From NCBI RefSeq assembly GCF_036226765.1, contig NZ_CP109017.1, positions 6,263,001-6,327,000 on the forward strand: DNA of 64,000 bases, read 5' to 3'. Of the stretch, positions 1-64,000 are shown one piece after another. The notes under the pieces are model-generated. The model was not told where the DNA came from. It saw only the letters and a program-made list of their open reading frames with translations, and made no database searches. The translations under genes were made by a program, and so were the position numbers. The stretch's first letter is position 1. Each line of letters begins with the position of its first letter. Source of the stretch: Streptomyces sp. NBC_00670. GTDB taxonomy: Bacteria; Actinomycetota; Actinomycetes; Streptomycetales; Streptomycetaceae.

Positions 1-1361
1 TCGTCCTCGGTACCGTCGACAAGTTCGCCCGGCTGGCCTGGGAACCGCGCGCCGGACAGCTGTTCGGGGCCGCGGGCGGGGCCCCGGTACGGAACCTGCC
101 GCCGTCCCTCGTCATCCAGGACGAGCTGCATCTGCTCACGGGCCCGCTCGGTACCACCGTCGGCCTGTACGAGGCGGCCGTCCTCGGGCTGTGCACCGCG
201 CCCGACGGCACCGGCCCCAAGGTGGTCGCCTCCACGGCCACCATCCGCCGCTCCGGCGAGCAGGTCCGCGCCCTGTACGGCGGCGGCGTCCAGCTCTTCC
301 CGCCGGCCGGACTCGACGCCCGCCACTCCTACTTCGCCGAACCCGACACCTCCCGCCCCGGCCGCCGCTACCTCGGCGTCATGGCCCAGGGACACACCGC
401 CGGCCGCGCCGCCGTCGCCACCGCCGCCTCGCTGCTCCAGGGCGCGTACGAGCTGCCCGAGGAGCACCGGGACGCCTACTGGACGCTCGTCGCCTACCAC
501 CACAGCCTGCGCGAACTCGGCCGTACCGTCACCGCGGCGGCCGACGACATCCCCGCCCAGCTAGCCGGCCTCGACCCGGGCACCGGCAGCGGCGTACGGC
601 AGTTGACGGACCATCAGGTGCAGGAGCTGACCAGTAACCTGCCGCGCGCCGAACAGCCCGTGCTGCTCGACCGGCTGGAGAAGCGGTGGGACGACCCGCA
701 GTCGGTGTCCTTCCTGCCCTGCACGAACATGCTGTCCGTCGGCGTCGACGTCAAGCGGCTCGCGCTGATGCTGATGCAGGGCCAGCCCAAGACGACCGCC
801 GAGTACATCCAGGCCACCAGCCGGGTGGGCCGGCACTCCGTGCCCGGTCTCGTCGTCACCTTCTTCAACGCCACCCGGCCCAGGGACCGTTCGCACTACG
901 AGACCTTCGACGTCTATCACCGCTCGCTGTACCGGCACGTCGAGCCGACCAGCGTCACCCCCTGGTCCGTACCCTCGCGGCGGCGGGCGCTGCACGCCGC
1001 GCTCGTCGTCCTGGTACGGCACCGGCTCGGGCTCGCCGCCGAGAACCAGGCCGGACAGGTCCTCGACCGGCTGCCCGAAGTGGAGGCGCTCGCGGAGGAG
1101 CTGGCGGTCCGGGCGGAGGCGGCCGAGCCGTCGGCCGGGGACGAGGTCCGCAAGGAACTGGCCGGACTGATCGCCGACTGGGAGGACGCCGCACGCGAGG
1201 CCCGCCGGGACGGCCGCGAGCTGTACTACCGCGGCCAGGGCAAGGGACAGACCAACCTGATCAAGAGTTTCGAACAGAACTACGGCCTCTGGGAGACACC
1301 GAACTCCATGCGCAACGTCGACCGGGAATGCCAGGTCATGGTGAAGGGAGCCGACCTGTGA
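1..1361 (+). CDS. drmA: DrmA-like SF2 helicase, C-terminal part (5' truncated)
   Basis: The reading frame is open from base 3 to a TGA at 1359-1361, so the gene starts upstream of the window and about 450 C-terminal residues are visible. SF2 helicase motifs can be read in order: the Walker B-like IQDELHLL (bases 114-137), STATI just after (about 232-246), SVGVDVKR (motif V) and QATSRVGR (motif VI). After motif VI comes NATRPRDRSHYETF, then a segment rich in H, Y and R, which is the pattern of DrmA, the helicase subunit of the DISARM anti-phage system. DrmA proteins usually exceed 1,000 residues, so more than half is missing here. The stop overlaps the GTG of the DrmB-like gene by four bases, implying one operon with translational coupling. 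Seen: motifs and coupling. Inferred: DISARM relationship, from the motif pattern plus the DUF1998 partner. Another DUF1998-associated helicase remains possible. Confidence 0.8.
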   Translation, partial: VLGTVDKFARLAWEPRAGQLFGAAGGAPVRNLPPSLVIQDELHLLTGPLGTTVGLYEAAVLGLCTAPDGTGPKVVASTATIRRSGEQVRALYGGGVQLFPPAGLDARHSYFAEPDTSRPGRRYLGVMAQGHTAGRAAVATAASLLQGAYELPEEHRDAYWTLVAYHHSLRELGRTVTAAADDIPAQLAGLDPGTGSGVRQLTDHQVQELTSNLPRAEQPVLLDRLEKRWDDPQSVSFLPCTNMLSVGVDVKRLALMLMQGQPKTTAEYIQATSRVGRHSVPGLVVTFFNATRPRDRSHYETFDVYHRSLYRHVEPTSVTPWSVPSRRRALHAALVVLVRHRLGLAAENQAGQVLDRLPEVEALAEELAVRAEAAEPSAGDEVRKELAGLIADWEDAAREARRDGRELYYRGQGKGQTNLIKSFEQNYGLWETPNSMRNVDRECQVMVKGADL

Positions 1362-3232
1362 GCCGCACACTGCGGGTACGTCAGTCGCAGACGGTGGTGC
1401 CGTTCGGCGTCGGGGCCGTCTTCGACATCCAGGGCGAGTCGTTCGTGGCCACGGGCATCGGGGACTGGCCGGCCAGGGGCAGACAGCGGATCGAGTCGGC
1501 CCGGCTCGCCGCCCGCCTCGGCGTCAGCGGCTTCCACGCCGCGCCGGCCACCGTCAACGACCGCTTCGACGTCCCCGACGCGCCCGGGGCCCCGTACATC
1601 CGCTTCCCGTCCTGGCTGTTCTGCGGCGCCTGCCGGCGGATGAAGCGGTGGCGGATCGCCGACGAGAAGCCCGGGCAGCCGCCGCGCTGCCCGTCCTGCT
1701 CACCGGCGCGGACCCTGGCGCCCATGCGGTTCGTGCAGATCTGCCAGGCCGGGCACCTGAGTGACGTCGACTGGTGGTTCTGGGCCCACTCCCGACGCGA
1801 CGCGGGTGAGCGCCGCGGCTGCGGCGAACGCGAGCGGCTGCGCTTCCAGGTCTCTGAACGGGCCTCCGGGCTCGAGGCGCTGTCCGTCGTCTGCACGGCC
1901 AAGGGCTGCGGCGCCGGCCGGGACCTGCTCGACATCCTCGGCACCCACGGCATGCGCTGCTCGGGACGCAACCCCTGGCAGCGGGCCGGTGACGCGGTGG
2001 ACTGCGTCCGACCGGTGCAGATCGTGCAGCGCACGGCCGGCAACCTGTACTACCCGCTCACGCACTCGGCGCTCGACATCCCGGAGACGGACGTGCCCGC
2101 GCACACGGACGACGCCCGCGCGGACGAGGTGCGTGCGCACCATCTGTGGGTGCCGTTGTGCCAGGTGGTGGGGACGCCGCGGGCGGTCATGTACCGGACG
2201 ATCATTCAGGAGGACACAGGGGCGGACGAGGCGCTGCTCGACGCGTTGCTGGGGGAGGAGACCGGGGAGGCGGCACTTTCGGACGTGCCGTCCGGTGGTG
2301 CGGGCACGGCTCCCGACGCCGGTGGTGGAGCGGCTCGTCTCGACCTCAGCCGTGAGGAGTGGGCCGCGTTCACCGCCCCCGTACCGCCCGCCACCCGGGA
2401 CTTCGCACTCCGCGAGACGACGCTCGGCCTCGGCGGTGAGACCGCCGACCCCTGGGCCGCGCTCGGCCGCCGCTTCGGCCGGATCGTCCTCGCCGACCGG
2501 CTGCGGGAGGTGCGCGCCCTGTCCGGCTTCACTCGGGTCTCCCCGGACGCGACCGTCGTACCCGTCGACACCGCCCGCCGGCTGAAGTGGCTGCCGGCCG
2601 TCGAGGTGTTCGGCGAAGGCCTGCTCCTCACGCTGAACCGCACGGCACTGACGGAGTGGGAGGACGACCGGGACGTCCGCAAGCACGTGGCCGGAATGCG
2701 CGCCGACCTCGACCGCTCCTTCCAGAAGGACCGCCTCGAAACGCTCACCGGCGCGGAGCTCGCCCCCCGGTTCGTACTCCTGCACACCCTCGCCCACCTG
2801 CTGATCCGCCAGCTCTCCTTCGAGTCCGGCTACACCACGGCGAGCCTGCGCGAACGGATCTACGCACGCCCCGAACAGGACCAGTACGGCATCCTCGTCT
2901 ACACCGCCGCCGGGGACGCCGAGGGCACCCTCGGCGGCCTCGTCCGCCAGGGCGAACCGCCGCGCCTGGCCGAGACCCTGCTGCGGATGACCGAGGCCGC
3001 CGCCTGGTGCTCGGCCGACCCGCTGTGCGCCGAACACACCGGCCAGGGCTTCGGCAACCTCAACCGCGCCGCCTGCCACGCCTGCGCGCTGCTCCCCGAG
3101 ACCAGCTGCGAGACCGGCAACACCCTGCTGGACCGGGCCCTCGTCGTCGGCGGCGCACACGTGCCCGGCTACCTGGAGACGATCGTCACCGCCGCTCGGG
3201 CCGCCGCGGCCGACGCACTGGAGCAGGAATGA
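1358..3232 (+). CDS. drmB: DrmB-like DUF1998 zinc-binding protein
   Basis: 624 residues. The GTG at 1358 was chosen because it overlaps the upstream stop (GTGA) and places the conserved opening RQSQTVVPFGVGAVFDI at residues 7-23, as expected for DrmB. Cysteine pairs occur in the N-terminal third (CGACRR, CPSC, then CQAGH and CTAKGCG), and a dense C-terminal cluster contains the CxxH/CxxC pairs CSADPLCAEH and CHACALL; the latter belongs to the DUF1998 domain. DrmB is the obligate partner of DrmA in DISARM, where the pair forms a DNA-binding and translocating complex. Its last codons overlap the start of the SF1 helicase gene (ATGA), so all three genes form one coupled unit. No drmC (phospholipase-D-like) or methyltransferase gene is visible, but the upstream part of the operon is outside the window. 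Confidence 0.85.
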   Translation: MSRTLRVRQSQTVVPFGVGAVFDIQGESFVATGIGDWPARGRQRIESARLAARLGVSGFHAAPATVNDRFDVPDAPGAPYIRFPSWLFCGACRRMKRWRIADEKPGQPPRCPSCSPARTLAPMRFVQICQAGHLSDVDWWFWAHSRRDAGERRGCGERERLRFQVSERASGLEALSVVCTAKGCGAGRDLLDILGTHGMRCSGRNPWQRAGDAVDCVRPVQIVQRTAGNLYYPLTHSALDIPETDVPAHTDDARADEVRAHHLWVPLCQVVGTPRAVMYRTIIQEDTGADEALLDALLGEETGEAALSDVPSGGAGTAPDAGGGAARLDLSREEWAAFTAPVPPATRDFALRETTLGLGGETADPWAALGRRFGRIVLADRLREVRALSGFTRVSPDATVVPVDTARRLKWLPAVEVFGEGLLLTLNRTALTEWEDDRDVRKHVAGMRADLDRSFQKDRLETLTGAELAPRFVLLHTLAHLLIRQLSFESGYTTASLRERIYARPEQDQYGILVYTAAGDAEGTLGGLVRQGEPPRLAETLLRMTEAAAWCSADPLCAEHTGQGFGNLNRAACHACALLPETSCETGNTLLDRALVVGGAHVPGYLETIVTAARAAAADALEQE

Positions 3233-4350
3233 CCCTCACCTACCTCGACCTCACGCCGGACCAGCGCGGCTGCCTGGACGGGCTCCCCTTCGACGGCAAC
3301 CACTTGATCAGCGGCCCGCCCGGCACCGGCAAGAGTCTGCTGGCCGTGCAGCGTGCCGTCCTGCTCGCCCTCACCGGCACTCCGGTGGTGCTGCTGACGT
3401 ACTCCAACCTGCTGCGCCAGTCGCTCGCCGAGGCGGTGCACGCGCTGGGACCCGGCGACCGCTCGGTCCGCGTCATGACCGCGCACGCGTGGCTCGCCGA
3501 GTGGTACGGGCCGGGCGCGCCGCGCTCCGGCGACTGGTACGACTGGCCGGCCCTCTGGGACCGCGCCGCCGACACCGGCCCCGTCCCCGGACTCACACTG
3601 GTCGTCGACGAAGGCCAGGACCTGCCGCCCGAGTTCTACACGCTCTGCCGGATGCTGGGCGCCCGTACGACGGTCTGCGCGGACCAGTACCAGCGGCTCA
3701 CCGACACCAACTCCACGGTGGAGGAGATCTCCGGACGGCTCGGCCACTGCGCCCGTCACGAACTCGCCGACAACCACCGCAACACCGCCCAGATAGCCGC
3801 GCTGGCCGCCCACTTCCACACCGGCACCACACCACCGGTCCTGCCCGACCGGCAGGGGCCGCCGCCGCGTCTGCACCGCTTCCACGAGCGGGGCGCCGCC
3901 GATCTGCTGATCCTGCTCGCCGAACGGCACCCCCGGCGGAGCATCGGCGTGATCACCAACTCCAAGCACACGCAGTTCTCCCTGCTCTACAGCCTGTCGC
4001 GCCGGGCACCGCGGCTCAAGCCGCAGCTGTACACGTCCGACGCCAGGGGCGGCCAGTACCGCAACCTCGACCTGGGCCGGCCGGGCATCGTCCTCGTCCA
4101 TCGCCGCAGTGCCAAGGGACTCGGCTTCGACACCGTCGTCGTCCCCGACACCCACTCCGACGCCGCCGAGGACCCCACGTCCGCGACCCTGCGCATGGCG
4201 TACTACGTCCTGGCCACCCGCGCCCACCGTGAACTCCACCTCGGCTACGAGGGCGACCACGAGCCGCCGGTGCTGGCACGGGTGCCGCGGGGGGACCTGC
4301 TGCGGGACGACGCACTGCCGCGCGGTTCGGCGGGGACACCGCTCGTTTGA
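3229..4350 (+). CDS. Small SF1 (UvrD/DUF2075-like) helicase/ATPase
   Basis: 373 residues; its ATG overlaps the drmB stop (ATGA). Walker A is GPPGTGKS (residues 29-36), the motif II equivalent is DEGQD (127-131), followed by DQYQRL, DNHRNTAQIA, KGLGFDTVVV (motif V-like) and YYVLATRAHREL (motif VI-like). These are superfamily I helicase motifs in a minimal protein with no obvious nuclease domain. SF1 helicases are not part of the DISARM classes I know (drmD-drmMI-drmA-drmB-drmC or drmMII-drmA-drmB-drmC; DrmD is SF2). The tight coupling to drmB suggests a dedicated accessory subunit. The stop converges on a TetR gene after a 67-bp gap. Confidence 0.85.
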   Translation: MTLTYLDLTPDQRGCLDGLPFDGNHLISGPPGTGKSLLAVQRAVLLALTGTPVVLLTYSNLLRQSLAEAVHALGPGDRSVRVMTAHAWLAEWYGPGAPRSGDWYDWPALWDRAADTGPVPGLTLVVDEGQDLPPEFYTLCRMLGARTTVCADQYQRLTDTNSTVEEISGRLGHCARHELADNHRNTAQIAALAAHFHTGTTPPVLPDRQGPPPRLHRFHERGAADLLILLAERHPRRSIGVITNSKHTQFSLLYSLSRRAPRLKPQLYTSDARGGQYRNLDLGRPGIVLVHRRSAKGLGFDTVVVPDTHSDAAEDPTSATLRMAYYVLATRAHRELHLGYEGDHEPPVLARVPRGDLLRDDALPRGSAGTPLV

Positions 4351-4417
4351 CGGACCCGCCGCGGGCGCCGAAGGCCTGAGGATGTCGTAGGCCTGTGGAT
4401 CCGGACACCGTGCTCCT

Positions 4418-5083
4418 CTATGATCGACGCGAACTGCCGTCGCTCGTCGCGGAGTCGTGATCCCGGGGCTGGGGAGTGCGCGTCAACGCCCCGCGCCAGT
4501 GTTCCGTCAGGTACCGCCGCATCTCGCCCACGTTCACGGACTCGCGGTCGACCATGAGTTGGAGGGCCAGGCCGCGGAGTTGGGTGACGATCGCGGCTGT
4601 CGTTTCGTCGAGGGTGTGGGCGATGCCGGGGTGGATCGTGCCCTCGGCGATGCCTGCCGTGAGGTCCTCGCGCAGGTCCCGGCGGAAGGCCTCCGTGCGG
4701 TCGTGGAAGAGGGGGGCCAGGTCCGGGGAGGTCGCGGCCTCGATCCAGAGGAGGAGGAACGCCTTGTTCAGCGGCCGCTCGTGCTTGGCCTGCTGTGCGA
4801 GGTAGCCGTCGATGAGGCGGAGGAGGCGGTCCAGGCCGGGGGGCACGTCCTCCAGGCCCGGGACGAAGCCGGACTGGGCCGCGCGGGCCAGGCGTTCGAC
4901 CAGGGCCTGCTTGGAGCCGAAGTAGTGCGTGACGAGGCCCCGGCTGTAGCCGGCGCGTGCGCCGACGCGGGCCAGGGTCAGGGAGCGCAGGCCCTGCTCG
5001 GCGACCAGTTCGGCGGCGGCGTTGAGCAGGGCCGCCTCCGCCTCGTCGCGGCGCTGTTTCTGGGTGCGGGCGGGGGTGGTCAT
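4418..5083 (-). CDS. TetR-family transcriptional regulator
   Basis: 221 residues from the ATG at 5083. The N-terminal HTH reads LTLARVGARAGYSRGLVTHYFGSK (about residues 35-58 across the two helices), typical of TetR; the rest is a helical ligand-binding domain. It is divergent from a second TetR gene (start 5174) with only 90 bp between them, so the two may share operators. The effector and targets cannot be inferred: no efflux pump or enzyme lies next to it in the expected operon position. It converges with the SF1 helicase gene. Confidence 0.9.
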   Translation of the reverse strand: MTTPARTQKQRRDEAEAALLNAAAELVAEQGLRSLTLARVGARAGYSRGLVTHYFGSKQALVERLARAAQSGFVPGLEDVPPGLDRLLRLIDGYLAQQAKHERPLNKAFLLLWIEAATSPDLAPLFHDRTEAFRRDLREDLTAGIAEGTIHPGIAHTLDETTAAIVTQLRGLALQLMVDRESVNVGEMRRYLTEHWRGALTRTPQPRDHDSATSDGSSRRS

Positions 5084-5104
5084 GGGGCCAGACTAGCGAC
5101 TTAC

Positions 5105-5122
5105 TTGTCAGCCGACCAACAA
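5105..5122. promoter_or_regulatory. Imperfect inverted repeat between divergent TetR genes
   Basis: TTGTCAG and CCAACAA form an 18-bp imperfect dyad (5 of 7 arm bases pair, 4-bp centre) inside the 90-bp divergent intergenic region. Position and size fit a TetR operator, but the symmetry is only moderate. Confidence 0.4.
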
Positions 5123-5173
5123 ATGGAGCAGGATGGCAGACCTCAGGCCAGGCAACGCGAGAGGCGCCGGACC

Positions 5174-5704
5174 ATGCCCCCTGCCCGCCCGCGGCGTGCG
5201 CCGCGCACCGATGCACGGGAGAACCGCGCGCGCCTCGTCGAGTCCGCCCGCGAGGCCTTCTCCGCCGACCCCTCCGCGAGCCTCGCCTCCATCGCCAAGG
5301 CGGCCGGGGTGGGACAGGGCACGCTCTACCGGCACTTCTCCGGCCGGGAAGAGCTGCTGCTCGCCGTCCACGAGGCGGAGGTCGCCGGGCTGGCCGAGGA
5401 CGCCGGGCGGCTGCTGGAGGAGCACGAGCCGCTGGCGGCGCTGCGGTTGTGGCTGGAGCGGATCGCCGACGGGGGAGGGCGGTACGGGCGGTGCCACCCG
5501 CCCGTCCTCGCCGCGCTGGAGCTGCTGCTCGCGGCGGGAAAGGACGCGGGGCAGGTGCGGGCGGACGCCGGGGCGGAGGACGTGCTCATTCTCGGGGCGT
5601 TCCTCTGGGAGAGCGGCCGCGACGGGGCCGCGTGGCGGGAGCGGCGGGGGCGGATGCTCGACGTCCTCGTCGACGGGTTGCGGGGCGGGGGCGGTCCGCG
5701 GTGA
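5174..5704 (+). CDS. TetR-family transcriptional regulator
   Basis: 176 residues. The ATG at 5174 (MPPARPRRAPRTD) was chosen because GAGAGG lies about 9 bp upstream and it gives a normal-length N-terminus; an in-frame ATG at 5123 is possible. The HTH is ASIAKAAGVGQGTLYRHFSG (about residues 36-55), a canonical TetR recognition region. The C-terminal domain is short and ends in a charged helix. It is divergent from the TetR gene at 4418-5083. Downstream lies a 114-bp gap containing 18-bp tandem repeats and then a converging gene, so it is monocistronic; its targets are unknown. Confidence 0.85.
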   Translation: MPPARPRRAPRTDARENRARLVESAREAFSADPSASLASIAKAAGVGQGTLYRHFSGREELLLAVHEAEVAGLAEDAGRLLEEHEPLAALRLWLERIADGGGRYGRCHPPVLAALELLLAAGKDAGQVRADAGAEDVLILGAFLWESGRDGAAWRERRGRMLDVLVDGLRGGGGPR

Positions 5705-5774
5705 GTGGGCGGTTCGCGGTGGGTGGGTGGCTCCCGTTGAGTGGGCGGTTCGCGGTGAGTCGGCGGCTCCCGGT
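5703..5774. repeat. 18-bp tandem repeat, four units
   Basis: Four consecutive 18-bp units: GAGTGGGCGGTTCGCGGT (5703-5720), a variant (5721-5738), the first unit again exactly (5739-5756) and a variant (5757-5774). The higher-order period is therefore 36 bp. The array begins at the stop codon of the TetR gene and fills most of the convergent gap. Confidence 0.85.
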
Positions 5775-5818
5775 AGTGGTTCCGCCGTCCTGCCTGCCGC
5801 CACGTCGGCGCCGAGCGG

Positions 5819-6931
5819 TCAATGGGCCAGGAGCAGCACCAGGACGACAACAGCGACGGTCACCGCCACCGCCAGCAGGGCTTTGCGCCGTCCCTCCTCC
5901 GACACCCGCCGTCGCACCGTGAGTTGTCCGCCGGCGTCCCGGAAGACGTAGAGCTCGAGGTTGCCGGAAGCGGGCGGTGTCGCCCTGACGACCGTGAGCC
6001 GCCGGAGGACGATCTCGCGTTCCTTCTCTCCCGGCCGCGCACCCAGTTCGGGCTCCAGTGCGGAGCGATGGGCGGGGAGGAGGTCGTCGGGGAGCGGATC
6101 GTGGGCGTCGAGCCGGTCCTCGCGCCAGCCGGCCGAGCCCAGTTCCGACGCCACCTGGCGGGGCCTCGGGACGGGAGGCGGCACCTGGCGGGTTCGAGAG
6201 ATCCACTCTAGTCGTCCGGCGGTCCAGGACGTGAGGCTCCCGTGCCCCTCGCACGTGGTGCAGTCGACGGTGCCCGACGCCTTGCACGGCACGCAGGGGA
6301 TACGCCCCCTCGCCCCGCACTCCGTGCACTTCACCTTCCCCCAGCCCCGGCATCCGGGACACGCGCTGTCGGGTGTCCGGCAGGCCTCGCAGTCCACCCG
6401 TTCCTGGGGGTGGTCGGCCCTGCCCGGCTTCACCGGCCGTGGTGGGGTACTGGGCAGGCCACCGTGTTTGAGGAGCTGCGTGCACGCGGTGACACCGTGG
6501 CACACCGTGCACACCTGGGCGGGCTCGCACGGGCGGTATCTCATTCCCTTGCAGTCGGCGCACTGCCGTCGGCCGTTGCCGCAGTCGCAGGACGCCAGAT
6601 GCGCCGTGCCGCGCCTGACCAGATCGATCGGCCGGTCGACGGGCTTCTCGTGCGGGCCGAGCTTGTAGTCCCGCAGCACGTCGTAGAGCGGCCGCTCCGA
6701 GAGGTCGACGGTGCCGGGCCGGTGGTGTGTCCTCTCGGAGCGCTCCTCGATGCGGCGGGTGACGGAGGCCTCGAGCAGGTGCAGCCGGGAGAGCCGGAAA
6801 TCCGTCGGAGCCGGCCCCGGACGCCTGCGCCGGCCGCGTGCCGAGAACGCGTCGAGCGCCTCGTGCACCTCGTCGTCGGACGGGTCGTCGTTCGTCACCG
6901 CGACGCTCACTCCCCCCAGCCGCGCCTCCAC
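5819..6931 (-). CDS. Cysteine-rich DnaJ-zinc-finger-like, tail-anchored protein
   Basis: 370 residues from the outermost GTG (6931); GTG at 6898 is a serious alternative because GGGGGGAG lies about 10 bp before it. The middle holds a run of CxxC pairs (CDCGNGRRQCADC, CTVCHG, CEAC, CPGCRGWG, CTECGARG, CVPCKASG, CTTCEGHG); several match the CxxCxGxG pattern of the DnaJ zinc-binding domain, but there is no J domain. The last ~20 residues (LLAVAVTVAVVVLVLLL) are one hydrophobic helix ending three residues before the stop, so the protein is probably tail-anchored with the zinc domain in the cytoplasm. It precedes no obvious partner; the next gene on the same strand upstream is the CDP-alcohol phosphatidyltransferase (147-bp gap). 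Function unknown; a chaperone-like or scaffold role is only a guess. Confidence 0.8.
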   Translation of the reverse strand: MEARLGGVSVAVTNDDPSDDEVHEALDAFSARGRRRRPGPAPTDFRLSRLHLLEASVTRRIEERSERTHHRPGTVDLSERPLYDVLRDYKLGPHEKPVDRPIDLVRRGTAHLASCDCGNGRRQCADCKGMRYRPCEPAQVCTVCHGVTACTQLLKHGGLPSTPPRPVKPGRADHPQERVDCEACRTPDSACPGCRGWGKVKCTECGARGRIPCVPCKASGTVDCTTCEGHGSLTSWTAGRLEWISRTRQVPPPVPRPRQVASELGSAGWREDRLDAHDPLPDDLLPAHRSALEPELGARPGEKEREIVLRRLTVVRATPPASGNLELYVFRDAGGQLTVRRRVSEEGRRKALLAVAVTVAVVVLVLLLAH

Positions 6932-7078
6932 CGCCCGGACGGAGGCCGGACAGTGCCGAAGGATCTCAGTGTGACGGGACGGACCCCGTCACGAAAGGGC
7001 GCACAAGGGGAGGCCACGTCGGCGGTCTCCGCCTCCCTTCCGCCGACCCTTGCGCGGGTCGGAGGCCACGCGTCCGCC

Positions 7079-7909
7079 TCAGGCTCGGCCCGCCAGTTCC
7101 GGCAGTGGGGTCGTCGGCTGCGTCCTCTCCTCGGCCGTCAACGTCGGCGTCGGCGTCGGCATCCGCTCCTGCTCCGGCATCGGCTCCTGCTCCGGCTCGT
7201 CCCGTTCCGTCCACAGCCAGCCCACGTCCCGTCCGAACGACCACACCAGCCACCCCAGCGCCGACGACACCAGGACCGCCGACGCCTGGTACGGGAGCCA
7301 GCCCGAGGCCGCCGCCAGCAGGGCGATGCCCTGGTACGCCGCCACCGTCTTGCGGGCCATGCTGTGCGGGAGCGGGGCGTTGAGCCACGGCTGGAAGCGG
7401 GCCGCCGCCACGAACAGGTAGCGCATCGCGCCGATCAGCAGGACCCACGGGCCCAGCGACATCGACACGTACACGCTCAGGACGAGGATGAGGAACGCGT
7501 CCACCTCCATGTCGAAGCGGGCGCCGAGCACCGAGGACGTGCCCGTGCGGCGGGCGACCTTGCCGTCGACGCCGTCCAGGATCAGGGCGATCGCCGTCAG
7601 CCCCACGAAGAGCGTGACGGGCGGCGCCGTCTCGAAGGAGTCCGCCACCAGCGCCGTCACCCCGCCCACCAGCGTGGCCCGCCCCAGCGTGACCCGGTTG
7701 GCCGGTCCGAACGAGGTCAGCCGGGAGCGGAGCACGGCGCGGGTGAGGACGGCCCAGGTGGCGAGGGCGAAGGCCAGGCCGGTCAGCCAGCCCGCCGGAC
7801 TCATGCCCGTCGCCGTGCCCAGCAGGGCCAGCAGCAACACCTGCACGCCCGCCCCCACGGTCGTCTCCTGCTGCAACAGCCTCGCGTCGTATGTGTGGTT
7901 CAGGGCCAC
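7079..7909 (-). CDS. CDP-alcohol phosphatidyltransferase family membrane protein
   Basis: 276 residues from GTG 7909 (GGAGG seven bases upstream). The family signature D-x2-D-G-x2-A-R-x8-G-x3-D-x3-D is complete: D112, D115-G116, A119-R120, G129, D133, D137. Several hydrophobic segments surround it, giving a polytopic membrane enzyme; the last ~45 residues are hydrophilic and rich in P, E and T. The family joins a CDP-linked lipid or small molecule to an alcohol. The substrate cannot be read from the sequence. It is divergent from the MDR dehydrogenase gene that opens the FAPy-type locus, so it may supply a lipid or head-group for that product (inference). Confidence 0.88.
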   Translation of the reverse strand: MALNHTYDARLLQQETTVGAGVQVLLLALLGTATGMSPAGWLTGLAFALATWAVLTRAVLRSRLTSFGPANRVTLGRATLVGGVTALVADSFETAPPVTLFVGLTAIALILDGVDGKVARRTGTSSVLGARFDMEVDAFLILVLSVYVSMSLGPWVLLIGAMRYLFVAAARFQPWLNAPLPHSMARKTVAAYQGIALLAAASGWLPYQASAVLVSSALGWLVWSFGRDVGWLWTERDEPEQEPMPEQERMPTPTPTLTAEERTQPTTPLPELAGRA

Positions 7910-7934
7910 CGCTCATCCTCCGGCCGGTGTCGTC

Positions 7935-7988
7935 GAGATCAGCGAGATCAGCGAGATCTGTGAGATCAGCGAGATCAGCGAGATCGTC
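7935..7988. repeat. 9-bp tandem repeat (GAGATCAGC x6) in a divergent promoter region
   Basis: Six head-to-tail units: GAGATCAGC at 7935, 7944, 7962 and 7971, with variants GAGATCTGT (7953) and GAGATCGTC (7980). The array lies 26 bp upstream of the CDP-alcohol phosphatidyltransferase start and about 110 bp upstream of the MDR dehydrogenase start, inside their shared 192-bp regulatory region. Confidence 0.9.
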
Positions 7989-8101
7989 GAGTGACAGATT
8001 CGATCTTCGTTGCGTACGTTGTGCGCGACTTCGTGAGGTGCTTCGGGACTTCTTGTAGCTGCGGTACGTGGGGAATCCGTCGATCGTTCAGAGGGGTGCA
8101 T

Positions 8102-9094
8102 ATGAAAAGCACAGGAAGCACGGAGCGTTCAGCCCGGGCCTTCTGGCTGCGGGAGCCCGGGTGCGGCGAGATCCGCGACGTCGGGCTGCCCGAGCCGGGC
8201 GAGGGCGACGTGGTCGTACGGGCGCTGTACTCCGGGGTCAGCCGCGGCACCGAGACCCTCGTCTTCCGGGGCGGCGTGCCCGCGAACCAGTACGGCGCCA
8301 TGCGCGCGCCCTTCCAGGACGGCGACTTCCCCGCCCCGGTCAAGTACGGCTACCTCAGCGTCGGGGTCGTCGAGTGGGGGCCCGGGGAACTGCTGGGACG
8401 GAACGTGTTCTGCCTCTTCCCGCATCAGACGCGGTACGTCGTGCCCGCCTCCGCCGTCACCCTCGTGCCCGAGCGCGTGCCGGCCGGGCGGGCCGTCCTC
8501 GCGGGGACCGTCGAGACCGCCGTCAATGCCCTGTGGGACGCCGCGCCGCTGCTCGGCGACCGCATCGCCGTCGTGGGGGGCGGGATGGTCGGATGCGGTG
8601 TCGCCGCGCTGCTCGCCCGGTTCCCCGGGGTGCGGGTCCAGCTCGTCGACGCCGACGCGGGACGGGCCGGCGTCGCCCGCGTGCTCGGGGTCGACTTCGC
8701 CCTGCCGGAGGAGGCGCTGGGGGAGTGCGACCTCGTCGTGCACGCCAGCGCGAGCGAGGCCGGGGCCCGGCGCTCACTCGAACTGCTCGCCCACGAGGGC
8801 ACGTTGATCGAGATGAGCTGGTACGGGGACCGGGTCGTCGGGCTGCCGCTCGGCGAGGCCTTCCACTCCCGGCGGCTCACCGTGCGCAGCAGCCAGGTCG
8901 GCACGGTGTCGCCGCGTGCGCGGTCCGGGCGGACGTACGGCGACCGGCTCGCCCTCGCCCTCGACCTGCTCGCCGACCCCGCGTTCGACGTGCTCCTCAG
9001 CGGCGACACCCCGTTCGAGGAGCTGCCGGAGCTGCTGCCCCGGCTCGCCTCGGGGGAGTCGGGCGGACTGTGTCACCGGGTGACGTACGCCTGA
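8102..9094 (+). CDS. Zinc-type alcohol dehydrogenase-like (MDR) oxidoreductase
   Basis: 330 residues. ATG 8102 is preceded by GAGGGG (8091-8096 region). The Rossmann motif VVGGGMVGCGVAALLA sits at about residues 154-169, and the N-terminal GroES-like half has the MDR layout (SRGTETLVFRG). The canonical catalytic-zinc ligand pattern (C...GHE) of true alcohol dehydrogenases is not evident, so it may be a zinc-free MDR reductase or dehydrogenase. It is the first gene of a co-directional run with the PTPS-like, glycosyltransferase, methyltransferase and flippase genes, after a 189-bp gap. Substrate unknown; a redox step on the locus product is the natural inference. Confidence 0.85.
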   Translation: MKSTGSTERSARAFWLREPGCGEIRDVGLPEPGEGDVVVRALYSGVSRGTETLVFRGGVPANQYGAMRAPFQDGDFPAPVKYGYLSVGVVEWGPGELLGRNVFCLFPHQTRYVVPASAVTLVPERVPAGRAVLAGTVETAVNALWDAAPLLGDRIAVVGGGMVGCGVAALLARFPGVRVQLVDADAGRAGVARVLGVDFALPEEALGECDLVVHASASEAGARRSLELLAHEGTLIEMSWYGDRVVGLPLGEAFHSRRLTVRSSQVGTVSPRARSGRTYGDRLALALDLLADPAFDVLLSGDTPFEELPELLPRLASGESGGLCHRVTYA

Positions 9095-9283
9095 GGGCAC
9101 CTCGTGTCACGGCTGAGGTCGGCTTCCGTCCCGGGCGGTCCGTGAAGCGGACAAGCCGCTGCTGAACAACCCGTGCCGATCGGCCGTACTACACGGCATG
9201 CCTGGCCCGGCCGGAGTTCCCCGTCCCCCGTGACGGGGGCGCCGGCCGGGCGCTCAGACGCACCGCACCTGGAGGGTCGTCCG

Positions 9284-9682
9284 TTGTTCAGCATCACGGT
9301 CCGCGATCACCTGATGATCGCCCACAGCTTCCGCGGCGAGGTCTTCGGCCCCGCGCAGCGCCTGCACGGAGCGACGTTCCTCGTGGACGCCACCTTCCGC
9401 CGCCCCGAGCTGGACGACGACAACATCGTCGTCGACATAGGACTGGCCACGCAGGAACTCGGCGCCGTCGTCGCCGAGCTGAACTACCGCAACCTCGACA
9501 ACGAGCCCGACTTCGCCGACACCAACACCTCGACGGAGTTCCTCGCGAAGGTCGTCGCCGACCGGCTCGCGCAGCGCGTCCAGGACGGCCGGCTCGGCGA
9601 GGGGGCCCGCGGGCTCACCGGGCTCACCGTCACCCTGCACGAGTCGCACATCGCCTGGGCGAGTTACGAGCGTGACCTGTGA
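9284..9682 (+). CDS. 6-pyruvoyl-tetrahydropterin synthase / QueD-like protein, degenerate active site
   Basis: 132 residues. A TTG at 9284 was chosen: GGAGGG (9271-9276) lies seven bases upstream and the product then begins directly with the family's first strand (MFSITVRDH). The fold is recognisable: IAH (His14), RLHGATF (His28), VVD (Asp51), NLDN (Asp72-Asn73) and [12 protein letters not shown] near the end. Compared with E. coli QueD, the catalytic Cys is Ala24, the third zinc His of HGH is Ala30, and the catalytic His after LD is Asn73. The substrate-anchoring Glu is kept. The protein is therefore unlikely to run the normal PTPS or 6-carboxy-tetrahydropterin reaction, though it may still bind a pterin or pyrimidine. 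Its stop overlaps the GTG of the glycosyltransferase by four bases. Confidence 0.82.
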
Positions 9683-10932
9683 GTGACGTGATCACCCAGC
9701 AGACGGCCCGTCCCGCCGCGGGGCAGGCGGCTCCCCCCGCCGGTACGGCTCCGGCGGCTCGTCGCCGGCTGGACTACGTGCCCGTGCAGCAGACCGCCCC
9801 CGCTCCCGCCCCCACCCACGCCGAGATCATCCCCATGTCCCTGCGCACCCTGCACTTCGTGCTGCCGGCCGGCGTCGACGACCCCGCCAACCCCAGCGGC
9901 GGCAACGCCTACGACCGCCGGATCTGCCTCGACCTCCCCGGCTTCGGCTGGCAGGTCGTCAAGCACACCGTCGGCGGCGCCTGGCCCGCCCCCGGCGCCG
10001 ACTCCCGCGCCGCCCTCGCCCGCACCCTGCGCGAACTGCCCGACGGCACGGTCGTGCTGCTCGACGGCCTCGTCGCCTGCGGCGTCCCCGAGGTCGTCGT
10101 CCCGGAGGCCGGACGGCTCTGTCTCGCCGTCCTCGTCCACCTCCCGCTCGGCGACGAGACCGGGCTCGACGCCGACGTCGCCGCCGCGCTCGACGCCACG
10201 GAGCGCGAGACCCTGCGCGCCGTCTCCGCGGTGATCGCCACCAGCGACTGGGCCGTACGCCGGCTCGTCTCCCACCACGGGCTCGCCCCCGACCGCGTGC
10301 ACGTCGCCGCCCCCGGCGCCGACATCGCCCCCCTCGCCTCCGGCACCGACGGCCTCTCGCAGCTCCTGTGCGTCGCCTCCGTGACCCCGCGCAAGGGGCA
10401 GCACCGGCTGGTCGAGGCGCTGGCGACCGTCCCCGACCTGCCGTGGAGCTGTGTGTGCGTCGGCTCGCTCACGCAGGACCCCGAGTACGTCGCCGGGGTC
10501 CGGGAACTGATCACCGCGCACGGGCTCGGCGACCGGTTCCACCTCGTCGGACCGCGCTCCGGCGCCGCGCTCGACGCCAGCTACGCCGCCGCCGACCTGA
10601 TGGTCCTCGCCTCCTACGCCGAGACCTACGGCATGGCCGTCACCGAGGCGCTCGCCCGGGGCATCCCCGTCCTCGCCACCGACGTGGGCGGGCTGCCCGA
10701 AGCGGTGGGGCGCGCGCCGGACGGCGGGGTGCCCGGCATCCTCGTACCGCCGGAGGACCCCGCCGCGCTCGCCGCCGAGCTGCGCGGGTGGTTCGGCGAG
10801 GCGGACGTACGGCGCCGGCTGAAGGCCGCCGCGCGGGGGCGCCGGGCCGCGCTCGACGGCTGGGCCACCACCGCGCGCAGCCTCGCGGGGGTACTGGGCC
10901 GGCTGCGGCCCGAGTCCCGGGAGGCGGCGTGA
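9679..10932 (+). CDS. GT4-family glycosyltransferase
   Basis: 417 residues from a GTG overlapping the PTPS-like stop. The first ~52 residues are low-complexity (A/P/Q-rich), and an internal ATG at 9835 ([13 protein letters not shown]) would remove them. The core is a GT-B fold: an N-terminal domain, then [18 protein letters not shown], the [12 protein letters not shown] stretch, and the E-x7-E-type signature [27 protein letters not shown], typical of GT4 retaining transferases. It likely glycosylates the product of this locus using a nucleotide-activated sugar. Its stop overlaps the methyltransferase GTG by four bases. Confidence 0.9.
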
Positions 10933-11924
10933 GGACGGGGGCGGCGGGTGTCGGTGCGGGTGCCGACGTGGGTGTGGATGCGAGTGTGGATGCGAACGTG
11001 AGCGCGGGTGCGGGTGTGCACTCGGGTGCGGGTCCCGGCGGTTCGCTTTCCGCCCTGCCCGCGCCCGGCGCCGGGCCCGTCGACGACGAGTCGGGCGTGC
11101 CCCGGTACGCCCCCCAGTGGCTGCGGCTGCGCGAGCCCGCCGACGCCGCCGCGCGCGCCCACGATTTGCTGGACCCGTTGCGCATCCGGCTCGCCAACCG
11201 GCCGGGCCGGCGCGGGGCCGGGCTCGTCGTGCACGACCTCGGCTGCGGCACCGGCTCCATGGGCCGCTGGCTGGCGCCCCTGCTCGACGGGCCCCAGCAC
11301 TGGATCCTGCACGACCGCGACCCCTACCTGCTGCACTTCGCCGCCGTGGGGGCGCCCCGGTCCGCCGCCGACGGCAGCCGGATCGACGTCACCACGCAAC
11401 GCGGCGACCTCGGCCGGCTCACCGCCGACGCGCTCGCCGGTGCCTCTCTCGTCACCGCGTCCGCGCTGCTCGACGTGCTCACCCGCGAGGAGATCGACAC
11501 GCTCGCGGCGGCCTGCGTCGGGGCGGGCGTCCCCGCGCTGCTCACGCTGTCCGTCGTCGGACGGGTCGAGCTGACGCCCTCCCGTCCGCTCGACGCGGAG
11601 CTCGCCGCCGCGTTCGACGCCCACCAGCGCCGGGGTGAACTGCTCGGCCCGGACGCGGTCACCGCGGCCTGCGAGGCGTTCGGCCGGCTCGGTGCGACGG
11701 TGCGGGTGCATCCCAGTCCGTGGCGGCTCGGGGCCGAGCACGCGGAGCTGGCGGGGGAGTGGCTGCGTGGCTGGGTCGGCGCGGCCGTCGAGCAGCGGCC
11801 GGAGCTGGCGGCGCGTGCGGATACGTATCTGCGGGAGCGGCTCGCCCAGTGCGGGGGCGGGGAGCTGGGGGTTGTGGTCGGGCACAGTGATGTGCTCGTG
11901 CTGCCGGGGGCGGGTGGGGTGTAG
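10929..11924 (+). CDS. SAM-dependent methyltransferase
   Basis: 331 residues from GTG 10929, coupled to the glycosyltransferase stop (GTGA). Residues 1-45 are a repetitive G/A/V/D/S-rich leader encoded by imperfect tandem DNA repeats. The class I SAM-binding motif VVHDLGCGTGSMGRWLAPL follows at about residues 96-114, and LHDRDPYLLHF supplies the acidic post-I loop. The C-terminal half is an unassigned helical domain. It probably methylates the locus metabolite; O-, N- or C-specificity cannot be told. Its stop TAG shares one base with the next gene's GTG. Confidence 0.87.
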   Translation: MRTGAAGVGAGADVGVDASVDANVSAGAGVHSGAGPGGSLSALPAPGAGPVDDESGVPRYAPQWLRLREPADAAARAHDLLDPLRIRLANRPGRRGAGLVVHDLGCGTGSMGRWLAPLLDGPQHWILHDRDPYLLHFAAVGAPRSAADGSRIDVTTQRGDLGRLTADALAGASLVTASALLDVLTREEIDTLAAACVGAGVPALLTLSVVGRVELTPSRPLDAELAAAFDAHQRRGELLGPDAVTAACEAFGRLGATVRVHPSPWRLGAEHAELAGEWLRGWVGAAVEQRPELAARADTYLRERLAQCGGGELGVVVGHSDVLVLPGAGGV

Positions 11925-13180
11925 TGACTACCGCGGTTTCAGAGGTGACGGTGGAGGTCTCGGAGGTCTCAGCGGTCTCGGAGGTCTCGGCGGTCTCGGA
12001 GGTGACGGCGGAGGCGGCCGGGGCCGGGGTGGTCCGTGCGGGGCGGCCTCGGGTGCCGGCGGGCGTGCGGCGGCACTTCGGGAGTGTGGCCGGGGTGGTC
12101 ATCCTCGCGGTGTTGCTGTGGCGGCTCGGTACCGGGGTGTTCCTGGACGGGCTGCGGCGCATCGATACGCCGACGCTGCTCGCGGGGCTCGGCATCGGGC
12201 TGCTCACCACCGTGCTCAGCGCCTGGCGCTGGTGCCTGGTGGCGCGGCGCCTCGGCATCCGGCTGCGGCTGCGGGACGCCGTCGCCGACTACTACCGGGC
12301 GCTGTTCCTCAACGCCGCCCTGCCCGGTGGCGTCCTCGGCGACGTGCACCGTGCCGTGCGGCACGGGCGCGACTCCGGGGACCTCGGGCGCGGGGTGCGG
12401 GCCGTGGTGATGGAACGGACGGCGGGGCAGCTGGCGTTGGTCGCGGCGGGGGTGCCGGTGCTGCTCCTGGTCGAGTCGCCCGTGGTGCACCAGGTGCGGC
12501 ACGGTGTGGCCGTGCTCGGGGTGGTGGTCGTGGGCGTGGTGGCCGTGGTGGCTGCGGTGCGGATGGGGCGTTCGGGAGCGGGTGTACGGCCGGTGCCGGG
12601 TGCGCGTCGGGGGCGGGCCGTGCGTGCGGCATTCGTCGAGGCGCGGGGTGTGTTGCTCGACCGGCGGGTCGGGGGTGGGGTGCTCCTCTCTTCCCTCGCC
12701 GTGCTCGGCGGGTATCTGCTGATGTTCCTCGTTGCGGCGCGCGCCGCCGGGGCCGACGTGAGTCCGCTGCGGCTGCTGCCGCTCGCCATGCTCGCGCTGA
12801 TCGCGATGGGGCTGCCGCTGAACGTCGGCGGCTGGGGTCCCCGGGAGGGCGTCACCGCCTGGGCGTTCGGGGCGGCGGGGCTGGGTGCGGGGACGGGGCT
12901 GAGTGTCGCCGTCGTGTACGGGGTGCTGAGCTTCGTGGCGAGTCTGCCGGGGGCTGTCGTGCTGGTGGTGCGGTGGGTCGGTGGTTCGCGGGTGCTGTCC
13001 CATGTTCCGTTTCCCCGGTCGCCTCCGGCGGGGTCGGAGGCGGGGGCGGGTTCCCGTTACGCCGAGGGGTTCAGCAGGGTGAAGTACGCGGCGAAGGAGT
13101 CGGTCAGTGCGGTGAGTATGCGTTCCCCCTTCTCCGCCGAGGCGAGTGAAGGACGGCCGATGACACCGGACTCCGTGTAG
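11924..13180 (+). CDS. Flippase-like (lysylphosphatidylglycerol synthase TM-region / UPF0104) membrane protein
   Basis: 418 residues from GTG 11924 (TAGTG overlap). Residues 1-30 are a SEV/SAV tripeptide repeat; about seven to eight hydrophobic helices follow, with the family features LSAWRWCLVARRLG, ALFLNAALPGGVLGDVHRA and GLPLNVGGWGPREG. Members resemble the membrane half of MprF and archaeal AglD and are thought to move lipids or lipid-linked sugars across the membrane. After the last helix (about residue 351) there is a ~65-residue tail, the final 41 codons of which are antisense to the convergent creatininase gene. Together with the glycosyltransferase and CDP-alcohol transferase, this suggests a membrane-linked or exported product (inference). 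Confidence 0.87.
   Translation: MTTAVSEVTVEVSEVSAVSEVSAVSEVTAEAAGAGVVRAGRPRVPAGVRRHFGSVAGVVILAVLLWRLGTGVFLDGLRRIDTPTLLAGLGIGLLTTVLSAWRWCLVARRLGIRLRLRDAVADYYRALFLNAALPGGVLGDVHRAVRHGRDSGDLGRGVRAVVMERTAGQLALVAAGVPVLLLVESPVVHQVRHGVAVLGVVVVGVVAVVAAVRMGRSGAGVRPVPGARRGRAVRAAFVEARGVLLDRRVGGGVLLSSLAVLGGYLLMFLVAARAAGADVSPLRLLPLAMLALIAMGLPLNVGGWGPREGVTAWAFGAAGLGAGTGLSVAVVYGVLSFVASLPGAVVLVVRWVGGSRVLSHVPFPRSPPAGSEAGAGSRYAEGFSRVKYAAKESVSAVSMRSPFSAEASEGRPMTPDSV
11962..12015. repeat. 18-bp tandem repeat inside the 5' end of the flippase-like gene
   Basis: GGAGGTCTCAGCGGTCTC (11962-11979), the same unit with one change (11980-11997) and a diverged third unit (11998-12015). The underlying period is 9 bp and encodes alternating SEV and SAV tripeptides. 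Confidence 0.8.
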
Positions 13181-13812
13181 GCCGCCATGCCGGTCGTCAG
13201 CAGGTGCCGCCGGTCGTCGGCGACGAAATCGGTGGCCTCGTATCCGCCGCGGACCACCTCGGGATGACAGTGGAGGAGGAGGGAGGTCTCTATTTCCCCC
13301 GCGTGCATGTCGGTCAGCAACGAGGTCTCGACTCCGGCCCGTTCGCGTGCGGATTCCCAGTCCTCCGGGGCCGGGAAAAGCGCCATGGTGGGTCCTTCGG
13401 CCGCGGTGGATTCCTGCACCACATTGCCGAGTACGTAATTGCCGCCGTGGCCGTTGACCAGGACGAGGGCCTCAACGCCGGAGCGGCGCAGCGATTGTGC
13501 GATGTCCCGTACCACCGCGTGGAGAGTGACGGAGGAGATGCTGACCGTGCCCGGCCAGTCCGCGTGCTCGTGCGAACAGGCGATGGTCACCGGGGGCAGG
13601 AGATGCACCGGATATCGCGCGGCGACCGCGCGGGCTATCGCGCAGGCGACGAGGGTGTCCGTCGCCAACGGCAGGCAGGGGCCGTGTTGTTCGAAGCTGC
13701 CGATGGGGAGGACGGCGACCTGGGGGTGCCGGCCGACGGCCCGGCGTCGTACGTCCTCGGTGGTGTCGGTCGGGAGGACGCCGGTGGTGTTGTTCGGTGC
13801 TTCTTTCTTCAT
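13057..13812 (-). CDS. Creatininase-family amidohydrolase
   Basis: 251 residues. ATG 13812 was chosen because GGAAG lies about eight bases upstream; the frame stays open further but without a comparable signal. Metal ligands of the family are present: E41 and H43 in IGSFEQHG, D52 in LATDT, H122 in NGHGGN and E173 in MHAGEIETS. The family includes creatininase, MftE of mycofactocin synthesis and archaeal ArfB, which deformylates FAPy, the product of GTP cyclohydrolase III. The gene lies 46 bp from, and divergent to, a GTP cyclohydrolase II paralogue predicted to make FAPy, so FAPy deformylation is an attractive inference. Its 3' end overlaps the flippase gene by 124 bp on the other strand. Confidence 0.88.
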   Translation of the reverse strand: MKKEAPNNTTGVLPTDTTEDVRRRAVGRHPQVAVLPIGSFEQHGPCLPLATDTLVACAIARAVAARYPVHLLPPVTIACSHEHADWPGTVSISSVTLHAVVRDIAQSLRRSGVEALVLVNGHGGNYVLGNVVQESTAAEGPTMALFPAPEDWESARERAGVETSLLTDMHAGEIETSLLLHCHPEVVRGGYEATDFVADDRRHLLTTGMAAYTESGVIGRPSLASAEKGERILTALTDSFAAYFTLLNPSA

Positions 13813-13858
13813 TTTGTGGCTTCCCTTCCTCAATGTGTTCTTCAGATAGGAACTGATC

Positions 13859-14488
13859 ATGACAGAAATTGTCGCCGGGGTCACTCGGGTGGTTACCGCG
13901 CCGTTGCCCACGAAATACGGTGATTTCGAGGCGGTCGGCTACCAGGACAACGTCCGTGGTGACGAGCAAGTGGCGTTGGTGTACGGGGACGTGCAGGCGG
14001 AGGGAATGCTTGTCCGGCTGCATTCCGAATGCCTGACGGGAGACGCGTTCGGGTCCACGCACTGCGAGTGCGGGCCCCAGCTCATCACCGCGCTGCGGGA
14101 GATCGTGGCCGAGGGGCGGGGCGTGCTGGTGTACTTGCGGGGGCACGAGGGGCGGGGCATCGGGCTGCTGGGGAAGCTGCGGGCGATGAAGCTCCAGGCG
14201 GAGGGGCTCGACACGGTCGAGGCGAATCTCGCGCTGGGGTTGCCGGTGGACGCGCGGGACTACCGCGTGGCCGCGGAGATGCTGCGGGATCTGGGGGTGC
14301 GGTCGGTGCGGTTGCTGTCCAACAACCCGCGGAAGCGGGAGTCGTTGGAGCGGCACGGGGTGAAGGTCGAGACGCAGGTACCGTTGCTGATACCGCCGTG
14401 CGAGAACAACATCACGTATCTGCGGACCAAGCGGGAGCGGTTGGACCACTATCTGCCGCATCTGGACGCGGTGGTGCAGTCCTCTTGA
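13859..14488 (+). CDS. ribA: GTP cyclohydrolase II paralogue, FAPy-type (Met switch residue)
   Basis: 209 residues from ATG 13859. Zinc ligands C58, C69 and C71 lie in HSECLTGDAFGSTHCECG, and the active-site loop HEGRGIGLLGKLRAM is intact, as are D131 and R133. Canonical enzymes have Tyr where this protein has Met110 (KLRAM instead of IRAY in E. coli, Tyr105). In S. coelicolor the paralogue SCO6655 has Met at this position and converts GTP to the formylated pyrimidine FAPy instead of the riboflavin precursor APy; restoring Tyr restored APy formation (Spoonamore et al. 2006, from memory). This gene stands alone without ribB, ribD, ribE or ribH, so it is a specialised copy rather than the riboflavin enzyme. 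It is divergent from the creatininase gene over 46 bp. Confidence 0.93.
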   Translation: MTEIVAGVTRVVTAPLPTKYGDFEAVGYQDNVRGDEQVALVYGDVQAEGMLVRLHSECLTGDAFGSTHCECGPQLITALREIVAEGRGVLVYLRGHEGRGIGLLGKLRAMKLQAEGLDTVEANLALGLPVDARDYRVAAEMLRDLGVRSVRLLSNNPRKRESLERHGVKVETQVPLLIPPCENNITYLRTKRERLDHYLPHLDAVVQSS

Positions 14489-14540
14489 GGTGCGTGTCTC
14501 CGGGTGCGGTCCGTCCGTGCGTGGGCGGCTTTCCCGTAGG

Positions 14541-15725
14541 TCAGGCGATGATCGCTTCGGCGACCAGTCTGCGCAGGTCCTGGAAGAACGGGTTGCCGGC
14601 TTTGGGGCGGACCTGGGTGAGGAACTGCACGGTGAGGTCGTGGGCGGGGTCCACCCAGAACGTTGTGCTTGCCACTCCGCTCCAGCCGTAGGTGCCGGTG
14701 GGGCCCACGGAGACGCCCAGGCCGAAGCCCGTGTTCTTGTTGGTCTGCGTGCGGTGGGGTGGGGTGCCGTAGTTGTGCAGATCGGTGTGGTGGGGGAGGT
14801 GGTTCGACGTCATGAGGGTGACGGAGTGGGGGGTGAGGAGGCGGGTGCCGTTCAGTTCGCCCTTGCGGCGGAGGAACTCCATGAAGCGGTGGTAATCGCG
14901 GGCCGTTGCCACCATGCCGCCGCTGCCGGAGAGGAGCTTGGGGCGGGTGTGGAGGGGGAGGCCGGGGACGGGCTCGATGCCGCCGGTCTCTGTCTCGCCG
15001 TACAGCTCGGCCAGGCGGGGAGCCTGTTCGGGGGTGACGTGGAAGCCGGCGTCGCGCATGTCCAGGGGGGTGAAGATGCGGTCGCGGAAGAAGTCGTCCA
15101 GTGGGGAGGCGGAGACCGTTTCGATGACGCGGCCCAGGATGTTCGTCGCCACCGAGTAGTTCCAGGCCGTGCCGGGGTCGAACTGGAGGGGGAGGCGGGC
15201 GTAGGCCTCGCAGGTCTCGGCGAGGGTGGTGCCGGGGACGACGGAGGACTCCAGACGGGCCTCGCGGTAGAGCGCGTCGACCGGGTGGTCGTGGTAGAAG
15301 CCGAAGGTCAGGCCCGCCGTGTGGGTCATCAGGTGGCGGATGAGGAGTGGGTTCGAGGCCGGGCGGGTGTGGGTGGCGTCCACGTAGACCCGGGGGTTCG
15401 CGAAGGACGGGAGGATCTCGGCAAGGGGTGTGTCGAGGGTGATTCCTCCTTCCTCGATGAGCATCAGTGCGGCGACGGATGTCACCGGTTTGGTCATGGA
15501 GTACATGCGCCAGAGGGTGTCGGTGGTGACGGGGGCGTGCGTCCGCCGGTCGCGTTCTCCGTGGGTGGTGAGGTGGGCCACGTGGCCGTGGCGGGAGAGG
15601 GAGAGCAGGTAGCCGGGGAGTCTGGCGTCCCGCACCGCGCGGGTGAAGTGGGCGTTCAGGCGGGCCAGGGCGTGAGGGTCCAGGCCGGCCTCGGTGGGGT
15701 CCACTTCTTGTCGCAGGTCCTTCAT
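14541..15725 (-). CDS. Serine hydrolase of the beta-lactamase / class C family (esterase family VIII-like)
   Basis: 394 residues from ATG 15725 with GGGAGA about five bases upstream. The nucleophile motif SMTK gives Ser76 and Lys79, and Tyr190 in NYSVATN is the catalytic base of the class C and DD-peptidase fold. There is no signal peptide, so it is cytoplasmic, as for EstB-type esterases and beta-lactamase-like hydrolases, rather than a secreted beta-lactamase. The gene converges with ribA and is divergent from the PPOX gene. Substrate unknown; an ester or small lactone is likelier than a beta-lactam. Confidence 0.9.
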   Translation of the reverse strand: MKDLRQEVDPTEAGLDPHALARLNAHFTRAVRDARLPGYLLSLSRHGHVAHLTTHGERDRRTHAPVTTDTLWRMYSMTKPVTSVAALMLIEEGGITLDTPLAEILPSFANPRVYVDATHTRPASNPLLIRHLMTHTAGLTFGFYHDHPVDALYREARLESSVVPGTTLAETCEAYARLPLQFDPGTAWNYSVATNILGRVIETVSASPLDDFFRDRIFTPLDMRDAGFHVTPEQAPRLAELYGETETGGIEPVPGLPLHTRPKLLSGSGGMVATARDYHRFMEFLRRKGELNGTRLLTPHSVTLMTSNHLPHHTDLHNYGTPPHRTQTNKNTGFGLGVSVGPTGTYGWSGVASTTFWVDPAHDLTVQFLTQVRPKAGNPFFQDLRRLVAEAIIA

Positions 15726-15811
15726 GGGGGTCTCCCTTCCCTGGTGGGGGTGGTCGGACGCCTGCCGGGTACCTCGTGGGGAGACGGTGCCCCGCTCAGG
15801 AGGTTGGTGTC

Positions 15812-16234
15812 ATGGACGAAGCGCTGCTCGGGCTTCTTGCCGAGCACAAGGGTGGGGTGCTGGTCACCCTCAAGCGGGACGGTCGGCCGCAGTTGTCGAA
15901 TGTCGCCCATGTGTACTACCCGGACGAGCGGCTCCTCCGGATCTCCCTGACCGACGACCGGGCCAAGACCCGCAATCTGCGGCGGGACCCACGGGCCTCG
16001 TACCACGTGACGACGGCGGACCGCTGGGCGTACGCGGTCGCCGAGGGGACGGCCGATCTGACCCCGGTCGCGGAGGATCCGCACGACGCCACGGTCGAGG
16101 AGCTGGTGCGGCTCTACCGGGACGTGCGGGGCGAGCATCCCGACTGGGACGAGTACCGGGCCGCCATGGTGCGGGACCGGCGGCTCGTGCTGCGGCTGCC
16201 GGTCGAGCGGGTGTACGGCGTTCCGCGGCGTTAG
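15812..16234 (+). CDS. PPOX-class (probably F420-dependent) oxidoreductase
   Basis: 140 residues. ATG 15812 is preceded by AGGAGG at 15798-15803. The split-barrel flavin-binding fold is indicated by [18 protein letters not shown] and [19 protein letters not shown], and the C-terminal [18 protein letters not shown] is typical of the actinobacterial TIGR03618-like group that uses F420. The last four bases overlap the end of the convergent dehydrogenase gene. Confidence 0.88.
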
Positions 16235-17109
16235 GACGTTTCGGTGCGGGCCTCCAGGGCGTGGAGGACCGCCACCATGTCCTGTGTGCCGTGGCCCAGG
16301 GCGACGGTCTCCTTGAACAGGGCGTGGCAGGTGTCGAGGAGGGGGGTGGCCAGGCCGGTGGTGCGGGCCGCGTCGCTGATCAGGTGGTTGTTCATCAGGA
16401 CGTCGCCGGCGGCCGCCTGCACGGCGAAGTCGCGGTGCAGGAGTTTGGGTGCCTTCATGCGGGAGACCGCGCTGGCCATGGGGCCCGCGTCCAGGACGTC
16501 GAGGAAGAGCCGGCGGTCGAGGTGGTGCCGGTCGGCGAAGTGGAACGCCTCCGTGAGGCCGGTGACCTGGGTGATCAGGAAGAGGTTCACGGACAGTTTC
16601 ATGAGGAGGGCGTTCGGTACGGGGCCGCAGGAGAACGTCTCGTGGCACATGGGGGAGAGGAGGGGTGCGATGTCTGTCACGGCTTCCTCGTCTCCGGCCA
16701 GCATGGCCACCAGCTTTCCCTGTTCGGCGGGGATGCGGGAGCCGGAGACCGGGGCTTCTACGTAGCGGCCGCCCGCTTCGTGGATGTCCGCCGCCAGGGC
16801 GCGGGCGTACTCGGGGGCGGTGGTGCCCATGTTCACCACCGTGCGGTCGGCGGTGAGGGCGCGGAAGGCGGGGGTTCCGCGTTCGAGTACGGCGTCGGTG
16901 GCGTGGTCGTTCGCCAGCATGAGGATGACGGTGTCGGCCTTCGCGAAGACTTCCGCGGGGGTCGCGGCGATCGTCGCGCCGGCGGTGCGGAGGGGTTCCG
17001 TTCTGTGGGGGGTGCGGTTCCAGGTGATGAGGGGGGTGCCCGCGCGGGCCAGGTTGAGGGCCATGGGGGTGCCCATGACGCCGAGGCCGAGGAATCCCAC
17101 TGTGCGCAT
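16231..17109 (-). CDS. 3-hydroxyisobutyrate / beta-hydroxyacid dehydrogenase family protein
   Basis: 292 residues. ATG 17109 was chosen since [17 protein letters not shown] places the NAD(P) motif at the N-terminus; the longer frame would run through the operator palindromes. [17 protein letters not shown] is the substrate-binding motif and MKLSVNLFL supplies the catalytic Lys region (K-x3-N). Members oxidise beta-hydroxyacids or reduce semialdehydes (3-HIBADH, tartronate semialdehyde and GLYR types). The divergent TetR gene and paired operators between them point to ligand-controlled expression. Confidence 0.88.
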
Positions 17110-17138
17110 TGCGACCACCGGGTGTGTGTGACGGCTGG

Positions 17139-17180
17139 CTATGACGGTTGTCATAGTGGGCTGATTATGACAGCTGTCAT
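17139..17180. promoter_or_regulatory. Paired TetR-type operators
   Basis: Two closely related dyads: CTATGAC-GGTT-GTCATAG (17139-17156) and ATGACAGCTGTCAT (17167-17180). Both share ATGAC-n4-GTCAT and their centres are about 26 bp apart. They lie in the 147-bp region between the divergent dehydrogenase and TetR genes, directly upstream of the dehydrogenase start. Confidence 0.85.
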
Positions 17181-17256
17181 GGCGGGGTGGGGTTCGGACG
17201 CGGTCGTAAGCTGTCCGCCCGCTTCGGGTGGTTCGGGGCGGGTGAGGAGGTGGACG

Positions 17257-17850
17257 ATGACGGAGTCCGAGCGGGGGCCTCGGGAGCGGATGGTCTTCAG
17301 TGCCGCTCAGCTCATCCGGCGGCGGGGAGTGGCCGGGGCGGGGATGCGGGACGTGGTGGCGCACGCGCATGCGCCGCGGGGGTCGTTGCAGCACTACTTC
17401 CCGGGCGGGAAGGAGCAGCTCGTCAACGAGGCGGTGCGGTGGGCCGGGCGGTATGCGGCGAAGCGGGTCGCGAGGTTCGTGGCGGGGATGGCGGAGCCGA
17501 CGCCGAGTGGGCTGTTCGCGGCGATGGTGGGGCAGTGGACGGAGGAGTTCGCGCGGGAGGGGTTCGCGGGGGGTTGCCCGGTGGTGGCGGCGACCGTGGG
17601 GTGTGCGGAGTCGGTGGAGTCGACGCGGGTGGCGGCGGCGGGGGCGTTCGGGGAGTGGGTGGGGGCGGTGGGGGAGGCGTTGGTGGGGATGGGTGTGCCG
17701 GCGGGGCGAGCCGGGGGGCTCGCCGTGGTGATGGTGAGCGCGGTGGAGGGGGCGGTGGTGGTGGCGCGGGCGGAGCGGGATGTGCGGGCGTTGGAGGCGG
17801 TGGTGGGGGAGTTGGGGGTGGTGTTGGATGCGGCGGTGGGTGAACGGTGA
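17257..17850 (+). CDS. TetR-family transcriptional regulator
   Basis: 197 residues; ATG 17257 follows GAGGAGG (17244-17250). The HTH is [25 protein letters not shown], a YxAF/LmrA-like TetR with the [10 protein letters not shown] recognition segment. The C-terminal domain contains [14 protein letters not shown], common in the LmrA/QacR-like TetR subgroup. It almost certainly binds the paired ATGAC-n4-GTCAT sites and controls the divergent dehydrogenase (inference from position). The 3' half is unusually rich in GGG codons. Confidence 0.92.
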
Positions 17851-17856
17851 GTTTCT

Positions 17857-18119
17857 CGCCCCCGCCGCCCTTACCCTTCCCGTCCCCTCAAGGGGCTCCG
17901 CCCCTTGGATCCCGGGTTCGTTGGCGGGTGCGGGCGGGTTCGTGGTTGCTCGCGCAGTTCCCCGCGCCCCTGAAAGATCGAGGGGCGTCCCCGGCTTTCA
18001 CGGGGCGCGGGGAACTGCGCGACAAGCCCCCACCGGCCGTCAGCGGACAACGCGCCCAACGGGGTGCAAGGGGCGGAGCCCCTTGTCGAGGATGGGTCGG
18101 GTAGGGGCGGCGGGGGCGG
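17857..18119. repeat. Nested palindromic intergenic element, complete copy
   Basis: Three nested pairs of inverted arms are visible. Outer: the C-rich tract at 17857-17889 against its G-rich complement at 18087-18118. Middle: AAGGGGCTCCGCCCCTT (17890-17906) against its exact complement (18068-18084). Inner: a 21-base arm at 17952-17972 beginning GCGCAGTTCCCC against 18000-18020. The element occupies nearly the whole gap between the TetR and pentapeptide-protein stop codons and could also act as a bidirectional terminator. Partial copies occur at 41919, 44981, 51532 and 56704. Confidence 0.85.
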
Positions 18120-18124
18120 AAGAA

Positions 18125-19588
18125 CTACTGGCGGCTCACCGCGCGGGTGACGCCTGCCAGTACCGTCGTCGCCAGGATCCAGCCCGTCAGGATCAGGGCG
18201 TAGGACAGGGCCTGGTACCAGCCCCGGGGGGCGAACGCGGCCTCCTGGCCGAAGGAGATGACCGGGAGCATCAGGTCCAGGGCGTAGAAGACCGGGTTGA
18301 AGGGCGGGGCCTCGGCCGGCTTGAGCGCGGCGGGCGGGTGCACGCCGAACGCCACCGCGCCGACCACCAGCAGCGACAGCAGCCACCCGGCCGCCCGCAA
18401 CGGCCGGAACCCGTAGCCCACCGTCGCGTCCTGCACATGCCCCCACACCCTCCCGTACCACGGCAGCGTCCCCCGGTGCCGCCGCAGCTTCGCGAGCTGC
18501 ACCGTACGGGCGGCGTGCTCGTCGCCGACGCGTCGGTACGCCGCCGCCAACTGCTCGTAGGCGTACGGGACATAGCCGTCCGCGTCCCGCTCGAGCACGG
18601 CCAGGCGCCGCTCCGCCGCGGCGTGCGGGGTGAGGGTGGTGTACGTGAGGCTGTCCAGGCACAGCTCCTCGGGCCACACCTCCGGCGCCGCGTGCAGCGC
18701 GTCGATACGGGCGCGGCGGAGGTTGAGCGCGCCCTCGATCCCCTCGGGCTCGCGCAGCCACAGCTCGCCGATCACCGCGCTGCTCACCCGCAGCGCCGTG
18801 CCCTCGGAGTGGGACAGCCGGCCGTACGACAGGTTCAGTTGACCGGGGATGCGCGCACCGCGCAGGTTCAGCATGCCGTGGGCGACCAGGCAGCCCGCCT
18901 GCACGTCGGAGTCCACCGTGAGGTTCCGCCCCTGCAGGGCCGTCGCACCGGGGTGGTGGAAGTGGGCGTTCTTGAGCATGACCATGCCGGTCACCGTCGC
19001 GCTCTCCAGTCGCGTTTCGCCCTCGACCCGCAGTCCCGGGGCCCAGAGCGCGTCGCCGATGGTGACCTGGTTGAGCTGGAGCACCGGTTCGGTCAGGTCC
19101 GAAGAGGTGAGGTGTGCCTCGTCGAGGAACAGTGCTCCGGCGATGCGGGAGCCGCCGAGCCGTACCTGATGGGTGATCCGGCAGCCGGTCAGCCGCAGGA
19201 CGCCGTCCACCTGGAGGCGCGCGGCGTGCAGGCCGGGCATGACCGAGCCGCGCAGGTTGAGCTGGCGGACGCGGAAGTCGTACAGCGCGGGGCCGTCCGC
19301 GAAGTGGCAGTGCTTCAGCTCCACGGCGTGGTCGATCGTGGCGTACTTGAGGTCGAGCTTGCCGGTGATGCGGGCGCCGTTGAGTTTGAGGACCGGTATC
19401 TCGGCGGCGCGGGCGGGGCCGTCCAGGAGCAGGGACCGCAACACCCGGGCGCGTACGGTGCGTTCGGGGCCCCAGCCGGCGCCGTCGGCGGGGTCCTCGT
19501 CCGGTGACTGCCGGAAGTCCACCTCCGTGCCGTCGGGGAACGCCTCCCACACGCGCCGCTCGGCCGCCGTCAGCTCGTTGATCTCCAT
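18125..19588 (-). CDS. Pentapeptide-repeat-like membrane protein
   Basis: 487 residues from ATG 19588 (an in-frame TTG lies one codon earlier). Residues ~60-320 form a right-handed-helix-type repeat with regularly spaced L/A positions (for example LKLNGARITGKLDLKYATID and LNLRGARIPGQLNLSYGRLS), in the style of pentapeptide repeats but irregular. The C-terminal ~120 residues hold two or three transmembrane helices (AGWLLSLLVVGAVAFGV and ALILTGWILATTVLAGV). It is probably a membrane protein with a large cytoplasmic beta-helix; function unknown. It sits downstream of gnd beyond a strong terminator, so it is probably transcribed separately. Confidence 0.85.
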   Translation of the reverse strand: MEINELTAAERRVWEAFPDGTEVDFRQSPDEDPADGAGWGPERTVRARVLRSLLLDGPARAAEIPVLKLNGARITGKLDLKYATIDHAVELKHCHFADGPALYDFRVRQLNLRGSVMPGLHAARLQVDGVLRLTGCRITHQVRLGGSRIAGALFLDEAHLTSSDLTEPVLQLNQVTIGDALWAPGLRVEGETRLESATVTGMVMLKNAHFHHPGATALQGRNLTVDSDVQAGCLVAHGMLNLRGARIPGQLNLSYGRLSHSEGTALRVSSAVIGELWLREPEGIEGALNLRRARIDALHAAPEVWPEELCLDSLTYTTLTPHAAAERRLAVLERDADGYVPYAYEQLAAAYRRVGDEHAARTVQLAKLRRHRGTLPWYGRVWGHVQDATVGYGFRPLRAAGWLLSLLVVGAVAFGVHPPAALKPAEAPPFNPVFYALDLMLPVISFGQEAAFAPRGWYQALSYALILTGWILATTVLAGVTRAVSRQ

Positions 19589-19643
19589 CAACGGGGACTT
19601 TCGCCGGGGCGGCCCCGGATGTCAACAGCCCCCCGACGGCACG

Positions 19644-19678
19644 AAGGTGCGGCCGGTCCCCGGGACCGGCCGCACCTT
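19644..19678 (-). terminator. Strong hairpin terminator after gnd
   Basis: 17-bp perfect arms, AAGGTGCGGCCGGTCCC and its complement, separated by one base, 8 bp downstream of the gnd stop on the minus strand. It lies where the pentose-phosphate operon should end. Confidence 0.88.
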
Positions 19679-19686
19679 CATGTGGC

Positions 19687-20568
19687 CTACTTCTTCGCGG
19701 ACTCCACCGCGTGGCCGCCGAACTGGTTGCGCAGTGCCGCGACCATCTTCATCTGCGGCGAGTCGTCCTGGCGCGAGGCGAACCGGGCGAACAGGGAGGC
19801 CGTGATGGCGGGCAGCGGGACCGCGTTGTCGATGGCCGCCTCGACCGTCCAGCGGCCCTCGCCGGAGTCCTCGGCGTAGCCGCGCAGCTTGTCCAGGTGG
19901 GCGTCGTCGTCCAGGGCGTTGACCGCGAGGTCGAGCAGCCAGGAGCGGATGACCGTGCCCTCCTGCCAGGAGCGGAACACCTCGCGGACGTTGTCCACCG
20001 ACTTGACCTTCTCCAGGAGCTCCCAGCCCTCGGCGTACGCCTGCATCATGGCGTACTCGATGCCGTTGTGGACCATCTTGGAGAAGTGCCCGGCGCCCAC
20101 CTTGCCCGCGTGGACGTAGCCGTACGGGCCCTCCGGCTTGAGCGCGTCGAAGATCGGCTGGAGCCGGTCCACGTGCTCCTTGCTGCCGCCGACCATGAGC
20201 GCGTAGCCGTTCTCCAGGCCCCACACGCCGCCGGAGACGCCCGCGTCGACGAAGCCGATCTCCTTGACGCCGAGTTCGGCGGCGTGCTTCTCGTCGTCCG
20301 ACCAGCGGGAGTTGCCGCCGTCGACCACCGTGTCACCGGGGGAGAGCAGATCCTTCAGCTCGTCGATGACGGACTGGGTGGCGTTGCCGGCCGGGACCAT
20401 CACCCAGACGGTGCGCGGGGCTTCGAGCTTGTCGACCAGTTCCGCGAGGTCCTTGACGTCGGAGAGGTCGGGGTTGCGGTCGTAGCCGACGACGGTGTGG
20501 CCGGCGCGGCGCAGCCGCTCCCGCATGTTGCCGCCCATCTTGCCGAGACCGATCAGGCCGAGCTGCAT
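19687..20568 (-). CDS. gnd: 6-phosphogluconate dehydrogenase, decarboxylating (short form)
   Basis: 293 residues. The N-terminal NAD(P) motif is LGLIGLGKMGGNM, then VDGGNSRW, VSGGVWGLENGYALMVGG and the catalytic-lysine segment GHFSKMVHNGIEYAMMQAYAEG are all present. The length matches the short NAD-preferring GndA/YqeC type rather than the ~470-residue enzyme. It oxidatively decarboxylates 6-phosphogluconate to ribulose 5-phosphate and closes the oxidative branch started by zwf in the same operon. The start lies one base after the pgi stop, so it is translationally coupled. Confidence 0.95.
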   Translation of the reverse strand: MQLGLIGLGKMGGNMRERLRRAGHTVVGYDRNPDLSDVKDLAELVDKLEAPRTVWVMVPAGNATQSVIDELKDLLSPGDTVVDGGNSRWSDDEKHAAELGVKEIGFVDAGVSGGVWGLENGYALMVGGSKEHVDRLQPIFDALKPEGPYGYVHAGKVGAGHFSKMVHNGIEYAMMQAYAEGWELLEKVKSVDNVREVFRSWQEGTVIRSWLLDLAVNALDDDAHLDKLRGYAEDSGEGRWTVEAAIDNAVPLPAITASLFARFASRQDDSPQMKMVAALRNQFGGHAVESAKK

Positions 20569-20569
20569 G

Positions 20570-22252
20570 TCACTTCACTTCCCTGGACTTGAGTTCACGG
20601 TAGTCGGCCACCAGCGCGGCCGTGGACGGGTCGAGACCGGGGACATCGGCGCCCTCGCTGAGCGCGGGCTCGACGCGCTTGGCGAGGACCTTGCCCAGTT
20701 CGACGCCCCACTGGTCGAAGGAGTCGATCCCCCACACCGCGCCCTGCACGAACACCTTGTGCTCGTAGAGCGCGATGAGCTGGCCGAGGACCGAGGGGGT
20801 CAGTTCGGGGGCGAGGATCGTGGTGGTGGGGTGGTTGCCGCGGAACGTGCGGTGCGGCACCTGCTCCTCCGGCACGCCCTCCGCGCGCACCTCCTCCGCC
20901 GTCCTGCCGAACGCGAGTGCTTGCGTCTGGGCGAAGAAGTTGGCCATCAACAGGTCGTGCTGCGCCGCCAGTTCGTCGCTCAGCTCCGCCACCGGACGGG
21001 CGAAGCCGATGAAGTCCGCCGGGATGAGCCTGGTGCCCTGGTGGATCAACTGGTAGTACGCGTGTTGGCCGTTGGTGCCGGGGGTGCCCCACACCACGGG
21101 CCCCGTCTGCCACTCCACCGGACGGCCGTCGAGGTCGACGGACTTGCCGTTGGACTCCATGTCGAGCTGCTGGAGGTAGGCGGTGAACCGGGAGAGATAG
21201 TGCGAGTACGGCAGCACGGCGTGCGACTGCGCGTCGTGGAAGTTGCCGTACCAGATGCCCAGCAGGGCGAGGAGCAGCGGGGCGTTGGCCTCGGCGGGGG
21301 CGGTGCGGAAGTGCTCGTCGATGGTGTGGAAGCCGTCGAGCATCTCGCGGAAGCGGTCCGGGCCGATCGCCAGCATGAGCGAGAGGCCGATCGCCGAGTC
21401 GTACGAGTAGCGGCCGCCGACCCAGTCCCAGAACTCGAACATGTTGGCCGTGTGGATGCCGAAGTCGGAAACCCTATCCGCGTTCGTCGACAGCGCCACG
21501 AAGTGCTTCGCGACCGCCTTGTCCTCGCCGCCGAGCCCGGCGAGCAGCCAGGAGCGGGCCGACGTGGCGTTGGTGATCGTCTCGATCGTCGTGAACGTCT
21601 TCGACGCCACGATGAACAGCGTCTCCGCCGGGTCCAGGTCCCGCAGGTTCTCGTGCAGGTCCGCGCCGTCCACGTTCGACACGAACCGGACGGTGAGATC
21701 CCGGTCGGTGAACGCGCGCAGCGCCTCGTAGGCCATCGCGGGGCCCAGGTCGGAGCCGCCGATGCCGATGTTGACGACGTTCCGGATGCGGCGGCCGGTG
21801 TGGCCGGTCCACTCGCCGGAGCGGACGCGGTCCGCGAAGTCGGCCATGCGGTCCAGGACTTGGTGCACGGCCGGGACGACGTTCTCGCCGTCCACCTCGA
21901 TCACCGCGTCCCGCGGGGCGCGCAGCGCGGTGTGCAGGACCGCGCGGTTCTCCGTGGTGTTGACGCGCTCGCCGCGGAACATCGCGTCCCGCCGTCCGAA
22001 CACGTCGGTGGCGGTGGCCAGTTCCTGGAGCAGGGCCAGCGTCTCGTCGGTGATCAGGTGCTTGGAGTAGTCGATGAGCAGATCGCCGGCCCGGACGCGG
22101 TACCGCTGGGCGCGCCCGGGGTCCGTGGCGAACAGCTCGCGCAGCCGGGGCTGCGGTATCGCGTCGGCGCGGTGGTCCTCCAGGGCCGTCCACTCGGGGC
22201 GGCGGGTGAGCCAGGGGTGGTGGCCGGAGGAGGGGGAAACGGGCTCAGACAC
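20570..22252 (-). CDS. pgi: Glucose-6-phosphate isomerase
   Basis: 560 residues from GTG 22252. Diagnostic motifs: [40 protein letters not shown] and the C-terminal signature [14 protein letters not shown] with the catalytic lysine. It interconverts glucose 6-phosphate and fructose 6-phosphate, allowing transketolase/transaldolase products to recycle into the oxidative branch. The start overlaps the opcA stop by eight bases. Length and motifs are those of a full bacterial PGI. Confidence 0.97.
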
Positions 22253-23186
22253 GGGCCACGGCCTCCTCGGTGGAGGCGTCGGCGCCGCGCAGTGCCACCT
22301 CGTACATCTCGTCCGCGTCCAGCCGACGCAGCTCCTCGGCGATCAGCTCGGACAGCGGGCGCACCTTCAGCGCCAGGGAGCGCGGGGGCTGCCCGGGCAG
22401 CGTGAGCGTGGCCAGCGGTCCGGCCGGGCGGTCCAGGACGATCTCGCCCTTGTCCGTGCCGAGCCGCACCGTCGTCACCACCGGGCCGCCGCTCTCCACC
22501 CGGTCCACGTCCACCTTCAGCCGGGCCTCCAGCCAGCGCGCCAGCAGCTCGGCGCTGGGGTTGTCGGCCTCGGCCTCCACCGCTGCCGAGGTCACCGGCG
22601 TACGGGCCTGGTCCAGGGCGGCGGCCAGCATCGACCGCCACAGGGTGAGCCGGGTCCAGGCCAGGTCGGTGTCGCCGGGCGCGTAGGAGGCGGCCCGGGT
22701 GCGCAGTACGTCCATCGGGGACTCGACGGCGTACAGATCTGTGATCCGGCGCTGGGCGAGCGCGCCCAGCGGGTCCTTCGCCGGGTTCTCCGGCGCGTCC
22801 ACCGGCCACCAGACGACGACGGGCGCGTCCGGCAGCAGCAGCGGCAGCACCACCGAGTCCGCGTGCCCGGTCACCTCGCCGTACAGCCGCAGGACGACCG
22901 TCTCGCCGGTGCCCGCCTCGGAGCCGACCCGCACCTCGGCGTCCAGCCGGGAGGTGGTGCGGTCGCGCAGGGTACGGGCGTGCCGCTTGATGACGACCAG
23001 GGTGCGCGAGGGGTGCTCGTGCGAGGCCTCCTCGGCCGCCTTCAGGGCGTCGTAGGCGTTCTCCTCGTCCGTGACGATCACCATCGTCAGGACCATGCCC
23101 ACGGCCGGGGTGCCGATCGCGCGGCGGCCCCGCACCAACGCCTTGTTGATCTTGCTTGCCGTGGTGTCGGTCAGGTCGATCTTCAT
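22245..23186 (-). CDS. opcA: Glucose-6-phosphate dehydrogenase assembly protein OpcA
   Basis: 313 residues. The family opening [22 protein letters not shown] and the central [10 protein letters not shown] segment are characteristic. OpcA is an allosteric or assembly activator of G6PDH in cyanobacteria and actinobacteria. Its ATG overlaps the zwf stop by four bases, keeping enzyme and activator at matched levels. Confidence 0.95.
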
Positions 23187-24976
23187 GGCCTGCGCCAGCT
23201 CCGTCCGTCTCGTGCGAGCATCTCGTCGGCTTCCTCGGGACCCCAGCTTCCCGAGGCGTACTGCGCGGGCGTGCCGTGCGCGTCCCAGTACCCCTCGATC
23301 GGGTCGAGGATCTTCCAGGACTCTTCCACTTCCTGGTGGCGCGGGAACAGGTTGGCGTCGCCGAGCAGTACGTCGAGGATGAGCCGCTCGTACGCCTCCG
23401 GGCTGGACTCGGTGAACGACTCGCCGTAGGCGAAGTCCATCGTCACGTCCCGGATCTCCATGGACGTGCCCGGCACCTTGGAGCCGAACCGCACGGTCAT
23501 GCCCTCGTCGGGCTGGACCCGGAACACGATCGCGTTCTGGCCCAGCTCCTCGGTGGCCGTCGAGTCGAACGGCGAGTGCGGGGCCCGCTGGAGGACGACC
23601 GCGATCTCGGTGACCCGGCGGCCGAGCCGCTTGCCGGTGCGCAGGTAGAACGGCACGCCCGCCCAGCGGCGGTTGTCGATCTCCAGTTTGATCGCGGCGA
23701 AGGTGTCGGTCTTCGACCCGGGGTCGATGCCGTCCTCCTCCAGATAGCCGCGCACCGGCTCGCCGCCCTGCCAGCCGCCCTCGTACTGCCCGCGCACGGT
23801 GTGCGCGCCCAGGTCCTCGGGCAGCTTGACCGCCTTGAGCACCTTCAGCTTCTCGGTCAGCAGCGACTCCGCGTCGAACGCGGCCGGCTCCTCCATCGCG
23901 GTGAGCGCGAGCAGTTGGAGCAGGTGGTTCTGGATGACGTCACGCGCCGAGCCGATGCCGTCGTAGTAGCCGGCCCGGCCGCCGATGCCGATGTCCTCGG
24001 CCATCGTGATCTGCACATGGTCGACGAACGAGCGGTTCCAGATCGGCTCGTACATCTGGTTGGCGAAGCGCAGCGCCAGGATGTTCTGGACGGTCTCCTT
24101 GCCCAGGTAGTGGTCGATGCGGAACACCTGGTCCGGGGCGAACACCTCGTGCACGAGCGCGTTCAGCTCGCGCGCGCTTCCCAGGTCCCGGCCGAACGGC
24201 TTCTCGATGACCGCGCGCCGCCAGGAACCCTGCGGGGCGTCCGCCAGCCCGTGCTTCTTGAGCTGCTGGACGACCTTGGGGAAGAACTTCGGCGGCACGG
24301 AGAGGTAGAAGGCGTAGTTGCCGCAGGTGCCGCGGGAGGCGTCCAGCTCGTCGACGGCGGCGCGGAGCTGCTTGAACGCCGTGTCGTCGTCGAAGTCGCC
24401 GGGGATGAACCGCATGCCCTCGGCGAGCTGCTGCCAGACCTCCTCGCGGAACGGCGTACGGGCGTGCTCGCGCACCGCGTCGTGCACGACCTGCGCGAAG
24501 TCCTGGTCCTCCCAGTCCCGGCGGGCGAACCCGACCAGTGAGAAGCCCGGCGGCAGCAGACCGCGGTTGGCCAGGTCGTACACGGCCGGCATCAGCTTGC
24601 GGCGGGACAGGTCGCCCGTGACGCCGAAGATCACCAGGCCGGAGGGGCCAGCGATACGGGGCAGCCGGCGGTCCCGGGGGTCACGCAGCTCGTTGGCCCA
24701 GTCGCCGAGCAGCTCGTCCGGGGTGGCGCAGGCGCCCACGGCTTCCTGGGCGGCTCGGGGGTTCTGGGAGTTCTGTGGGGCTGTGGGTTCCTGGGACTCC
24801 TCGGGACTCTGTGGCGTCCCTTCGGTTGCCCGGGCTGGGGTTGCCTGGGCCTCGGATGCCCGGGCCGCCTTGGGCCCGGCAGCCCGGGACCCGGTCCCGG
24901 CGGACCCGGTGGCCCTGCTCCTCGTGCCCTTGGCCGCGCGCTTGGTGGCCTTGGCGGCCGTCTCGTCGTCGCTCAT
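23183..24976 (-). CDS. zwf: Glucose-6-phosphate 1-dehydrogenase with a long N-terminal extension
   Basis: 597 residues. The NADP motif GVTGDLSRRK starts at residue 118, the substrate motif RIDHYLGKE is in the middle, and the C-terminal part is complete. Typical Zwf proteins have about 510 residues and begin shortly before RRLPRIAGPSGLVIFG; here ~95 extra residues rich in A, K, E, P, T and Q precede it. The start is supported by overlap with the tal stop (TGATG, one shared base). It oxidises glucose 6-phosphate to 6-phosphogluconolactone, making NADPH. The extension looks disordered and basic at its start, then acidic; its role is unknown. Confidence 0.95.
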   Translation of the reverse strand: MSDDETAAKATKRAAKGTRSRATGSAGTGSRAAGPKAARASEAQATPARATEGTPQSPEESQEPTAPQNSQNPRAAQEAVGACATPDELLGDWANELRDPRDRRLPRIAGPSGLVIFGVTGDLSRRKLMPAVYDLANRGLLPPGFSLVGFARRDWEDQDFAQVVHDAVREHARTPFREEVWQQLAEGMRFIPGDFDDDTAFKQLRAAVDELDASRGTCGNYAFYLSVPPKFFPKVVQQLKKHGLADAPQGSWRRAVIEKPFGRDLGSARELNALVHEVFAPDQVFRIDHYLGKETVQNILALRFANQMYEPIWNRSFVDHVQITMAEDIGIGGRAGYYDGIGSARDVIQNHLLQLLALTAMEEPAAFDAESLLTEKLKVLKAVKLPEDLGAHTVRGQYEGGWQGGEPVRGYLEEDGIDPGSKTDTFAAIKLEIDNRRWAGVPFYLRTGKRLGRRVTEIAVVLQRAPHSPFDSTATEELGQNAIVFRVQPDEGMTVRFGSKVPGTSMEIRDVTMDFAYGESFTESSPEAYERLILDVLLGDANLFPRHQEVEESWKILDPIEGYWDAHGTPAQYASGSWGPEEADEMLARDGRSWRRP

Positions 24977-26145
24977 CAGGCGTGCACCTCCTTGCCGTCG
25001 TCGTCGGCGCCGTCCTTGCCGCGCAGCGAGGCCGCGACCGCGTCCAGCAGCTCCTGCCAGGCGGCCTCGAACTTCGCCACGCCCTCGTCCTCCAGCAGCC
25101 CGACCACCTCGTCGTACGAGATGCCCAGCCGTGCCACCGCGTCGAGGTCGGCCCGGGCCTGCGCGTACCCACCGGTGACCGTGTCACCCCGGACGTCACC
25201 GTGATCGGCGGTGGCGTCCAGCGTGGCCTCCGGCATGGTGTTGACGGTGCCGGGGGCGACCAGTTCGTCCACGTACAGGGTGTCCTTGTAGGCGGGGTCC
25301 TTCACCCCGGTGGAGGCCCACAGGGGGCGCTGCCGGTTGGCTCCGGCGCTCTCCAGGGCCGCCCAGCGCTCCGTCCCGAAGAGCTCCTCGTACGCCTGGT
25401 AGGCCAGGCGCGCGTTGGCGAGCGCCGCGCGGCCGCGCAGGCCGAGGGCCTCGTCCGTGCCCAGCGCGGTCAGCCGCTTGTCGATCTCGGCGTCCACGCG
25501 GGAGACGAAGAACGAGGCCACCGAGTGGATGCCGGACAGCTCCGTGCCGCGCTCCCGGGCCTGCTCCAGACCGGTGAGGTAGGCGTCCATCACCTGGCGG
25601 TAGCGGGCCAGGGAGAAGATCAGCGTCACGTTGACGCTGATGCCCCGGGCGATCACCTCGGTGATCGCGGGCAGCCCGGCCCCGGTGGCCGGAATCTTGA
25701 TCATCACGTTGGGCCGGTCGACCAGCCAGGACAGCTGCACGGCCTCGGCGACCGTGGCGTCCGTGTCGTGCGCGAGCCGCGGATCCACCTCGATGGAGAC
25801 CCGGCCGTCCCGGCCGCCGGTCGCCTCGTACACCGGGCGCAGCACGTCGGCGGCGGCCCGTACGTCGGCGGTGGTCATCATCCGTACGGCCTCGTCGACC
25901 GTCACCCCGCGCACGGCCAGGTCGGCGAGCTGCTCCTCGTACCCCTCGCCCGAGCCGATGGCCGCGCGGAAGATGGACGGGTTGGTGGTCACGCCGACGA
26001 CGTGCTTGTCCGCGATCAGCCCGGCCAGGTTGCCGGAGGCGATACGGCGGCGGGAGAGGTCGTCCAGCCACACGGAGACACCCTCCTTCGCCAGCAGCGC
26101 GAGCGGCTCGGGGGAGGAGGCGGCGGACGTTCCTTCGGTGGTCAC
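24976..26145 (-). CDS. tal: Transaldolase
   Basis: 389 residues from GTG 26145; upstream AAGGAAAGAAAG provides the ribosome site, and the longer open frame overlaps tkt. Motifs: [25 protein letters not shown], the catalytic-lysine strand NVMIKIPAT and [17 protein letters not shown]. It transfers dihydroxyacetone units between sugar phosphates. The size fits the long actinobacterial TalB-like subfamily. It lies 50 bp after tkt in the operon. Confidence 0.96.
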
Positions 26146-26195
26146 AGTGATCTTTCTTTCCTTCTGCTGCGGATGCGGGCGGGAAGCGGCGCGGG

Positions 26196-28280
26196 TCAGC
26201 CGCGCGCGGCGGCCAGGGACTCCTTCGCCGCGGCGGCCACGTGCTCCGCGGTGAACCCGAACTCGGCGAAGAGCGTCTTGGCGTCCGCGGAGGCGCCGAA
26301 GTGTTCGAGGGAGACGATGCGGCCGGCGTCCCCGACGTACTTGTGCCAGGTCAGGCCGATGCCGGCTTCGACGGCGACGCGCGCCTTCACGGCGGCCGGC
26401 AGTACCCGCTCGCGGTACTCCGGGCCCTGCTCCTCGAACCACTCGACCGACGGCACCGACACCACGCGGGTGGCGACGCCCTCGGCCTCCAGCTGCTCCC
26501 GGGCGCCTACGGCGAGCTGCACCTCGGAGCCGGTGGCGAGCAGGATGACGTCCGGGGTGCCGGTGGAGGCCTCCTGGAGGATGTAGGCGCCCTTGACCGT
26601 CTCGGGATTGGGCGCGTACGTCGGCACGCCCTGGCGGGTCAGGGCCAGGCCGTGCGGGGCCGGGTGCGTGGCGTGCCGGCGCAGGATCTCGGCCCAGGCG
26701 AGCGCGGTCTCGTTGGCGTCGGCCGGGCGGACGACGTTGAGGCCGGGGATCGCGCGCAGCGAGGCCAGGTGTTCGACCGGCTGGTGCGTGGGGCCGTCCT
26801 CGCCGAGGCCGATGGAGTCGTGCGTCCAGACGTACGTCACCGGGAGCTGCATGAGGGCGGACAGCCGTACGGCGTTGCGCATGTAGTCGGAGAAGACCAG
26901 GAACGTGCCGCCGTACACGCGGGTGTTGCCGTGCAGCGCGATGCCGTTCATCTCCGCGGCCATGCTGTGCTCGCGGATGCCGAAGTGCACCGTGCGGCCG
27001 TACGGGTCGGCCTCGGGGAGCGGGTTGCCCTTCGGGAGGAAGGAGCTGGTCTTGTCGATCGTGGTGTTGTTCGAACCGGCGAGGTCGGCGGAGCCGCCCC
27101 ACAGTTCGGGCAGGATCGCGCCGAGCGCCTGGAGCACCTTGCCGGAGGCGGCGCGGGTGGCGACGGCCTTGCCCTCCTCGAACACCGGCAGGGCGTCCTC
27201 CCAGCCCTCGGGCAGGCGGCCGGCCACGACCCGGTCGAACAGCTCCGCGCGCTCGCCGTCGGCCTCGCGCCAGCCGGCCAGCTCCTTGTCCCAGGCCGCG
27301 TGCGCCTCCGCGCCCCGGTCGAGCGCCTTGCGGGTGTGCGCGAGGACGTCGTCGGCGACCTCGAAGCTCTTGTCCGGGTCGAAGCCCAGGACGCGCTTGG
27401 TGGCCGCGACCTCGTCCGCGCCGAGCGCCGAGCCGTGCGCGGCCTCGGTATTCTGGGCGTGCGGGGCGGGCCAGGCGATGATCGTGCGCATGGCGATGAT
27501 CGAGGGGCGCGCGGTCTCGGCCTGCGCCTCACCGAGCGCCGTGTACAGCGCGTGCACATCGACGTCGCCGTTCTCGGCGGGCTCGATGCGCTGGACGTGC
27601 CACCCGTACGCCTCGTAGCGCTTCAGTACGTCCTCGGAGAACGCGGTCGCGGTGTCGCCCTCGATGGAGATGTGGTTGTCGTCGTAGAGGAAGACGAGGT
27701 TGCCGAGCCGCTGGTGGCCGGCGAGCGAGGAGGCCTCGGCGGAGATGCCCTCCTCCAGGTCGCCGTCGGAGACGATCGCCCAGACGGTGTGGTCGAAGGG
27801 GGACTCGCCCTCGGGTGCCTCCGGGTCGAACAGACCGCGCTCGTAGCGGGCGGCCATCGCCATGCCGACGGCGTTGGCCACGCCCTGGCCCAGCGGTCCC
27901 GTCGTCGTCTCGACGCCGGCCGTGTGCCCGTACTCGGGGTGGCCGGGGGTCTTGGAGCCGTGGGTGCGGAACGCCTTCAGGTCGTCCAGCTCCAGCTCGT
28001 AACCGGAGAGGTAGAGCTGGGTGTAGAGCGTGAGGGAGGTGTGGCCCGGGGAGAGGACGAAGCGGTCGCGGCCGGTCCACTCCGGGTCGGCCGGGTCGTG
28101 CCGCATCACCTTCTGAAAGAGCGTGTACGCCGCCGGGGCCAGGCTCATCGCCGTACCCGGGTGGCCGTTGCCGACCTTCTGCACGGCGTCGGCGGCCAGG
28201 ACACGGGCCGTGTCGACGGCACGGCGGTCGAGCTCGGTCCACTCCAGGCGGCCGGGGCGGCCGAGGTTCTGAATACTCAT
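26196..28280 (-). CDS. tkt: Transketolase
   Basis: 694 residues from ATG 28280 (GAGGA ten bases upstream; a TTG two codons earlier is possible). The thiamine-diphosphate motif runs from [18 protein letters not shown]-like residues (here SDGDLEEG) to YDDNHIS, and [19 protein letters not shown] is the transketolase signature. It exchanges two-carbon ketol units in the non-oxidative pentose-phosphate pathway. It is first in the six-gene operon, facing an AraC gene across a short region with a perfect dyad. Confidence 0.96.
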
Positions 28281-28333
28281 CTTCAAGAAGTCCTCACATC
28301 ATGCGGATAGACCGGTCGGACGCCTTCAAATCT

Positions 28334-28348
28334 AAAAGTCTGACTTTT
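28334..28348. promoter_or_regulatory. AAAAGTC/GACTTTT operator-like dyad
   Basis: A perfect 15-bp dyad (AAAAGTC-T-GACTTTT) that is AT-rich in a >70% GC context. It lies about 54 bp upstream of tkt and about 100 bp upstream of the divergent AraC gene. It is a candidate operator or promoter core for the pentose-phosphate operon. Confidence 0.65.
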
Positions 28349-28445
28349 GGCGGGCCAGGTCGCACTGTGCCACGCTTCGGTGAAAGTGGGACACGGCCCC
28401 GGTCGGCGGGCGCCGTGCGGCCGGATGAACTCACACGAGACGGAC

Positions 28446-29396
28446 ATGGTGGACACGGGCACGGGTACCTACGGAGACGCGTTCCAGACCTCCGACGAGG
28501 AGATCGGCCCCTCGCAGAGACCGGCGGGGGCGATCCAGACCTTTCCGTTCGATCCGCGCGCGAGCGTGAGCGGGGTCGGGATGCAGATCGGGCCCATGGG
28601 GGAGGACGGGCCGACGTGGCAGTCCCGGGCGGTGCCGGAGCGGGTCCACCGGGTGGACTTCCACGTCGTCATGCTGTTCACCGGGGGGCCGGTGACCCAC
28701 ATGATCGACTTCACCGATCATGAGGCGCGGGCGGGTGACGTGCTGTGGATCCGGCCCGGGCAGGTCCACCGGTTCCGGCCCGCGCACGCGTACCGGGGGA
28801 CCGCGCTGACGATGCAGCCCGGGTTCCTGCCGCGGGCGATCGTCGAGGCGACGGGGCTGTACCGGTACGACCTGCCGCCGCTGCTGCGCCCCGATCCGGC
28901 GCAGTTGGATGCGCTGCGGCACTGCTTGCGGCAGCTGGAGCGGGAGTACGTCGACACGGCGACGTTGCCGTTGAGCCTGCACACGGCGGTGCTGCGGCAC
29001 ACGCTGACGGCGTTCCTGTACCGCCTCGCCCACCTCGCCGTCGGCTCGGCGGGGCGGCCGGGAGCGGAGGGGGCGGACAGCACGACGTTCGGGCGGTTCC
29101 GGGAGGCGGTGGAACGGGACTTCGCGACCAACCACAGCGTGAGCGCGTACGCGGATGCGCTCGGGTACAGCCGGCGCACGCTGGTGCGCGCGGTGCGCGC
29201 GGCGACGGGGGAGACGCCGAAGGGGTTCATCGACAAGAGGGTGGTGCTGGAGGCGAAGCGGTTGTTGGCGCATACGGATGTGCCGGTGGGCCGCGTGGGC
29301 GCGGCTCTTGGGTTCCCGGACGCGGCGAACTTCTCGAAGTACTTCCACCAGCGGACCGGGCTGACGCCGGCGATGTTTCGAGCGGAGGTGGGGTGA
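28446..29396 (+). CDS. AraC-family transcriptional regulator
   Basis: 316 residues from ATG 28446 (GAGACGGAC just upstream); an ATG at 28425 is an alternative. The N-terminal half is a cupin-like sensor (FHVVMLFTGGPVTHMIDF, then WIRPGQVHRF). The C-terminal half carries two HTH motifs, VSAYADALGYSRRTLVRAVRAATG and VGRVGAALGFPDAANFSKYFHQRTG, the standard AraC/XylS arrangement. It is divergent from tkt, so it may control the pentose-phosphate operon through the dyad at 28334 (inference). Ligand unknown. Confidence 0.9.
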   Translation: MVDTGTGTYGDAFQTSDEEIGPSQRPAGAIQTFPFDPRASVSGVGMQIGPMGEDGPTWQSRAVPERVHRVDFHVVMLFTGGPVTHMIDFTDHEARAGDVLWIRPGQVHRFRPAHAYRGTALTMQPGFLPRAIVEATGLYRYDLPPLLRPDPAQLDALRHCLRQLEREYVDTATLPLSLHTAVLRHTLTAFLYRLAHLAVGSAGRPGAEGADSTTFGRFREAVERDFATNHSVSAYADALGYSRRTLVRAVRAATGETPKGFIDKRVVLEAKRLLAHTDVPVGRVGAALGFPDAANFSKYFHQRTGLTPAMFRAEVG

Positions 29397-29459
29397 GGGG
29401 GCGGTTTCCCGTGTTCCCTCCGCACGCCCCGGCCGGTGGCTCCTCGACGCGCCGCGCGG

Positions 29460-29864
29460 TCAGGGGTGAGCCGGGGGACCACTGTTCGACCGAGAGTTCC
29501 GGTCGGTCGGACACGCGGGCCGGACAGTGCCCTCCAGTCCGTACTCGGCCGGCCAGGACAGCAGTTCCTCCCGCGCGGCACCCACGAGGCTGCCACCGGT
29601 GAAGCGGAGGTCGTCGGTCACCTCCGCGACGCATGTGGACGGGCGGCGGAACGACGTGGCGTCCTCGTCTCGTGTCCGGCGCAACCGCAGGCGCGTGTAC
29701 GCCAGATACAGGTCGGTGATGCGCCGTCTGGCGACTACGTCGGGGGCGTCCGGGGGCGTCCGGGGGGGGGGAGCCAGCAGAAGCCTCCTCTCCCGCTCGG
29801 CCTGGGCGTACAGCCCGGGGACGTGTACGCGCGGTGTAGCGCCGGAGGCCGGTGTCGCGATCAT
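29460..29864 (-). CDS. Small hypothetical protein coupled to an APH-family kinase
   Basis: 134 residues. Its ATG (29862-29864) overlaps the stop of the upstream kinase gene (ATGA), the main evidence that it is real. The sequence is basic in the middle (VARRRITDLYLAYTRLRLRRTRDED), has no transmembrane helix, and resembles no family I know. The coding strand contains a run of nine C residues near codon 33, so a frameshift (real or sequencing) could alter the frame. Fourth gene of the regulator-kinase-APH-orf unit. Confidence 0.55.
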   Translation of the reverse strand: MIATPASGATPRVHVPGLYAQAERERRLLLAPPPRTPPDAPDVVARRRITDLYLAYTRLRLRRTRDEDATSFRRPSTCVAEVTDDLRFTGGSLVGAAREELLSWPAEYGLEGTVRPACPTDRNSRSNSGPPAHP

Positions 29865-30883
29865 GCCGGCCTTTCCCGCCCCTGGGCCGCCCAGAGATCG
29901 AAGGTGGCCGCGAGGGGTTGTACGACCTGCCGACGGAGCCAGGCGCACCGCTCGGCGTCGAACCGGCGTGGCACCGCCTCCACCCACATGATCAAGTAGA
30001 GGTACGAACGGTAGAGGGTCAGCCGCCGTCGCGCGGACGCGTCGAACGTCACGGTGCCGCCCGCCGTTCGGTACCCTTCCAGGAAGGCGTCGTCACGCTC
30101 CATGTCGTCGAAGAGCGACAGCGAGACGAACTCGGCCAGCGGATCGCCCCAGAAGGCCCGCTCGGCATCGATGAGCGCGCCGATCCGTGCGCCCGCCGGG
30201 CCGCGGTCCACCAGGATGTTGCCGTCCCACAGGTCGAAGTGGACGAGCCGCGGAGTGCTCACCTCGTCGAGGACCGCGCTCTGCGCCGCGAACAACTCCC
30301 GGATGCGATCGGCGTCTTCGGGCAGCTCGACGGCGAAGCGCCCGGCGTCCGTGAGGACGGCGCCGACCATCTCGAGGAACGCCTCCCGCCAGCTCCCGCG
30401 CAACGGACCCAGCGGTTCGGCCGGATACCCGAAGGCCTCGCCGGTGATCGAGTGCAGGGCGGCCGTGAAGCGCCCCAGCTCGGTGCGCAGGCGTCGCCGG
30501 TCACCGGCCTCCACCGCGTCCCCCAACTCGTACCAGTTGCCGCCGGGGCACTCCGACATGACCAGGTGGTCGCCGGCGGCGGTGCCCTTGTCACCGGGCG
30601 GAGTGAGGACGGCCGGTACGGGGACGCCGGTGGCCTTCCGGACCGTGTCGTAGAACCAGGCCTCCGTGGCTAGGATGCGGTGCTCGTACCGCAGTACGGG
30701 CTCGCTCGGATCGGGTGCCAGCTTCACCACCAGTTGGGTGCCGTCGGTCCGGCGCACCCGGAAGACGGTGTTGAAGGTGCCACCGCCGAGTCCCCGTACG
30801 TCGGCCACCTCCTTTTCCGGCACCCCCGCGGCGGCGAGAGCGTCGCTGAGCCGGGCCTGCGGGAAATCGCTTCTGCCGTCCAC
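29861..30883 (-). CDS. Aminoglycoside phosphotransferase (APH)-family kinase
   Basis: 340 residues from GTG 30883 preceded by GAGGAGG. Protein-kinase-like motifs: GGGTFNTVFRV (loop), LVVKLAP (lysine), the catalytic loop HFDLWDGNIL and LIDAERAFWGDPLAEF. These match the APH/choline-kinase superfamily. It starts nine bases after the sensor kinase stop, so it belongs to the two-component operon. It could inactivate an antibiotic by phosphorylation or phosphorylate a metabolite; the sequence does not decide which. Confidence 0.9.
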   Translation of the reverse strand: MDGRSDFPQARLSDALAAAGVPEKEVADVRGLGGGTFNTVFRVRRTDGTQLVVKLAPDPSEPVLRYEHRILATEAWFYDTVRKATGVPVPAVLTPPGDKGTAAGDHLVMSECPGGNWYELGDAVEAGDRRRLRTELGRFTAALHSITGEAFGYPAEPLGPLRGSWREAFLEMVGAVLTDAGRFAVELPEDADRIRELFAAQSAVLDEVSTPRLVHFDLWDGNILVDRGPAGARIGALIDAERAFWGDPLAEFVSLSLFDDMERDDAFLEGYRTAGGTVTFDASARRRLTLYRSYLYLIMWVEAVPRRFDAERCAWLRRQVVQPLAATFDLWAAQGRERPA

Positions 30884-30892
30884 GTGTCCTCC

Positions 30893-32125
30893 TCAACGTG
30901 CTCCCACGGGAGCCCCATCGGTCTCCTGCCAGGCCGGCAGCTCGACGCGTACGAGGAGACCGCCGGTGGCCCGCGCCCGTGCCGTCACGGTGCCGTGGTG
31001 GCCGTGCACGATGGAGCGTACGATCGCGAGGCCCAGACCGTGGCCGCTGCGGTCGCTGGCCACGCGGGGGCGGGCCCGGTAGAAGGGTTCGAAGAGCCGG
31101 TCCACCGCCTCGGGGTCGACCGCCGGACCCGTGTTGGCGACCTCCAGGACGATCGCGTCGTCCACCCGGTCGACCCGTACATCGACCGTCCCGTCGGACA
31201 CATTGTGCGTACAGGCGTTGTCGAGGAGGTTCACGACGAGCTGCCGCAGCAGCGTCTCGCTGCCCATGACCTCCCAGGGTTCGCGGGTGTCGATCGCGGC
31301 GGTGATCGTCACGTTGCCGGTCCCGGCCCGCTGCTCGGCGACGGTCTTTTCCGTCAGTTCGGCCAGGTCCACCGGTTCGGTGTCATGGATCTCCCGCTCC
31401 GTTGCCGCGAGCCGCAGCAACTGCTGCACGACCTGGATGTTGCGCTCGTTGGTCTCGCGCAGCATCGGCAGCAGTTCGGCGAACTCCTCCTCCGACGTGT
31501 CACTGCCGGTCATCTGGAGGATCGCCCGCGTTGTCGCGAGCGGTGTCAGCAGTTCGTGTGAGGCGTTCGCGGCGAACCGCCGGTGCGCCGCGAACGATTC
31601 CTCAAGGCGCGCCAGCGTCGTGTCGAAGGTGTCGGCGAGCTGCTTCAGTTCGTCGTGGGGGCCTTGGGCGTTGATCCGATAGGTCAGGTCGCCCTCGCCG
31701 GCCTTGGCCGCCGCCCGGTTGATGGTGTGCAGTGGTGCGAGCAGCCGGCGTGACAGGAGCCAGCCCGCGCCCAGGCCGATGCCGAGGACCACGATCACGC
31801 CGCCGATGGACAGCGCGAGGACCGTGGCCCACACATCCTCCTTGTCGCGGATCAGGCCGGACGCATCGATCGGCTCGCCCCGCTTCAGGGGCGGGTCCTG
31901 GACGTCCGGCTCGTACGTCGGTGCGACGTGGGGCGGGCTCGCCTCGGTCCGCGGCAGGGCGATCGGTGTCGTGAAGTCGTATGTCGGCAGGTAACGGATC
32001 CCGGTGTAGATGATCGCCACCATGAGTGTGGAGCAGGCCGCGAGCGCGGTGCCGAAGCCGAGGAAGAGCCGGGTGTGGATGCTCAGTGTGCGCGGCCGGT
32101 GTTCGCGGCTCCGAGGCCGCCTCAC
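30893..32125 (-). CDS. Two-component sensor histidine kinase (HisKA type)
   Basis: 410 residues from GTG 32125, which overlaps the response-regulator stop (GTGA). Two membrane helices (TRLFLGFGTALAACSTLMVA, then VLALSIGGVIVVLGIGLG) enclose a ~75-residue extracellular loop rich in proline. A HAMP linker follows, then the H-box ASHELLTPLATTRAIL, the N-box NLLDNACTH and the G-box GHGLGLAIV. It pairs with the OmpR-type regulator upstream. Divergent FtsX-type ABC genes suggest it senses an envelope-active compound (inference from similar actinobacterial loci). Confidence 0.93.
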   Translation of the reverse strand: MRRPRSREHRPRTLSIHTRLFLGFGTALAACSTLMVAIIYTGIRYLPTYDFTTPIALPRTEASPPHVAPTYEPDVQDPPLKRGEPIDASGLIRDKEDVWATVLALSIGGVIVVLGIGLGAGWLLSRRLLAPLHTINRAAAKAGEGDLTYRINAQGPHDELKQLADTFDTTLARLEESFAAHRRFAANASHELLTPLATTRAILQMTGSDTSEEEFAELLPMLRETNERNIQVVQQLLRLAATEREIHDTEPVDLAELTEKTVAEQRAGTGNVTITAAIDTREPWEVMGSETLLRQLVVNLLDNACTHNVSDGTVDVRVDRVDDAIVLEVANTGPAVDPEAVDRLFEPFYRARPRVASDRSGHGLGLAIVRSIVHGHHGTVTARARATGGLLVRVELPAWQETDGAPVGAR

Positions 32126-32784
32126 TTCGCGCCCAGGTAATAGCCCGCGCCGATCGCGGTGTGCACGAGTCGTGGCTCGCCGAGCTTCTTGCGCAGCGTG
32201 TGCACCACGAGCCGGACGGCGTTCGTGAGCGGATCGGCGTGCGCGTCCCACGCCTTGTCGAGCAGGTATTCCGCGCTCAGTACTCCGCCGTTGGCGCGCA
32301 TCAGCAGTTCCAGGACGGCCATTTCCTTCGGAGTGAGTCTGATTTCCGTGCCGTCGCGGACCGCCTGGCGCCTATGGGTGTCGAGGGTCAGGCCGGCGAA
32401 TGTCAGGGTCGGGGAGTGAGCCATGGGGCTGCGCCGGTACAGGGCGCGGAGTCGGGCGACCAGTTCGGGGAAGTCGAAGGGCTTCGCGAGATAGTCGTCT
32501 GCGCCGAGGCCCAGGCCCTCCACCTTGTCGCCGAGCCGGCCGGCCGCTGTGAGCATCAGCACGCGGCATTCCGCGCCCATGGCGACGATGCGGCGGCACA
32601 CCTCGTCGCCGTGCACCCCCGGCAGGTCGCGGTCCAGGACCACGGCGTCGTAGTCGTACACCGTGACCCGCTCCAAGGCCGTCGTCCCGTCGTGGACGAC
32701 GTCGACGGCGATGGCCTCGCGTCGCAGCCCGAGTTCCAGGACGCGCGCCATGTACTGCTCGTCCTCGACCACTAAAACCCGCAC
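32122..32784 (-). CDS. OmpR/PhoB-family response regulator
   Basis: 220 residues from GTG 32784 (GAAAGGG eight bases upstream; GTG 32790 also possible). The receiver has acidic residues in VVEDEQ, phospho-acceptor D51 in VVLDRDLPG, and KPFDFPEL. The winged-helix output domain reads IRLTPKEMAVLELLMRANGG ... AVRLVVHTLRKKLGEPRLVHTAIGAGYYL. It is first in the operon and divergent from the ABC permease gene; CTGAGAA direct repeats lie just upstream. Confidence 0.95.
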   Translation of the reverse strand: MRVLVVEDEQYMARVLELGLRREAIAVDVVHDGTTALERVTVYDYDAVVLDRDLPGVHGDEVCRRIVAMGAECRVLMLTAAGRLGDKVEGLGLGADDYLAKPFDFPELVARLRALYRRSPMAHSPTLTFAGLTLDTHRRQAVRDGTEIRLTPKEMAVLELLMRANGGVLSAEYLLDKAWDAHADPLTNAVRLVVHTLRKKLGEPRLVHTAIGAGYYLGAK

Positions 32785-32804
32785 GGGCACCGCCCTTTCG
32801 CCGT

Positions 32805-32824
32805 TTCTGAGAAATTCCTGAGAA
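32805..32824. promoter_or_regulatory. CTGAGAA direct repeat, 11-bp spacing
   Basis: CTGAGAA at 32807-32813 and again at 32818-32824, within TTCTGAGAA and TTCCTGAGAA. Direct repeats about one helical turn apart are the usual binding layout of OmpR/PhoB-type regulators. It lies 20-40 bp upstream of the regulator's own start, suggesting autoregulation. Confidence 0.55.
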
Positions 32825-32916
32825 GCCGGGGCGCGGCCGAAGGGATTCCGACCGTTTCCGGTGTTTCCGTCACGTCTACCAGATGCCGTATTTGATTCGT
32901 GTATGAGAGTGCGCGT

Positions 32917-32943
32917 GAGTGACTCTCCTGGCAAATGTCACTC
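32917..32943. promoter_or_regulatory. GAGTGAC / GTCACTC inverted repeat upstream of the ABC permease
   Basis: Perfect 7-bp arms at 32917-32923 and 32937-32943 with a 13-bp spacer, ending 28 bp before the permease ATG. It may be an operator or a leader hairpin. Confidence 0.5.
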
Positions 32944-32971
32944 AAAACGCCGGCCTCATAGCGTGCCGTCC

Positions 32972-34411
32972 ATGAACTTCTCCAAACGTGCGTGGTGGCG
33001 GCTCACCGGAGCCCCGGGCAAGACCTTGACGCTGGTCGGCCTGTTCTTCGTCGTCTGCACCCTGGCGCTGTCCGGCTTTCTGATCCGGTCGGCGGCGGCG
33101 CGCGCGGCCGACAGCGCCAAGAAGAGCGTGGGCGCGGCGGCCACGATGCAGCTCGACCTGAACGGGTTGATGGCGTCGGGCAAGAACGACGGGAACCAGG
33201 GCAGCGGGCCGAACCCCGGCACCATCGGATCTGCCGGCGATCTGAAGCGCGACCTGGTCGACAAGATCTGCGGGTCGTCGGTGGTCACCGACTGCAACTA
33301 CACGGCCGACGGAGCAGCCTTCCCCACCGCGACCACCAAGCTCTACCAGCCGGTCCCGGCGCCTGTCGGCCAGGACAGCGCCGGCACCGACCTGTTCAAG
33401 GTGGACGGAGTGCGCAAGCTCTCCGAGGTGAGCGCCTTCCGCAACGGCGACTCCAGGATGATCGCCGGAAAGGGCATCGGGCCGGACACCAAGAAGGACG
33501 AGATCGTCGTCGAGGAGCGGGTGGCCAAGGAGAACAGGCTCGGGATCGGTGACAGGGCCAAACTCAAGATCGGCGAGGTCATGCCGGGCGTGGACACCTC
33601 GGAGCACGAGTTCGAGGTCATCGGCATCTACAAGAACGGCACGGCCGACACGGGCCAGTACGTGCCCGCGATGATGGACCCGGCCAACCAGGTCTACACG
33701 AGCATCGAGGGAGCCAGCCTCCTCGGCGGAAAGACCACCAAGGACGGCGGCACCCTCAGAGCGGCCACCTTCACGCTGGCCGACCCCGATGACCTGGGCC
33801 GGCTCAAGGAAGACGCCCGGAAGGCGGGCGCAGATCTCCAGATCTTCCCGATCTCGGTCAACGACAAGCAGTACAAGACGCTCGTCGGCCCCATCACCAA
33901 GACCGCGGGCTTCGCGACGGTCACTGTGTGGCTCGTCGCCGTCGCCGGCACGCTCATCCTCGCCCTCATTGTCGCCTCCAACCTGCGCGAGCGCCGCGGC
34001 GAGCTGGGCGTCCTGCTCTCCCTCGGCGAGAAGAAGCCCAAGCTGCTCGGCCAGCACCTCGTCGAAGTCGTCGCCTGCGCCGTCATCGCGATCGGACTCG
34101 CGGGCGTGAGCAGCCAGTTCCTCTCCGAGGCGATCGGCAACAAGTTGCTCGCCGGCGAGGTCGACTCGGCCAGGCAGGATGCCGAGAACGACAGCCTCCG
34201 ACGCGACCCCAGCGACCCCAACGGCGTGAGCATGCGGGAAGACGGCGGGCCCGAGGCCGGGCCGATCGACTCGCTCGACGTGCACCTCGGCCCGGCCGAC
34301 ATCGCCGAGGTCGGTGCCACCGGACTCGGCATCGCCGCCCTGGCCACCCTCGTCCCCGGCGCCCGCGTCCTGCGCCTCAACCCGCGCGACATCCTCACGA
34401 AGGGCAACTGA
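32972..34411 (+). CDS. FtsX/MacB-type ABC transporter permease
   Basis: 479 residues from ATG 32972 (MNFSKRAWWRL; no clear ribosome site). One N-terminal helix (LVGLFFVVCTLALSGFLI), a ~270-residue extracellular domain, and three C-terminal helices (TVWLVAVAGTLILALIVASNL, VVACAVIAIGLAGV, GLGIAALATLVPGARVL) give the four-TM FtsX/MacB layout. RERRGELGVLLSLGEKK is the coupling region. The ATPase gene follows after one base. Such pairs act as mechanotransmission transporters against envelope-targeting agents or in lipoprotein handling; the divergent two-component system supports a stress-response role. Confidence 0.9.
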   Translation: MNFSKRAWWRLTGAPGKTLTLVGLFFVVCTLALSGFLIRSAAARAADSAKKSVGAAATMQLDLNGLMASGKNDGNQGSGPNPGTIGSAGDLKRDLVDKICGSSVVTDCNYTADGAAFPTATTKLYQPVPAPVGQDSAGTDLFKVDGVRKLSEVSAFRNGDSRMIAGKGIGPDTKKDEIVVEERVAKENRLGIGDRAKLKIGEVMPGVDTSEHEFEVIGIYKNGTADTGQYVPAMMDPANQVYTSIEGASLLGGKTTKDGGTLRAATFTLADPDDLGRLKEDARKAGADLQIFPISVNDKQYKTLVGPITKTAGFATVTVWLVAVAGTLILALIVASNLRERRGELGVLLSLGEKKPKLLGQHLVEVVACAVIAIGLAGVSSQFLSEAIGNKLLAGEVDSARQDAENDSLRRDPSDPNGVSMREDGGPEAGPIDSLDVHLGPADIAEVGATGLGIAALATLVPGARVLRLNPRDILTKGN

Positions 34412-34412
34412 C

Positions 34413-35132
34413 GTGACCACCGCTCCCGCCACCGACCCGAACGCACCCGGCGCACCGGCCGCGCCGATCCTCGAACTCGCCGACGTGACCCGCACGTACA
34501 GCACCGGCAACCGTCGCCGCGTCGTCCTCAAGTCCGTCTCGTACGCCTTCGAGACCGGCCGCATGTACGCCGTCGTCGGCCCGTCCGGCTCCGGCAAGAC
34601 GACGCTGCTGTCCCTGGCCAGCGGCCTCGACGCGCCCACCTCGGGAAGCATCCGCTTCCAGGGCCGCGACGTGGCCGAGCTCGGACTCGGCACGTACCGC
34701 AACCGGCACGTGGCCACCGTGTTCCAGTCACTGAACCTGCTCACCTACATGAACGCCGTCCAGAACGTGACCTCCGCCATGGAGATCACCGGTGTCAGGG
34801 GCGGCCGCAGGAAGCAGCGCGCCAACGAACTGCTCGAGCTCCTCGGCATCGAGCCCGTCGACCGCACCCGCCGCACCCTCCAACTCTCGGGTGGCCAGCA
34901 GCAGCGCGTCGCCATCGCCCGCGCGCTCGCCTGCGAGGTCGACATCCTCTTCGCCGACGAGCCGACCGGCGCCCTCGACCACGAGACCGCCGCCGGCATC
35001 ATCAAGGTCTTCCAGAAGCTGGCGCACGACGACGGCAAGTGCGTGATCGTCGTGACGCACTCCAGGGAGGTCGCCGCCGCCTGCGACGAGACCCTGATGC
35101 TCAAGCGGGGGAAGCTGGTCCCGCAGGGCTGA
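34413..35132 (+). CDS. ABC transporter ATP-binding protein (LolD/MacB type)
   Basis: 239 residues from GTG 34413, one base after the permease stop, with AAGGG upstream. Walker [10 protein letters not shown], signature [15 protein letters not shown], Walker [13 protein letters not shown] and switch His in VVTHS are all present. It energises the FtsX-type permease. A long hairpin 88 bp downstream ends the unit. Confidence 0.95.
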
Positions 35133-35220
35133 TCCCGGCTGAGCGTACGGGGTGCGGGTTCCGGCGTCCTGAAGCGGGGTGGAACAGACAGGCATCATGC
35201 CGTTCCCCGCCATGAAGGAA

Positions 35221-35304
35221 CGCCGCCCCTGCCCCGCCTCCCGGCTTCCCGGCCTCCCCCGACCAGGGGGGACGCCGGGAGCCCGGGGGCGGGCAGGGGC
35301 GGCG
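35221..35304. terminator. Long bidirectional hairpin
   Basis: Outer arms CGCCGCCCCTGCCC (35221-35234) and its perfect complement (35291-35304), with further pairing inside. It lies between the converging ABC ATPase and GH16 genes. Confidence 0.75.
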
Positions 35305-35315
35305 GGGGTTGCACC

Positions 35316-36734
35316 TCAGTGGCCGAAGGTGAACCAGTTGACGTTGACGAAGTCGGCCGGCTGGCCGCTGGTGAAGGTCAGGTAGACGTCATGCGTCCCC
35401 GTCACCCCACTGATGTTCGCCGGCACCGTCCGCCAGCTCTGCCAGCCCCCCGTGTTCGCCAGCGCGAAACTCCCGATCGGCGCCGCGCTGCGGCTGTCCA
35501 GCCGTACTTCGACCAGACCGCTCACCCCGCTCCCCGCCCCGCTCGCGACCCGCGCACTGAACTGGTGCGCCGCGCTGGACCCGAAGTTGACGCCCTTGTA
35601 GAGCGCCCAGTCCCCGTTCGCGACCGCGCCGATGTTCTGGCCGCCGCCGCTGTCGGACGTGGACTCCGTGAACGTCCCCGACTGGCTGTCGAACGACTCC
35701 GCCTGGATCGTCCCGTAGGCATCCCGGTTCCCGGTCGGCGGCGGGGTGGTACCGCTCCCATCGCCCGAGGACGACAGCACCTGCACATAGTCCACGGTCA
35801 TCGGGTGCCCCGGCTCCGTGCCGGCGTCCGGACCGCCGCCGAAGGCGCCCGGGAAGCCCCCGCCCATCGCGACGTTGAGAATCACGAAGTAGCCGTGGTT
35901 CGTGGCGTTCGCCCACGTCGTCGCGTCGACCTGATTGGCCCGCACGGTGTGGAAGTTGACCCCGTCGAGGTAGAACCGCACCTCCTCCGGGCTCGTCGAC
36001 CTGTCCCACTCCATCGCGTAGGTGTGGAACCCGGCCTGGCAGGTGGTGCCGCTGCACGGGGTCGAACCGCCGATGCCGGTCGTCTCGTTGCAGGGGCCGC
36101 CCGGGTTGGTGCCGCAGTGCATCGTGGCCCAGTCGGTGTTGAGCCCCTGGACGTTCTCCATGATGTCCAGCTCACCGACGGCCGGCCAGTTCTGGTAGTT
36201 GCCGCGGAACGGGGCGCCCAGCGTCCAGAACGCCGGCCAGTAGCCCTTGGCCGCCGCGCCGGTGACGTTGGGCAGCTGGATGCGGGCCTGCACCCGCAGC
36301 TTCCCGCCGGCCGGCGGCTGGAAGTCGGTGCGGCGGGTCTCGATGCGGCCGGAGGTCCAGTGCCCGGAGGCGTCGCGGCGCGGGGTGATCTGCAGATTGC
36401 CGGCCCCGTCGAGCGCGACGTTGCTGGTGCTGGAGGTCATCGTCTCGACCTCGCCCGTGCCCCAGTTGGCGGCGCCGCCGGGGTACGAAGTGCCCGTGTC
36501 GTACTGCCAGTTGTTGGTGTCGACCCCGGTGCCCGCGGCACCGTTGAAGTCGTCCAGGAAGACCTGGGACCAGCCCGCCGGGGGAGTGGGCGCCGAGGCG
36601 CTGGCGGAACCGGTGGTGGCGGTCGCCGCGGCGGCCGCCAGGCCCAGGGTGCCGATGACGGCGACGAGCGCGCGCCGCAGTGAACGGCGTCTGTGGTGGG
36701 TCCGGCGGCTGCCGGAGGAGGATGTCTCGGTCAT
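35316..36734 (-). CDS. Secreted GH16 endo-beta-1,3-glucanase with C-terminal CBM
   Basis: 472 residues. An arginine-rich N-terminus plus hydrophobic segment (RRALVAVIGTLGLAAAAATA) ending at A-S-A forms a signal peptide, possibly Tat-type. The GH16 domain (about 50-310) contains GELDIMENV with catalytic E188, D190 and E193, the laminarinase pattern. A G/T/P linker follows, and residues ~340-472 form a CBM6-like domain (IQAESFDSQSG ... GDWALYKGVNFG ... FVNVNWFTF). It hydrolyses beta-1,3-glucans of fungal or plant walls outside the cell. A 14-bp palindrome lies 69 bp upstream. Confidence 0.94.
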   Translation of the reverse strand: MTETSSSGSRRTHHRRRSLRRALVAVIGTLGLAAAAATATTGSASASAPTPPAGWSQVFLDDFNGAAGTGVDTNNWQYDTGTSYPGGAANWGTGEVETMTSSTSNVALDGAGNLQITPRRDASGHWTSGRIETRRTDFQPPAGGKLRVQARIQLPNVTGAAAKGYWPAFWTLGAPFRGNYQNWPAVGELDIMENVQGLNTDWATMHCGTNPGGPCNETTGIGGSTPCSGTTCQAGFHTYAMEWDRSTSPEEVRFYLDGVNFHTVRANQVDATTWANATNHGYFVILNVAMGGGFPGAFGGGPDAGTEPGHPMTVDYVQVLSSSGDGSGTTPPPTGNRDAYGTIQAESFDSQSGTFTESTSDSGGGQNIGAVANGDWALYKGVNFGSSAAHQFSARVASGAGSGVSGLVEVRLDSRSAAPIGSFALANTGGWQSWRTVPANISGVTGTHDVYLTFTSGQPADFVNVNWFTFGH

Positions 36735-36802
36735 CTGATGAATGCCTCTTCACGTACGGGGAGTGGGGGTACGCGGGTGGTGCATGCACTCCGGGAGCCT
36801 GC

Positions 36803-36816
36803 TGAGAGCGCTCTCA
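36803..36816. promoter_or_regulatory. TGAGAGCGCTCTCA operator upstream of the glucanase
   Basis: A perfect 14-bp palindrome 69 bp upstream of the GH16 start. It differs from the known CebR box (TGGGAGCGCTCCCA) by one symmetric base pair, so a CebR-like LacI-family repressor is the likely binder. Confidence 0.75.
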
Positions 36817-36965
36817 GAGCGCGCGCTCAATGTGCTCTCCGGTGCCCCGGCCGTCAAGAGGTAAAGCGGGGAAATCACTTTCCGTGTGCGGGAGTTCAAG
36901 GAGTGAAGGGGGCGGTAGGGGGCGGTACGGGATGCACCGCCCCCTTCGTCTCGTCGCCTCCCCGG

Positions 36966-39278
36966 TCAGGACGCCCGGGACGGCGTACGGGCGCCCCGCG
37001 CGCCCTCGGAGCCGCCGTCGCGCCGTCCGCCGCGCCCGCCGGACCCTCGCGTCTCGCGGCCCTGTAGCGCCACGGCCAGCGGGGTCGCCGTGAAGACCGA
37101 CGAGTACGTGCCCACCACGATGCCGATGAGCAGGGCCAGCGCGAAGTCCGTCAACGTGTCGCCGCCCAGCACCACCAGGGCGACCAGGATGAACAGCGCC
37201 CCGATCCCCGTGTTGACGGTCCGTGGCAGGGTGCTGAGGACCGCCGAGTTGGCGATCCTCACGAAGGGTCCGCTCCGGTCGCCGGCGGTGAGTTCGCGGA
37301 CCCGGTCGAAGACGACGACGGAGTCGTTGACCGAGTAGCCGATGACCGTGAGCAGGGCCGCCAGGAAGACGCCGTCGAGCGGCTTGCCGAGCCAGGCGAA
37401 CACCCCGATCAGCAGGACGACGTCATGGGCGAGCGCCACCACGGCCGAGGTCGCGTACGTCCAGCGGAACCGTACGGCGAGATACAGCAGTTGGGTCGCG
37501 AGGGCGGCGCCGAGGGCGAGCAGCGCGTTGGTGCGCAGTTCGTCGCCGAGGCTGGGCCCGATCATCTCGTCGCGCACCTTCGCCGTCTTCCCGCCGAGTT
37601 CGCCGACGGCCTCCCGTACCTCCCGCTCCTCGGCGTCGGTCAGATCGGTCGTACGGACGGTGAGATCGCCGTCGGCGGAGGAGTGCACGACCGCGCGCGG
37701 GAACCCGGCGTCCGCGAGCGCCTCCCGGGCGTCGTCGGCGGAGACGGTGCGGGGGGTGGAGTACTCGATGAGCCGGCCGCCGGTGAACTCCACTCCCAGC
37801 TCCACCCCGCGCATCGCGATGCCCGCCGTCGCCAGCACCAGCGCGACCCCCGACACGGCCAGCCAGCGCCGCGGCCGCCGCATCAGATCCGGGTCGCGGC
37901 GGCCCAGCCAGGCCCGCACCCGCCCCGTGCGGTCGATGCCGGACCACGCCGGACGCGTGCGCACCGCACGCCGGTTGACGGCGAACTCGGCCAGCACCCG
38001 GGTGATGACCAGCGCGCTGAACATCGACGCCAGCACCCCGATGCAGAGGGTGACACCGAAGCCGCGCACCGGCCCCGAGGCGAGGAAGAACAGCAGTCCG
38101 GCCGCGATCAGCGTGGTGATGTTGGAGTCCGCGATCGCGCTGAACGCCTTGCGGAAGCCCACGTTGAGCGCCGTGCGCGGGGTCGTGCTCCGGCGCGCGG
38201 TGTACTCCTCCCGCGCCCGTTCGAAGACCAGGACGTTGGCGTCCACCGCCATGCCGATCGCCAGCACGAAGCCGGCCAGCCCCGGCAGGGTGAGCGTGGC
38301 GCCGAGCGCGGCCAGGGCGGCGTAGGAGACGAGGGCGTAGCAGGCCAGCGCGAGGGTGGCGAGCGCGCCGAGCAGCCGGTAGACGACGATCACGAACAGC
38401 GAGGTCAGCGCCGCGCCGATGACGGCGGCCCACGCGCTCGCGGTGATCGCCTCCGCGCCCAGGGTGGGGCCGATCGTGCGCTGCTCGATCGTCTCCACCG
38501 GCACGGGCAGCGCCCCGCCGTTGACCAGCAGCGCCAGCTCCTTCGCCTCGCTGTCGGAGAACCCGCCGGTGATCTGCGTCGAGCCGCCCGCGATCCCCGT
38601 GCCGCAGGAGACCGACGGGTCGACCTGGGGCGAGGAGATGATCTCGTCGTCGAGGACGATGGCCACCCGGCGGGCCGGGTCCCCGGCCGGGTTGCACGCG
38701 GCCTCACCGGTCAGCTTCGCCCACAGGTCGCTGCCCTTGCCGCCGAAGTCCACGGTGACGAACCAGCCCACCGCCTGCTGCGGGTCGATCCGGCCCTCGG
38801 CGCCCTTGACGTGCTCGCCGGTCATCGCGGCCGGACCGAGCCGCAGCCGCTGCCCGTCCTCGTCGGCCAGGACGCGCCCGCCGGAGGAGCCCGAGTCCTG
38901 CTGGGCGGCGGTGCCGAGGACGGGGTGGAACGTCATCTGTGCGGTGCGGCCGAGGACGTCGGCGGCCTGGCGCGGATCCTGCACGCCCGGCAGCTCGACG
39001 ATGATCCGGTCCTCGCCGGAGCGGACCAGGTTGGGTTCCGACACCCCCAGTCCGTCGATCCGGCGGCGCAGCACCTCCAGGGCCCGGTCGGTGGCGTCCG
39101 CGTCCGCCTTCGCGGTGTCCGAGTCGCGGGTCTGCAGCACGATCTGCGTGCCGCCGCGCAGGTCGAGCCCCAGCCGGGGCGGGACGGTGAGCGCGATGTA
39201 CACGGACAGGGCCAGGACGACGAGGGCCAGGACGGCCCGCACACGGGAGGCGCGTTGCACGCGGTCGACGCGTTTCAC
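36966..39278 (-). CDS. secDF: Fused SecDF protein-export subunit
   Basis: 770 residues from GTG 39278 (GGAG seven bases upstream). The SecD half begins VRAVLALVVLALSVYIALTVPPRLGLDLRGGTQ, with DGLGVSEP and a periplasmic P1 region. The SecD TM block contains LPGLAGFVLAIGMAVDANVLVFERAREE. The SecF half repeats the pattern (GVELGVEFTGGRL ... VIGYSVNDSVVVFDRVREL). SecDF uses the proton gradient to pull exported proteins through SecYEG. Streptomycetes usually also carry separate secD and secF, so this fused gene is probably an accessory paralogue. Confidence 0.93.
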   Translation of the reverse strand: MKRVDRVQRASRVRAVLALVVLALSVYIALTVPPRLGLDLRGGTQIVLQTRDSDTAKADADATDRALEVLRRRIDGLGVSEPNLVRSGEDRIIVELPGVQDPRQAADVLGRTAQMTFHPVLGTAAQQDSGSSGGRVLADEDGQRLRLGPAAMTGEHVKGAEGRIDPQQAVGWFVTVDFGGKGSDLWAKLTGEAACNPAGDPARRVAIVLDDEIISSPQVDPSVSCGTGIAGGSTQITGGFSDSEAKELALLVNGGALPVPVETIEQRTIGPTLGAEAITASAWAAVIGAALTSLFVIVVYRLLGALATLALACYALVSYAALAALGATLTLPGLAGFVLAIGMAVDANVLVFERAREEYTARRSTTPRTALNVGFRKAFSAIADSNITTLIAAGLLFFLASGPVRGFGVTLCIGVLASMFSALVITRVLAEFAVNRRAVRTRPAWSGIDRTGRVRAWLGRRDPDLMRRPRRWLAVSGVALVLATAGIAMRGVELGVEFTGGRLIEYSTPRTVSADDAREALADAGFPRAVVHSSADGDLTVRTTDLTDAEEREVREAVGELGGKTAKVRDEMIGPSLGDELRTNALLALGAALATQLLYLAVRFRWTYATSAVVALAHDVVLLIGVFAWLGKPLDGVFLAALLTVIGYSVNDSVVVFDRVRELTAGDRSGPFVRIANSAVLSTLPRTVNTGIGALFILVALVVLGGDTLTDFALALLIGIVVGTYSSVFTATPLAVALQGRETRGSGGRGGRRDGGSEGARGARTPSRAS

Positions 39279-39424
39279 AGGAGGGCTCCAGCCGTACGGC
39301 TTGTGGGTAGGTACGGATACGGGTACGGGGTATGGGTATGCAGGTCGGCGCGCGAGGTCGTCCGACGCGTGCCGTGCCGGTGTGTCAGGGGGGAGCGGGC
39401 CGGGGTGGGAGCCCGGCCGGACGG

Positions 39425-40105
39425 TCAGGGTTCGACCAGGCCCGCCCGGATGGCGTACCGGGTCAGTTCCAGGCGGTCCCGCAGGCCGAGCTTGTGCAGC
39501 AGGTTCGCCCGGTGGCGCTGGACGGTCTTGATGCTGATGAACAGGGTGTCGGCGATCTCCTTGGAGGAGTGGCCCTCCGCGATCAGCTTGAGGACCTCCT
39601 CCTCGCGCGGCGTCAGCACGCTGTCCGGGGCCTCGTCGCCCGAGCGGACCCGGTCCAGGAAGTTGCGGATCAGCGCCGTGACCGCGCCCGGGTACAGGAA
39701 CGGCTCGCCCCGTACCGCAGCGCGGCAGGCCTCGACCAGGTCGCGGTCGGCCACCGACTTCAGGACGTAGCCGCACGCGCCGGCCTTGAGGGCCTGGAAG
39801 AAGTACTGCTCGTTGTCGTACATGCTCAGCATGAGGATGCGCAGGTCGGGCTGGAGCTGGGAGAGCTCCCGGGCGGCCTGGAGTCCGGTCATGCGCGGCA
39901 TGGCGACGTCCAGGATCGCGAGGTCGGGGCGGTGGGTTCGGGCGGCCTGGACGGCCTCGGCGCCGTCACCGGCCTCCGCGACGACCTCGAAGTCGGGTTC
40001 GCCCTCCAGGATGAGCCGCACCCCGCGGCGCACCAGGGCGTGGTCGTCGGCCAGCAGGATGCGGGTGCGGGTGGCGGCGGCCGGTGGGGTGGTCGGTTCG
40101 GTCAT
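39425..40105 (-). CDS. NarL/LuxR-family response regulator
   Basis: 226 residues from ATG 40105. The receiver has DDH at 20-22, phospho-acceptor D66 in LAILDVAMP, and Lys in YVLKSV. The LuxR HTH is LTPREEEVLKLIAEGHSSKEIADTLFISIKTVQRHRANL. It follows its sensor kinase by three bases and precedes secDF by 146 bp, so it may influence secDF (inference). Confidence 0.95.
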   Translation of the reverse strand: MTEPTTPPAAATRTRILLADDHALVRRGVRLILEGEPDFEVVAEAGDGAEAVQAARTHRPDLAILDVAMPRMTGLQAARELSQLQPDLRILMLSMYDNEQYFFQALKAGACGYVLKSVADRDLVEACRAAVRGEPFLYPGAVTALIRNFLDRVRSGDEAPDSVLTPREEEVLKLIAEGHSSKEIADTLFISIKTVQRHRANLLHKLGLRDRLELTRYAIRAGLVEP

Positions 40106-40108
40106 GGG

Positions 40109-41113
40109 TCAGGCGTTCTTCCGGGTGGGTGCGGCGGGGGCGGGCGGCGGCTCGGTCGGGGCGGGGGGCACGGTCGTGGTGGGCACGGTCAGCAGGAGCC
40201 GGGTGCCGCCCTCGGGGGCGGGGGAGAGGTCGAGGGCGGCGCCCAGCAGCAGGGCGCGCTCCCGCATGCCGCGGATGCCGGCGCCCTCCCGGGCCGGGCC
40301 GATGCCACGGCCGTCGTCGGTGATCTCCAGGACGACGGCGGTGCCGGTGCGGCGCAGGGCGAGCACGGCGCACTCCGCCTCCGCGTGCCGGGCGATGTTC
40401 GTCAGGCCCTCCTGGGCGACCCGGTAGAGCACCAGCTCCGCCTCCCGGTCCAGCGGGGGCAGCCCGTTCTCCAGCCGGCGCACGACCCGCAGTCCGGTGT
40501 GGGTGGCGAAGTCGGTGGCGAGCGAGGTGAGCGCGGCGATCAGGCCGAGGTCCTCCAGCACGCCGGGACGCAGCCGGCGGGCCAGCCGGCGCACCTCGTC
40601 CAGGCTCTCCCGGGTGATCTCCTGCGCCTGCCGCAGATCCTCGCGGAGCGGTTCCGGTGCCTGGTCGGCGGCGCGCTTCAGGCCGAGCAGCACGGCGGTC
40701 AGGCTCTGGCCGACCTCGTCGTGCAGCTCGGCGGCGATCCGGCGCCGCTCGGCCTCCTGGGCGGACAGCACGCGGGCGCTGGAGGTGGCGCGCTCGGTCT
40801 CCAGCCGGTCCAGCATCGCGTTGAACGTGCGGATCAGCTCCGCGACGCCGCTCTGCGCGGGGACGGGCAGCCGCTGCCCCGGGCGCAGCAGATCGACGGT
40901 GGACATCAGCCGCGACAGCCGCTCCAGCGGGGCCAGGCCGATGCGGAGCAGGGCGGCGTTGGCCACCAGCATCACCGCGAGGCCGGCCAGCAGGATCACG
41001 GCCTCGGTCAGCACCACCGGCACCGAGACGGTCACCGGGGCCCACAGCAGGAGCGCGGTGGCCGCGCCCAGGACGAGGGCGTTCAGGCCGAAGATCCGCC
41101 AGAACAGGGACAC
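40109..41113 (-). CDS. Sensor histidine kinase (HisKA_3 type)
   Basis: 334 residues from GTG 41113. Two N-terminal helices (WRIFGLNALVLGAATALLLW and LTEAVILLAGLAVMLVANAALL) with almost no extracellular loop, a HAMP-like linker, then the HisKA_3 motif RRRIAAELHDEVGQSLTAVLLGL and the HATPase segments ITDDGRGIGPAREGAGIRGMRERA. It lacks the extended sensor domain, so it probably senses within the membrane. A proline-rich tail ends the protein. It forms a pair with the NarL-type regulator. Confidence 0.93.
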   Translation of the reverse strand: MSLFWRIFGLNALVLGAATALLLWAPVTVSVPVVLTEAVILLAGLAVMLVANAALLRIGLAPLERLSRLMSTVDLLRPGQRLPVPAQSGVAELIRTFNAMLDRLETERATSSARVLSAQEAERRRIAAELHDEVGQSLTAVLLGLKRAADQAPEPLREDLRQAQEITRESLDEVRRLARRLRPGVLEDLGLIAALTSLATDFATHTGLRVVRRLENGLPPLDREAELVLYRVAQEGLTNIARHAEAECAVLALRRTGTAVVLEITDDGRGIGPAREGAGIRGMRERALLLGAALDLSPAPEGGTRLLLTVPTTTVPPAPTEPPPAPAAPTRKNA

Positions 41114-41580
41114 CGGGGGTCATGCCTTCCGTCGTTGTCATCGGGTACGCGCTCGGTCGTGCGGTACGTGCTCGGTCGTTCGGTACGTGTCGGGTGTGCG
41201 CGTACGTCCACTATCGCCGTTCGCGGGCGGCCACCGGCCGTGGGGTCACGGAGGGTGGGGTGGCGCGGTGGCCGCCCCAGTGCCAAGACTGCCGTGCCGG
41301 GCGGGCGGGGGTCGATGGGGAGCGGGCCCCATCTGCGTGGCGCGCGGGGGCCGGGGGGCCCGTCGGAGTGCACTGCGCGACCCACCGGAAATGGGGTCCG
41401 CGACCGATGGCCCGTTCAGGGGTGGTCGACGAGGGTGGAGGGCGAGCGGGGAGACCGTCAGCTTCCCGCCCGGCTCCCGGGGCGCCCGTCGGCCCCGGTC
41501 GGGGTCGGTCCGTCCGACGTGAGGGACGGACGGGCCGGCCCGGGCCCCGGAGCCGCTTTTCGTGGAAAGGACCTGTTGCG
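41114..41580. other. 467-bp divergent intergenic region without a gene
   Basis: No supported gene. It holds a 19-bp tandem repeat (41144-41199) near the sensor-kinase start and an 11-bp inverted repeat GGGCGGCCACC (41225-41235) / GGTGGCCGCCC (41267-41277). The rest is GC-rich sequence that must include promoters for the sensor kinase and the dksA-like gene. Confidence 0.6.
41144..41199. repeat. 19-bp tandem repeat upstream of the NarL-type operon
   Basis: GGTACGCGCTCGGTCGTGC (41144-41162), GGTACGTGCTCGGTCGTTC (41163-41181) and a diverged unit beginning GGTACGTGTCGG (41182-41199). It lies 31 bp upstream of the kinase start. Confidence 0.8.
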
Positions 41581-41910
41581 ATGTCGCTGGACACCGCCCG
41601 CGCCGGCTCGTCCGCCGGGCGTCTGAGCATGCACGAGGCCCGGCAGCGCCTGGAGCACGAGCGCAACACGCGGCTCGCGCAGTTGGAGGCGTTGCGCGAG
41701 GGGCAGGGGGACGCGGTCGCCGACGACCTGGTGTCGGCGCAGCGGATGGCTGTGCGGAGGGCGCTGAAGGACATCGAGGCGGCGTTCGGGAGGCTGGAGG
41801 ACGGGTCCTACGGGGTGTGCGGGGGGTGTGCGAAGCCGATTCCGGTGGAGCGGCTGGAGATCCTTCCCTATGCGGGGTCGTGCGTGCCGTGTGCGCAGCG
41901 GGTGGGGTGA
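41581..41910 (+). CDS. DksA/TraR-family zinc-finger protein
   Basis: 109 residues from ATG 41581 (GAAAGG upstream). A helical coiled-coil N-terminus (HEARQRLEHERNTRLAQLEALREG) leads to a C4 zinc finger: CGGC ... CVPC, with RLEDGSYGVCGGCAKPIP matching the family. DksA-type proteins enter the RNA polymerase secondary channel and modulate initiation with ppGpp. The coiled-coil tip lacks an obvious DxxDxA motif. A second paralogue follows 186 bp downstream beyond a repeat element. Confidence 0.93.
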   Translation: MSLDTARAGSSAGRLSMHEARQRLEHERNTRLAQLEALREGQGDAVADDLVSAQRMAVRRALKDIEAAFGRLEDGSYGVCGGCAKPIPVERLEILPYAGSCVPCAQRVG

Positions 41911-41918
41911 CGAGGGTT

Positions 41919-42031
41919 TCTTCGCCCCCGCCGCCCCTACCCTTCCCGTCCCTTCAAGGGGCTCCGCCCCTTGGACCCCGGGGTGCGGGTGGGTGGGGGC
42001 TTCTCGCGCAGTTCCCCGCGCCCCTTGAAAG
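41919..42031. repeat. Palindromic intergenic element, left half
   Basis: Carries the C-rich outer tract, AAGGGGCTCCGCCCCTT (41956-41972) and the GCGCAGTTCCCC inner arm (42006-42031), the left half of the element at 17857-18119. The right half is absent. Confidence 0.8.
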
Positions 42032-42095
42032 CAGGGGGCGGCCGGGGTTCGTAGGCAGCCGTCCGCGTCGCGTCCCGTTCGGAGAGGGGTAAGCG

Positions 42096-42470
42096 ATGGA
42101 GCATCAGGTCGTTGTCGGTGGTGTCAATGCCGGGATCGGGCCCGGGGAGCTGGGTGGGTTGCGGGAGGGTCTGGTCGAGCAGCGGGCGTTTCGGCTCGAT
42201 CAGCTCGCGCAGCTCGGGCATGTCGCGCCCGCGCGGGCCCAGCGGGCCCGGGAGCGGGGCGTGCCCTCGCAGCTGGAGGTGCACGTCAAGCTGTGTGCGT
42301 CCGCCCGCATGGTGCTCGCCGACGTCGAGGCCGCCCTCGCCCGGATGGACGAGGGCAGCTACGGACTCTGCCTGCGCTGCGGCCACCCCATGGACCTGCC
42401 CCGCCTCCGCATCGTCCCCCAGGCGCGCTACTGCGCCCCCTGCCACCGGACCAGGGAGGTGAACCGGTGA
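42096..42470 (+). CDS. DksA/TraR-family zinc-finger protein, second copy
   Basis: 124 residues from ATG 42096 (GGAGAGG upstream). The zinc finger is CLRCGHP ... CAPCHR and the preceding ARMDEGSYGLC is family-specific. The N-terminal helical part is diverged from the first copy, so this is an old duplication. Its stop overlaps the next gene's GTG by four bases, coupling it to the MreB-like protein. Confidence 0.92.
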   Translation: MEHQVVVGGVNAGIGPGELGGLREGLVEQRAFRLDQLAQLGHVAPARAQRARERGVPSQLEVHVKLCASARMVLADVEAALARMDEGSYGLCLRCGHPMDLPRLRIVPQARYCAPCHRTREVNR

Positions 42471-43270
42471 CGTCCGCACGGCGCGAGCCCGCGTGGCGGG
42501 CGCTGCGGCGCTCCTCGGGCCTCGCGCTCGACCTCGGCAGCGCCCGGACGCGCGTCTGGACCCGGGCACACACCATCCTCGACGCGCCCACGGTCTCGTT
42601 CGGTCCCGCGGACGACGCCGGTGTCGTCCGCCCCGTCGAGCGCGGTGCCATCGTCGACTCCGACGGGGCCGCGCGGCTGCTCACCCGGCTGCTCGCCCCC
42701 CGCGTCCCCCGGTACGCCCGCCCCGTGATCGTGTGCACCACCCCGGTGCTCGGCGGTGCGGAGCACCGGGCGGAGCTCGCCGCGGTGCTGGCCGGGCTGC
42801 GGCCGCGCAGCGTGCTGGCGATCGACACCGTCCGTGCGCTCGCGCTCGCGGCCGGTGCCGACCTGTCCCGGCCGCTGCTCGTCGTCGACCTCGGTGCCCA
42901 GCTCACCGAGGTCGCCCTGCTGTGCGACGGCACCGTCTCCGCCGCCCGCCGCGTGGAACACGGCACCGGCGATCTGCCGACACTGACCGCGAGGCGACTG
43001 GCCGACCGGGTCACCGAGGCGGTCACCGGCCTCGTGCGGGAGGACCCCCGCCCGGAGTTCGTCGACGCGCTCGCACGGGGACCGCTGCTCGGCGGGGGCG
43101 GCGCGCTGCGCCCGGAGCTGGTCCACCGGCTCGCCCGGCAGCTCAACACCTCCGTCCGGCCGGTGCCCCGGCCGCACACCGCCGCCGTGCGTGGGGCGGC
43201 CGCCGCGCTGGACTCGGCGCGGCGCCATCCCGTCCTGGCGACACCGGTCGGCCCGGCGGGCCCCGCCTGA
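42467..43270 (+). CDS. Shortened MreB-like actin-family protein
   Basis: 267 residues against about 340 for MreB. GTG 42467 overlaps the dksA-like stop. Actin-fold motifs: ALDLGSARTRVW (phosphate 1), IVCTTPVLGGAEHRAEL, LLVVDLGAQLTEVALL (phosphate 2) and LLGGGGALRPEL (adenosine). Missing length suggests loss of part of a subdomain. S. coelicolor has a similarly reduced MreB-like protein (SCO6166, from memory) beside dksA-like genes. It may act in cell-wall or spore-envelope morphogenesis, or have lost polymerisation; not resolved. Confidence 0.85.
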   Translation: MTSARREPAWRALRRSSGLALDLGSARTRVWTRAHTILDAPTVSFGPADDAGVVRPVERGAIVDSDGAARLLTRLLAPRVPRYARPVIVCTTPVLGGAEHRAELAAVLAGLRPRSVLAIDTVRALALAAGADLSRPLLVVDLGAQLTEVALLCDGTVSAARRVEHGTGDLPTLTARRLADRVTEAVTGLVREDPRPEFVDALARGPLLGGGGALRPELVHRLARQLNTSVRPVPRPHTAAVRGAAAALDSARRHPVLATPVGPAGPA

Positions 43271-43335
43271 CCGTCGGGGGCCGGCCGCCCCGTCCGTCCC
43301 GTCCGTCCTGTCCGATGTCGTACGAAGGAGGCGAC

Positions 43336-43956
43336 ATGCCCGACCTCGTTCCGCGTGCCGAACCGCCGCCGGCCGTTTCCGCCGACCGCTGGTGGCGCTG
43401 GCGCCCCGGCCCGCTGCGCCGGCCCGGGGACCTGCTCCTTGCCTGGGCCGGACTGCTGCTGGGCGCGGTGGTCGCCGCGGCCACGCCGCTGACCGGGTAC
43501 GCCGTCGGCACCGCCGTGTACGACCGGGCGACGCACAGCGCCCGCGCGCAGGTCGACGCCGGGCGGCACACCACCGCCGTACTGGTCCAGGACGTGCCCC
43601 GGCACCCGGAGCCCGGGTCGGAGGAGGAGCAGGAGAGCCGCTACCCGGCAAAGGTGCGGTACACCACGGCCGACGGGACGGTCCGCACCGCCACCGCCGA
43701 GGTGGCGCCCGGGCTCACGGCGGGGGACCGGGTACGGGTGTGGACGGACGCGGCGGGCGCGCTCGCCGAGCCGCCGCTCACGGCGGAGCAGATCCGCAGC
43801 CGGGCCATCGGGTCCGGGATTCTCGCGGGAGCCGGGGTGCTGGTGCTGGGACGGCTGGCGTACATGGCTGCCGCGTGGGCGGTGCGGCGGCGGCGGATCG
43901 CGGCGTGGGGGTGCGAGTGGGAGCGGGTCGCGAGCCGGTGGACGGCCCGGCCGTGA
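43336..43956 (+). CDS. Two-TM membrane protein (Rv1733c-like)
   Basis: 206 residues from ATG 43336 (AAGGAGG at 43325-43331). Helix 1 is LLLAWAGLLLGAVVAAATPLTGYAV, helix 2 is GSGILAGAGVLVLGRLAYMAAAWAV; between them lies a ~95-residue domain with RYTTADGTVRTATAEVAPGLTAGDRVRVWTD, the Rv1733c-type arrangement. Function unknown. It follows the MreB-like gene by 65 bp and a strong terminator lies ~95 bp downstream. Confidence 0.85.
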   Translation: MPDLVPRAEPPPAVSADRWWRWRPGPLRRPGDLLLAWAGLLLGAVVAAATPLTGYAVGTAVYDRATHSARAQVDAGRHTTAVLVQDVPRHPEPGSEEEQESRYPAKVRYTTADGTVRTATAEVAPGLTAGDRVRVWTDAAGALAEPPLTAEQIRSRAIGSGILAGAGVLVLGRLAYMAAAWAVRRRRIAAWGCEWERVASRWTARP

Positions 43957-44049
43957 GGGGGGTGCGCGGCTCGTGTGCGCCGCAGGCCCGTCGTCGAAGA
44001 AGATCCGCGTCCGTGGAACCCGGCCGCCGATTCCCCCCTCTTCACGGTC

Positions 44050-44090
44050 GGAAGCCGCACGGCGCACTCCCCCCGCGCCGTGCGGCTTCC
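44050..44090. terminator. Perfect hairpin terminator
   Basis: 16-bp perfect arms GGAAGCCGCACGGCGC and its complement with a 9-base loop, between the converging membrane-protein and IclR genes; it can serve both. Confidence 0.9.
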
Positions 44091-44097
44091 GTGTCGC

Positions 44098-44904
44098 TCA
44101 GGGCGTTGCCGGGCGCCACCCCAGGGCGCGGCTGATGCCGCGGGCGGCCAGGCGTACGGTCGGGGTGAGCGCCGGGAGGTGGACGTCGTCGAGGGGGACG
44201 ACGAGCGACACCGCCGCCGTCACCCGGCCGTCCGGGCCGCGGACCGGTGCCGCCACCGAGACCGCGTCGTCGGTGATCTGGCGGCTGCTCACCGCCACGC
44301 CCGCGCGGCGCACCTCGGCGAGCCGGCGGCGCAGTTGGGCCGGGTCGGTGACCGTGTGCGGGGTGAACGCGGCGAGCGGGCCGGCGCAGTACTCCTCCTG
44401 CACGGACTGGTCGCTGTGGGCCAGCAGGGCGAGCCCCACGCCGGTGGCGTGCAGGGGCCAGCGGGCGCCGACACGGATGTGCACGCCCACGGCGCTGCGG
44501 CCGGACAGCCACTCGATGTACACGACCTCGCCGCCGTCGCGGACGGCCAGCTGCACGTTCTCGTGCGTGGCCTCGTAGAGGTCCTCGAGGTACGGGAGCG
44601 CGACCTGCCGCAGCGCGAGGCCGCGCGGGGCGAGCGCGGCGACCTCCCAGAGCCGCAGGCCGACGTGGTACACGCCGGCCCCGTCCCGCTCCAGCGCGCC
44701 CCACGCGGTGAGCGCGCCGACGAGACGGTGGGTGGTGGTGAGCGGGAGCGCCGCGCGGCGGGCGATCTCGGAGAGGGAGAGGGCGGGATGCGCGTGATCG
44801 AACGCGGCGAGCACGGAGAGAAGCCGGTCGGGGGCGGAGCGGGGTGGCTGTTCGACGATGACGGTTCCTTCGGCGCGGGCTGGGACGACGCGGGCGGCCC
44901 CCAC
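44098..44904 (-). CDS. IclR-family transcriptional regulator
   Basis: 268 residues from GTG 44904; the exact start is uncertain because a shorter form may begin closer to the HTH. The winged helix reads LSLSEIARRAALPLTTTHRLVGAL, and the effector domain has the IclR patterns VQLAVRDGGEVVYIEWLSG, PLHATGVGLALLAHSD and VSVAAPVRGPDGRVTAAVSLVVP. It is divergent from the GH4 glycosidase gene across 267 bp that also contain a repeat element, so it may regulate that gene. Confidence 0.9.
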   Translation of the reverse strand: MGAARVVPARAEGTVIVEQPPRSAPDRLLSVLAAFDHAHPALSLSEIARRAALPLTTTHRLVGALTAWGALERDGAGVYHVGLRLWEVAALAPRGLALRQVALPYLEDLYEATHENVQLAVRDGGEVVYIEWLSGRSAVGVHIRVGARWPLHATGVGLALLAHSDQSVQEEYCAGPLAAFTPHTVTDPAQLRRRLAEVRRAGVAVSSRQITDDAVSVAAPVRGPDGRVTAAVSLVVPLDDVHLPALTPTVRLAARGISRALGWRPATP

Positions 44905-44980
44905 AGCATGCCGCAGGAAGGCCGGACGGCCGGAGGAGGGGGAGGGGGAGAGGGCTTGGGGTACGTGGCCGGGTGCGCGG

Positions 44981-45130
44981 CCCCGCGCCCTTCAGGGGCG
45001 CGGGGAACTGCGCGACCAGCCCCCCACCCACCCGCACTCCCCACCCAACCCCACCCACCCGAGCTCCCCCGGGGTCCAAGGGGCGGAGCCCCTTGTCAAG
45101 GATGGGAAGGGTAAGGGCGGCGGGGGCGAG
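44981..45130. repeat. Palindromic intergenic element, right half
   Basis: Has a short hairpin (CCCCGCGCCC / GGGGCGCGGGG), the inner arm ending GGGGAACTGCGC (44993-45014), AAGGGGCGGAGCCCCTT (45078-45094) and the G-rich outer tract, matching the right half of the element at 17857-18119. Confidence 0.8.
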
Positions 45131-45171
45131 GAAAATGAGGGGAGCCCAACCCGTACGAACCGGAAGGCTTC

Positions 45172-46518
45172 ATGAAGCTCACCCTCCTCGGCGGGGGCGG
45201 ATTCCGCGTGCCCCTCGTCCACGCCGCCCTCCTCGCCGACACCGAAAACCCCCACCGCATCACCCACCTCACCCTCCACGACCTCGACCCCACCCGCCTC
45301 ACCGCCATCACCCGCGTCCTGGCCGACCAGGCCACCCAGCACCCAGAGCACACCCGCCTCACCGTCACCTCCACCACCGACCTCGACGAAGCCCTCCGCG
45401 GCGCGGACTTCGTGTTCTCCGCCATCCGCGTCGGCGGCCTCGAAGGCCGCGCGAACGACGAGCGCGTCGCGCTCGCCGAGGGCGTCCTCGGCCAGGAGAC
45501 CGTCGGCGCCGGCGGCATCGCCTACGGCCTGCGCACCGTCCCCGTCGCCACCGACCTCGCCCGCCGCATCGCCCGCCTCGCCCCCGACGCCTGGGTCATC
45601 AACTTCACCAACCCCGCGGGCCTCGTCACCGAGGCCATGTCCCACCACCTCGGCGACCGTGTCCTCGGCATCTGCGACTCCCCCGTCGGCCTCGGCCGCC
45701 GCATCGCCCGTACCCTCGGCGCCGACCCCGCCACCGCGTGGATCGACTACGTCGGCCTCAACCACCTCGGCTGGGTCCGCGGCCTCCACGTCGACGGCCG
45801 CGACGAACTCCCGCGCCTGCTCGCCGACCCCGCCCTGCTCGGCTCCTTCGAGGAGGGCAGGCTCTTCGGCCCCGACTGGCTGCGCTCCCTCGGCGCGATC
45901 CCCAACGAATACCTGCACTACTACTACTTCAACCGCGAGACCGTCCGCGCCTACCAGGAGGTGGAGAAGACCCGCGGCGCCTTCCTCCTCGACCAGCAGG
46001 CCGACTTCTACGCCCGCGCCGCCCGCCCGGACATCCCCGCCCTCGACCTGTGGGACCGCACCCGCGCCGAACGCGAGGCCACCTACATGGCGGAGAACCG
46101 GGAGACCGCCGGCGCCGGCGAGCGCGCCGCCGAGGACCTCTCCGGCGGCTACGAGAACGTCGCCCTCGCCCTGATGCGGGCCATCGCCCGCGACGAACGC
46201 GCCACCCTCATCCTCAACGTCCGCAACGGCACCACCCTCGCCGCCCTGGACGCCGACGCCGTCATCGAGGTGCCCTGCCTGGTCGACGCGAACGGCGCGC
46301 ACCCGGTCGCCGTCGACCCGCTGCCCGGCCACGCCACGGCACTGGTGTGCGCGGTGAAGGCGGTCGAGCGCGAGGTGCTGTCGGCGGCCGCGTCCGGGTC
46401 CCGTACGACCGCGGTGAAGGCGTTCGCCCTGCACCCGCTCGTCGACTCGGTCGACGTCGCCCGCAGGCTGGTGGAGGGGTACACCGCCGTCCACCCGGGC
46501 CTGGCCTATCTGCGGTAG
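45172..46518 (+). CDS. GH4-family 6-phospho-glycosidase (NAD- and metal-dependent)
   Basis: 448 residues from ATG 45172 (GGAAGG seven bases upstream). The N-terminal Rossmann motif MKLTLLGGGGFRVPLV, NFTNPAGLVTEAM, the metal-binding ICDSPVG and DYVGLNHLGW are diagnostic of GH4. These enzymes cleave 6-phospho-beta- or alpha-glycosides by redox-elimination using NAD and Mn2+. No PTS permease is adjacent, so the substrate source is unclear; some actinobacterial members may act on non-phosphorylated sugars. Confidence 0.92.
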   Translation: MKLTLLGGGGFRVPLVHAALLADTENPHRITHLTLHDLDPTRLTAITRVLADQATQHPEHTRLTVTSTTDLDEALRGADFVFSAIRVGGLEGRANDERVALAEGVLGQETVGAGGIAYGLRTVPVATDLARRIARLAPDAWVINFTNPAGLVTEAMSHHLGDRVLGICDSPVGLGRRIARTLGADPATAWIDYVGLNHLGWVRGLHVDGRDELPRLLADPALLGSFEEGRLFGPDWLRSLGAIPNEYLHYYYFNRETVRAYQEVEKTRGAFLLDQQADFYARAARPDIPALDLWDRTRAEREATYMAENRETAGAGERAAEDLSGGYENVALALMRAIARDERATLILNVRNGTTLAALDADAVIEVPCLVDANGAHPVAVDPLPGHATALVCAVKAVEREVLSAAASGSRTTAVKAFALHPLVDSVDVARRLVEGYTAVHPGLAYLR

Positions 46519-46692
46519 CCCGCCGGACGCGCGTTCCCATGAAACATTAAGAGAGCGGTAAGTGCGCAGGTCACCACCGGTGCGCCGGCCGCCGCGGCCC
46601 CCGCGCTTCGCCTCCGCGTCACCTTCCCTTCGCCCGCCGCCCCTGCAATGCGGAGCAGCAGACGAAGGCGCGCGAGGGAAGGGAGCGGCACC

Positions 46693-47580
46693 GTGCGGGA
46701 CCCCCGGCTCACAGTGATCGGCAAGGGACTGAGGCGGCGCGGCAGACTGGTGATGCAGGCCGTGAGCCCGCCGCGCCGCACCCTGGACGCCGTACCCGGC
46801 CCGCGCACCCCGGAGACCGCCGCGTACACCGCGCCGTGCGCCCCGCGGCTGGTGTCCTCGCCGGTCTTCGTGCTCTCCTCGGTCCGCTCCGGTTCGACCC
46901 TGCTGCGGGTCCTGCTCAACAGCCACAGCCGGATCCGCGCCCCGCACGAGATGCATCTGCGCACCCTGCACGTGCGTCTGTCCCGGGACTTCACCGCCGA
47001 GGCCATGAAGGCGCTGGAACTGGACCGCGCGGAGCTGGAGCACGTCCTCTGGGACCGGGTGCTGCACCTCGAACTCGCCCGCAGCGGCAAGGACGTCATC
47101 GTCGACAAGACCCCGGCCAACACCCTCATCTGGCCCCGGCTGCGCCGGTGCTGGCCCGACGCCCGGTACATCCTGCTGCTGCGCGAGCCCGGCGCGGTCG
47201 TCACCTCGCTCACCAGCCGCCGCACCGACCCCGACCACGCCGCGATCCGCGCCGAGGTGCTGGAGTACGCCGAGAAACTGGAGGAGGCCCGGCAGCACCT
47301 CGACCCGCACGTGCTGACGTACGAGGAGCTCACCGCCGACCCCGAACGGGCCACCCGGGCGCTGTGCGGGTATCTCGATGTGCCGTGGGAGCCCGGCATG
47401 CTCGACTACGGCAGCAAGGACCACGGCACCTTCCGCCCGCAGCTCGGCGACTGGAGCGGCACCCTGAAGTCCGGTCGCGTCCAGCGGGCCCGTCCCGCCG
47501 ACCCGGAGGCCGAACTGCCGCCCAGGCTGAGGGAGTTGGCACGGAAGTGGGGGTACCCGGAGCGGGTACCCCCACGCTGA
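46693..47580 (+). CDS. Sulfotransferase-family protein
   Basis: 295 residues from GTG 46693 (GGGAG seven bases upstream; a longer frame starts at 46648). The 5'-phosphosulfate loop is SSVRSGSTLLRVLLNSH and the 3'-phosphate motif is RYILLLREPGAVVTSLTSR; KTPANTLIW lies between. It transfers sulfate from PAPS to an unknown acceptor, such as a carbohydrate or secondary metabolite. No PAPS-synthesis genes or clear partner are adjacent; it converges with the chitinase gene after 22 bp. Confidence 0.88.
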   Translation: MRDPRLTVIGKGLRRRGRLVMQAVSPPRRTLDAVPGPRTPETAAYTAPCAPRLVSSPVFVLSSVRSGSTLLRVLLNSHSRIRAPHEMHLRTLHVRLSRDFTAEAMKALELDRAELEHVLWDRVLHLELARSGKDVIVDKTPANTLIWPRLRRCWPDARYILLLREPGAVVTSLTSRRTDPDHAAIRAEVLEYAEKLEEARQHLDPHVLTYEELTADPERATRALCGYLDVPWEPGMLDYGSKDHGTFRPQLGDWSGTLKSGRVQRARPADPEAELPPRLRELARKWGYPERVPPR

Positions 47581-47602
47581 GCCGGACGCCGGAGCGCGGG
47601 TC

Positions 47603-49315
47603 TCAGCCCGTGAAACCGGCCGTGATCGAGGTGAACTGCCAGTCGCTCTGGGAGATCCCGGAGCAGTTGCTCACCACGCCGCCGCCCGCGCACGGCCGGT
47701 CGCGGTTGACCGCCCAGTACGCCAGCCGCGCGATGTGGTGCGAGTTGGCCCAGTCCCGGATCGACGTCCAGATCGCCGGGGTGGTGTTCTCCTGCTGGTC
47801 GGAGAGGCCGTTCATGCCGGAGATGCCGATGTGGGAGTAGGCGGTGGCGTCGTCCCACCCGAAGGTCGACTTCAGCTTGGCCTTCAGGCCCTCGGCGGCG
47901 TTCACCGTGTTGCCGTACATGTCGGAGCCGCCGCCGAAGTCGAACGGCATGATGGTGAAGACGTCGATTCCGGCGTCGAGCGACTTGGCCTGCTCGATGA
48001 GCCGGTTGCCGTAGTAGGTCGGCCCGGTCGTCGAGGTGCCGAAGGTGACGATGGTCTTGAGGCCCGGGTTGTTCGCCTTGACCGTCTTCAGCGCGGTGAG
48101 GATCCGCGCCTGGACGGCCTCGTTCTCGAACTCGTCCGTGTTCTCGATGTCCATGTCGATCGCCTTGAGCGAGTAGGCGTCGATCACCTTCTGCAGCGCC
48201 CCGGCGAGCGCGCCCGCGGAGGAGCAGTTGGCGCCGAGCTTGCTGCCCTGCCAGCCGCCGAACGAGGGCACGATGTCGCCGCCGGCCGAGCGGATCTGGT
48301 TGATGGTGCTCTGGTCGACGCCGCCGGTCAGCGCCCGGCTGCCGTCCCAGGCGGGGTTGCAGCCGCCCGAGTCGAGCATGAACGCCATCGTGTACCACTT
48401 GATGCCGGTCGCGCTCATCACCGAGGTCGCGCTCGGCGGGTCGCCCCAGCCGAGGTAGAGGTAGGGCGCCGCCTGCTTGAAGCCGGTGCCGCTGCCACTG
48501 CCCGCGCTGGTGGTGACGCTCACGGAGTTGGAGGCCGCCGAGGTGTTCCCGGCCGCGTCCCGCGCCTTGACGGTGAACGTGTAGGCGGTGCTCGCCGACA
48601 GCCCGCCGACGGTGGCGCTGGTGCCGGAGACGCTGAGCACCTGGTTGCCGCCGCTGTAGACGTCGTAGCCGGTGACGCCCACGTTGTCCGAGGCCGCCGA
48701 CCAGGACAGCGAGACGCTGGAGGACGTCTTGCCGGTCGACGTCAGGTTCGTCGGCGCGCTGGGCGCCTGGGTGTCGGAGCTGTTGCCGCCGCCCGGGCCG
48801 TCGAGCGCGATGTCGTCGGCGTAGTAGGTGCCCTGGGCGTACCAGCCGTGGACGTACAGCTTCACGCTGGTCTGGGAGGCGCCGGTGGTGAACGGCACCT
48901 TCAGCTGGCTGTACGTGGAGGGCGAGGAGGTCCACGTGGAGGCGCCGCCGTCGACGCCGAGGTAGACGTACGAGCCCCGGACCCAACCGCTCAGCGTGTA
49001 GGCGGTGTTGGGCTGGACGGAAACGGTCTGGGTGCACTGGGCGTTGTCACTGGAGGTGACCGCGCCCGCGAGGGCCTTGGAGCCGCCGTGCACCGGGGAG
49101 GAGACGACCGAGCCGAGGTTGCCGGAACAGGACCAGGGGGAGAGGGAGCCCGACTCGAAGCCGGGGTTGGACAGGACGTTGGCCGCGTGGGCCGTGCCGG
49201 GTACCGCGAGGGCCCCGGCGAGGGCCAGCGCGGCGGAGCCGAGCACGGCGACGAGGGCGCGTCTGGAGCGCCCCAGGAAACCTGACGAGGCTGACGATGA
49301 GCGAGGAGTGCGCAC
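47603..49315 (-). CDS. Secreted GH18 chitinase with N-terminal CBM and FnIII
   Basis: 570 residues from GTG 49315 (GGGAG upstream). Signal peptide ends at AHA (44). Residues 45-175 form a carbohydrate-binding beta-sandwich (NVLSNPGFESGSLSPWSC), 185-272 a fibronectin type III domain (APSAPTNLTSTGKTSSSVSL), and 280-570 the GH18 barrel. Catalytic residues lie in DMDIE (D387, D389, E391), with SFGGW at 351-355. It degrades chitin extracellularly. Two DasR-like sites lie 118-170 bp upstream, as in other Streptomyces chitinase promoters. Confidence 0.95.
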   Translation of the reverse strand: MRTPRSSSASSGFLGRSRRALVAVLGSAALALAGALAVPGTAHAANVLSNPGFESGSLSPWSCSGNLGSVVSSPVHGGSKALAGAVTSSDNAQCTQTVSVQPNTAYTLSGWVRGSYVYLGVDGGASTWTSSPSTYSQLKVPFTTGASQTSVKLYVHGWYAQGTYYADDIALDGPGGGNSSDTQAPSAPTNLTSTGKTSSSVSLSWSAASDNVGVTGYDVYSGGNQVLSVSGTSATVGGLSASTAYTFTVKARDAAGNTSAASNSVSVTTSAGSGSGTGFKQAAPYLYLGWGDPPSATSVMSATGIKWYTMAFMLDSGGCNPAWDGSRALTGGVDQSTINQIRSAGGDIVPSFGGWQGSKLGANCSSAGALAGALQKVIDAYSLKAIDMDIENTDEFENEAVQARILTALKTVKANNPGLKTIVTFGTSTTGPTYYGNRLIEQAKSLDAGIDVFTIMPFDFGGGSDMYGNTVNAAEGLKAKLKSTFGWDDATAYSHIGISGMNGLSDQQENTTPAIWTSIRDWANSHHIARLAYWAVNRDRPCAGGGVVSNCSGISQSDWQFTSITAGFTG

Positions 49316-49432
49316 GCGATCTCCCTGTGGGGAATGGGGAATTCGGGAGTGCCGGGTGGTGCGGGACGCAGTGGTGCCGGACGCAGCGGGACGGTGCGAG
49401 CAAGGTGCTGCGGAAGGGTGCGCTCATCAATT

Positions 49433-49485
49433 TGGTATGGACCAATTGCGGCGTCAAGGGGGACGACGGCAATTGGTCCGGACCG
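49433..49485. promoter_or_regulatory. Two DasR-like (dre) sites upstream of the chitinase
   Basis: TGGTATGGACCA (49433-49444) and TGGTCCGGACCG (49474-49485) each resemble the DasR consensus core TGGTCTAGACCA, with two and three mismatches respectively. They lie upstream of the GH18 gene and explain amino-sugar control. Confidence 0.7.
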
Positions 49486-49513
49486 GCTGGGAATGTGTGC
49501 GCGGGCGGGGCGG

Positions 49514-50626
49514 CTACAGAGGCAGGGGAGTGGCCGCGGCCCGCGCGGAACCCGCGGCCGCCTCCCGGGGCTTCGGCACCCCGACCGCCCGCACCGGGCG
49601 GGGCCCGGAGACCACCGCGTAGTCGTCCCCGACGCACGGCGGTACGACCCGGCCCGGATCGTCGCCGAGGGCGAGCCGGACGGCGGCCCAGGGCGCGTTC
49701 ACGCCGCACAGCGACAGCTGGTGCAGCCCGCCCGCGGGGCGGGTGTTGACGTCGAGCAGGACGGGACGGACGCCCTCGGGGTGCCCGGGGTCCTCGAACA
49801 TACGGAACTGGATGTTCGACAGATGGTGCAGCCCGAACGTCTCCGCGAGCCGCACCGCCGGGGTGATCCAGCGCTCGTGCAGCGTGAACCCGCGCCGGCG
49901 GCCGTTCTTCGTCCGGCCGATCGCCATGCGGACACGGTTGTCGGACCCGGTGAGACAGTCCACGGACACCTCCGGCTGCCCAAGGCGGGGCATGACCAGC
50001 CAGTTCACCGGCTCCCCGGCCTCCCGGACCGCCCGGACGACGAGGTCCAGCGGCACCTGCGGGCTCGGGAAACCGGCGAGCTGCGCCAGCGAGAACCGGT
50101 TCCGGGTGACCACCCGGAACCCGACACCGCCCGCGCCGTCCGCCGGCTTGAAGCACGCGGTGTGCCTGGCGGACTCCAACTCCTCCACGGCGTGCAGGAG
50201 TTCACCCTCGTCGCGCACCCGGAACCACGGCGGCACGGGCAGCCCCACCGAGCGCGCGGCCTCGTACGCCGTCACCTTGTCCCCGAACACCGCGACCGCC
50301 TCGGCGGACGGCGCCAGCAGCGCCGTACCGGCGGCCGTGAACTCCGCGCGGTGGGCGACGACCGCCTCCTGGTGCAGCCGGGGCACGAACACGTCGATGC
50401 CCCGACGGCGGCACTGGGCGAGCGCGTACTCGACGTACGCGGCCGGGGACAGACCCTCCGGTTCCAGCTCGGCCGTGTCGGCGGCGGCCAGCACGGGGGA
50501 GTCGGCGTCGCCGTGCGTGGCATGGACCTCGACGGCACGGCCGTCGGGATTTCGTCGGAGCTGATCGATGAAGAACACGTTCTCCGCGTACGTGCGGTTG
50601 AGCCAGACGCGTACGGGAGAAACCAT
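49514..50626 (-). CDS. ATP-grasp-family ligase
   Basis: 370 residues from ATG 50626 (GAAAGGCGG upstream). The central ATP-grasp region includes FGDKVTAYEAARSVGLPVPPW, the Lys strand ACFKPADGAGGVGFRVV and the metal-binding PVLLDVNTRPAGGLHQLSL near the end. ATP-grasp enzymes join a carboxylate to an amine or thiol. No peptide-precursor gene is adjacent. It is divergent from the PPTase gene, so a role in specialised metabolism is possible but unproven. Confidence 0.85.
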   Translation of the reverse strand: MVSPVRVWLNRTYAENVFFIDQLRRNPDGRAVEVHATHGDADSPVLAAADTAELEPEGLSPAAYVEYALAQCRRRGIDVFVPRLHQEAVVAHRAEFTAAGTALLAPSAEAVAVFGDKVTAYEAARSVGLPVPPWFRVRDEGELLHAVEELESARHTACFKPADGAGGVGFRVVTRNRFSLAQLAGFPSPQVPLDLVVRAVREAGEPVNWLVMPRLGQPEVSVDCLTGSDNRVRMAIGRTKNGRRRGFTLHERWITPAVRLAETFGLHHLSNIQFRMFEDPGHPEGVRPVLLDVNTRPAGGLHQLSLCGVNAPWAAVRLALGDDPGRVVPPCVGDDYAVVSGPRPVRAVGVPKPREAAAGSARAAATPLPL

Positions 50627-50825
50627 GCAGGCCGCCTTTCGGGGTCGCGCGGGCACGGCACAGCAGGCCGAGCCCGGCCGGAGGGAGTAGGAGGCACACC
50701 GCGGCGACGTACGTTTTCGACGCGTCCGTGGGAGGTGTTGGGGCGATCATAGGGCCTCCGGAGCAGTGCCACGCATGGGCTACCGTCGTTGCCGTCGGCC
50801 GTGCCGCGTGCGGAGGGGAGAACCG

Positions 50826-51506
50826 GTGATCGAGGAGCTGCTTCCGGGGTCCGTCGTCGCCGTGGAGGCCTACGGCGCCGAGGCGGCCGTCGACGACGCG
50901 CCGCTGTATCCCGAGGAGCGGGCCGTCGTCGCCCGCGCGGTCGCCAAGCGGCGGCGCGAGTTCACGGCGGTACGGGTCTGTGCGCGGCGCGCGATGGAGA
51001 AGCTCGGCGTGGCGCCGGCGCCGGTGCTGCCCGGTACGCGCGGGGCGCCGGGCTGGCCCGAGGGGCTGCTCGGCAGCATGACCCACTGCACGGGCTACTG
51101 CGCGGCGGCCCTCGTCCGCGCCGGCGACCTGGCCTCGCTCGGCATCGACGCCGAGCCGCACGAGGCGCTGCCCGAGGGCGTGCTCGACGCGGTGGCCGCG
51201 CCCGGCGAGCGGGAGCGGGTGCGCGCGCTGTCGGCGGCACACCCGGCGGTCCACTGGGACCGGCTGCTGTTCAGCGCGAAGGAATCGGTCTACAAGGCGT
51301 GGTTCCCGCTGACCGGGCGATGGCTGGACTTCCTCGAGGCGGACGTGGAGATCCGCCCCGCCGCCGGTTCCGCGACGTCCGGCGGCTTCCGGGCGTCGCT
51401 GCTGGTCGACGGGCCGCTCGTCGACGGCCGCGTCGTGCGGGCGTTCGACGGCCGGTGGACCGTGGGACGGGGCCTGCTGGCGACGGCGGTGACGGTGGGC
51501 GCCTGA
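50826..51506 (+). CDS. Sfp-type 4'-phosphopantetheinyl transferase
   Basis: 226 residues from GTG 50826 with GGAGGGGAG upstream. The family motifs are SMTHCTGYCAAAL, LGIDAEP (Mg2+ ligands) and FSAKESVYKAWFPLTG. It transfers the phosphopantetheine arm from CoA to carrier proteins of polyketide and nonribosomal-peptide synthases, activating them. It resembles the S. coelicolor SCO6673 type (from memory). No synthase lies in the window, so it probably serves clusters elsewhere. Confidence 0.95.
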   Translation: MIEELLPGSVVAVEAYGAEAAVDDAPLYPEERAVVARAVAKRRREFTAVRVCARRAMEKLGVAPAPVLPGTRGAPGWPEGLLGSMTHCTGYCAAALVRAGDLASLGIDAEPHEALPEGVLDAVAAPGERERVRALSAAHPAVHWDRLLFSAKESVYKAWFPLTGRWLDFLEADVEIRPAAGSATSGGFRASLLVDGPLVDGRVVRAFDGRWTVGRGLLATAVTVGA

Positions 51507-51531
51507 CGGCTCGGGGGCGCATGTCCGTCGA

Positions 51532-51616
51532 CAGGGGCGCGGGGAACTGCGCATCTTCTGGGGGTCCGGGGGCTTGCCCCCCCCGGGGTGGGACGGGAAG
51601 GGGCGGCGGGGGCGGG
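51532..51616. repeat. Palindromic intergenic element, partial right half
   Basis: Contains the inner arm ending GGGGAACTGCGC (51532-51552) and the G-rich outer tract; the AAGGGGCGGAGCCCCTT middle arm is replaced by another C/G-rich hairpin. Confidence 0.7.
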
Positions 51617-51651
51617 AAAACCGGCCGCACCGCCACCCATCCCCCAGCCGG

Positions 51652-53064
51652 TCACCCGCCCCGCACCGCCCCCCACTCCGCCTCAGTCAACGGCGGCTCC
51701 GCGAGGCGCTCGCGGCGCGGGCCGCGCAGGACCGCGATGAGGACCGCCGGGCGCACCAGCTCGGTCACCGGCTTCGAGAGCGTCACCACGTCGAAGAACG
51801 CCCGCGCCACCAACGGCCGCCCCGTCGCCGTCAGCATCAACCGGTTGACGTACGCCCCCAGCACCCGGTTGCCCAACCCCGGCGCCTTGCCTATCGCCCC
51901 CGGATAGTGGATGTCCGTGCTCGTCGCCAGCGACCACGCCGTCGCCACCGGCCGCGCCACCGCCCGCTGCACCCGCCGTGAAAGGCCCGCCGCGGAAAGT
52001 CCCGCGCGGGCCACCTCGTCGCGCAGCGCGAGCACGCCCTGCGCCGCGACCGACAGCCCGTGCCCGTACACGGGGTTGTACGTGGCGACACAGTCGCCGA
52101 TCGCGACGAACCCCTCCGGCCAGCCCTTCACCTTCTCGTAGTAGCGCCGCCGGTTGACCGTGCTGCGCGTCAGCACCGGCTCCGACAGCGGCTCCGCGTG
52201 CGCGATCAGCTCGCCCACCACCGGATGCCGCACGCTCTCCCGCGCGAACGTCTCGAACTCCTCGGCGGAGGCGGGCGGTTCGCCGCCCCGCGTGCCCGAC
52301 AGCGTCACCAGCCAGCGCCCGCCCTCCACGGGCTCGATGGTCGTGGTCCGCCCCGGCACCGGCACCGTCGCGTCCGACTGCACATTGACCAGCGGGAACT
52401 CCTCCGTGCCCGCGGGCGCCCGGTAGAGCCGGCTGGAGTAGGCGAGCCCGGAGTCGACCTCCTCCATCGGCGCGTCCGCCACGCCCAGTTCGCCCAGCCA
52501 CCGCTGCGCCCGGGAGCCGCGCCCGGCCGCGTCGACGACGAGGTCGGCGGAGAGCACCCGCTCCTCGCCGTCGGTCGCCCGTACCCGTACGCCCGTCACC
52601 CGCCCGGCGTCACCCTCCAGGGACAGCAGTTCGGCCCGCTGCACCACGGTGACCCGCGGGTCCTTGACCACCCGTTCGCGCACCACCCAGTCCAGCAGGT
52701 CCCGGCTGCACGCGATCATGAACTGCATCTCCGGCCACCGCCGGAACCAGCCGCGCGGCTGCATCGACACCAGCCCCGTCGGCAGCGGGATCCGCCGTGC
52801 CCCGCCGGCCAGCCACGCGTCGGTCACCCCCGGCAGCAGCTCCTCCATCGCCCGGGCGCCCCCGGACCAGATCACGTGCACGTGCCGGGCCTGCGGCAGC
52901 CCCTTGCGCGGCTCGGGGCCCTCGGGCAGCGCGTCGCGCTCGACGACGGTGACCTCGGCGTACGCGCTCAGCGCGGCGGCGGCGAGCATGCCGGCCATGC
53001 CCCCGCCGATCACGACGGCACGACGGGGTGCGGCACCGCTGGCGGTGCCGACGGGTTCACTCAT
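51652..53064 (-). CDS. FAD-dependent oxidoreductase (PHBH-type monooxygenase-like)
   Basis: 470 residues from ATG 53064. The FAD Rossmann motif is VVIGGGMAGMLAAAAL (residues ~17-32), the DG-like motif LVVDAAGRGSRAQRWL, and the GD motif VAIGDCVATYNPVYGHGLSVAA. This is the group-A flavin monooxygenase / geranylgeranyl-reductase fold. A C-terminal ~80-residue helical tail follows. It overlaps the MAB_1171c-like gene by eight bases and so ends a four-gene operon (XRE, peptidase, transporter-like, oxidoreductase). Substrate unknown. Confidence 0.9.
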   Translation of the reverse strand: MSEPVGTASGAAPRRAVVIGGGMAGMLAAAALSAYAEVTVVERDALPEGPEPRKGLPQARHVHVIWSGGARAMEELLPGVTDAWLAGGARRIPLPTGLVSMQPRGWFRRWPEMQFMIACSRDLLDWVVRERVVKDPRVTVVQRAELLSLEGDAGRVTGVRVRATDGEERVLSADLVVDAAGRGSRAQRWLGELGVADAPMEEVDSGLAYSSRLYRAPAGTEEFPLVNVQSDATVPVPGRTTTIEPVEGGRWLVTLSGTRGGEPPASAEEFETFARESVRHPVVGELIAHAEPLSEPVLTRSTVNRRRYYEKVKGWPEGFVAIGDCVATYNPVYGHGLSVAAQGVLALRDEVARAGLSAAGLSRRVQRAVARPVATAWSLATSTDIHYPGAIGKAPGLGNRVLGAYVNRLMLTATGRPLVARAFFDVVTLSKPVTELVRPAVLIAVLRGPRRERLAEPPLTEAEWGAVRGG

Positions 53065-54292
53065 GGAGATCGCTTCCTGACCTGGTGGCGGTCCGTCCCC
53101 GGACGGCCGCGACGACGGGTGACTGACGCAGGGCGAGGGACATCCGCACGAGGTCCCGGGGACCGTCGTCGGAGGCGGAGGGGGCGGACGGGGCCGCTTC
53201 GGCGGTGGCGCGGCGGGCGTCGTCGTGGGCGCCGGCCGCGTCGATCAGCCTGCCCTCCGGGTCGGCGGCCCGGGCCCGTACGGCCGCCGCCACCATCGCC
53301 GCGTCGGCCTCGGCCCGCGCCTGCTCGGGGTCGGACCCCGCGGCCAGCGCCGCGTCCCGGGCGCGCCGGCGCAGTCCGGCGTCGAAGTACGGGTACAGGC
53401 CGAGCATGCCGTCGTGGATGTCGGACTCCCGCTGGGTCACCCGCAGTTCGGCCGGTGACCACCAGGCGATCCGCACGCCCCGGTGCGACTGCGCGGCCAC
53501 CGGCCGCAGTTCGCGCCAGAGCGGGCCGAGCCGACGGTAGGTGGCCCAGGTCTGCCAGCTGTCCCCGGCCCGCCGGCAGGCCAGCGGGATGCAGAACCCG
53601 ACCGCGCTGATCTGCGCCCCCGCGGAGGCCAGCACCGGCGCCCAGTCACTGCTCAGATAGTCCAGGTCGGCCCCGCGCCAGCGGGCGATCACCGCCGTGA
53701 ACTTGGTGGCCAGGTAGGCCAGGTTGAACAGATAGCCGACGACGATGATCAGCAGCCCGGCCCGCAGCCAGCCCCGCACCTGCAGCGCCCAGCGCCCGCA
53801 CATGACGTTCATCGCGACGCCCGCCACCGTCAGCGCCACGAGGTAGAGCACGATCAGCTCGCGGAGGTACGGCGTGCGCGCGTAGTACGTGTCGAAGTCC
53901 CGCAGCCGCTCCACCGGCGCGCTGCCGAGCACGAACAGCACGACGAGGGCGACGATCACCACGCCGTACCCGGCGGTGATCCACCGGTTGATCAGACGGG
54001 TCCGGGCGGGCGGTCCGCCGCGCCAGTTGACCACCAGCACGAGACAGGACGCGCTGAAGGCGCTCAGCAGGCAGTACACCAGCGGCGCCGAGAAGTTGAC
54101 GATGCCGGTCCACTCGTTGACCTGCGCGATCGTCGGCGGCGCGGCGAAGCAGAAGACCAGGCCCGCCAGCGCGAGCAGTACGCACACCGAGCGCAGCAGC
54201 GGATCGCGCCACGCGCGCCGCAACGCGGGCGCCTTGACGGTGAGCGCCACCGCCATCGCGGCGGAGGGGAGGTAGTAGCCGGAGCCGTCCAT
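53057..54292 (-). CDS. MAB_1171c-family membrane protein
   Basis: 411 residues from ATG 54292. At least seven hydrophobic helices occupy residues ~8-240, including LLALAGLVFCFAAPPTIAQ, YGVVIVALVVLFVLG and AGLLIIVVGYLFNLAYLA. The remaining ~170 residues are cytoplasmic, with LGPLWRELRPV and RVTQRESDIHDGMLGLYPYFD, a conserved feature of this family. It is labelled a putative transporter in databases, but its function is unproven. It is always seen with XRE and ImmA/IrrE partners in actinobacteria (general knowledge), as here. Confidence 0.88.
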   Translation of the reverse strand: MDGSGYYLPSAAMAVALTVKAPALRRAWRDPLLRSVCVLLALAGLVFCFAAPPTIAQVNEWTGIVNFSAPLVYCLLSAFSASCLVLVVNWRGGPPARTRLINRWITAGYGVVIVALVVLFVLGSAPVERLRDFDTYYARTPYLRELIVLYLVALTVAGVAMNVMCGRWALQVRGWLRAGLLIIVVGYLFNLAYLATKFTAVIARWRGADLDYLSSDWAPVLASAGAQISAVGFCIPLACRRAGDSWQTWATYRRLGPLWRELRPVAAQSHRGVRIAWWSPAELRVTQRESDIHDGMLGLYPYFDAGLRRRARDAALAAGSDPEQARAEADAAMVAAAVRARAADPEGRLIDAAGAHDDARRATAEAAPSAPSASDDGPRDLVRMSLALRQSPVVAAVRGRTATRSGSDLHE

Positions 54293-54314
54293 CGTGTCGG
54301 TGCGCCAGTCCCCT

Positions 54315-54863
54315 CTAGCCCTGCGGTCCGCGGTAGCCGAGCGACGCCTCGATGCGCCCGGCCAGGTCGTCGCGGCGCACGGGACCGCGCATCGAGGAAC
54401 CCGCCAGCCAGGTACGGCACTTGCTGGCGAGGAGCAGGCCGAAGCTCTCGGCGTCCTTCTCGTGCGCGAGGTCGAACCGGGTGCGGGCGGCCACCGAGTG
54501 GACGGTGGCCTGGAGATCGGCGGTGTCGCTCAGTAAGCGCGCGGCGACGGCGGCGCCCTCCACGTGGTGGCCGTGGTGCCCGGCGCTCATGTGCCACAGT
54601 TCGTGGCCCAGGATCACCAACTGGTGGTCGGGGGCGGTGCGTTCCTCGACGACGACGAGGTCCTGCTCGGCCATGTCCAGCCAGAGCCCGCTGGCCGTCC
54701 CGGGCGGGAAGACGGCGGTACGGAACTGGACGGGCCGGCCGCGCCGCCGGCTCATGCCGGAGCACAGCGCCGCGTACAGGGCGGACGGGTCCGCCGGTGC
54801 CGGGAGCGTGAGTTCCGCGACGAGTGCGCCGCACAGACGGCGCATGTCCCTGCCAATGCCCAT
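54315..54863 (-). CDS. ImmA/IrrE-type zinc metallopeptidase
   Basis: 182 residues from ATG 54863. The metal motif HELWHMSAGHHGHH contains HExxH (His-Glu-Leu-Trp-His). The family cleaves XRE-type repressors (ImmA/ImmR, IrrE/DdrO). Its partner XRE gene lies 22 bp upstream in the same operon, so repressor cleavage controlling the cassette is the natural inference. The third metal ligand is not obvious. Confidence 0.85.
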   Translation of the reverse strand: MGIGRDMRRLCGALVAELTLPAPADPSALYAALCSGMSRRRGRPVQFRTAVFPPGTASGLWLDMAEQDLVVVEERTAPDHQLVILGHELWHMSAGHHGHHVEGAAVAARLLSDTADLQATVHSVAARTRFDLAHEKDAESFGLLLASKCRTWLAGSSMRGPVRRDDLAGRIEASLGYRGPQG

Positions 54864-54885
54864 GGTCGGTCTTCCCCCTCCCGGC

Positions 54886-55641
54886 TCAGGACTCGGGCCG
54901 TTTGACGCTCTCCAGGAGCATGTCCAGCCACTCCGCGACCTTGTCGCGGTGCTGGTCGGTGGGCAACTGCGCGGCCCGCCAGGCGATGCCGCGCACGCCG
55001 TGGTCCTGCAGCAGCCGTTCCAGTGGATCGTCGGGGGCGGGTGGCGCGTCCGCGTGCGCGGCGGTCCCGTCCTCGCGCACGGCGCGTTCCTGGCCCGTAC
55101 GCTCGCGGTCCGGCCCCTCCGGGCGGCCCGCCGTGCCCCCGCGGTCCGCGAGTTGCTGGAGCAGGTCCTGTTCGATGTGCTGGAGTGCGGTGGCGAGCGC
55201 GTCCGGGTCGTCGGCGGTCAGGAAGCCGGCGTGCACGCGGAAGAAGCGCTGGATGGCGTCGCAGTGCTCCATCGTGGGGCGGCGGTCGCCGTTGATGAGC
55301 GCGCCGGCCTGCTGGCGCGACATGCCCGCGCCGTCGGCGATCTCCTGCTGGGTGTACTTGCGGCCGTTCGGTTTCAGCCGGGTCCGGCGCAACAGTCCGA
55401 GCCGTTGCAGGAAGCGGGCCTGGAGGTCCGGTTCGCCCGCCGGACGCCCGGCGAGCAGCGCCTTCACCACGGGATCCGGTACGCCCGACGCCGCTGAAAG
55501 GCGGCCGGTGTCGAACACCTCGGCGTGCGGTACGCCGAGCCGGTCGGCGAGGGCGGTGACCCGGGAGACGACGGCCGTCAGCAGCCCCGTCGCCGCGGCG
55601 TCCGGAACCTCGTAGCCATCCGTCACCGACCCAACTCCCAT
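54886..55641 (-). CDS. XRE-family transcriptional regulator
   Basis: 251 residues from ATG 55641. The HTH lies mid-protein: YTQQEIADGAGMSRQQAGALINGDRRP (about 95-121), with an N-terminal helical domain and a C-terminal region containing an acidic linker. It is the first gene of the cassette and divergent from the MmyB-type LBD gene across 280 bp; it is the likely substrate of the adjacent peptidase. Confidence 0.9.
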   Translation of the reverse strand: MGVGSVTDGYEVPDAAATGLLTAVVSRVTALADRLGVPHAEVFDTGRLSAASGVPDPVVKALLAGRPAGEPDLQARFLQRLGLLRRTRLKPNGRKYTQQEIADGAGMSRQQAGALINGDRRPTMEHCDAIQRFFRVHAGFLTADDPDALATALQHIEQDLLQQLADRGGTAGRPEGPDRERTGQERAVREDGTAAHADAPPAPDDPLERLLQDHGVRGIAWRAAQLPTDQHRDKVAEWLDMLLESVKRPES

Positions 55642-55921
55642 GTCTCTCAGGCCGTTTCCTCAGCGCGCTCTCAGGAAGGGCGGGTATGAACAGGGACGAC
55701 CCGTGTCGTGTGTCCCGAACCACCCGGAGAGTAACGGCTCCTTCGAACTCGCATCCAGGTCTCGCCACAACTGTGGCGAGATTCAGCCGTCCCCGGCGCG
55801 GGAATGCCACGATAGTTGACACGCGTCGGCGGTGGCCCCGAGTATCGGGGCTCCGCGTGACGGCGGGTGAGCGGGACCGGCCGGAGAGTGCGGGACCCAG
55901 GGCAAGAGGGGTGACCACCCG

Positions 55922-56551
55922 ATGGTGCAGCAGGCAGGGGGACAGCGGTCGGTACCGCGGTCCGTGCCCGGACGTCCCGAGGTGCGCGCGTATCTGCGGG
56001 ACTACGCGGCGCTGCTCGAGTCCACGCCCTTCCCGTCGGTCGTCCACGACCACCGGTGGGACGTCGTGCTCGCCAACTCCGCGTACGAGGAGCTGTTCGC
56101 GGGGGTCGGGCCGCATCCCACGGCCATGCCGGGCGACAACCTGCTGCGGTTCGTGCTGTTCCATCCGGACGCGGCGCGGGTGCTCGGGGAGCACGAGTCG
56201 AGCTGGGCGCTGCCGATGCTCGCCGACTTCGCGTCGGCGGTGGAGCGGCACGGGCACGACCGGGGGTTGCAGGCGATCCGGCGCGAGATCGCGCAGGACC
56301 CGATCATGGACGTCGCCTATCGGCACGGGGTGCCGCACTGGCTGCGGGCGGTGGGGGCGGATGCGGGGGAGCCGGACGGGGCGGTGCGGCCGTTGCACCA
56401 CCCCGACCCCCGGTGGGGCGGGGTGTGCCGGGTGGTGGGGGAGACGCCTCGGACTCTGCGTGAGGTGGGGTATGTGCGGTTGACGTTGGTGTTGCGGGAG
56501 GCGGCGAGGGCGGGGGCGCGCCTGCGGGTGGTGCCGGCCGTGGAGGGCTGA
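55922..56551 (+). CDS. Stand-alone MmyB-type ligand-binding domain (no HTH)
   Basis: 209 residues from ATG 55922 (AGAGGGG upstream). The domain (VHDHRWDVVLANSAYEELF ... NLLRFVLFHPDAARVL ... RRDIAQDP-like RREIAQDP ... GELR-like end) matches the MmyB ligand-binding C-terminal half of XRE regulators, but the expected ~90-residue N-terminal HTH is absent. No HTH lies between 55642 and 55921 in any frame I checked. It may act as a sensor partner of the divergent XRE regulator (inference). Confidence 0.78.
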   Translation: MVQQAGGQRSVPRSVPGRPEVRAYLRDYAALLESTPFPSVVHDHRWDVVLANSAYEELFAGVGPHPTAMPGDNLLRFVLFHPDAARVLGEHESSWALPMLADFASAVERHGHDRGLQAIRREIAQDPIMDVAYRHGVPHWLRAVGADAGEPDGAVRPLHHPDPRWGGVCRVVGETPRTLREVGYVRLTLVLREAARAGARLRVVPAVEG

Positions 56552-56703
56552 CGCCCTCCGGCTCCCTTCCCGCCAAGAGCTGGACCCCGGCTCCGTCGAC
56601 GTTCAGGTCGCCGACGGCGCCGGGGTCCCGGGGTCGGGCCCCGGGCGCCTTATGGACTGGGGGTGCCTGTACGTGGTCGGGTGCAGATGCGATGTGGTCG
56701 CTC

Positions 56704-56909
56704 GCGCAGTTCCCCGCGCCCCTGAGTTGGCCGGGGTTGGTCGGGAGTGCACTGGCGAGGTCCCTCCTGTGCCCCAGGCCCCAGGGGCCCCAGGGGCGCG
56801 GGACCGTACCGATGTGCGGCTCCGCCGCGTGGACGCGACCAGCCACGAGCCACTCGCACCCGACGACGCAAGCTCACCACCCCACCCCCAGGGGCGCGGG
56901 GAACTGCGC
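56704..56909. repeat. Inverted pair of the inner palindromic arm flanking ~165 bp
   Basis: The 21-base inner arm (starting GCGCAGTTCCCC) at 56704-56724 and its exact complement at 56889-56909 enclose 164 bp. The insert is unlike the spacer of the complete element at 17857-18119. Confidence 0.75.
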
Positions 56910-56986
56910 GACACAAGCCACTCACCCACCCGCACTCGCCCGCCCACACGAACCCCCACCCCCCCCACGCACCGCAACGCAACAAC

Positions 56987-57014
56987 AACGCAAGCCGTTT
57001 GCGCGGCTTGCGTT
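56987..57014. promoter_or_regulatory. LacI-type operator immediately upstream of the LacI gene
   Basis: Perfect 11-bp arms AACGCAAGCCG (56987-56997) and CGGCTTGCGTT (57004-57014) with a 6-bp spacer, ending 11 bp before the regulator ATG. It overlaps the likely promoter, so autorepression is expected. Confidence 0.8.
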
Positions 57015-57025
57015 ATCCTTGCGGC

Positions 57026-58027
57026 ATGACACGTCGTCTCGCCGAGGTCGCGAAAAAGGTCGGGGTCAGCGAAGCCACCGTCAGTCGCGTGTTGAACGGG
57101 AAGCCGGGGGTCTCCGAGGCCACCCGGCAGTCCGTTCTGTCCGCGCTCGACGTCCTCGGGTACGAGCGCCCGACCCAGCTCAGGGGCGAACGCGCCCGCC
57201 TCGTCGGCCTCGTCCTGCCCGAGCTGCAGAACCCGATCTTCCCGGCCTTCGCCGAGGTGATCGGCGGCGCGCTCGCACAGCACGGGCTCACCCCCGTGCT
57301 GTGCACGCAGACCAAGGGCGGCGTCTCCGAGGCCGACTACGTCACCCTCCTCCTGCAACAGCAAGTGTCCGGCGTCGTGTTCGCCGGCGGCCTGTACGCC
57401 CAGGCCGACGCCCCGCACGACCACTACCGCCAGCTCGCCGAGCGCAACATCCCCGTCGTCCTGGTGAACGCCGCCATCGCCCGCCTCGGCTTCCCCGCCG
57501 TCTCCTGCGACGACGCCGTTGCCGTCGAGCAGGCCTGGCGCCACCTGGCCTCCCTCGGGCACGAGCGGATCGGCCTGGTGCTCGGCCCCGCCGACCACAT
57601 GCCCTCCGCGCGCAAGCTCGCCGCCGCCCGCGCGGTGGCGGGCGACGCGCTGCCCGACGACGCCGTCGGCCGCGCCATCTTCTCCATCGAGGGCGGCCAC
57701 GCGGCCGCGGCCAAGCTCATCGACCGCGGCGTCACCGGGTTCATCTGCGCCTCCGACCCGCTCGCCCTCGGCGTCATCCGCGCCGCCCGCCGCCGCGGGC
57801 TCGACGTCCCCGGCGAGATCTCCGTCGTCGGCTACGACGACTCCGCGCTGATGAACTGCACCGAGCCCCCGCTGACCACCGTCCGCCAGCCCATCGACGC
57901 CATGGGCAAGGCCGCCGTCGAACTGCTCAACGCGCAGATCGCCGGCAGCTCCGTACCCGCCGACGAGCTGCTGTTCGAGCCGGAGCTGGTGGTCCGGGGC
58001 TCGACCGCGCAGGCACCCCGCGCCTGA
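57026..58027 (+). CDS. LacI-family transcriptional regulator of an alpha-glucan locus
   Basis: 333 residues from ATG 57026; no ribosome site is visible, so translation may be leaderless or weak. The HTH-hinge is RLAEVAKKVGVSEATVSRVLNGKPGVSEATR. The periplasmic-binding-protein-like domain includes LPELQNPIFPAFAEVIGGAL, FICASDPLALGVI and TTVRQPIDAMGKAAVELL. It probably represses the downstream binding-protein/permease/glycosidase operon, with an alpha-glucoside as inducer. The family and layout resemble MalR-malEFG-aglA. Confidence 0.92.
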   Translation: MTRRLAEVAKKVGVSEATVSRVLNGKPGVSEATRQSVLSALDVLGYERPTQLRGERARLVGLVLPELQNPIFPAFAEVIGGALAQHGLTPVLCTQTKGGVSEADYVTLLLQQQVSGVVFAGGLYAQADAPHDHYRQLAERNIPVVLVNAAIARLGFPAVSCDDAVAVEQAWRHLASLGHERIGLVLGPADHMPSARKLAAARAVAGDALPDDAVGRAIFSIEGGHAAAAKLIDRGVTGFICASDPLALGVIRAARRRGLDVPGEISVVGYDDSALMNCTEPPLTTVRQPIDAMGKAAVELLNAQIAGSSVPADELLFEPELVVRGSTAQAPRA

Positions 58028-58083
58028 CTCACGTCGAAACGATTCACTCGGCAGCCGACAAGATCCGCTCTGCTGTCGAATAA

Positions 58084-58113
58084 TTGCAAAGTTCGCGCGA
58101 TCTATTGCGCAAC
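58084..58113. promoter_or_regulatory. TTGCGCAA-containing operator upstream of the sugar-uptake operon
   Basis: TTGCAAAG at the left and TTGCGCAA (58105-58112) at the right, with a GC-rich centre. It shares the TTGCG core with the operator at 56987-57014, so the same LacI protein likely binds both. Confidence 0.6.
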
Positions 58114-58243
58114 CTCCCTCCCGGTGCTTGAGTGTGCGTCGCCAGTCACGGGTGGTACGGACCATGCGCGGTCACGCATCGGCCAAGCGCGGTCGCCGTA
58201 CCCCCGTGGGCCTTTCCACGCTCCTGCCCAAAGGGGTCCACCG

Positions 58244-59596
58244 ATGACACGCACCGGGTTCCGCCGTACCTTCGTCGCGATCGGCGTCTGTTCCCTCGCC
58301 TCCCTCGCCGTCACCGCCTGCGGCGGCAGCGACGACGACGCGGCGGGCGGCAAGACCCGCATCACCGTCAACTGCATGCCGCCCAAGAGCGCCAAGGTCG
58401 ACCGGAAGTTCTTCGAGGAGGACATCGCGTCCTTCGAGAAGCAGAACCCGGACATCGACGTCGTCGCCCACGACGCCTTCCCCTGCCAGGACCCCAAGAC
58501 CTTCGACGCCAAGCTCGCCGGCGGCCAGATGGAGGACGTGTTCTACACGTACTTCACCGACGCGCGGCACGTCGTCGACATCAACCAGGCCGCCGATCTC
58601 ACCCCGTACGTCAAGGAGTTGAAGAGCTACTCCACGCTGCAGAAGCAGCTCAAGGACATCTACACCGTCGACGGCAAGGTCTACGGCATCCCGCGCACCG
58701 GCTACTCGATGGGCCTCATCTACAACCGGAAGCTGTTCGAGAAGGCCGGACTCGCCCCCGACAAGCCCCCGGCCACCTGGGAAGAGGTGCGCGCCGACGC
58801 CAAGAAGATCGCCGCCCTCGGCAACGGCACCGTCGGCTACGCCGACTACAGCGCCCAGAACCAGGGCGGCTGGCACTTCACCGCCGAGCTGTACTCCCAG
58901 GGCGGCAACGTCGTCAGCGCCGACGGCAAGAAGGCCACCGTCGACACCCCCGAGGGCCACGCCGTCCTGCAGAACCTGCACGACATGCGGTGGAACGACG
59001 ACTCCATGGGCAGCAAGCAGCTCCTCGTCATCAACGACGCCCAGCAGATGATGGGTTCCGGCAAGCTCGGCATGTACCTCGCCGCCCCCGACAACATCCC
59101 GATCCTGGTCAAGGAGAAGGGCGGCAACTACAAGGACCTCGCGCTCGCCCCCATGCCCGGCGGCAAGGGCACCCTCATCGGCGGCGACGGCTACATGTTC
59201 AACAAGAAGGACAGCCCCGCCCAGATCCGCGCCGGCCTCAAGTGGCTCGACCACATGTTCCTCACCCCCGGCAAGGGCTTCCTCGGCGACTACGCCCGCG
59301 CCAAGAAGAACGGCGGCCCCGTCGGACTGCCCGAGCCGCGCCTGTTCACCGGCGCCGCCGACGCCAAGGACCAGCAGGTCAAGAAGGCCAACGCCAACGT
59401 GCCCGTGGAGAACTACCAGAGCTTCCTGGACGGCAACCAGAGCCTTCAGATGAAGATCGAGCCGCCGCACGCCCAGCAGCTCTACTCCGTCCTCGACGGC
59501 GTCGTCTCCGCCGTCCTCACCAAGAAGGACGCCGACATCGACTCACTCCTCAAGGAGGCCTCCGGGAAGATCGACAGCATCCTCGCCCGGAGCTGA
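58244..59596 (+). CDS. Extracellular sugar-binding lipoprotein (ABC family 1)
   Basis: 450 residues from ATG 58244 (AAAGGGG upstream). Signal and lipobox VTAC place the lipidated Cys at 26. The mature part is a two-lobed binding protein with the family patterns YGIPRTGYSMGLIYNRKLFEKAG, and cysteines (C in NCMPPKS and FPCQDPK) that may form a disulphide near the N-terminus. It delivers a sugar or oligosaccharide to the two permeases that follow. Predicted ligand: alpha-glucooligosaccharides (inference from the GH13 and GH87-type genes downstream). Confidence 0.93.
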   Translation: MTRTGFRRTFVAIGVCSLASLAVTACGGSDDDAAGGKTRITVNCMPPKSAKVDRKFFEEDIASFEKQNPDIDVVAHDAFPCQDPKTFDAKLAGGQMEDVFYTYFTDARHVVDINQAADLTPYVKELKSYSTLQKQLKDIYTVDGKVYGIPRTGYSMGLIYNRKLFEKAGLAPDKPPATWEEVRADAKKIAALGNGTVGYADYSAQNQGGWHFTAELYSQGGNVVSADGKKATVDTPEGHAVLQNLHDMRWNDDSMGSKQLLVINDAQQMMGSGKLGMYLAAPDNIPILVKEKGGNYKDLALAPMPGGKGTLIGGDGYMFNKKDSPAQIRAGLKWLDHMFLTPGKGFLGDYARAKKNGGPVGLPEPRLFTGAADAKDQQVKKANANVPVENYQSFLDGNQSLQMKIEPPHAQQLYSVLDGVVSAVLTKKDADIDSLLKEASGKIDSILARS

Positions 59597-59602
59597 GCAC
59601 CG

Positions 59603-60568
59603 ATGACCAAGACGGCCTCCCGCCCTCCCGTCGAGGCACCCGCCGCCCGCCCGGCCCCCGCGAGGACGCCCTCCCCGGCGTCGGGGGCCGGCCGGCGGCG
59701 CCGCCTCGGCGACCAGGCCCGCGCCTACGCCTTCCTCCTCGGCGGACTGCTCTGCTTCGCCCTGTTCTCCTGGTACCCGGCGATCCGCGCGGTCGTGATC
59801 GCCTTCCAGAAGTACACCCCCGGCTCCGCCCCGGAGTGGGTCGGCACCGACAACTTCACCCGCGTCCTGCACGACCCCGAGTTCGGCGACGCCTGGCGCA
59901 ACACGCTCACCTTCACCGGGCTCGCCCTGCTCATCGGCTTCGCCGTCCCGTTCGTCCTCGCCCTGGTCCTCAACGAACTCCGGCACGCCAAGGCGTTCTT
60001 CCGGGTCGCCGTCTACCTGCCGGTGATGATCCCGCCGGTGGTCAGCGCCCTGCTGTGGAAGTGGTTCTACGACCCCGGTTCCGGCCTCGCCAACGAGGCG
60101 CTGCGGTTCCTGCACCTGCCCACGTCCAACTGGTCCAACGGTGCCGACACCGCACTCGTCTCCCTCGTCCTCGTCGCCACCTGGGCCAACATGGGCGGCA
60201 CCGTCCTCATCTACCTGGCGGCCCTGCAGTCCATCCCCGGCGAGCTCTACGAGGCCGCCGAACTGGACGGCGCCAGTCTGCTCCAGCGGATACGGCACGT
60301 CACGATCCCGCAGACCCGGTTCGTGATCCTCATGCTGATGCTGCTGCAGATCATCGCCACCATGCAGGTCTTCACCGAACCGTTCGTCATCACCGGCGGC
60401 GGCCCGGAGAACTCCACCGTCACCGTGCTCTACCTCATCTACAAGTACGCCTTCCTCTACAACGACTTCGGCGGCGCCTGCGCGCTCAGCGTCATGCTGC
60501 TCGTGCTCCTCGGCCTCTTCTCCGCCCTCTACCTCCGGCTCACCCGCACCGACGGGGAGGACGCATGA
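59603..60568 (+). CDS. Carbohydrate ABC permease (MalF type)
   Basis: 321 residues from ATG 59603, six bases after the lipoprotein stop. Six hydrophobic helices; the EAA loop is ELYEAAELDGASLLQRIRHVTIPQ, which docks the shared ATPase (MsiK in streptomycetes, encoded elsewhere). It forms the channel with the MalG-type partner; the stop overlaps that gene by four bases. Confidence 0.95.
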   Translation: MTKTASRPPVEAPAARPAPARTPSPASGAGRRRRLGDQARAYAFLLGGLLCFALFSWYPAIRAVVIAFQKYTPGSAPEWVGTDNFTRVLHDPEFGDAWRNTLTFTGLALLIGFAVPFVLALVLNELRHAKAFFRVAVYLPVMIPPVVSALLWKWFYDPGSGLANEALRFLHLPTSNWSNGADTALVSLVLVATWANMGGTVLIYLAALQSIPGELYEAAELDGASLLQRIRHVTIPQTRFVILMLMLLQIIATMQVFTEPFVITGGGPENSTVTVLYLIYKYAFLYNDFGGACALSVMLLVLLGLFSALYLRLTRTDGEDA

Positions 60569-61446
60569 GCAACGGCACCCGTACCCTCGTCTCCCCGGCC
60601 GCGCTGGCCCGCCCGCGCGGCAAGGCGATCTACTGGGGCGTCTTCACCGCCGTCGTCCTGCTGTTCGCGCTCGCCTTCCTCTTCCCCGTGTACTGGATGG
60701 TCACCGGCGCGATGAAGTCCCCGGACGAGGTCGCCCGCACCCCGCCCACCCTGGTCCCCGAGCACTGGCACCTCAGCGGCTACACCGACGCCTGGGACCT
60801 GATGCAGCTCCCGCAGCACCTGTGGAACACCGTTGTCCAGGCCGCCGGCGCCTGGGCCTTCCAGCTGGTGTTCTGCACCGCCGCCGCCTACGCCCTGTCC
60901 CGGCTGAGGCCCGTCTTCGGCAAGGTGATCCTCGGCGGCATCCTCGCCACCCTGATGGTGCCGACGCAGGCACTCGTCGTGCCGAAGTACCTCACCGTCG
61001 CCGACCTGCCGTTCCTGCACACCAGTCTGCTCAACGACCCGCTCGGCATCTGGCTGCCCGCCGTCGCCAACGCCTTCAACCTCTACCTGCTCAAGCGGTT
61101 CTTCGACCAGCTCCCCAAGGACGTGCTGGAGGCCGCCGAGATCGACGGCGCCGGCAAGCTGCGCACCCTGTGGTCCGTCGTGCTGCCCATGTCACGGCCC
61201 GTGCTCGGCGTGGTGTCGATCTTCGCCCTGGTCGCCGTCTGGCAGGACTTCCTGTGGCCGCTGATGGTGTTCTCCGACACCGACAAACAGCCCATCAGCG
61301 TCGCCCTGGTGCAGCTGTCGCAGAACATCCAGCTCACCGTGCTCATCGCCGCCATGGTGATCGCCAGCATCCCGATGGTCGCCCTGTTCCTCGTCTTCCA
61401 GCGGCACATCATCGCCGGCATCAGCGCGGGCAGCACCAAGGGCTGA
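60565..61446 (+). CDS. Carbohydrate ABC permease (MalG type)
   Basis: 293 residues from ATG 60565, coupled to the MalF-type stop (ATGA). Six helices; the EAA loop is DVLEAAEIDGAGKLRTLWSVVLP. No ATPase gene is present, consistent with the multitasking MsiK of Streptomyces (general knowledge). Confidence 0.95.
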   Translation: MSNGTRTLVSPAALARPRGKAIYWGVFTAVVLLFALAFLFPVYWMVTGAMKSPDEVARTPPTLVPEHWHLSGYTDAWDLMQLPQHLWNTVVQAAGAWAFQLVFCTAAAYALSRLRPVFGKVILGGILATLMVPTQALVVPKYLTVADLPFLHTSLLNDPLGIWLPAVANAFNLYLLKRFFDQLPKDVLEAAEIDGAGKLRTLWSVVLPMSRPVLGVVSIFALVAVWQDFLWPLMVFSDTDKQPISVALVQLSQNIQLTVLIAAMVIASIPMVALFLVFQRHIIAGISAGSTKG

Positions 61447-61506
61447 CGGCCGTCTCCGCGGCGACGGCCCCGCCCGCCACCCCCACCGAACAGAAAGGCA
61501 CGCACC

Positions 61507-63096
61507 GTGGGACAGCCCACCCCTGCCCGAAAAGGGACCGACTGGTGGCGCTCCGCCGTCATCTACCAGGTGTACGTCCGCAGCTTCGCCGACGGCGACG
61601 GGGACGGCACCGGCGACCTCGCGGGCGTCCGCGCCCGGCTCTCCCACCTCGCCGAACTCGGCGTCGACGCCCTGTGGTTCAGCCCCTGGTACCTCTCCCC
61701 GATGAAGGACGGCGGCTACGACGTCGCCGACTACCGCACCATCGACCCCGCCTTCGGCACCCTCGCCGAGGCCGAGAAACTGATCGCCGAGGCCCGCGAA
61801 CTGGGCATCCGCACGATCGTCGACATCGTCCCCAACCATGTCTCCGACCAGCACCCCTGGTTCCGCAAGGCCCTGGAGGGCGGCCCCGAGCGCGAGCTGT
61901 TCCACTTCCGCACCGGCCGCGGCGACCACGGCGAACTCCCGCCCAACGACTGGCAGTCGGAGTTCGGCGGCCCCGCCTGGAGCCGGCTCGACGACGGCGA
62001 CTGGTACCTGCACCTGTTCGCCCCCGAGCAGCCCGACCTCAACTGGGCCCACCCGGCCGTCCGCCAGGAGCACGAGGACGTGCTGCGGTTCTGGTTCGAG
62101 CGAGGCGTCGCCGGGGTGCGGATCGACTCCGCCGCCCTCCTGGTCAAGGACCCCGCGCTGCCCGACTTCACCGCCGGGCGCGACCCGCACCCGTACGTCG
62201 ACCGCGACGAGCTCCACGACGTCTACCGCTCCTGGCGCCGCGTCGCCGACGAGTACGACGGCGTCTTCGTCGGCGAGGTCTGGCTCCCCGACGCCGAGCG
62301 CTTCGCCCGCTATCTGCGCCCCGACGAACTGCACACCGCCTTCAACTTCTCCTTCCTCTCCTGCCCCTGGGACCCCGCCCGGCTGCGCGCCTCCATCGAC
62401 GACACCCTCGCCGAGCACGCCCCCGTCGGCGCCCCCGCCACCTGGGTGCTCTGCAACCACGACGTGACCCGTACGGTCACCCGCTACGGCCGCGCCGACA
62501 CCGGCTTCGAGTTCGCCACCAAGGCCTTCGGCACCCCCACCGACCTCGCGCTGGGCACCCGCCGCGCCCGCGCCGCCGCCCTGCTGACCCTCGCCCTGCC
62601 CGGCTCGGTCTACGTCTACCAGGGCGAGGAACTGGGCCTGCCCGAGGCCGACATCCCCCGCGAGCGCATCCAGGACCCGATGCACGCCCGCTCCGGCGGC
62701 ACCGACCCCGGCCGCGACGGCTGCCGGGTCCCGCTGCCCTGGACGGCCGGCGCGCCGTACGCCGGTTTCGGCTCCCGCGAGGAGCCGTGGCTGCCGCAGC
62801 CCGCCGACTGGGCCGCGTACGCCGCCGACCGGCAGGCCGCCGACCCGCACTCGATGCTCACCCTCTACCGCGAGGCGATCCGCCTCCGCCCCGTCTTCGG
62901 CGACGGGCCGCTCACCTGGCTGCCCGCCCCGGAGGGAGTCCTCGCCTTCACCCGCGCCGACGGCGTCCGCTGCGTGGTGAACCTCGGCGAGGACCCCGTC
63001 GCACTCCCCACCCCCGCCCAACCCCTGCTCTCCAGCGGCCCGTTGACCGACGACGGGCGGCTGCCGCAGGACACCGCGGTCTGGCTCCGCGACTGA
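61507..63096 (+). CDS. GH13 alpha-glucosidase
   Basis: 529 residues from GTG 61507 (GAAAGG upstream). GH13 motifs: DIVPNHVS (region I), GVRIDSA with nucleophile D207 (II), GEVW with acid E257 (III) and CNHDV with D319 (IV). There is no signal peptide, so it hydrolyses imported oligosaccharides to glucose in the cytoplasm. It lies 60 bp after the permease genes, in the same operon. Confidence 0.95.
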   Translation: MGQPTPARKGTDWWRSAVIYQVYVRSFADGDGDGTGDLAGVRARLSHLAELGVDALWFSPWYLSPMKDGGYDVADYRTIDPAFGTLAEAEKLIAEARELGIRTIVDIVPNHVSDQHPWFRKALEGGPERELFHFRTGRGDHGELPPNDWQSEFGGPAWSRLDDGDWYLHLFAPEQPDLNWAHPAVRQEHEDVLRFWFERGVAGVRIDSAALLVKDPALPDFTAGRDPHPYVDRDELHDVYRSWRRVADEYDGVFVGEVWLPDAERFARYLRPDELHTAFNFSFLSCPWDPARLRASIDDTLAEHAPVGAPATWVLCNHDVTRTVTRYGRADTGFEFATKAFGTPTDLALGTRRARAAALLTLALPGSVYVYQGEELGLPEADIPRERIQDPMHARSGGTDPGRDGCRVPLPWTAGAPYAGFGSREEPWLPQPADWAAYAADRQAADPHSMLTLYREAIRLRPVFGDGPLTWLPAPEGVLAFTRADGVRCVVNLGEDPVALPTPAQPLLSSGPLTDDGRLPQDTAVWLRD

Positions 63097-63152
63097 CGGC
63101 CACGACCGCGCGACCCGCTATCCCCGCACCCCCACTCGAAGGGATCAGCACC

Positions 63153-64000
63153 ATGTCACACGGCACCACGCACCACCGCACCACCGTGAGAGCCGCCGGC
63201 CGGCTCTCCGCCGTCGGCACCGCCGTGGCCCTCGCGGCCGGCATGCTCGTCACCCTCGGCGCACCCGCCGCCCACGCGGCCGCCGGGGCCACCCTGCCGT
63301 TCACCTCCGTCGAGGCCGAGTCGGCGAGCAGCACCGGTGCCAAGATCGGCCCCGACTACACCCAGGGCACGCTCGCCTCCGAGGCCTCCGGACGGCAGGC
63401 GGTACGCCTCAGCTCCGGCCAGCGCGTGGAGTTCACCGTGCCGCGCGCCGCCAACGCCGTGAACGTCTCCTACAACGTGCCCGACGGCCAGTCCGGCAGC
63501 CTCGACGTGTACGTCAACGGCACCAAGCTCGACAAGACGCTCCCCGTCACCTCGAAATACTCCTACGTCGACACGAGCTGGATCACCGGCTCCAAGACCC
63601 ACCACTTCTTCGACAACGCCCGGATGCTGCTCGGCCGCGACGTCCAGACGGGCGACAAGATCGCCTTCCAGGCCACCAACGTGCAGGTCACCGTCGACGT
63701 CGCCGACTTCGAGCAGGTCGCCGACGCCGCCGGCAAGCCGTCCGGGGCGGTCTCCGTCACCGACAAGGGCGCCGACCCCAGCGGCCAGGGCGACTCCACC
63801 CAGGCCTTCCGCGACGCCATCTCCGCCGCCCAGGGCGGGGTGGTGTGGATACCGCCGGGCGACTACAAGGTGTCCTCCTCGCTCCAGAACGTGCAGAACG
63901 TCACCCTCCAGGGCGCCGGCAGCTGGCACTCCGTGGTGCACAGCTCCAGCTTCATCAACCAGCAGAGCAGCGCGGGCAACGTCCACCTCAAGGACTTCGC
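63153..64000 (+). CDS. Secreted CBM35 plus beta-helix glycoside hydrolase, probable GH87 alpha-1,3-glucanase (3' truncated)
   Basis: Open from ATG 63153 (AAGGGATC upstream) to the window end; 282 residues visible. Signal peptide to about residue 46 (AGMLVTLGAPAAHAAA). Residues ~50-190 are a CBM35-like domain (SVEAESASSTGAKIGP ... RQAVRLSSGQRVEFTVP). A parallel beta-helix begins at VTDKGADPSGQGDSTQAF with GGVVWIPPGDYKVSSSL and VTLQGAGSWHSVV, as in GH87 alpha-1,3-glucanases. GH55 or a pectate-lyase-3 protein is the alternative. It fits an operon for alpha-1,3-glucan (fungal wall, nigeran) use. Confidence 0.8.
   Translation, partial: MSHGTTHHRTTVRAAGRLSAVGTAVALAAGMLVTLGAPAAHAAAGATLPFTSVEAESASSTGAKIGPDYTQGTLASEASGRQAVRLSSGQRVEFTVPRAANAVNVSYNVPDGQSGSLDVYVNGTKLDKTLPVTSKYSYVDTSWITGSKTHHFFDNARMLLGRDVQTGDKIAFQATNVQVTVDVADFEQVADAAGKPSGAVSVTDKGADPSGQGDSTQAFRDAISAAQGGVVWIPPGDYKVSSSLQNVQNVTLQGAGSWHSVVHSSSFINQQSSAGNVHLKDF

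Follow-up and report, generated by a model that had tools for sequence, protein, structure and literature searches.

An accessory locus of Streptomyces sp. NBC_00670 with a putative FAPy-type GTP cyclohydrolase II, and its relatives in bacteria and haloarchaea

The window, a stretch of 64,000 nt analysed here from contig NZ_CP109017.1 of Streptomyces sp. NBC_00670, holds eight genes of interest between positions 7079 and 14488 (Table 1). Genes were picked by codon-position GC and then scanned with Pfam profiles; together with fold models, these scans recovered all eight families named in the initial annotation. The short overlaps linking the PTPS, glycosyltransferase, methyltransferase and flippase genes (4 nt for each of the first two junctions, 1 nt for the third) are as in coupled operons, if the chosen starts are correct. 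As corrections to the initial annotation, the creatininase and CDP-alcohol transferase genes lie on the opposite strand. The former is convergent with the flippase gene, overlapping it by 124 nt, and divergent from the GTP cyclohydrolase II (GCH II) gene; the latter forms a divergent pair with the dehydrogenase (DH) gene. The reading frame of DH opens at 7991, and its ATG agrees with the relatives; that of PTPS opens at 9173, and its TTG matches the Met of the relatives. As the set recurs in other genomes, it represents more than a chance grouping.

Table 1. Genes of the locus, numbered from the first nucleotide of the window.
Gene product	Position	Strand	Basis
CDP-alcohol phosphatidyltransferase	7079..7909	-	Pfam PF01066 (CDP-OH_P_transf), 54.6 bits vs cut-off 22
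MDR-type dehydrogenase (DH), BchC-like	8102..9094	+	relatives' alignment, BchC profile, model fold
PTPS/T-fold protein	9284..9682	+	PTPS Pfam, 78.7 bits; phmmer to PDB 3d7j
GT4-family glycosyltransferase	9679..10932	+	Pfam PF00534, 101 bits
Class I SAM methyltransferase (MT)	10929..11924, start uncertain	+	model fold; weak Methyltransf_25
Flippase-like membrane protein (LPG_synthase_TM)	11924..13180	+	Pfam PF03706, 121.8 bits
Creatininase-family hydrolase, putative FAPy formamidase	13057..13812	-	Pfam PF02633, 220 bits
GTP cyclohydrolase II (GCH II) paralogue, putative FAPy type	13859..14488	+	Pfam PF00925, 223.5 bits

A genome scan found at least 576 relatives, on contigs without annotation. 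The comparison covers 136 chromosomal or contig loci of other genomes: 56 from a class sample (56 of its 58 places, the window and a place at a contig end being left out; two of the 56 share one genome) and 80 named loci, the best 80 of the at least 576 relatives. DH and PTPS occur together in all of them (56/56 and 80/80), across several phyla, and adjoin in 130; the lack of co-occurrence that would have counted against the initial annotation is not seen. Their usual companions are a glycosyltransferase, a methyltransferase, a CDP-alcohol transferase and a flippase, and the core is also carried by proteobacterial and haloarchaeal plasmids. Three Streptomyces plasmids (L105, L198 and L199) hold PTPS without DH and with no partner gene annotated beside it. 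Within Streptomyces, the locus is present in this genome and in 19 relatives, and missing from at least 20. It is therefore accessory in the genus and taxonomically much wider; the conservation across Streptomyces that had been envisaged was too narrow in scope, although the set does recur elsewhere. The combinations of genes gave no match in the open-licence literature for the terms used.

DH has a clear MDR fold in its model (Z 30.7), with every Pfam match of its open reading frame (7991–9094) below cut-off. It scores 42.9 bits against the BchC model, whose cut-off is 291.25, and no cysteine is invariant among its relatives. The methyltransferase, whose conserved domain begins at 11097, matches Methyltransf_25 weakly, below the Pfam cut-off; its model (pLDDT 95.3) has a class I fold and matches 3mgg (Z 19.3). 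The models were built on 26–27 rows, and fold searches with both proteins returned generic class I methyltransferase and MDR dehydrogenase folds, pointing to no substrate. The glycosyltransferase occurs in 56/56 class-sample and 77/80 named loci (the best 80 of at least 576), and the CDP-alcohol transferase in 49/56 and 68/80, respectively. The latter is assigned by family score and by its intact catalytic motif, D..DG..AR.{8}G...D...D. The TIGR00374 match of the flippase-like protein is below cut-off.

The PTPS protein is an orthologue of SCO6650 from S. coelicolor (PDB 3d7j; phmmer E 4.3e-74). It has in common with QueD and 6-pyruvoyltetrahydropterin synthase the T-fold and the ring-binding Glu, which is kept in 131/131 readable bacterial proteins (144 rows, 13 of them unreadable and dropped). 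It differs from those enzymes in its metal and catalytic sites: of the three zinc histidines the third is replaced by Ala in the window protein and in 130 of the 131 (HHA), and by Val in one (HHV), while Asn-Tyr aligns with the catalytic Asp-His dyad. All three histidines (HHH) are present in 5/6 archaeal proteins. The curated QueD model gives 33.7 bits, against a cut-off of 89.25. Annotated plasmid copies are mostly labelled '6-carboxytetrahydropterin synthase', a doubtful label because the zinc and catalytic residues are lost.

The GCH II scores 227.8 bits with TIGR00505 (cut-off 205.85), and the three zinc cysteines (CCC) are present in 87/87 rows, a comparison covering only the loci with a detected GCH II, window included. 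Aligned to the E. coli enzyme, it carries Met110 at the position of Tyr105, the residue that marks APy-forming RibA. We take this position to be the switch between APy (Tyr) and FAPy (non-Tyr; 2-amino-5-formylamino-6-ribosylamino-4(3H)-pyrimidinone 5'-phosphate) as product, with Met presumably also in SCO6655 from S. coelicolor, reportedly a FAPy-forming GCH II. The genome holds four GCH II domains, with Tyr in the three outside this locus. The FAPy type predicted in the initial annotation is supported by the Met at the switch, by covariation with creatininase in Actinomycetota, and by GTP cyclohydrolase III (GCH III) genes before DH in four haloarchaeal stretches, the last two described below.

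By family score and metal-site motifs (the motifs scored being those we assume for the family), the hydrolase has a creatininase fold; all three motifs are intact in the window protein, as in 65/72 rows. It falls below every NCBIfam equivalog cut-off (MftE 146/172, creatininase 102.4/235, ArfB 40.6/180 bits). Among the 71 actinomycete loci with GCH II, window included, 54 combine a creatininase with a non-Tyr switch (M, H, L, Q or C), 16 have Tyr and no creatininase, and none has both creatininase and Tyr. The remaining locus has Leu and no creatininase, with a 61%-identical one 14 kb off on the same contig. Beyond Actinomycetota, 46 named loci (drawn from the best 80 of at least 576 named relatives) comprise 13 with both genes, 1 with GCH II alone, 3 with creatininase alone and 29 with neither. 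Fisher tests give p 5e-15 for actinomycetes and 7e-8 for the others, values that ignore relatedness and are no proof. A strict covariation of creatininase with non-Tyr GCH II does not survive the wider locus set. Since 12 of the 13 proteobacterial or acidobacterial loci with both genes retain Tyr, creatininase is not strictly tied to Tyr loss; the creatininases of these loci form a separate, long-branched clade. Because the actinomycete non-Tyr GCH IIs form a single clade (support 99/77), the covariation amounts to about one evolutionary event, plus an independent Tyr-to-Ile change in a creatininase-bearing Halomonas (L171).

BrbF is described in PMC9478397 as a bacterial creatininase-family FAPy formamidase (FAPy to APy) serving alphaproteobacterial riboflavin synthesis, with its GTP cyclohydrolase partner given there as unknown. 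On this precedent and the covariation, the window creatininase is proposed as a candidate FAPy formamidase, a testable role for a gene that neighbours the cyclohydrolase. It is likened to BrbF by family and differs in having an adjacent GCH II.

Some haloarchaeal copies resemble the archaeal riboflavin front end (GCH III/ArfA, ArfB and ArfC), for which the same intermediates are proposed. A GCH III gene immediately precedes DH in four plasmid stretches (L107, L109, L195 and L196), and its identity was checked with Pfam PF05165 in two, L107 (293 bits) and L109 (273 bits). L107 has GCH III and DH without a PTPS or MT match. Creatininase is present in the haloarchaeal L108 and L197; the locus copies of Haloarcula marismortui and H. 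sinaiiensis include one. A RibD_C protein occurs in 20/56 class-sample and 53/80 named loci (the best 80 of at least 576). That of L067, the single one scanned alone, resembles ArfC in having the archaeal APy reductase as its top NCBIfam model (119 of 186 bits). The window locus has no RibD_C gene, and a pair of Tyr-type GCH II and RibD_C genes lies elsewhere in the genome, unlinked, at 3.50 Mb. The archaeal front end differs from the window locus in the low ArfB score of the creatininase and in its later riboflavin steps, which were not seen here.

The locus is very probably the SCO6649–SCO6655 locus of S. coelicolor, which we take to be the corresponding gene range, in another Streptomyces. 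SCO6655 and SCO6650 are said to have been characterised long ago as enzyme puzzles without a product, reportedly in papers by Spoonamore and co-workers from 2006 and 2008. The present comparison extends the unit beyond Streptomyces, with alternative front ends, and shows the T-fold protein accompanied by one MDR dehydrogenase at almost every locus seen. In the open-licence literature no mention of SCO6650 was found, SCO6655 appears in one metabolic-model paper, and two reviews mention both FAPy and Streptomyces. Other natural products begun by GTP cyclohydrolases include toxoflavin and toyocamycin, whose clusters hold the further enzymes ToxD and the QueE-like ToyC; neither was seen at this locus.

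The analysis slightly favours a biosynthetic role for this accessory locus, with GTP diverted to a specialised 2-amino-4-oxopyrimidine or pterin through a likely GTP–FAPy–APy front end. The switch-Tyr-less GCH II would open GTP to FAPy, an activity reportedly demonstrated solely for its orthologue SCO6655, and the creatininase-family hydrolase would remove formate to give APy, a step suggested by the covariation and by BrbF. Among relatives, a Tyr-type GCH II may achieve this alone, or an archaeal GCH III may make the start. From families and neighbours, the RibD_C reductase of many relatives would reduce the ribosylamine, and the zinc-less T-fold protein would bind the 2-amino-4-oxopyrimidine ring; it may then reshape the compound, possibly to a pterin, in concert with the MDR dehydrogenase, whose target would be the polyol side chain. 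Methylation and GT4 glycosylation would follow, and the CDP-alcohol transferase and flippase-like protein may mediate lipid attachment, membrane crossing or both.

A rival reading, less likely at present, has the T-fold protein close the pterin ring from APy, as in the second half of the GCH I reaction, with the RibD_C protein as dihydropterin reductase and a glycosylated, methylated pterin as product. The superfamily, the invariant Glu and the GT4 gene in 77/80 named loci (the best 80 of at least 576) are in its favour, as is the creatininase-bearing locus of H. marismortui and H. sinaiiensis; pterin glycosides occur in cyanobacteria, Chlorobium and H. marismortui (sulfohalopterin). The bacterial form, however, has neither the zinc ligand nor the Asp-His dyad, the RibD_C proteins find their matches among riboflavin-type and archaeal APy reductases, and the halopterin link is tentative; in the open-licence literature the one occurrence of 'halopterin' is as part of the word 'pseudohalopterin', in a chemistry paper on another subject. 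A 7-deazapurine pathway of queuosine or toyocamycin type, with PTPS as QueD, agrees with the plasmid labels but is hardly credible given the QueD score, the lost residues and the lack of recurrent radical-SAM or QueC-type families in the 12 non-actinomycete loci scanned.

Nor is a duplicate riboflavin module feeding secreted flavins, a role reportedly proposed for RibBA in Sinorhizobium, at all probable. In its favour, GCH II, RibD_C and the hydrolase resembling a FAPy formamidase are all of riboflavin type, and PMC9478397 favours parallel flavin modules. The neighbour scan, however, argues for rejecting it: across the 12 loci (128 proteins called, 120 scanned, the caller having missed some real genes), lumazine synthase, riboflavin synthase and deaminase are not among the 25 commonest of 66 Pfam families, the rest having at most one member each. 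The scanned window-locus proteins include no lumazine synthase, riboflavin synthase or deaminase, and the genome has three further GCH II domains. We also know of no flavin role for DH, PTPS, MT or GT4. Somewhat less improbable, though still unlikely, is that GCH II and creatininase only travel with a lipid- or exopolysaccharide-type locus and share no step, their covariation reflecting common ancestry. The single clade of actinomycete non-Tyr GCH IIs fits this, as do the 12 loci combining Tyr with creatininase and the many without either gene (GCH II is missing from 12/56 class-sample and 41/80 named stretches, the best 80 of at least 576, some cut by contig ends). Co-occurrence in two distinct creatininase clades, the second switch change, to Ile, in Halomonas, and the haloarchaeal GCH III before DH speak against this reading.

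Under the favoured diversion of GTP, the end product is most likely a methylated, glycosylated, membrane-associated 2-amino-4-oxopyrimidine or pterin. The glycosylated, methylated and possibly lipid-linked product predicted in the initial annotation fits the genes, YceI included. A broader reading, tentatively entertained, is that one ancient or widely transferred pathway in Actinomycetota, Pseudomonadota, Acidobacteriota, a Myxococcota MAG and haloarchaea leads to an unrecognised class of such membrane-associated, possibly pterin-like pyrimidines, with no fewer than three solutions for opening GTP: a Tyr-GCH II, a FAPy-GCH II together with creatininase, or GCH III. The comparison shows the pathway to be common in unrelated microbes, tractable strains among them. 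On the broader reading, its proteobacterial version would reach the periplasm with YceI and sometimes with a cytochrome b561, as might be expected of a lipid with a redox or light-related role. Of the 17 loci with a YceI gene, 16 have it no more than 150 nt from the match to the CDP-alcohol gene; in the remaining locus it closely follows that match.

All eight genes that the initial annotation had assigned to one biosynthetic set were recovered within positions 7079-14488 of the window, which spans 6.263-6.327 Mb of a 7.58 Mb single-contig genome. The block opens with a CDP-alcohol phosphatidyltransferase gene on the minus strand, continues on the plus strand with genes for an MDR-type dehydrogenase (DH), a T-fold protein (PTPS), a glycosyltransferase (GT4), a methyltransferase (MT) and a flippase-like protein, and closes with a creatininase-family gene (minus) and a GTP cyclohydrolase II (GCH II) gene (plus). 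On the chosen starts, PTPS overlaps GT4, and GT4 overlaps MT, by 4 nt in each case, and MT shares 1 nt with the flippase gene. The 3' ends of the convergent flippase and creatininase genes overlap by 124 nt, a layout also called in two related loci (L042 and L044). The beta-lactamase-family and PNPOx genes that follow are taken as Streptomyces neighbours lying outside the pathway because they were not matched outside that group; the 21 loci that match the former include 13 of the 19 class-sample loci from this genus, and those with names are Streptomyces; S. fungicidicus (L112) carries both genes after GCH II in the window order.

Coordinates of features in the window, its genome and related loci
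Feature	Location	Strand	Observation
Gene before the block	window 5819-6931	-	Cys-rich repeats, DnaJ zinc finger-like; no Pfam match; matched in 0/151 related loci at E 1e-20
Beta-lactamase-family gene	window 14541-15725	-	matched in 21/151 related loci
PNPOx gene	window 15776-16234		matched in 4/151 related loci
tRNA-Ala gene	window 62740-62809	-	anticodon CGC
RibD_C/Tyr-GCH II pair (L003/L095)	G000:C1:3501941-3503868		same genome, 3.50 Mb; unlinked
Stand-alone PTPS	L105 8022-8447		Streptomyces linear plasmid, without DH
Stand-alone PTPS	L198 6079-6477		Streptomyces linear plasmid, without DH
Stand-alone PTPS	L199 6010-6408		Streptomyces linear plasmid, without DH
PTPS gene match	L108 10039-10412		Haloarcula marismortui pNG700; two pieces in both records of the species
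MoaA-type radical SAM/Mob_synth_C protein	L143 4333-5412		Thauera MAG; just past the YceI gene

Of 394 genomes sampled from the class, 57 carry PTPS, representing 25 of the 137 genera: the window's own genome, 19 more from its genus and 37 from elsewhere. Because at least 20 genomes of the genus lack PTPS, the locus is accessory there. The 56 class-sample loci fetched all hold DH, PTPS and GT4, together with MT (47), flippase (49), CDP-alcohol transferase (49), a RibD_C reductase (20), creatininase (31) and GCH II (44). A scan of named genomes gave at least 576 confirmed relatives, of which the best 80, in a ranking that favours likeness to the Thiodictyon query, hold DH (80), PTPS (80), GT4 (77), MT (75), flippase (48), CDP-alcohol transferase (68), RibD_C (53), creatininase (38) and GCH II (39), and come from Actinomycetota, Pseudomonadota, Acidobacteriota and one Nannocystaceae MAG. 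DH adjoins PTPS in 77 of these best 80, and in 53 of the 56 class-sample loci, there on the same strand. Plasmid records added Methylosinus, Rhizobium, Agrobacterium, a Rhodobacteraceae, Thiodictyon, Microbacterium, S. fungicidicus and haloarchaea as carriers.

The only solved structure related to the window PTPS (phmmer, E <= 0.001) is 3d7j, "Uncharacterized protein SCO6650", over 135 residues; SCO6650 is said to lack both zinc and PTPS activity. The third zinc His is gone from all 131 readable bacterial copies, which keep the anchor Glu, and an Asn-Tyr pair stands where PTPS/QueD enzymes have their Asp-His dyad. All three His persist in five of six haloarchaeal copies, the sixth (H. marismortui) being unalignable there. 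DH has an MDR fold. Several structures tie as its best match (top Z 30.7, rmsd 2.3, 296 aligned), among them dehydrogenases for xylitol, sorbitol and idonate and an E. coli enzyme of unknown specificity; the closest sequence model is BchC, far under the cut-off. The classical catalytic zinc is recognised by its Cys motif, and since no invariant column of DH is Cys (15 bacterial and haloarchaeal sequences), such a zinc is unlikely here. MT is a class I enzyme (model pLDDT 95.3; fold match 3mgg, Z 19.3).

The pathway probably has a FAPy-based front end. Met110 of the window GCH II aligns with E. coli Tyr105, a position held by Tyr in the genome's three other GCH II domains; SCO6655 reportedly converts GTP to FAPy because Met stands in for the Tyr of APy-forming enzymes. 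Among 71 actinomycete loci with GCH II, window included, all 54 with creatininase are non-Tyr and 16 without it have Tyr. The single exception, L059, has Leu and no creatininase within its 20 kb, but in that genome a creatininase of 61% identity lies 14 kb away from PTPS. Creatininase is missing from the locus in 23 further class-sample genomes; the only ones encoded elsewhere are 33-44% identical in seven of these genomes, and the remaining 16 encode none. The non-Tyr actinomycete enzymes form one clade (support 99/77). A bacterial creatininase-family FAPy formamidase, BrbF, is demonstrated in PMC9478397.

Outside Actinomycetota the pattern is different: of 16 GCH II rows, 12 combine creatininase with Tyr, one (Halomonas halmophila) combines it with Ile, and three have Tyr without creatininase. 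The actinomycete creatininases and the proteobacterial/acidobacterial ones form separate clades on long branches. Nevertheless, across 46 non-actinomycete named loci both genes occur in 13, GCH II alone in one, creatininase alone in three, and neither in 29. This co-occurrence keeps it likely that creatininase and GCH II share a joint step, although Tyr by itself does not predict such a step.

Ten haloarchaeal plasmid stretches (L107-L111, L113, L114, L195-L197) were also examined. In four of them (L107, L109, L195, L196) DH is immediately preceded by a gene for GTP cyclohydrolase III (GCH III), which is annotated as GTP cyclohydrolase IIa and whose family Pfam confirmed in two; creatininase occurs in two others (L108, by Pfam, and L197), and four have neither. 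FAPy is the established product of archaeal GCH III, as PMC9478397 states. Neither PTPS nor MT was matched in L107. The H. marismortui PTPS gene, unannotated in the record examined, is perhaps a frameshifted copy; that of H. sinaiiensis is annotated and in one piece.

RibD_C adjoins Tyr-GCH II in many actinomycetes, and in some Streptomyces (e.g., L053, L172) lies between flippase and creatininase; none was found in the window locus. The unlinked RibD_C/Tyr-GCH II pair of the same genome is, judged by identity, closely related to the pair inside the cluster of other actinomycetes (RibD_C 48% to the cluster-borne reductase of L067; GCH II 68% to that of L064). The L067 reductase fits the archaeal APy reductase model best (119 of 186 bits).

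CDP-alcohol transferase genes (117 of 136 bacterial loci, six of ten haloarchaeal stretches), an alkaline-phosphatase/sulfatase-like protein (42 of 136 bacterial loci; in L066 one protein with the CDP-alcohol domain, as a fusion; weakly recognised, under the cut-off, in H. marismortui), YceI adjoining the CDP-alcohol gene (17 loci) and cytochrome b561 (four loci) favour, without proving, a product that is exported or associated with the membrane. The product class originally proposed, a pyrimidine or pterin bearing sugar and methyl groups, is still the best reading, and such a product is plausible. A deeper scan of 12 loci, for which the 25 commonest of 66 families are listed and the rest have at most one member each, showed no recurrence of further riboflavin, queuosine or folate enzymes or, among the listed families, of radical SAM proteins.

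In six loci (L042, L050, L055, L058, L065, L074), from part of one actinomycete family, a Methyltransf_19 protein and an MFS transporter (one of each checked by Pfam) are found together inside the cluster or close to it; three of the six have them between GT4 and MT.

Three Streptomyces linear plasmids are exceptions to the clustered arrangement: their PTPS, 69-77% identical, has no annotated partner gene beside it, and constitutes a second context for the T-fold protein. A second S. anthocyanicus record is also among the listed PTPS plasmid matches. L198 and L199 share a YbaB-like protein, an MBL hydrolase, a discoidin-domain protein and a cupin around PTPS, and its neighbours in L105 include cupins and an MBL hydrolase.
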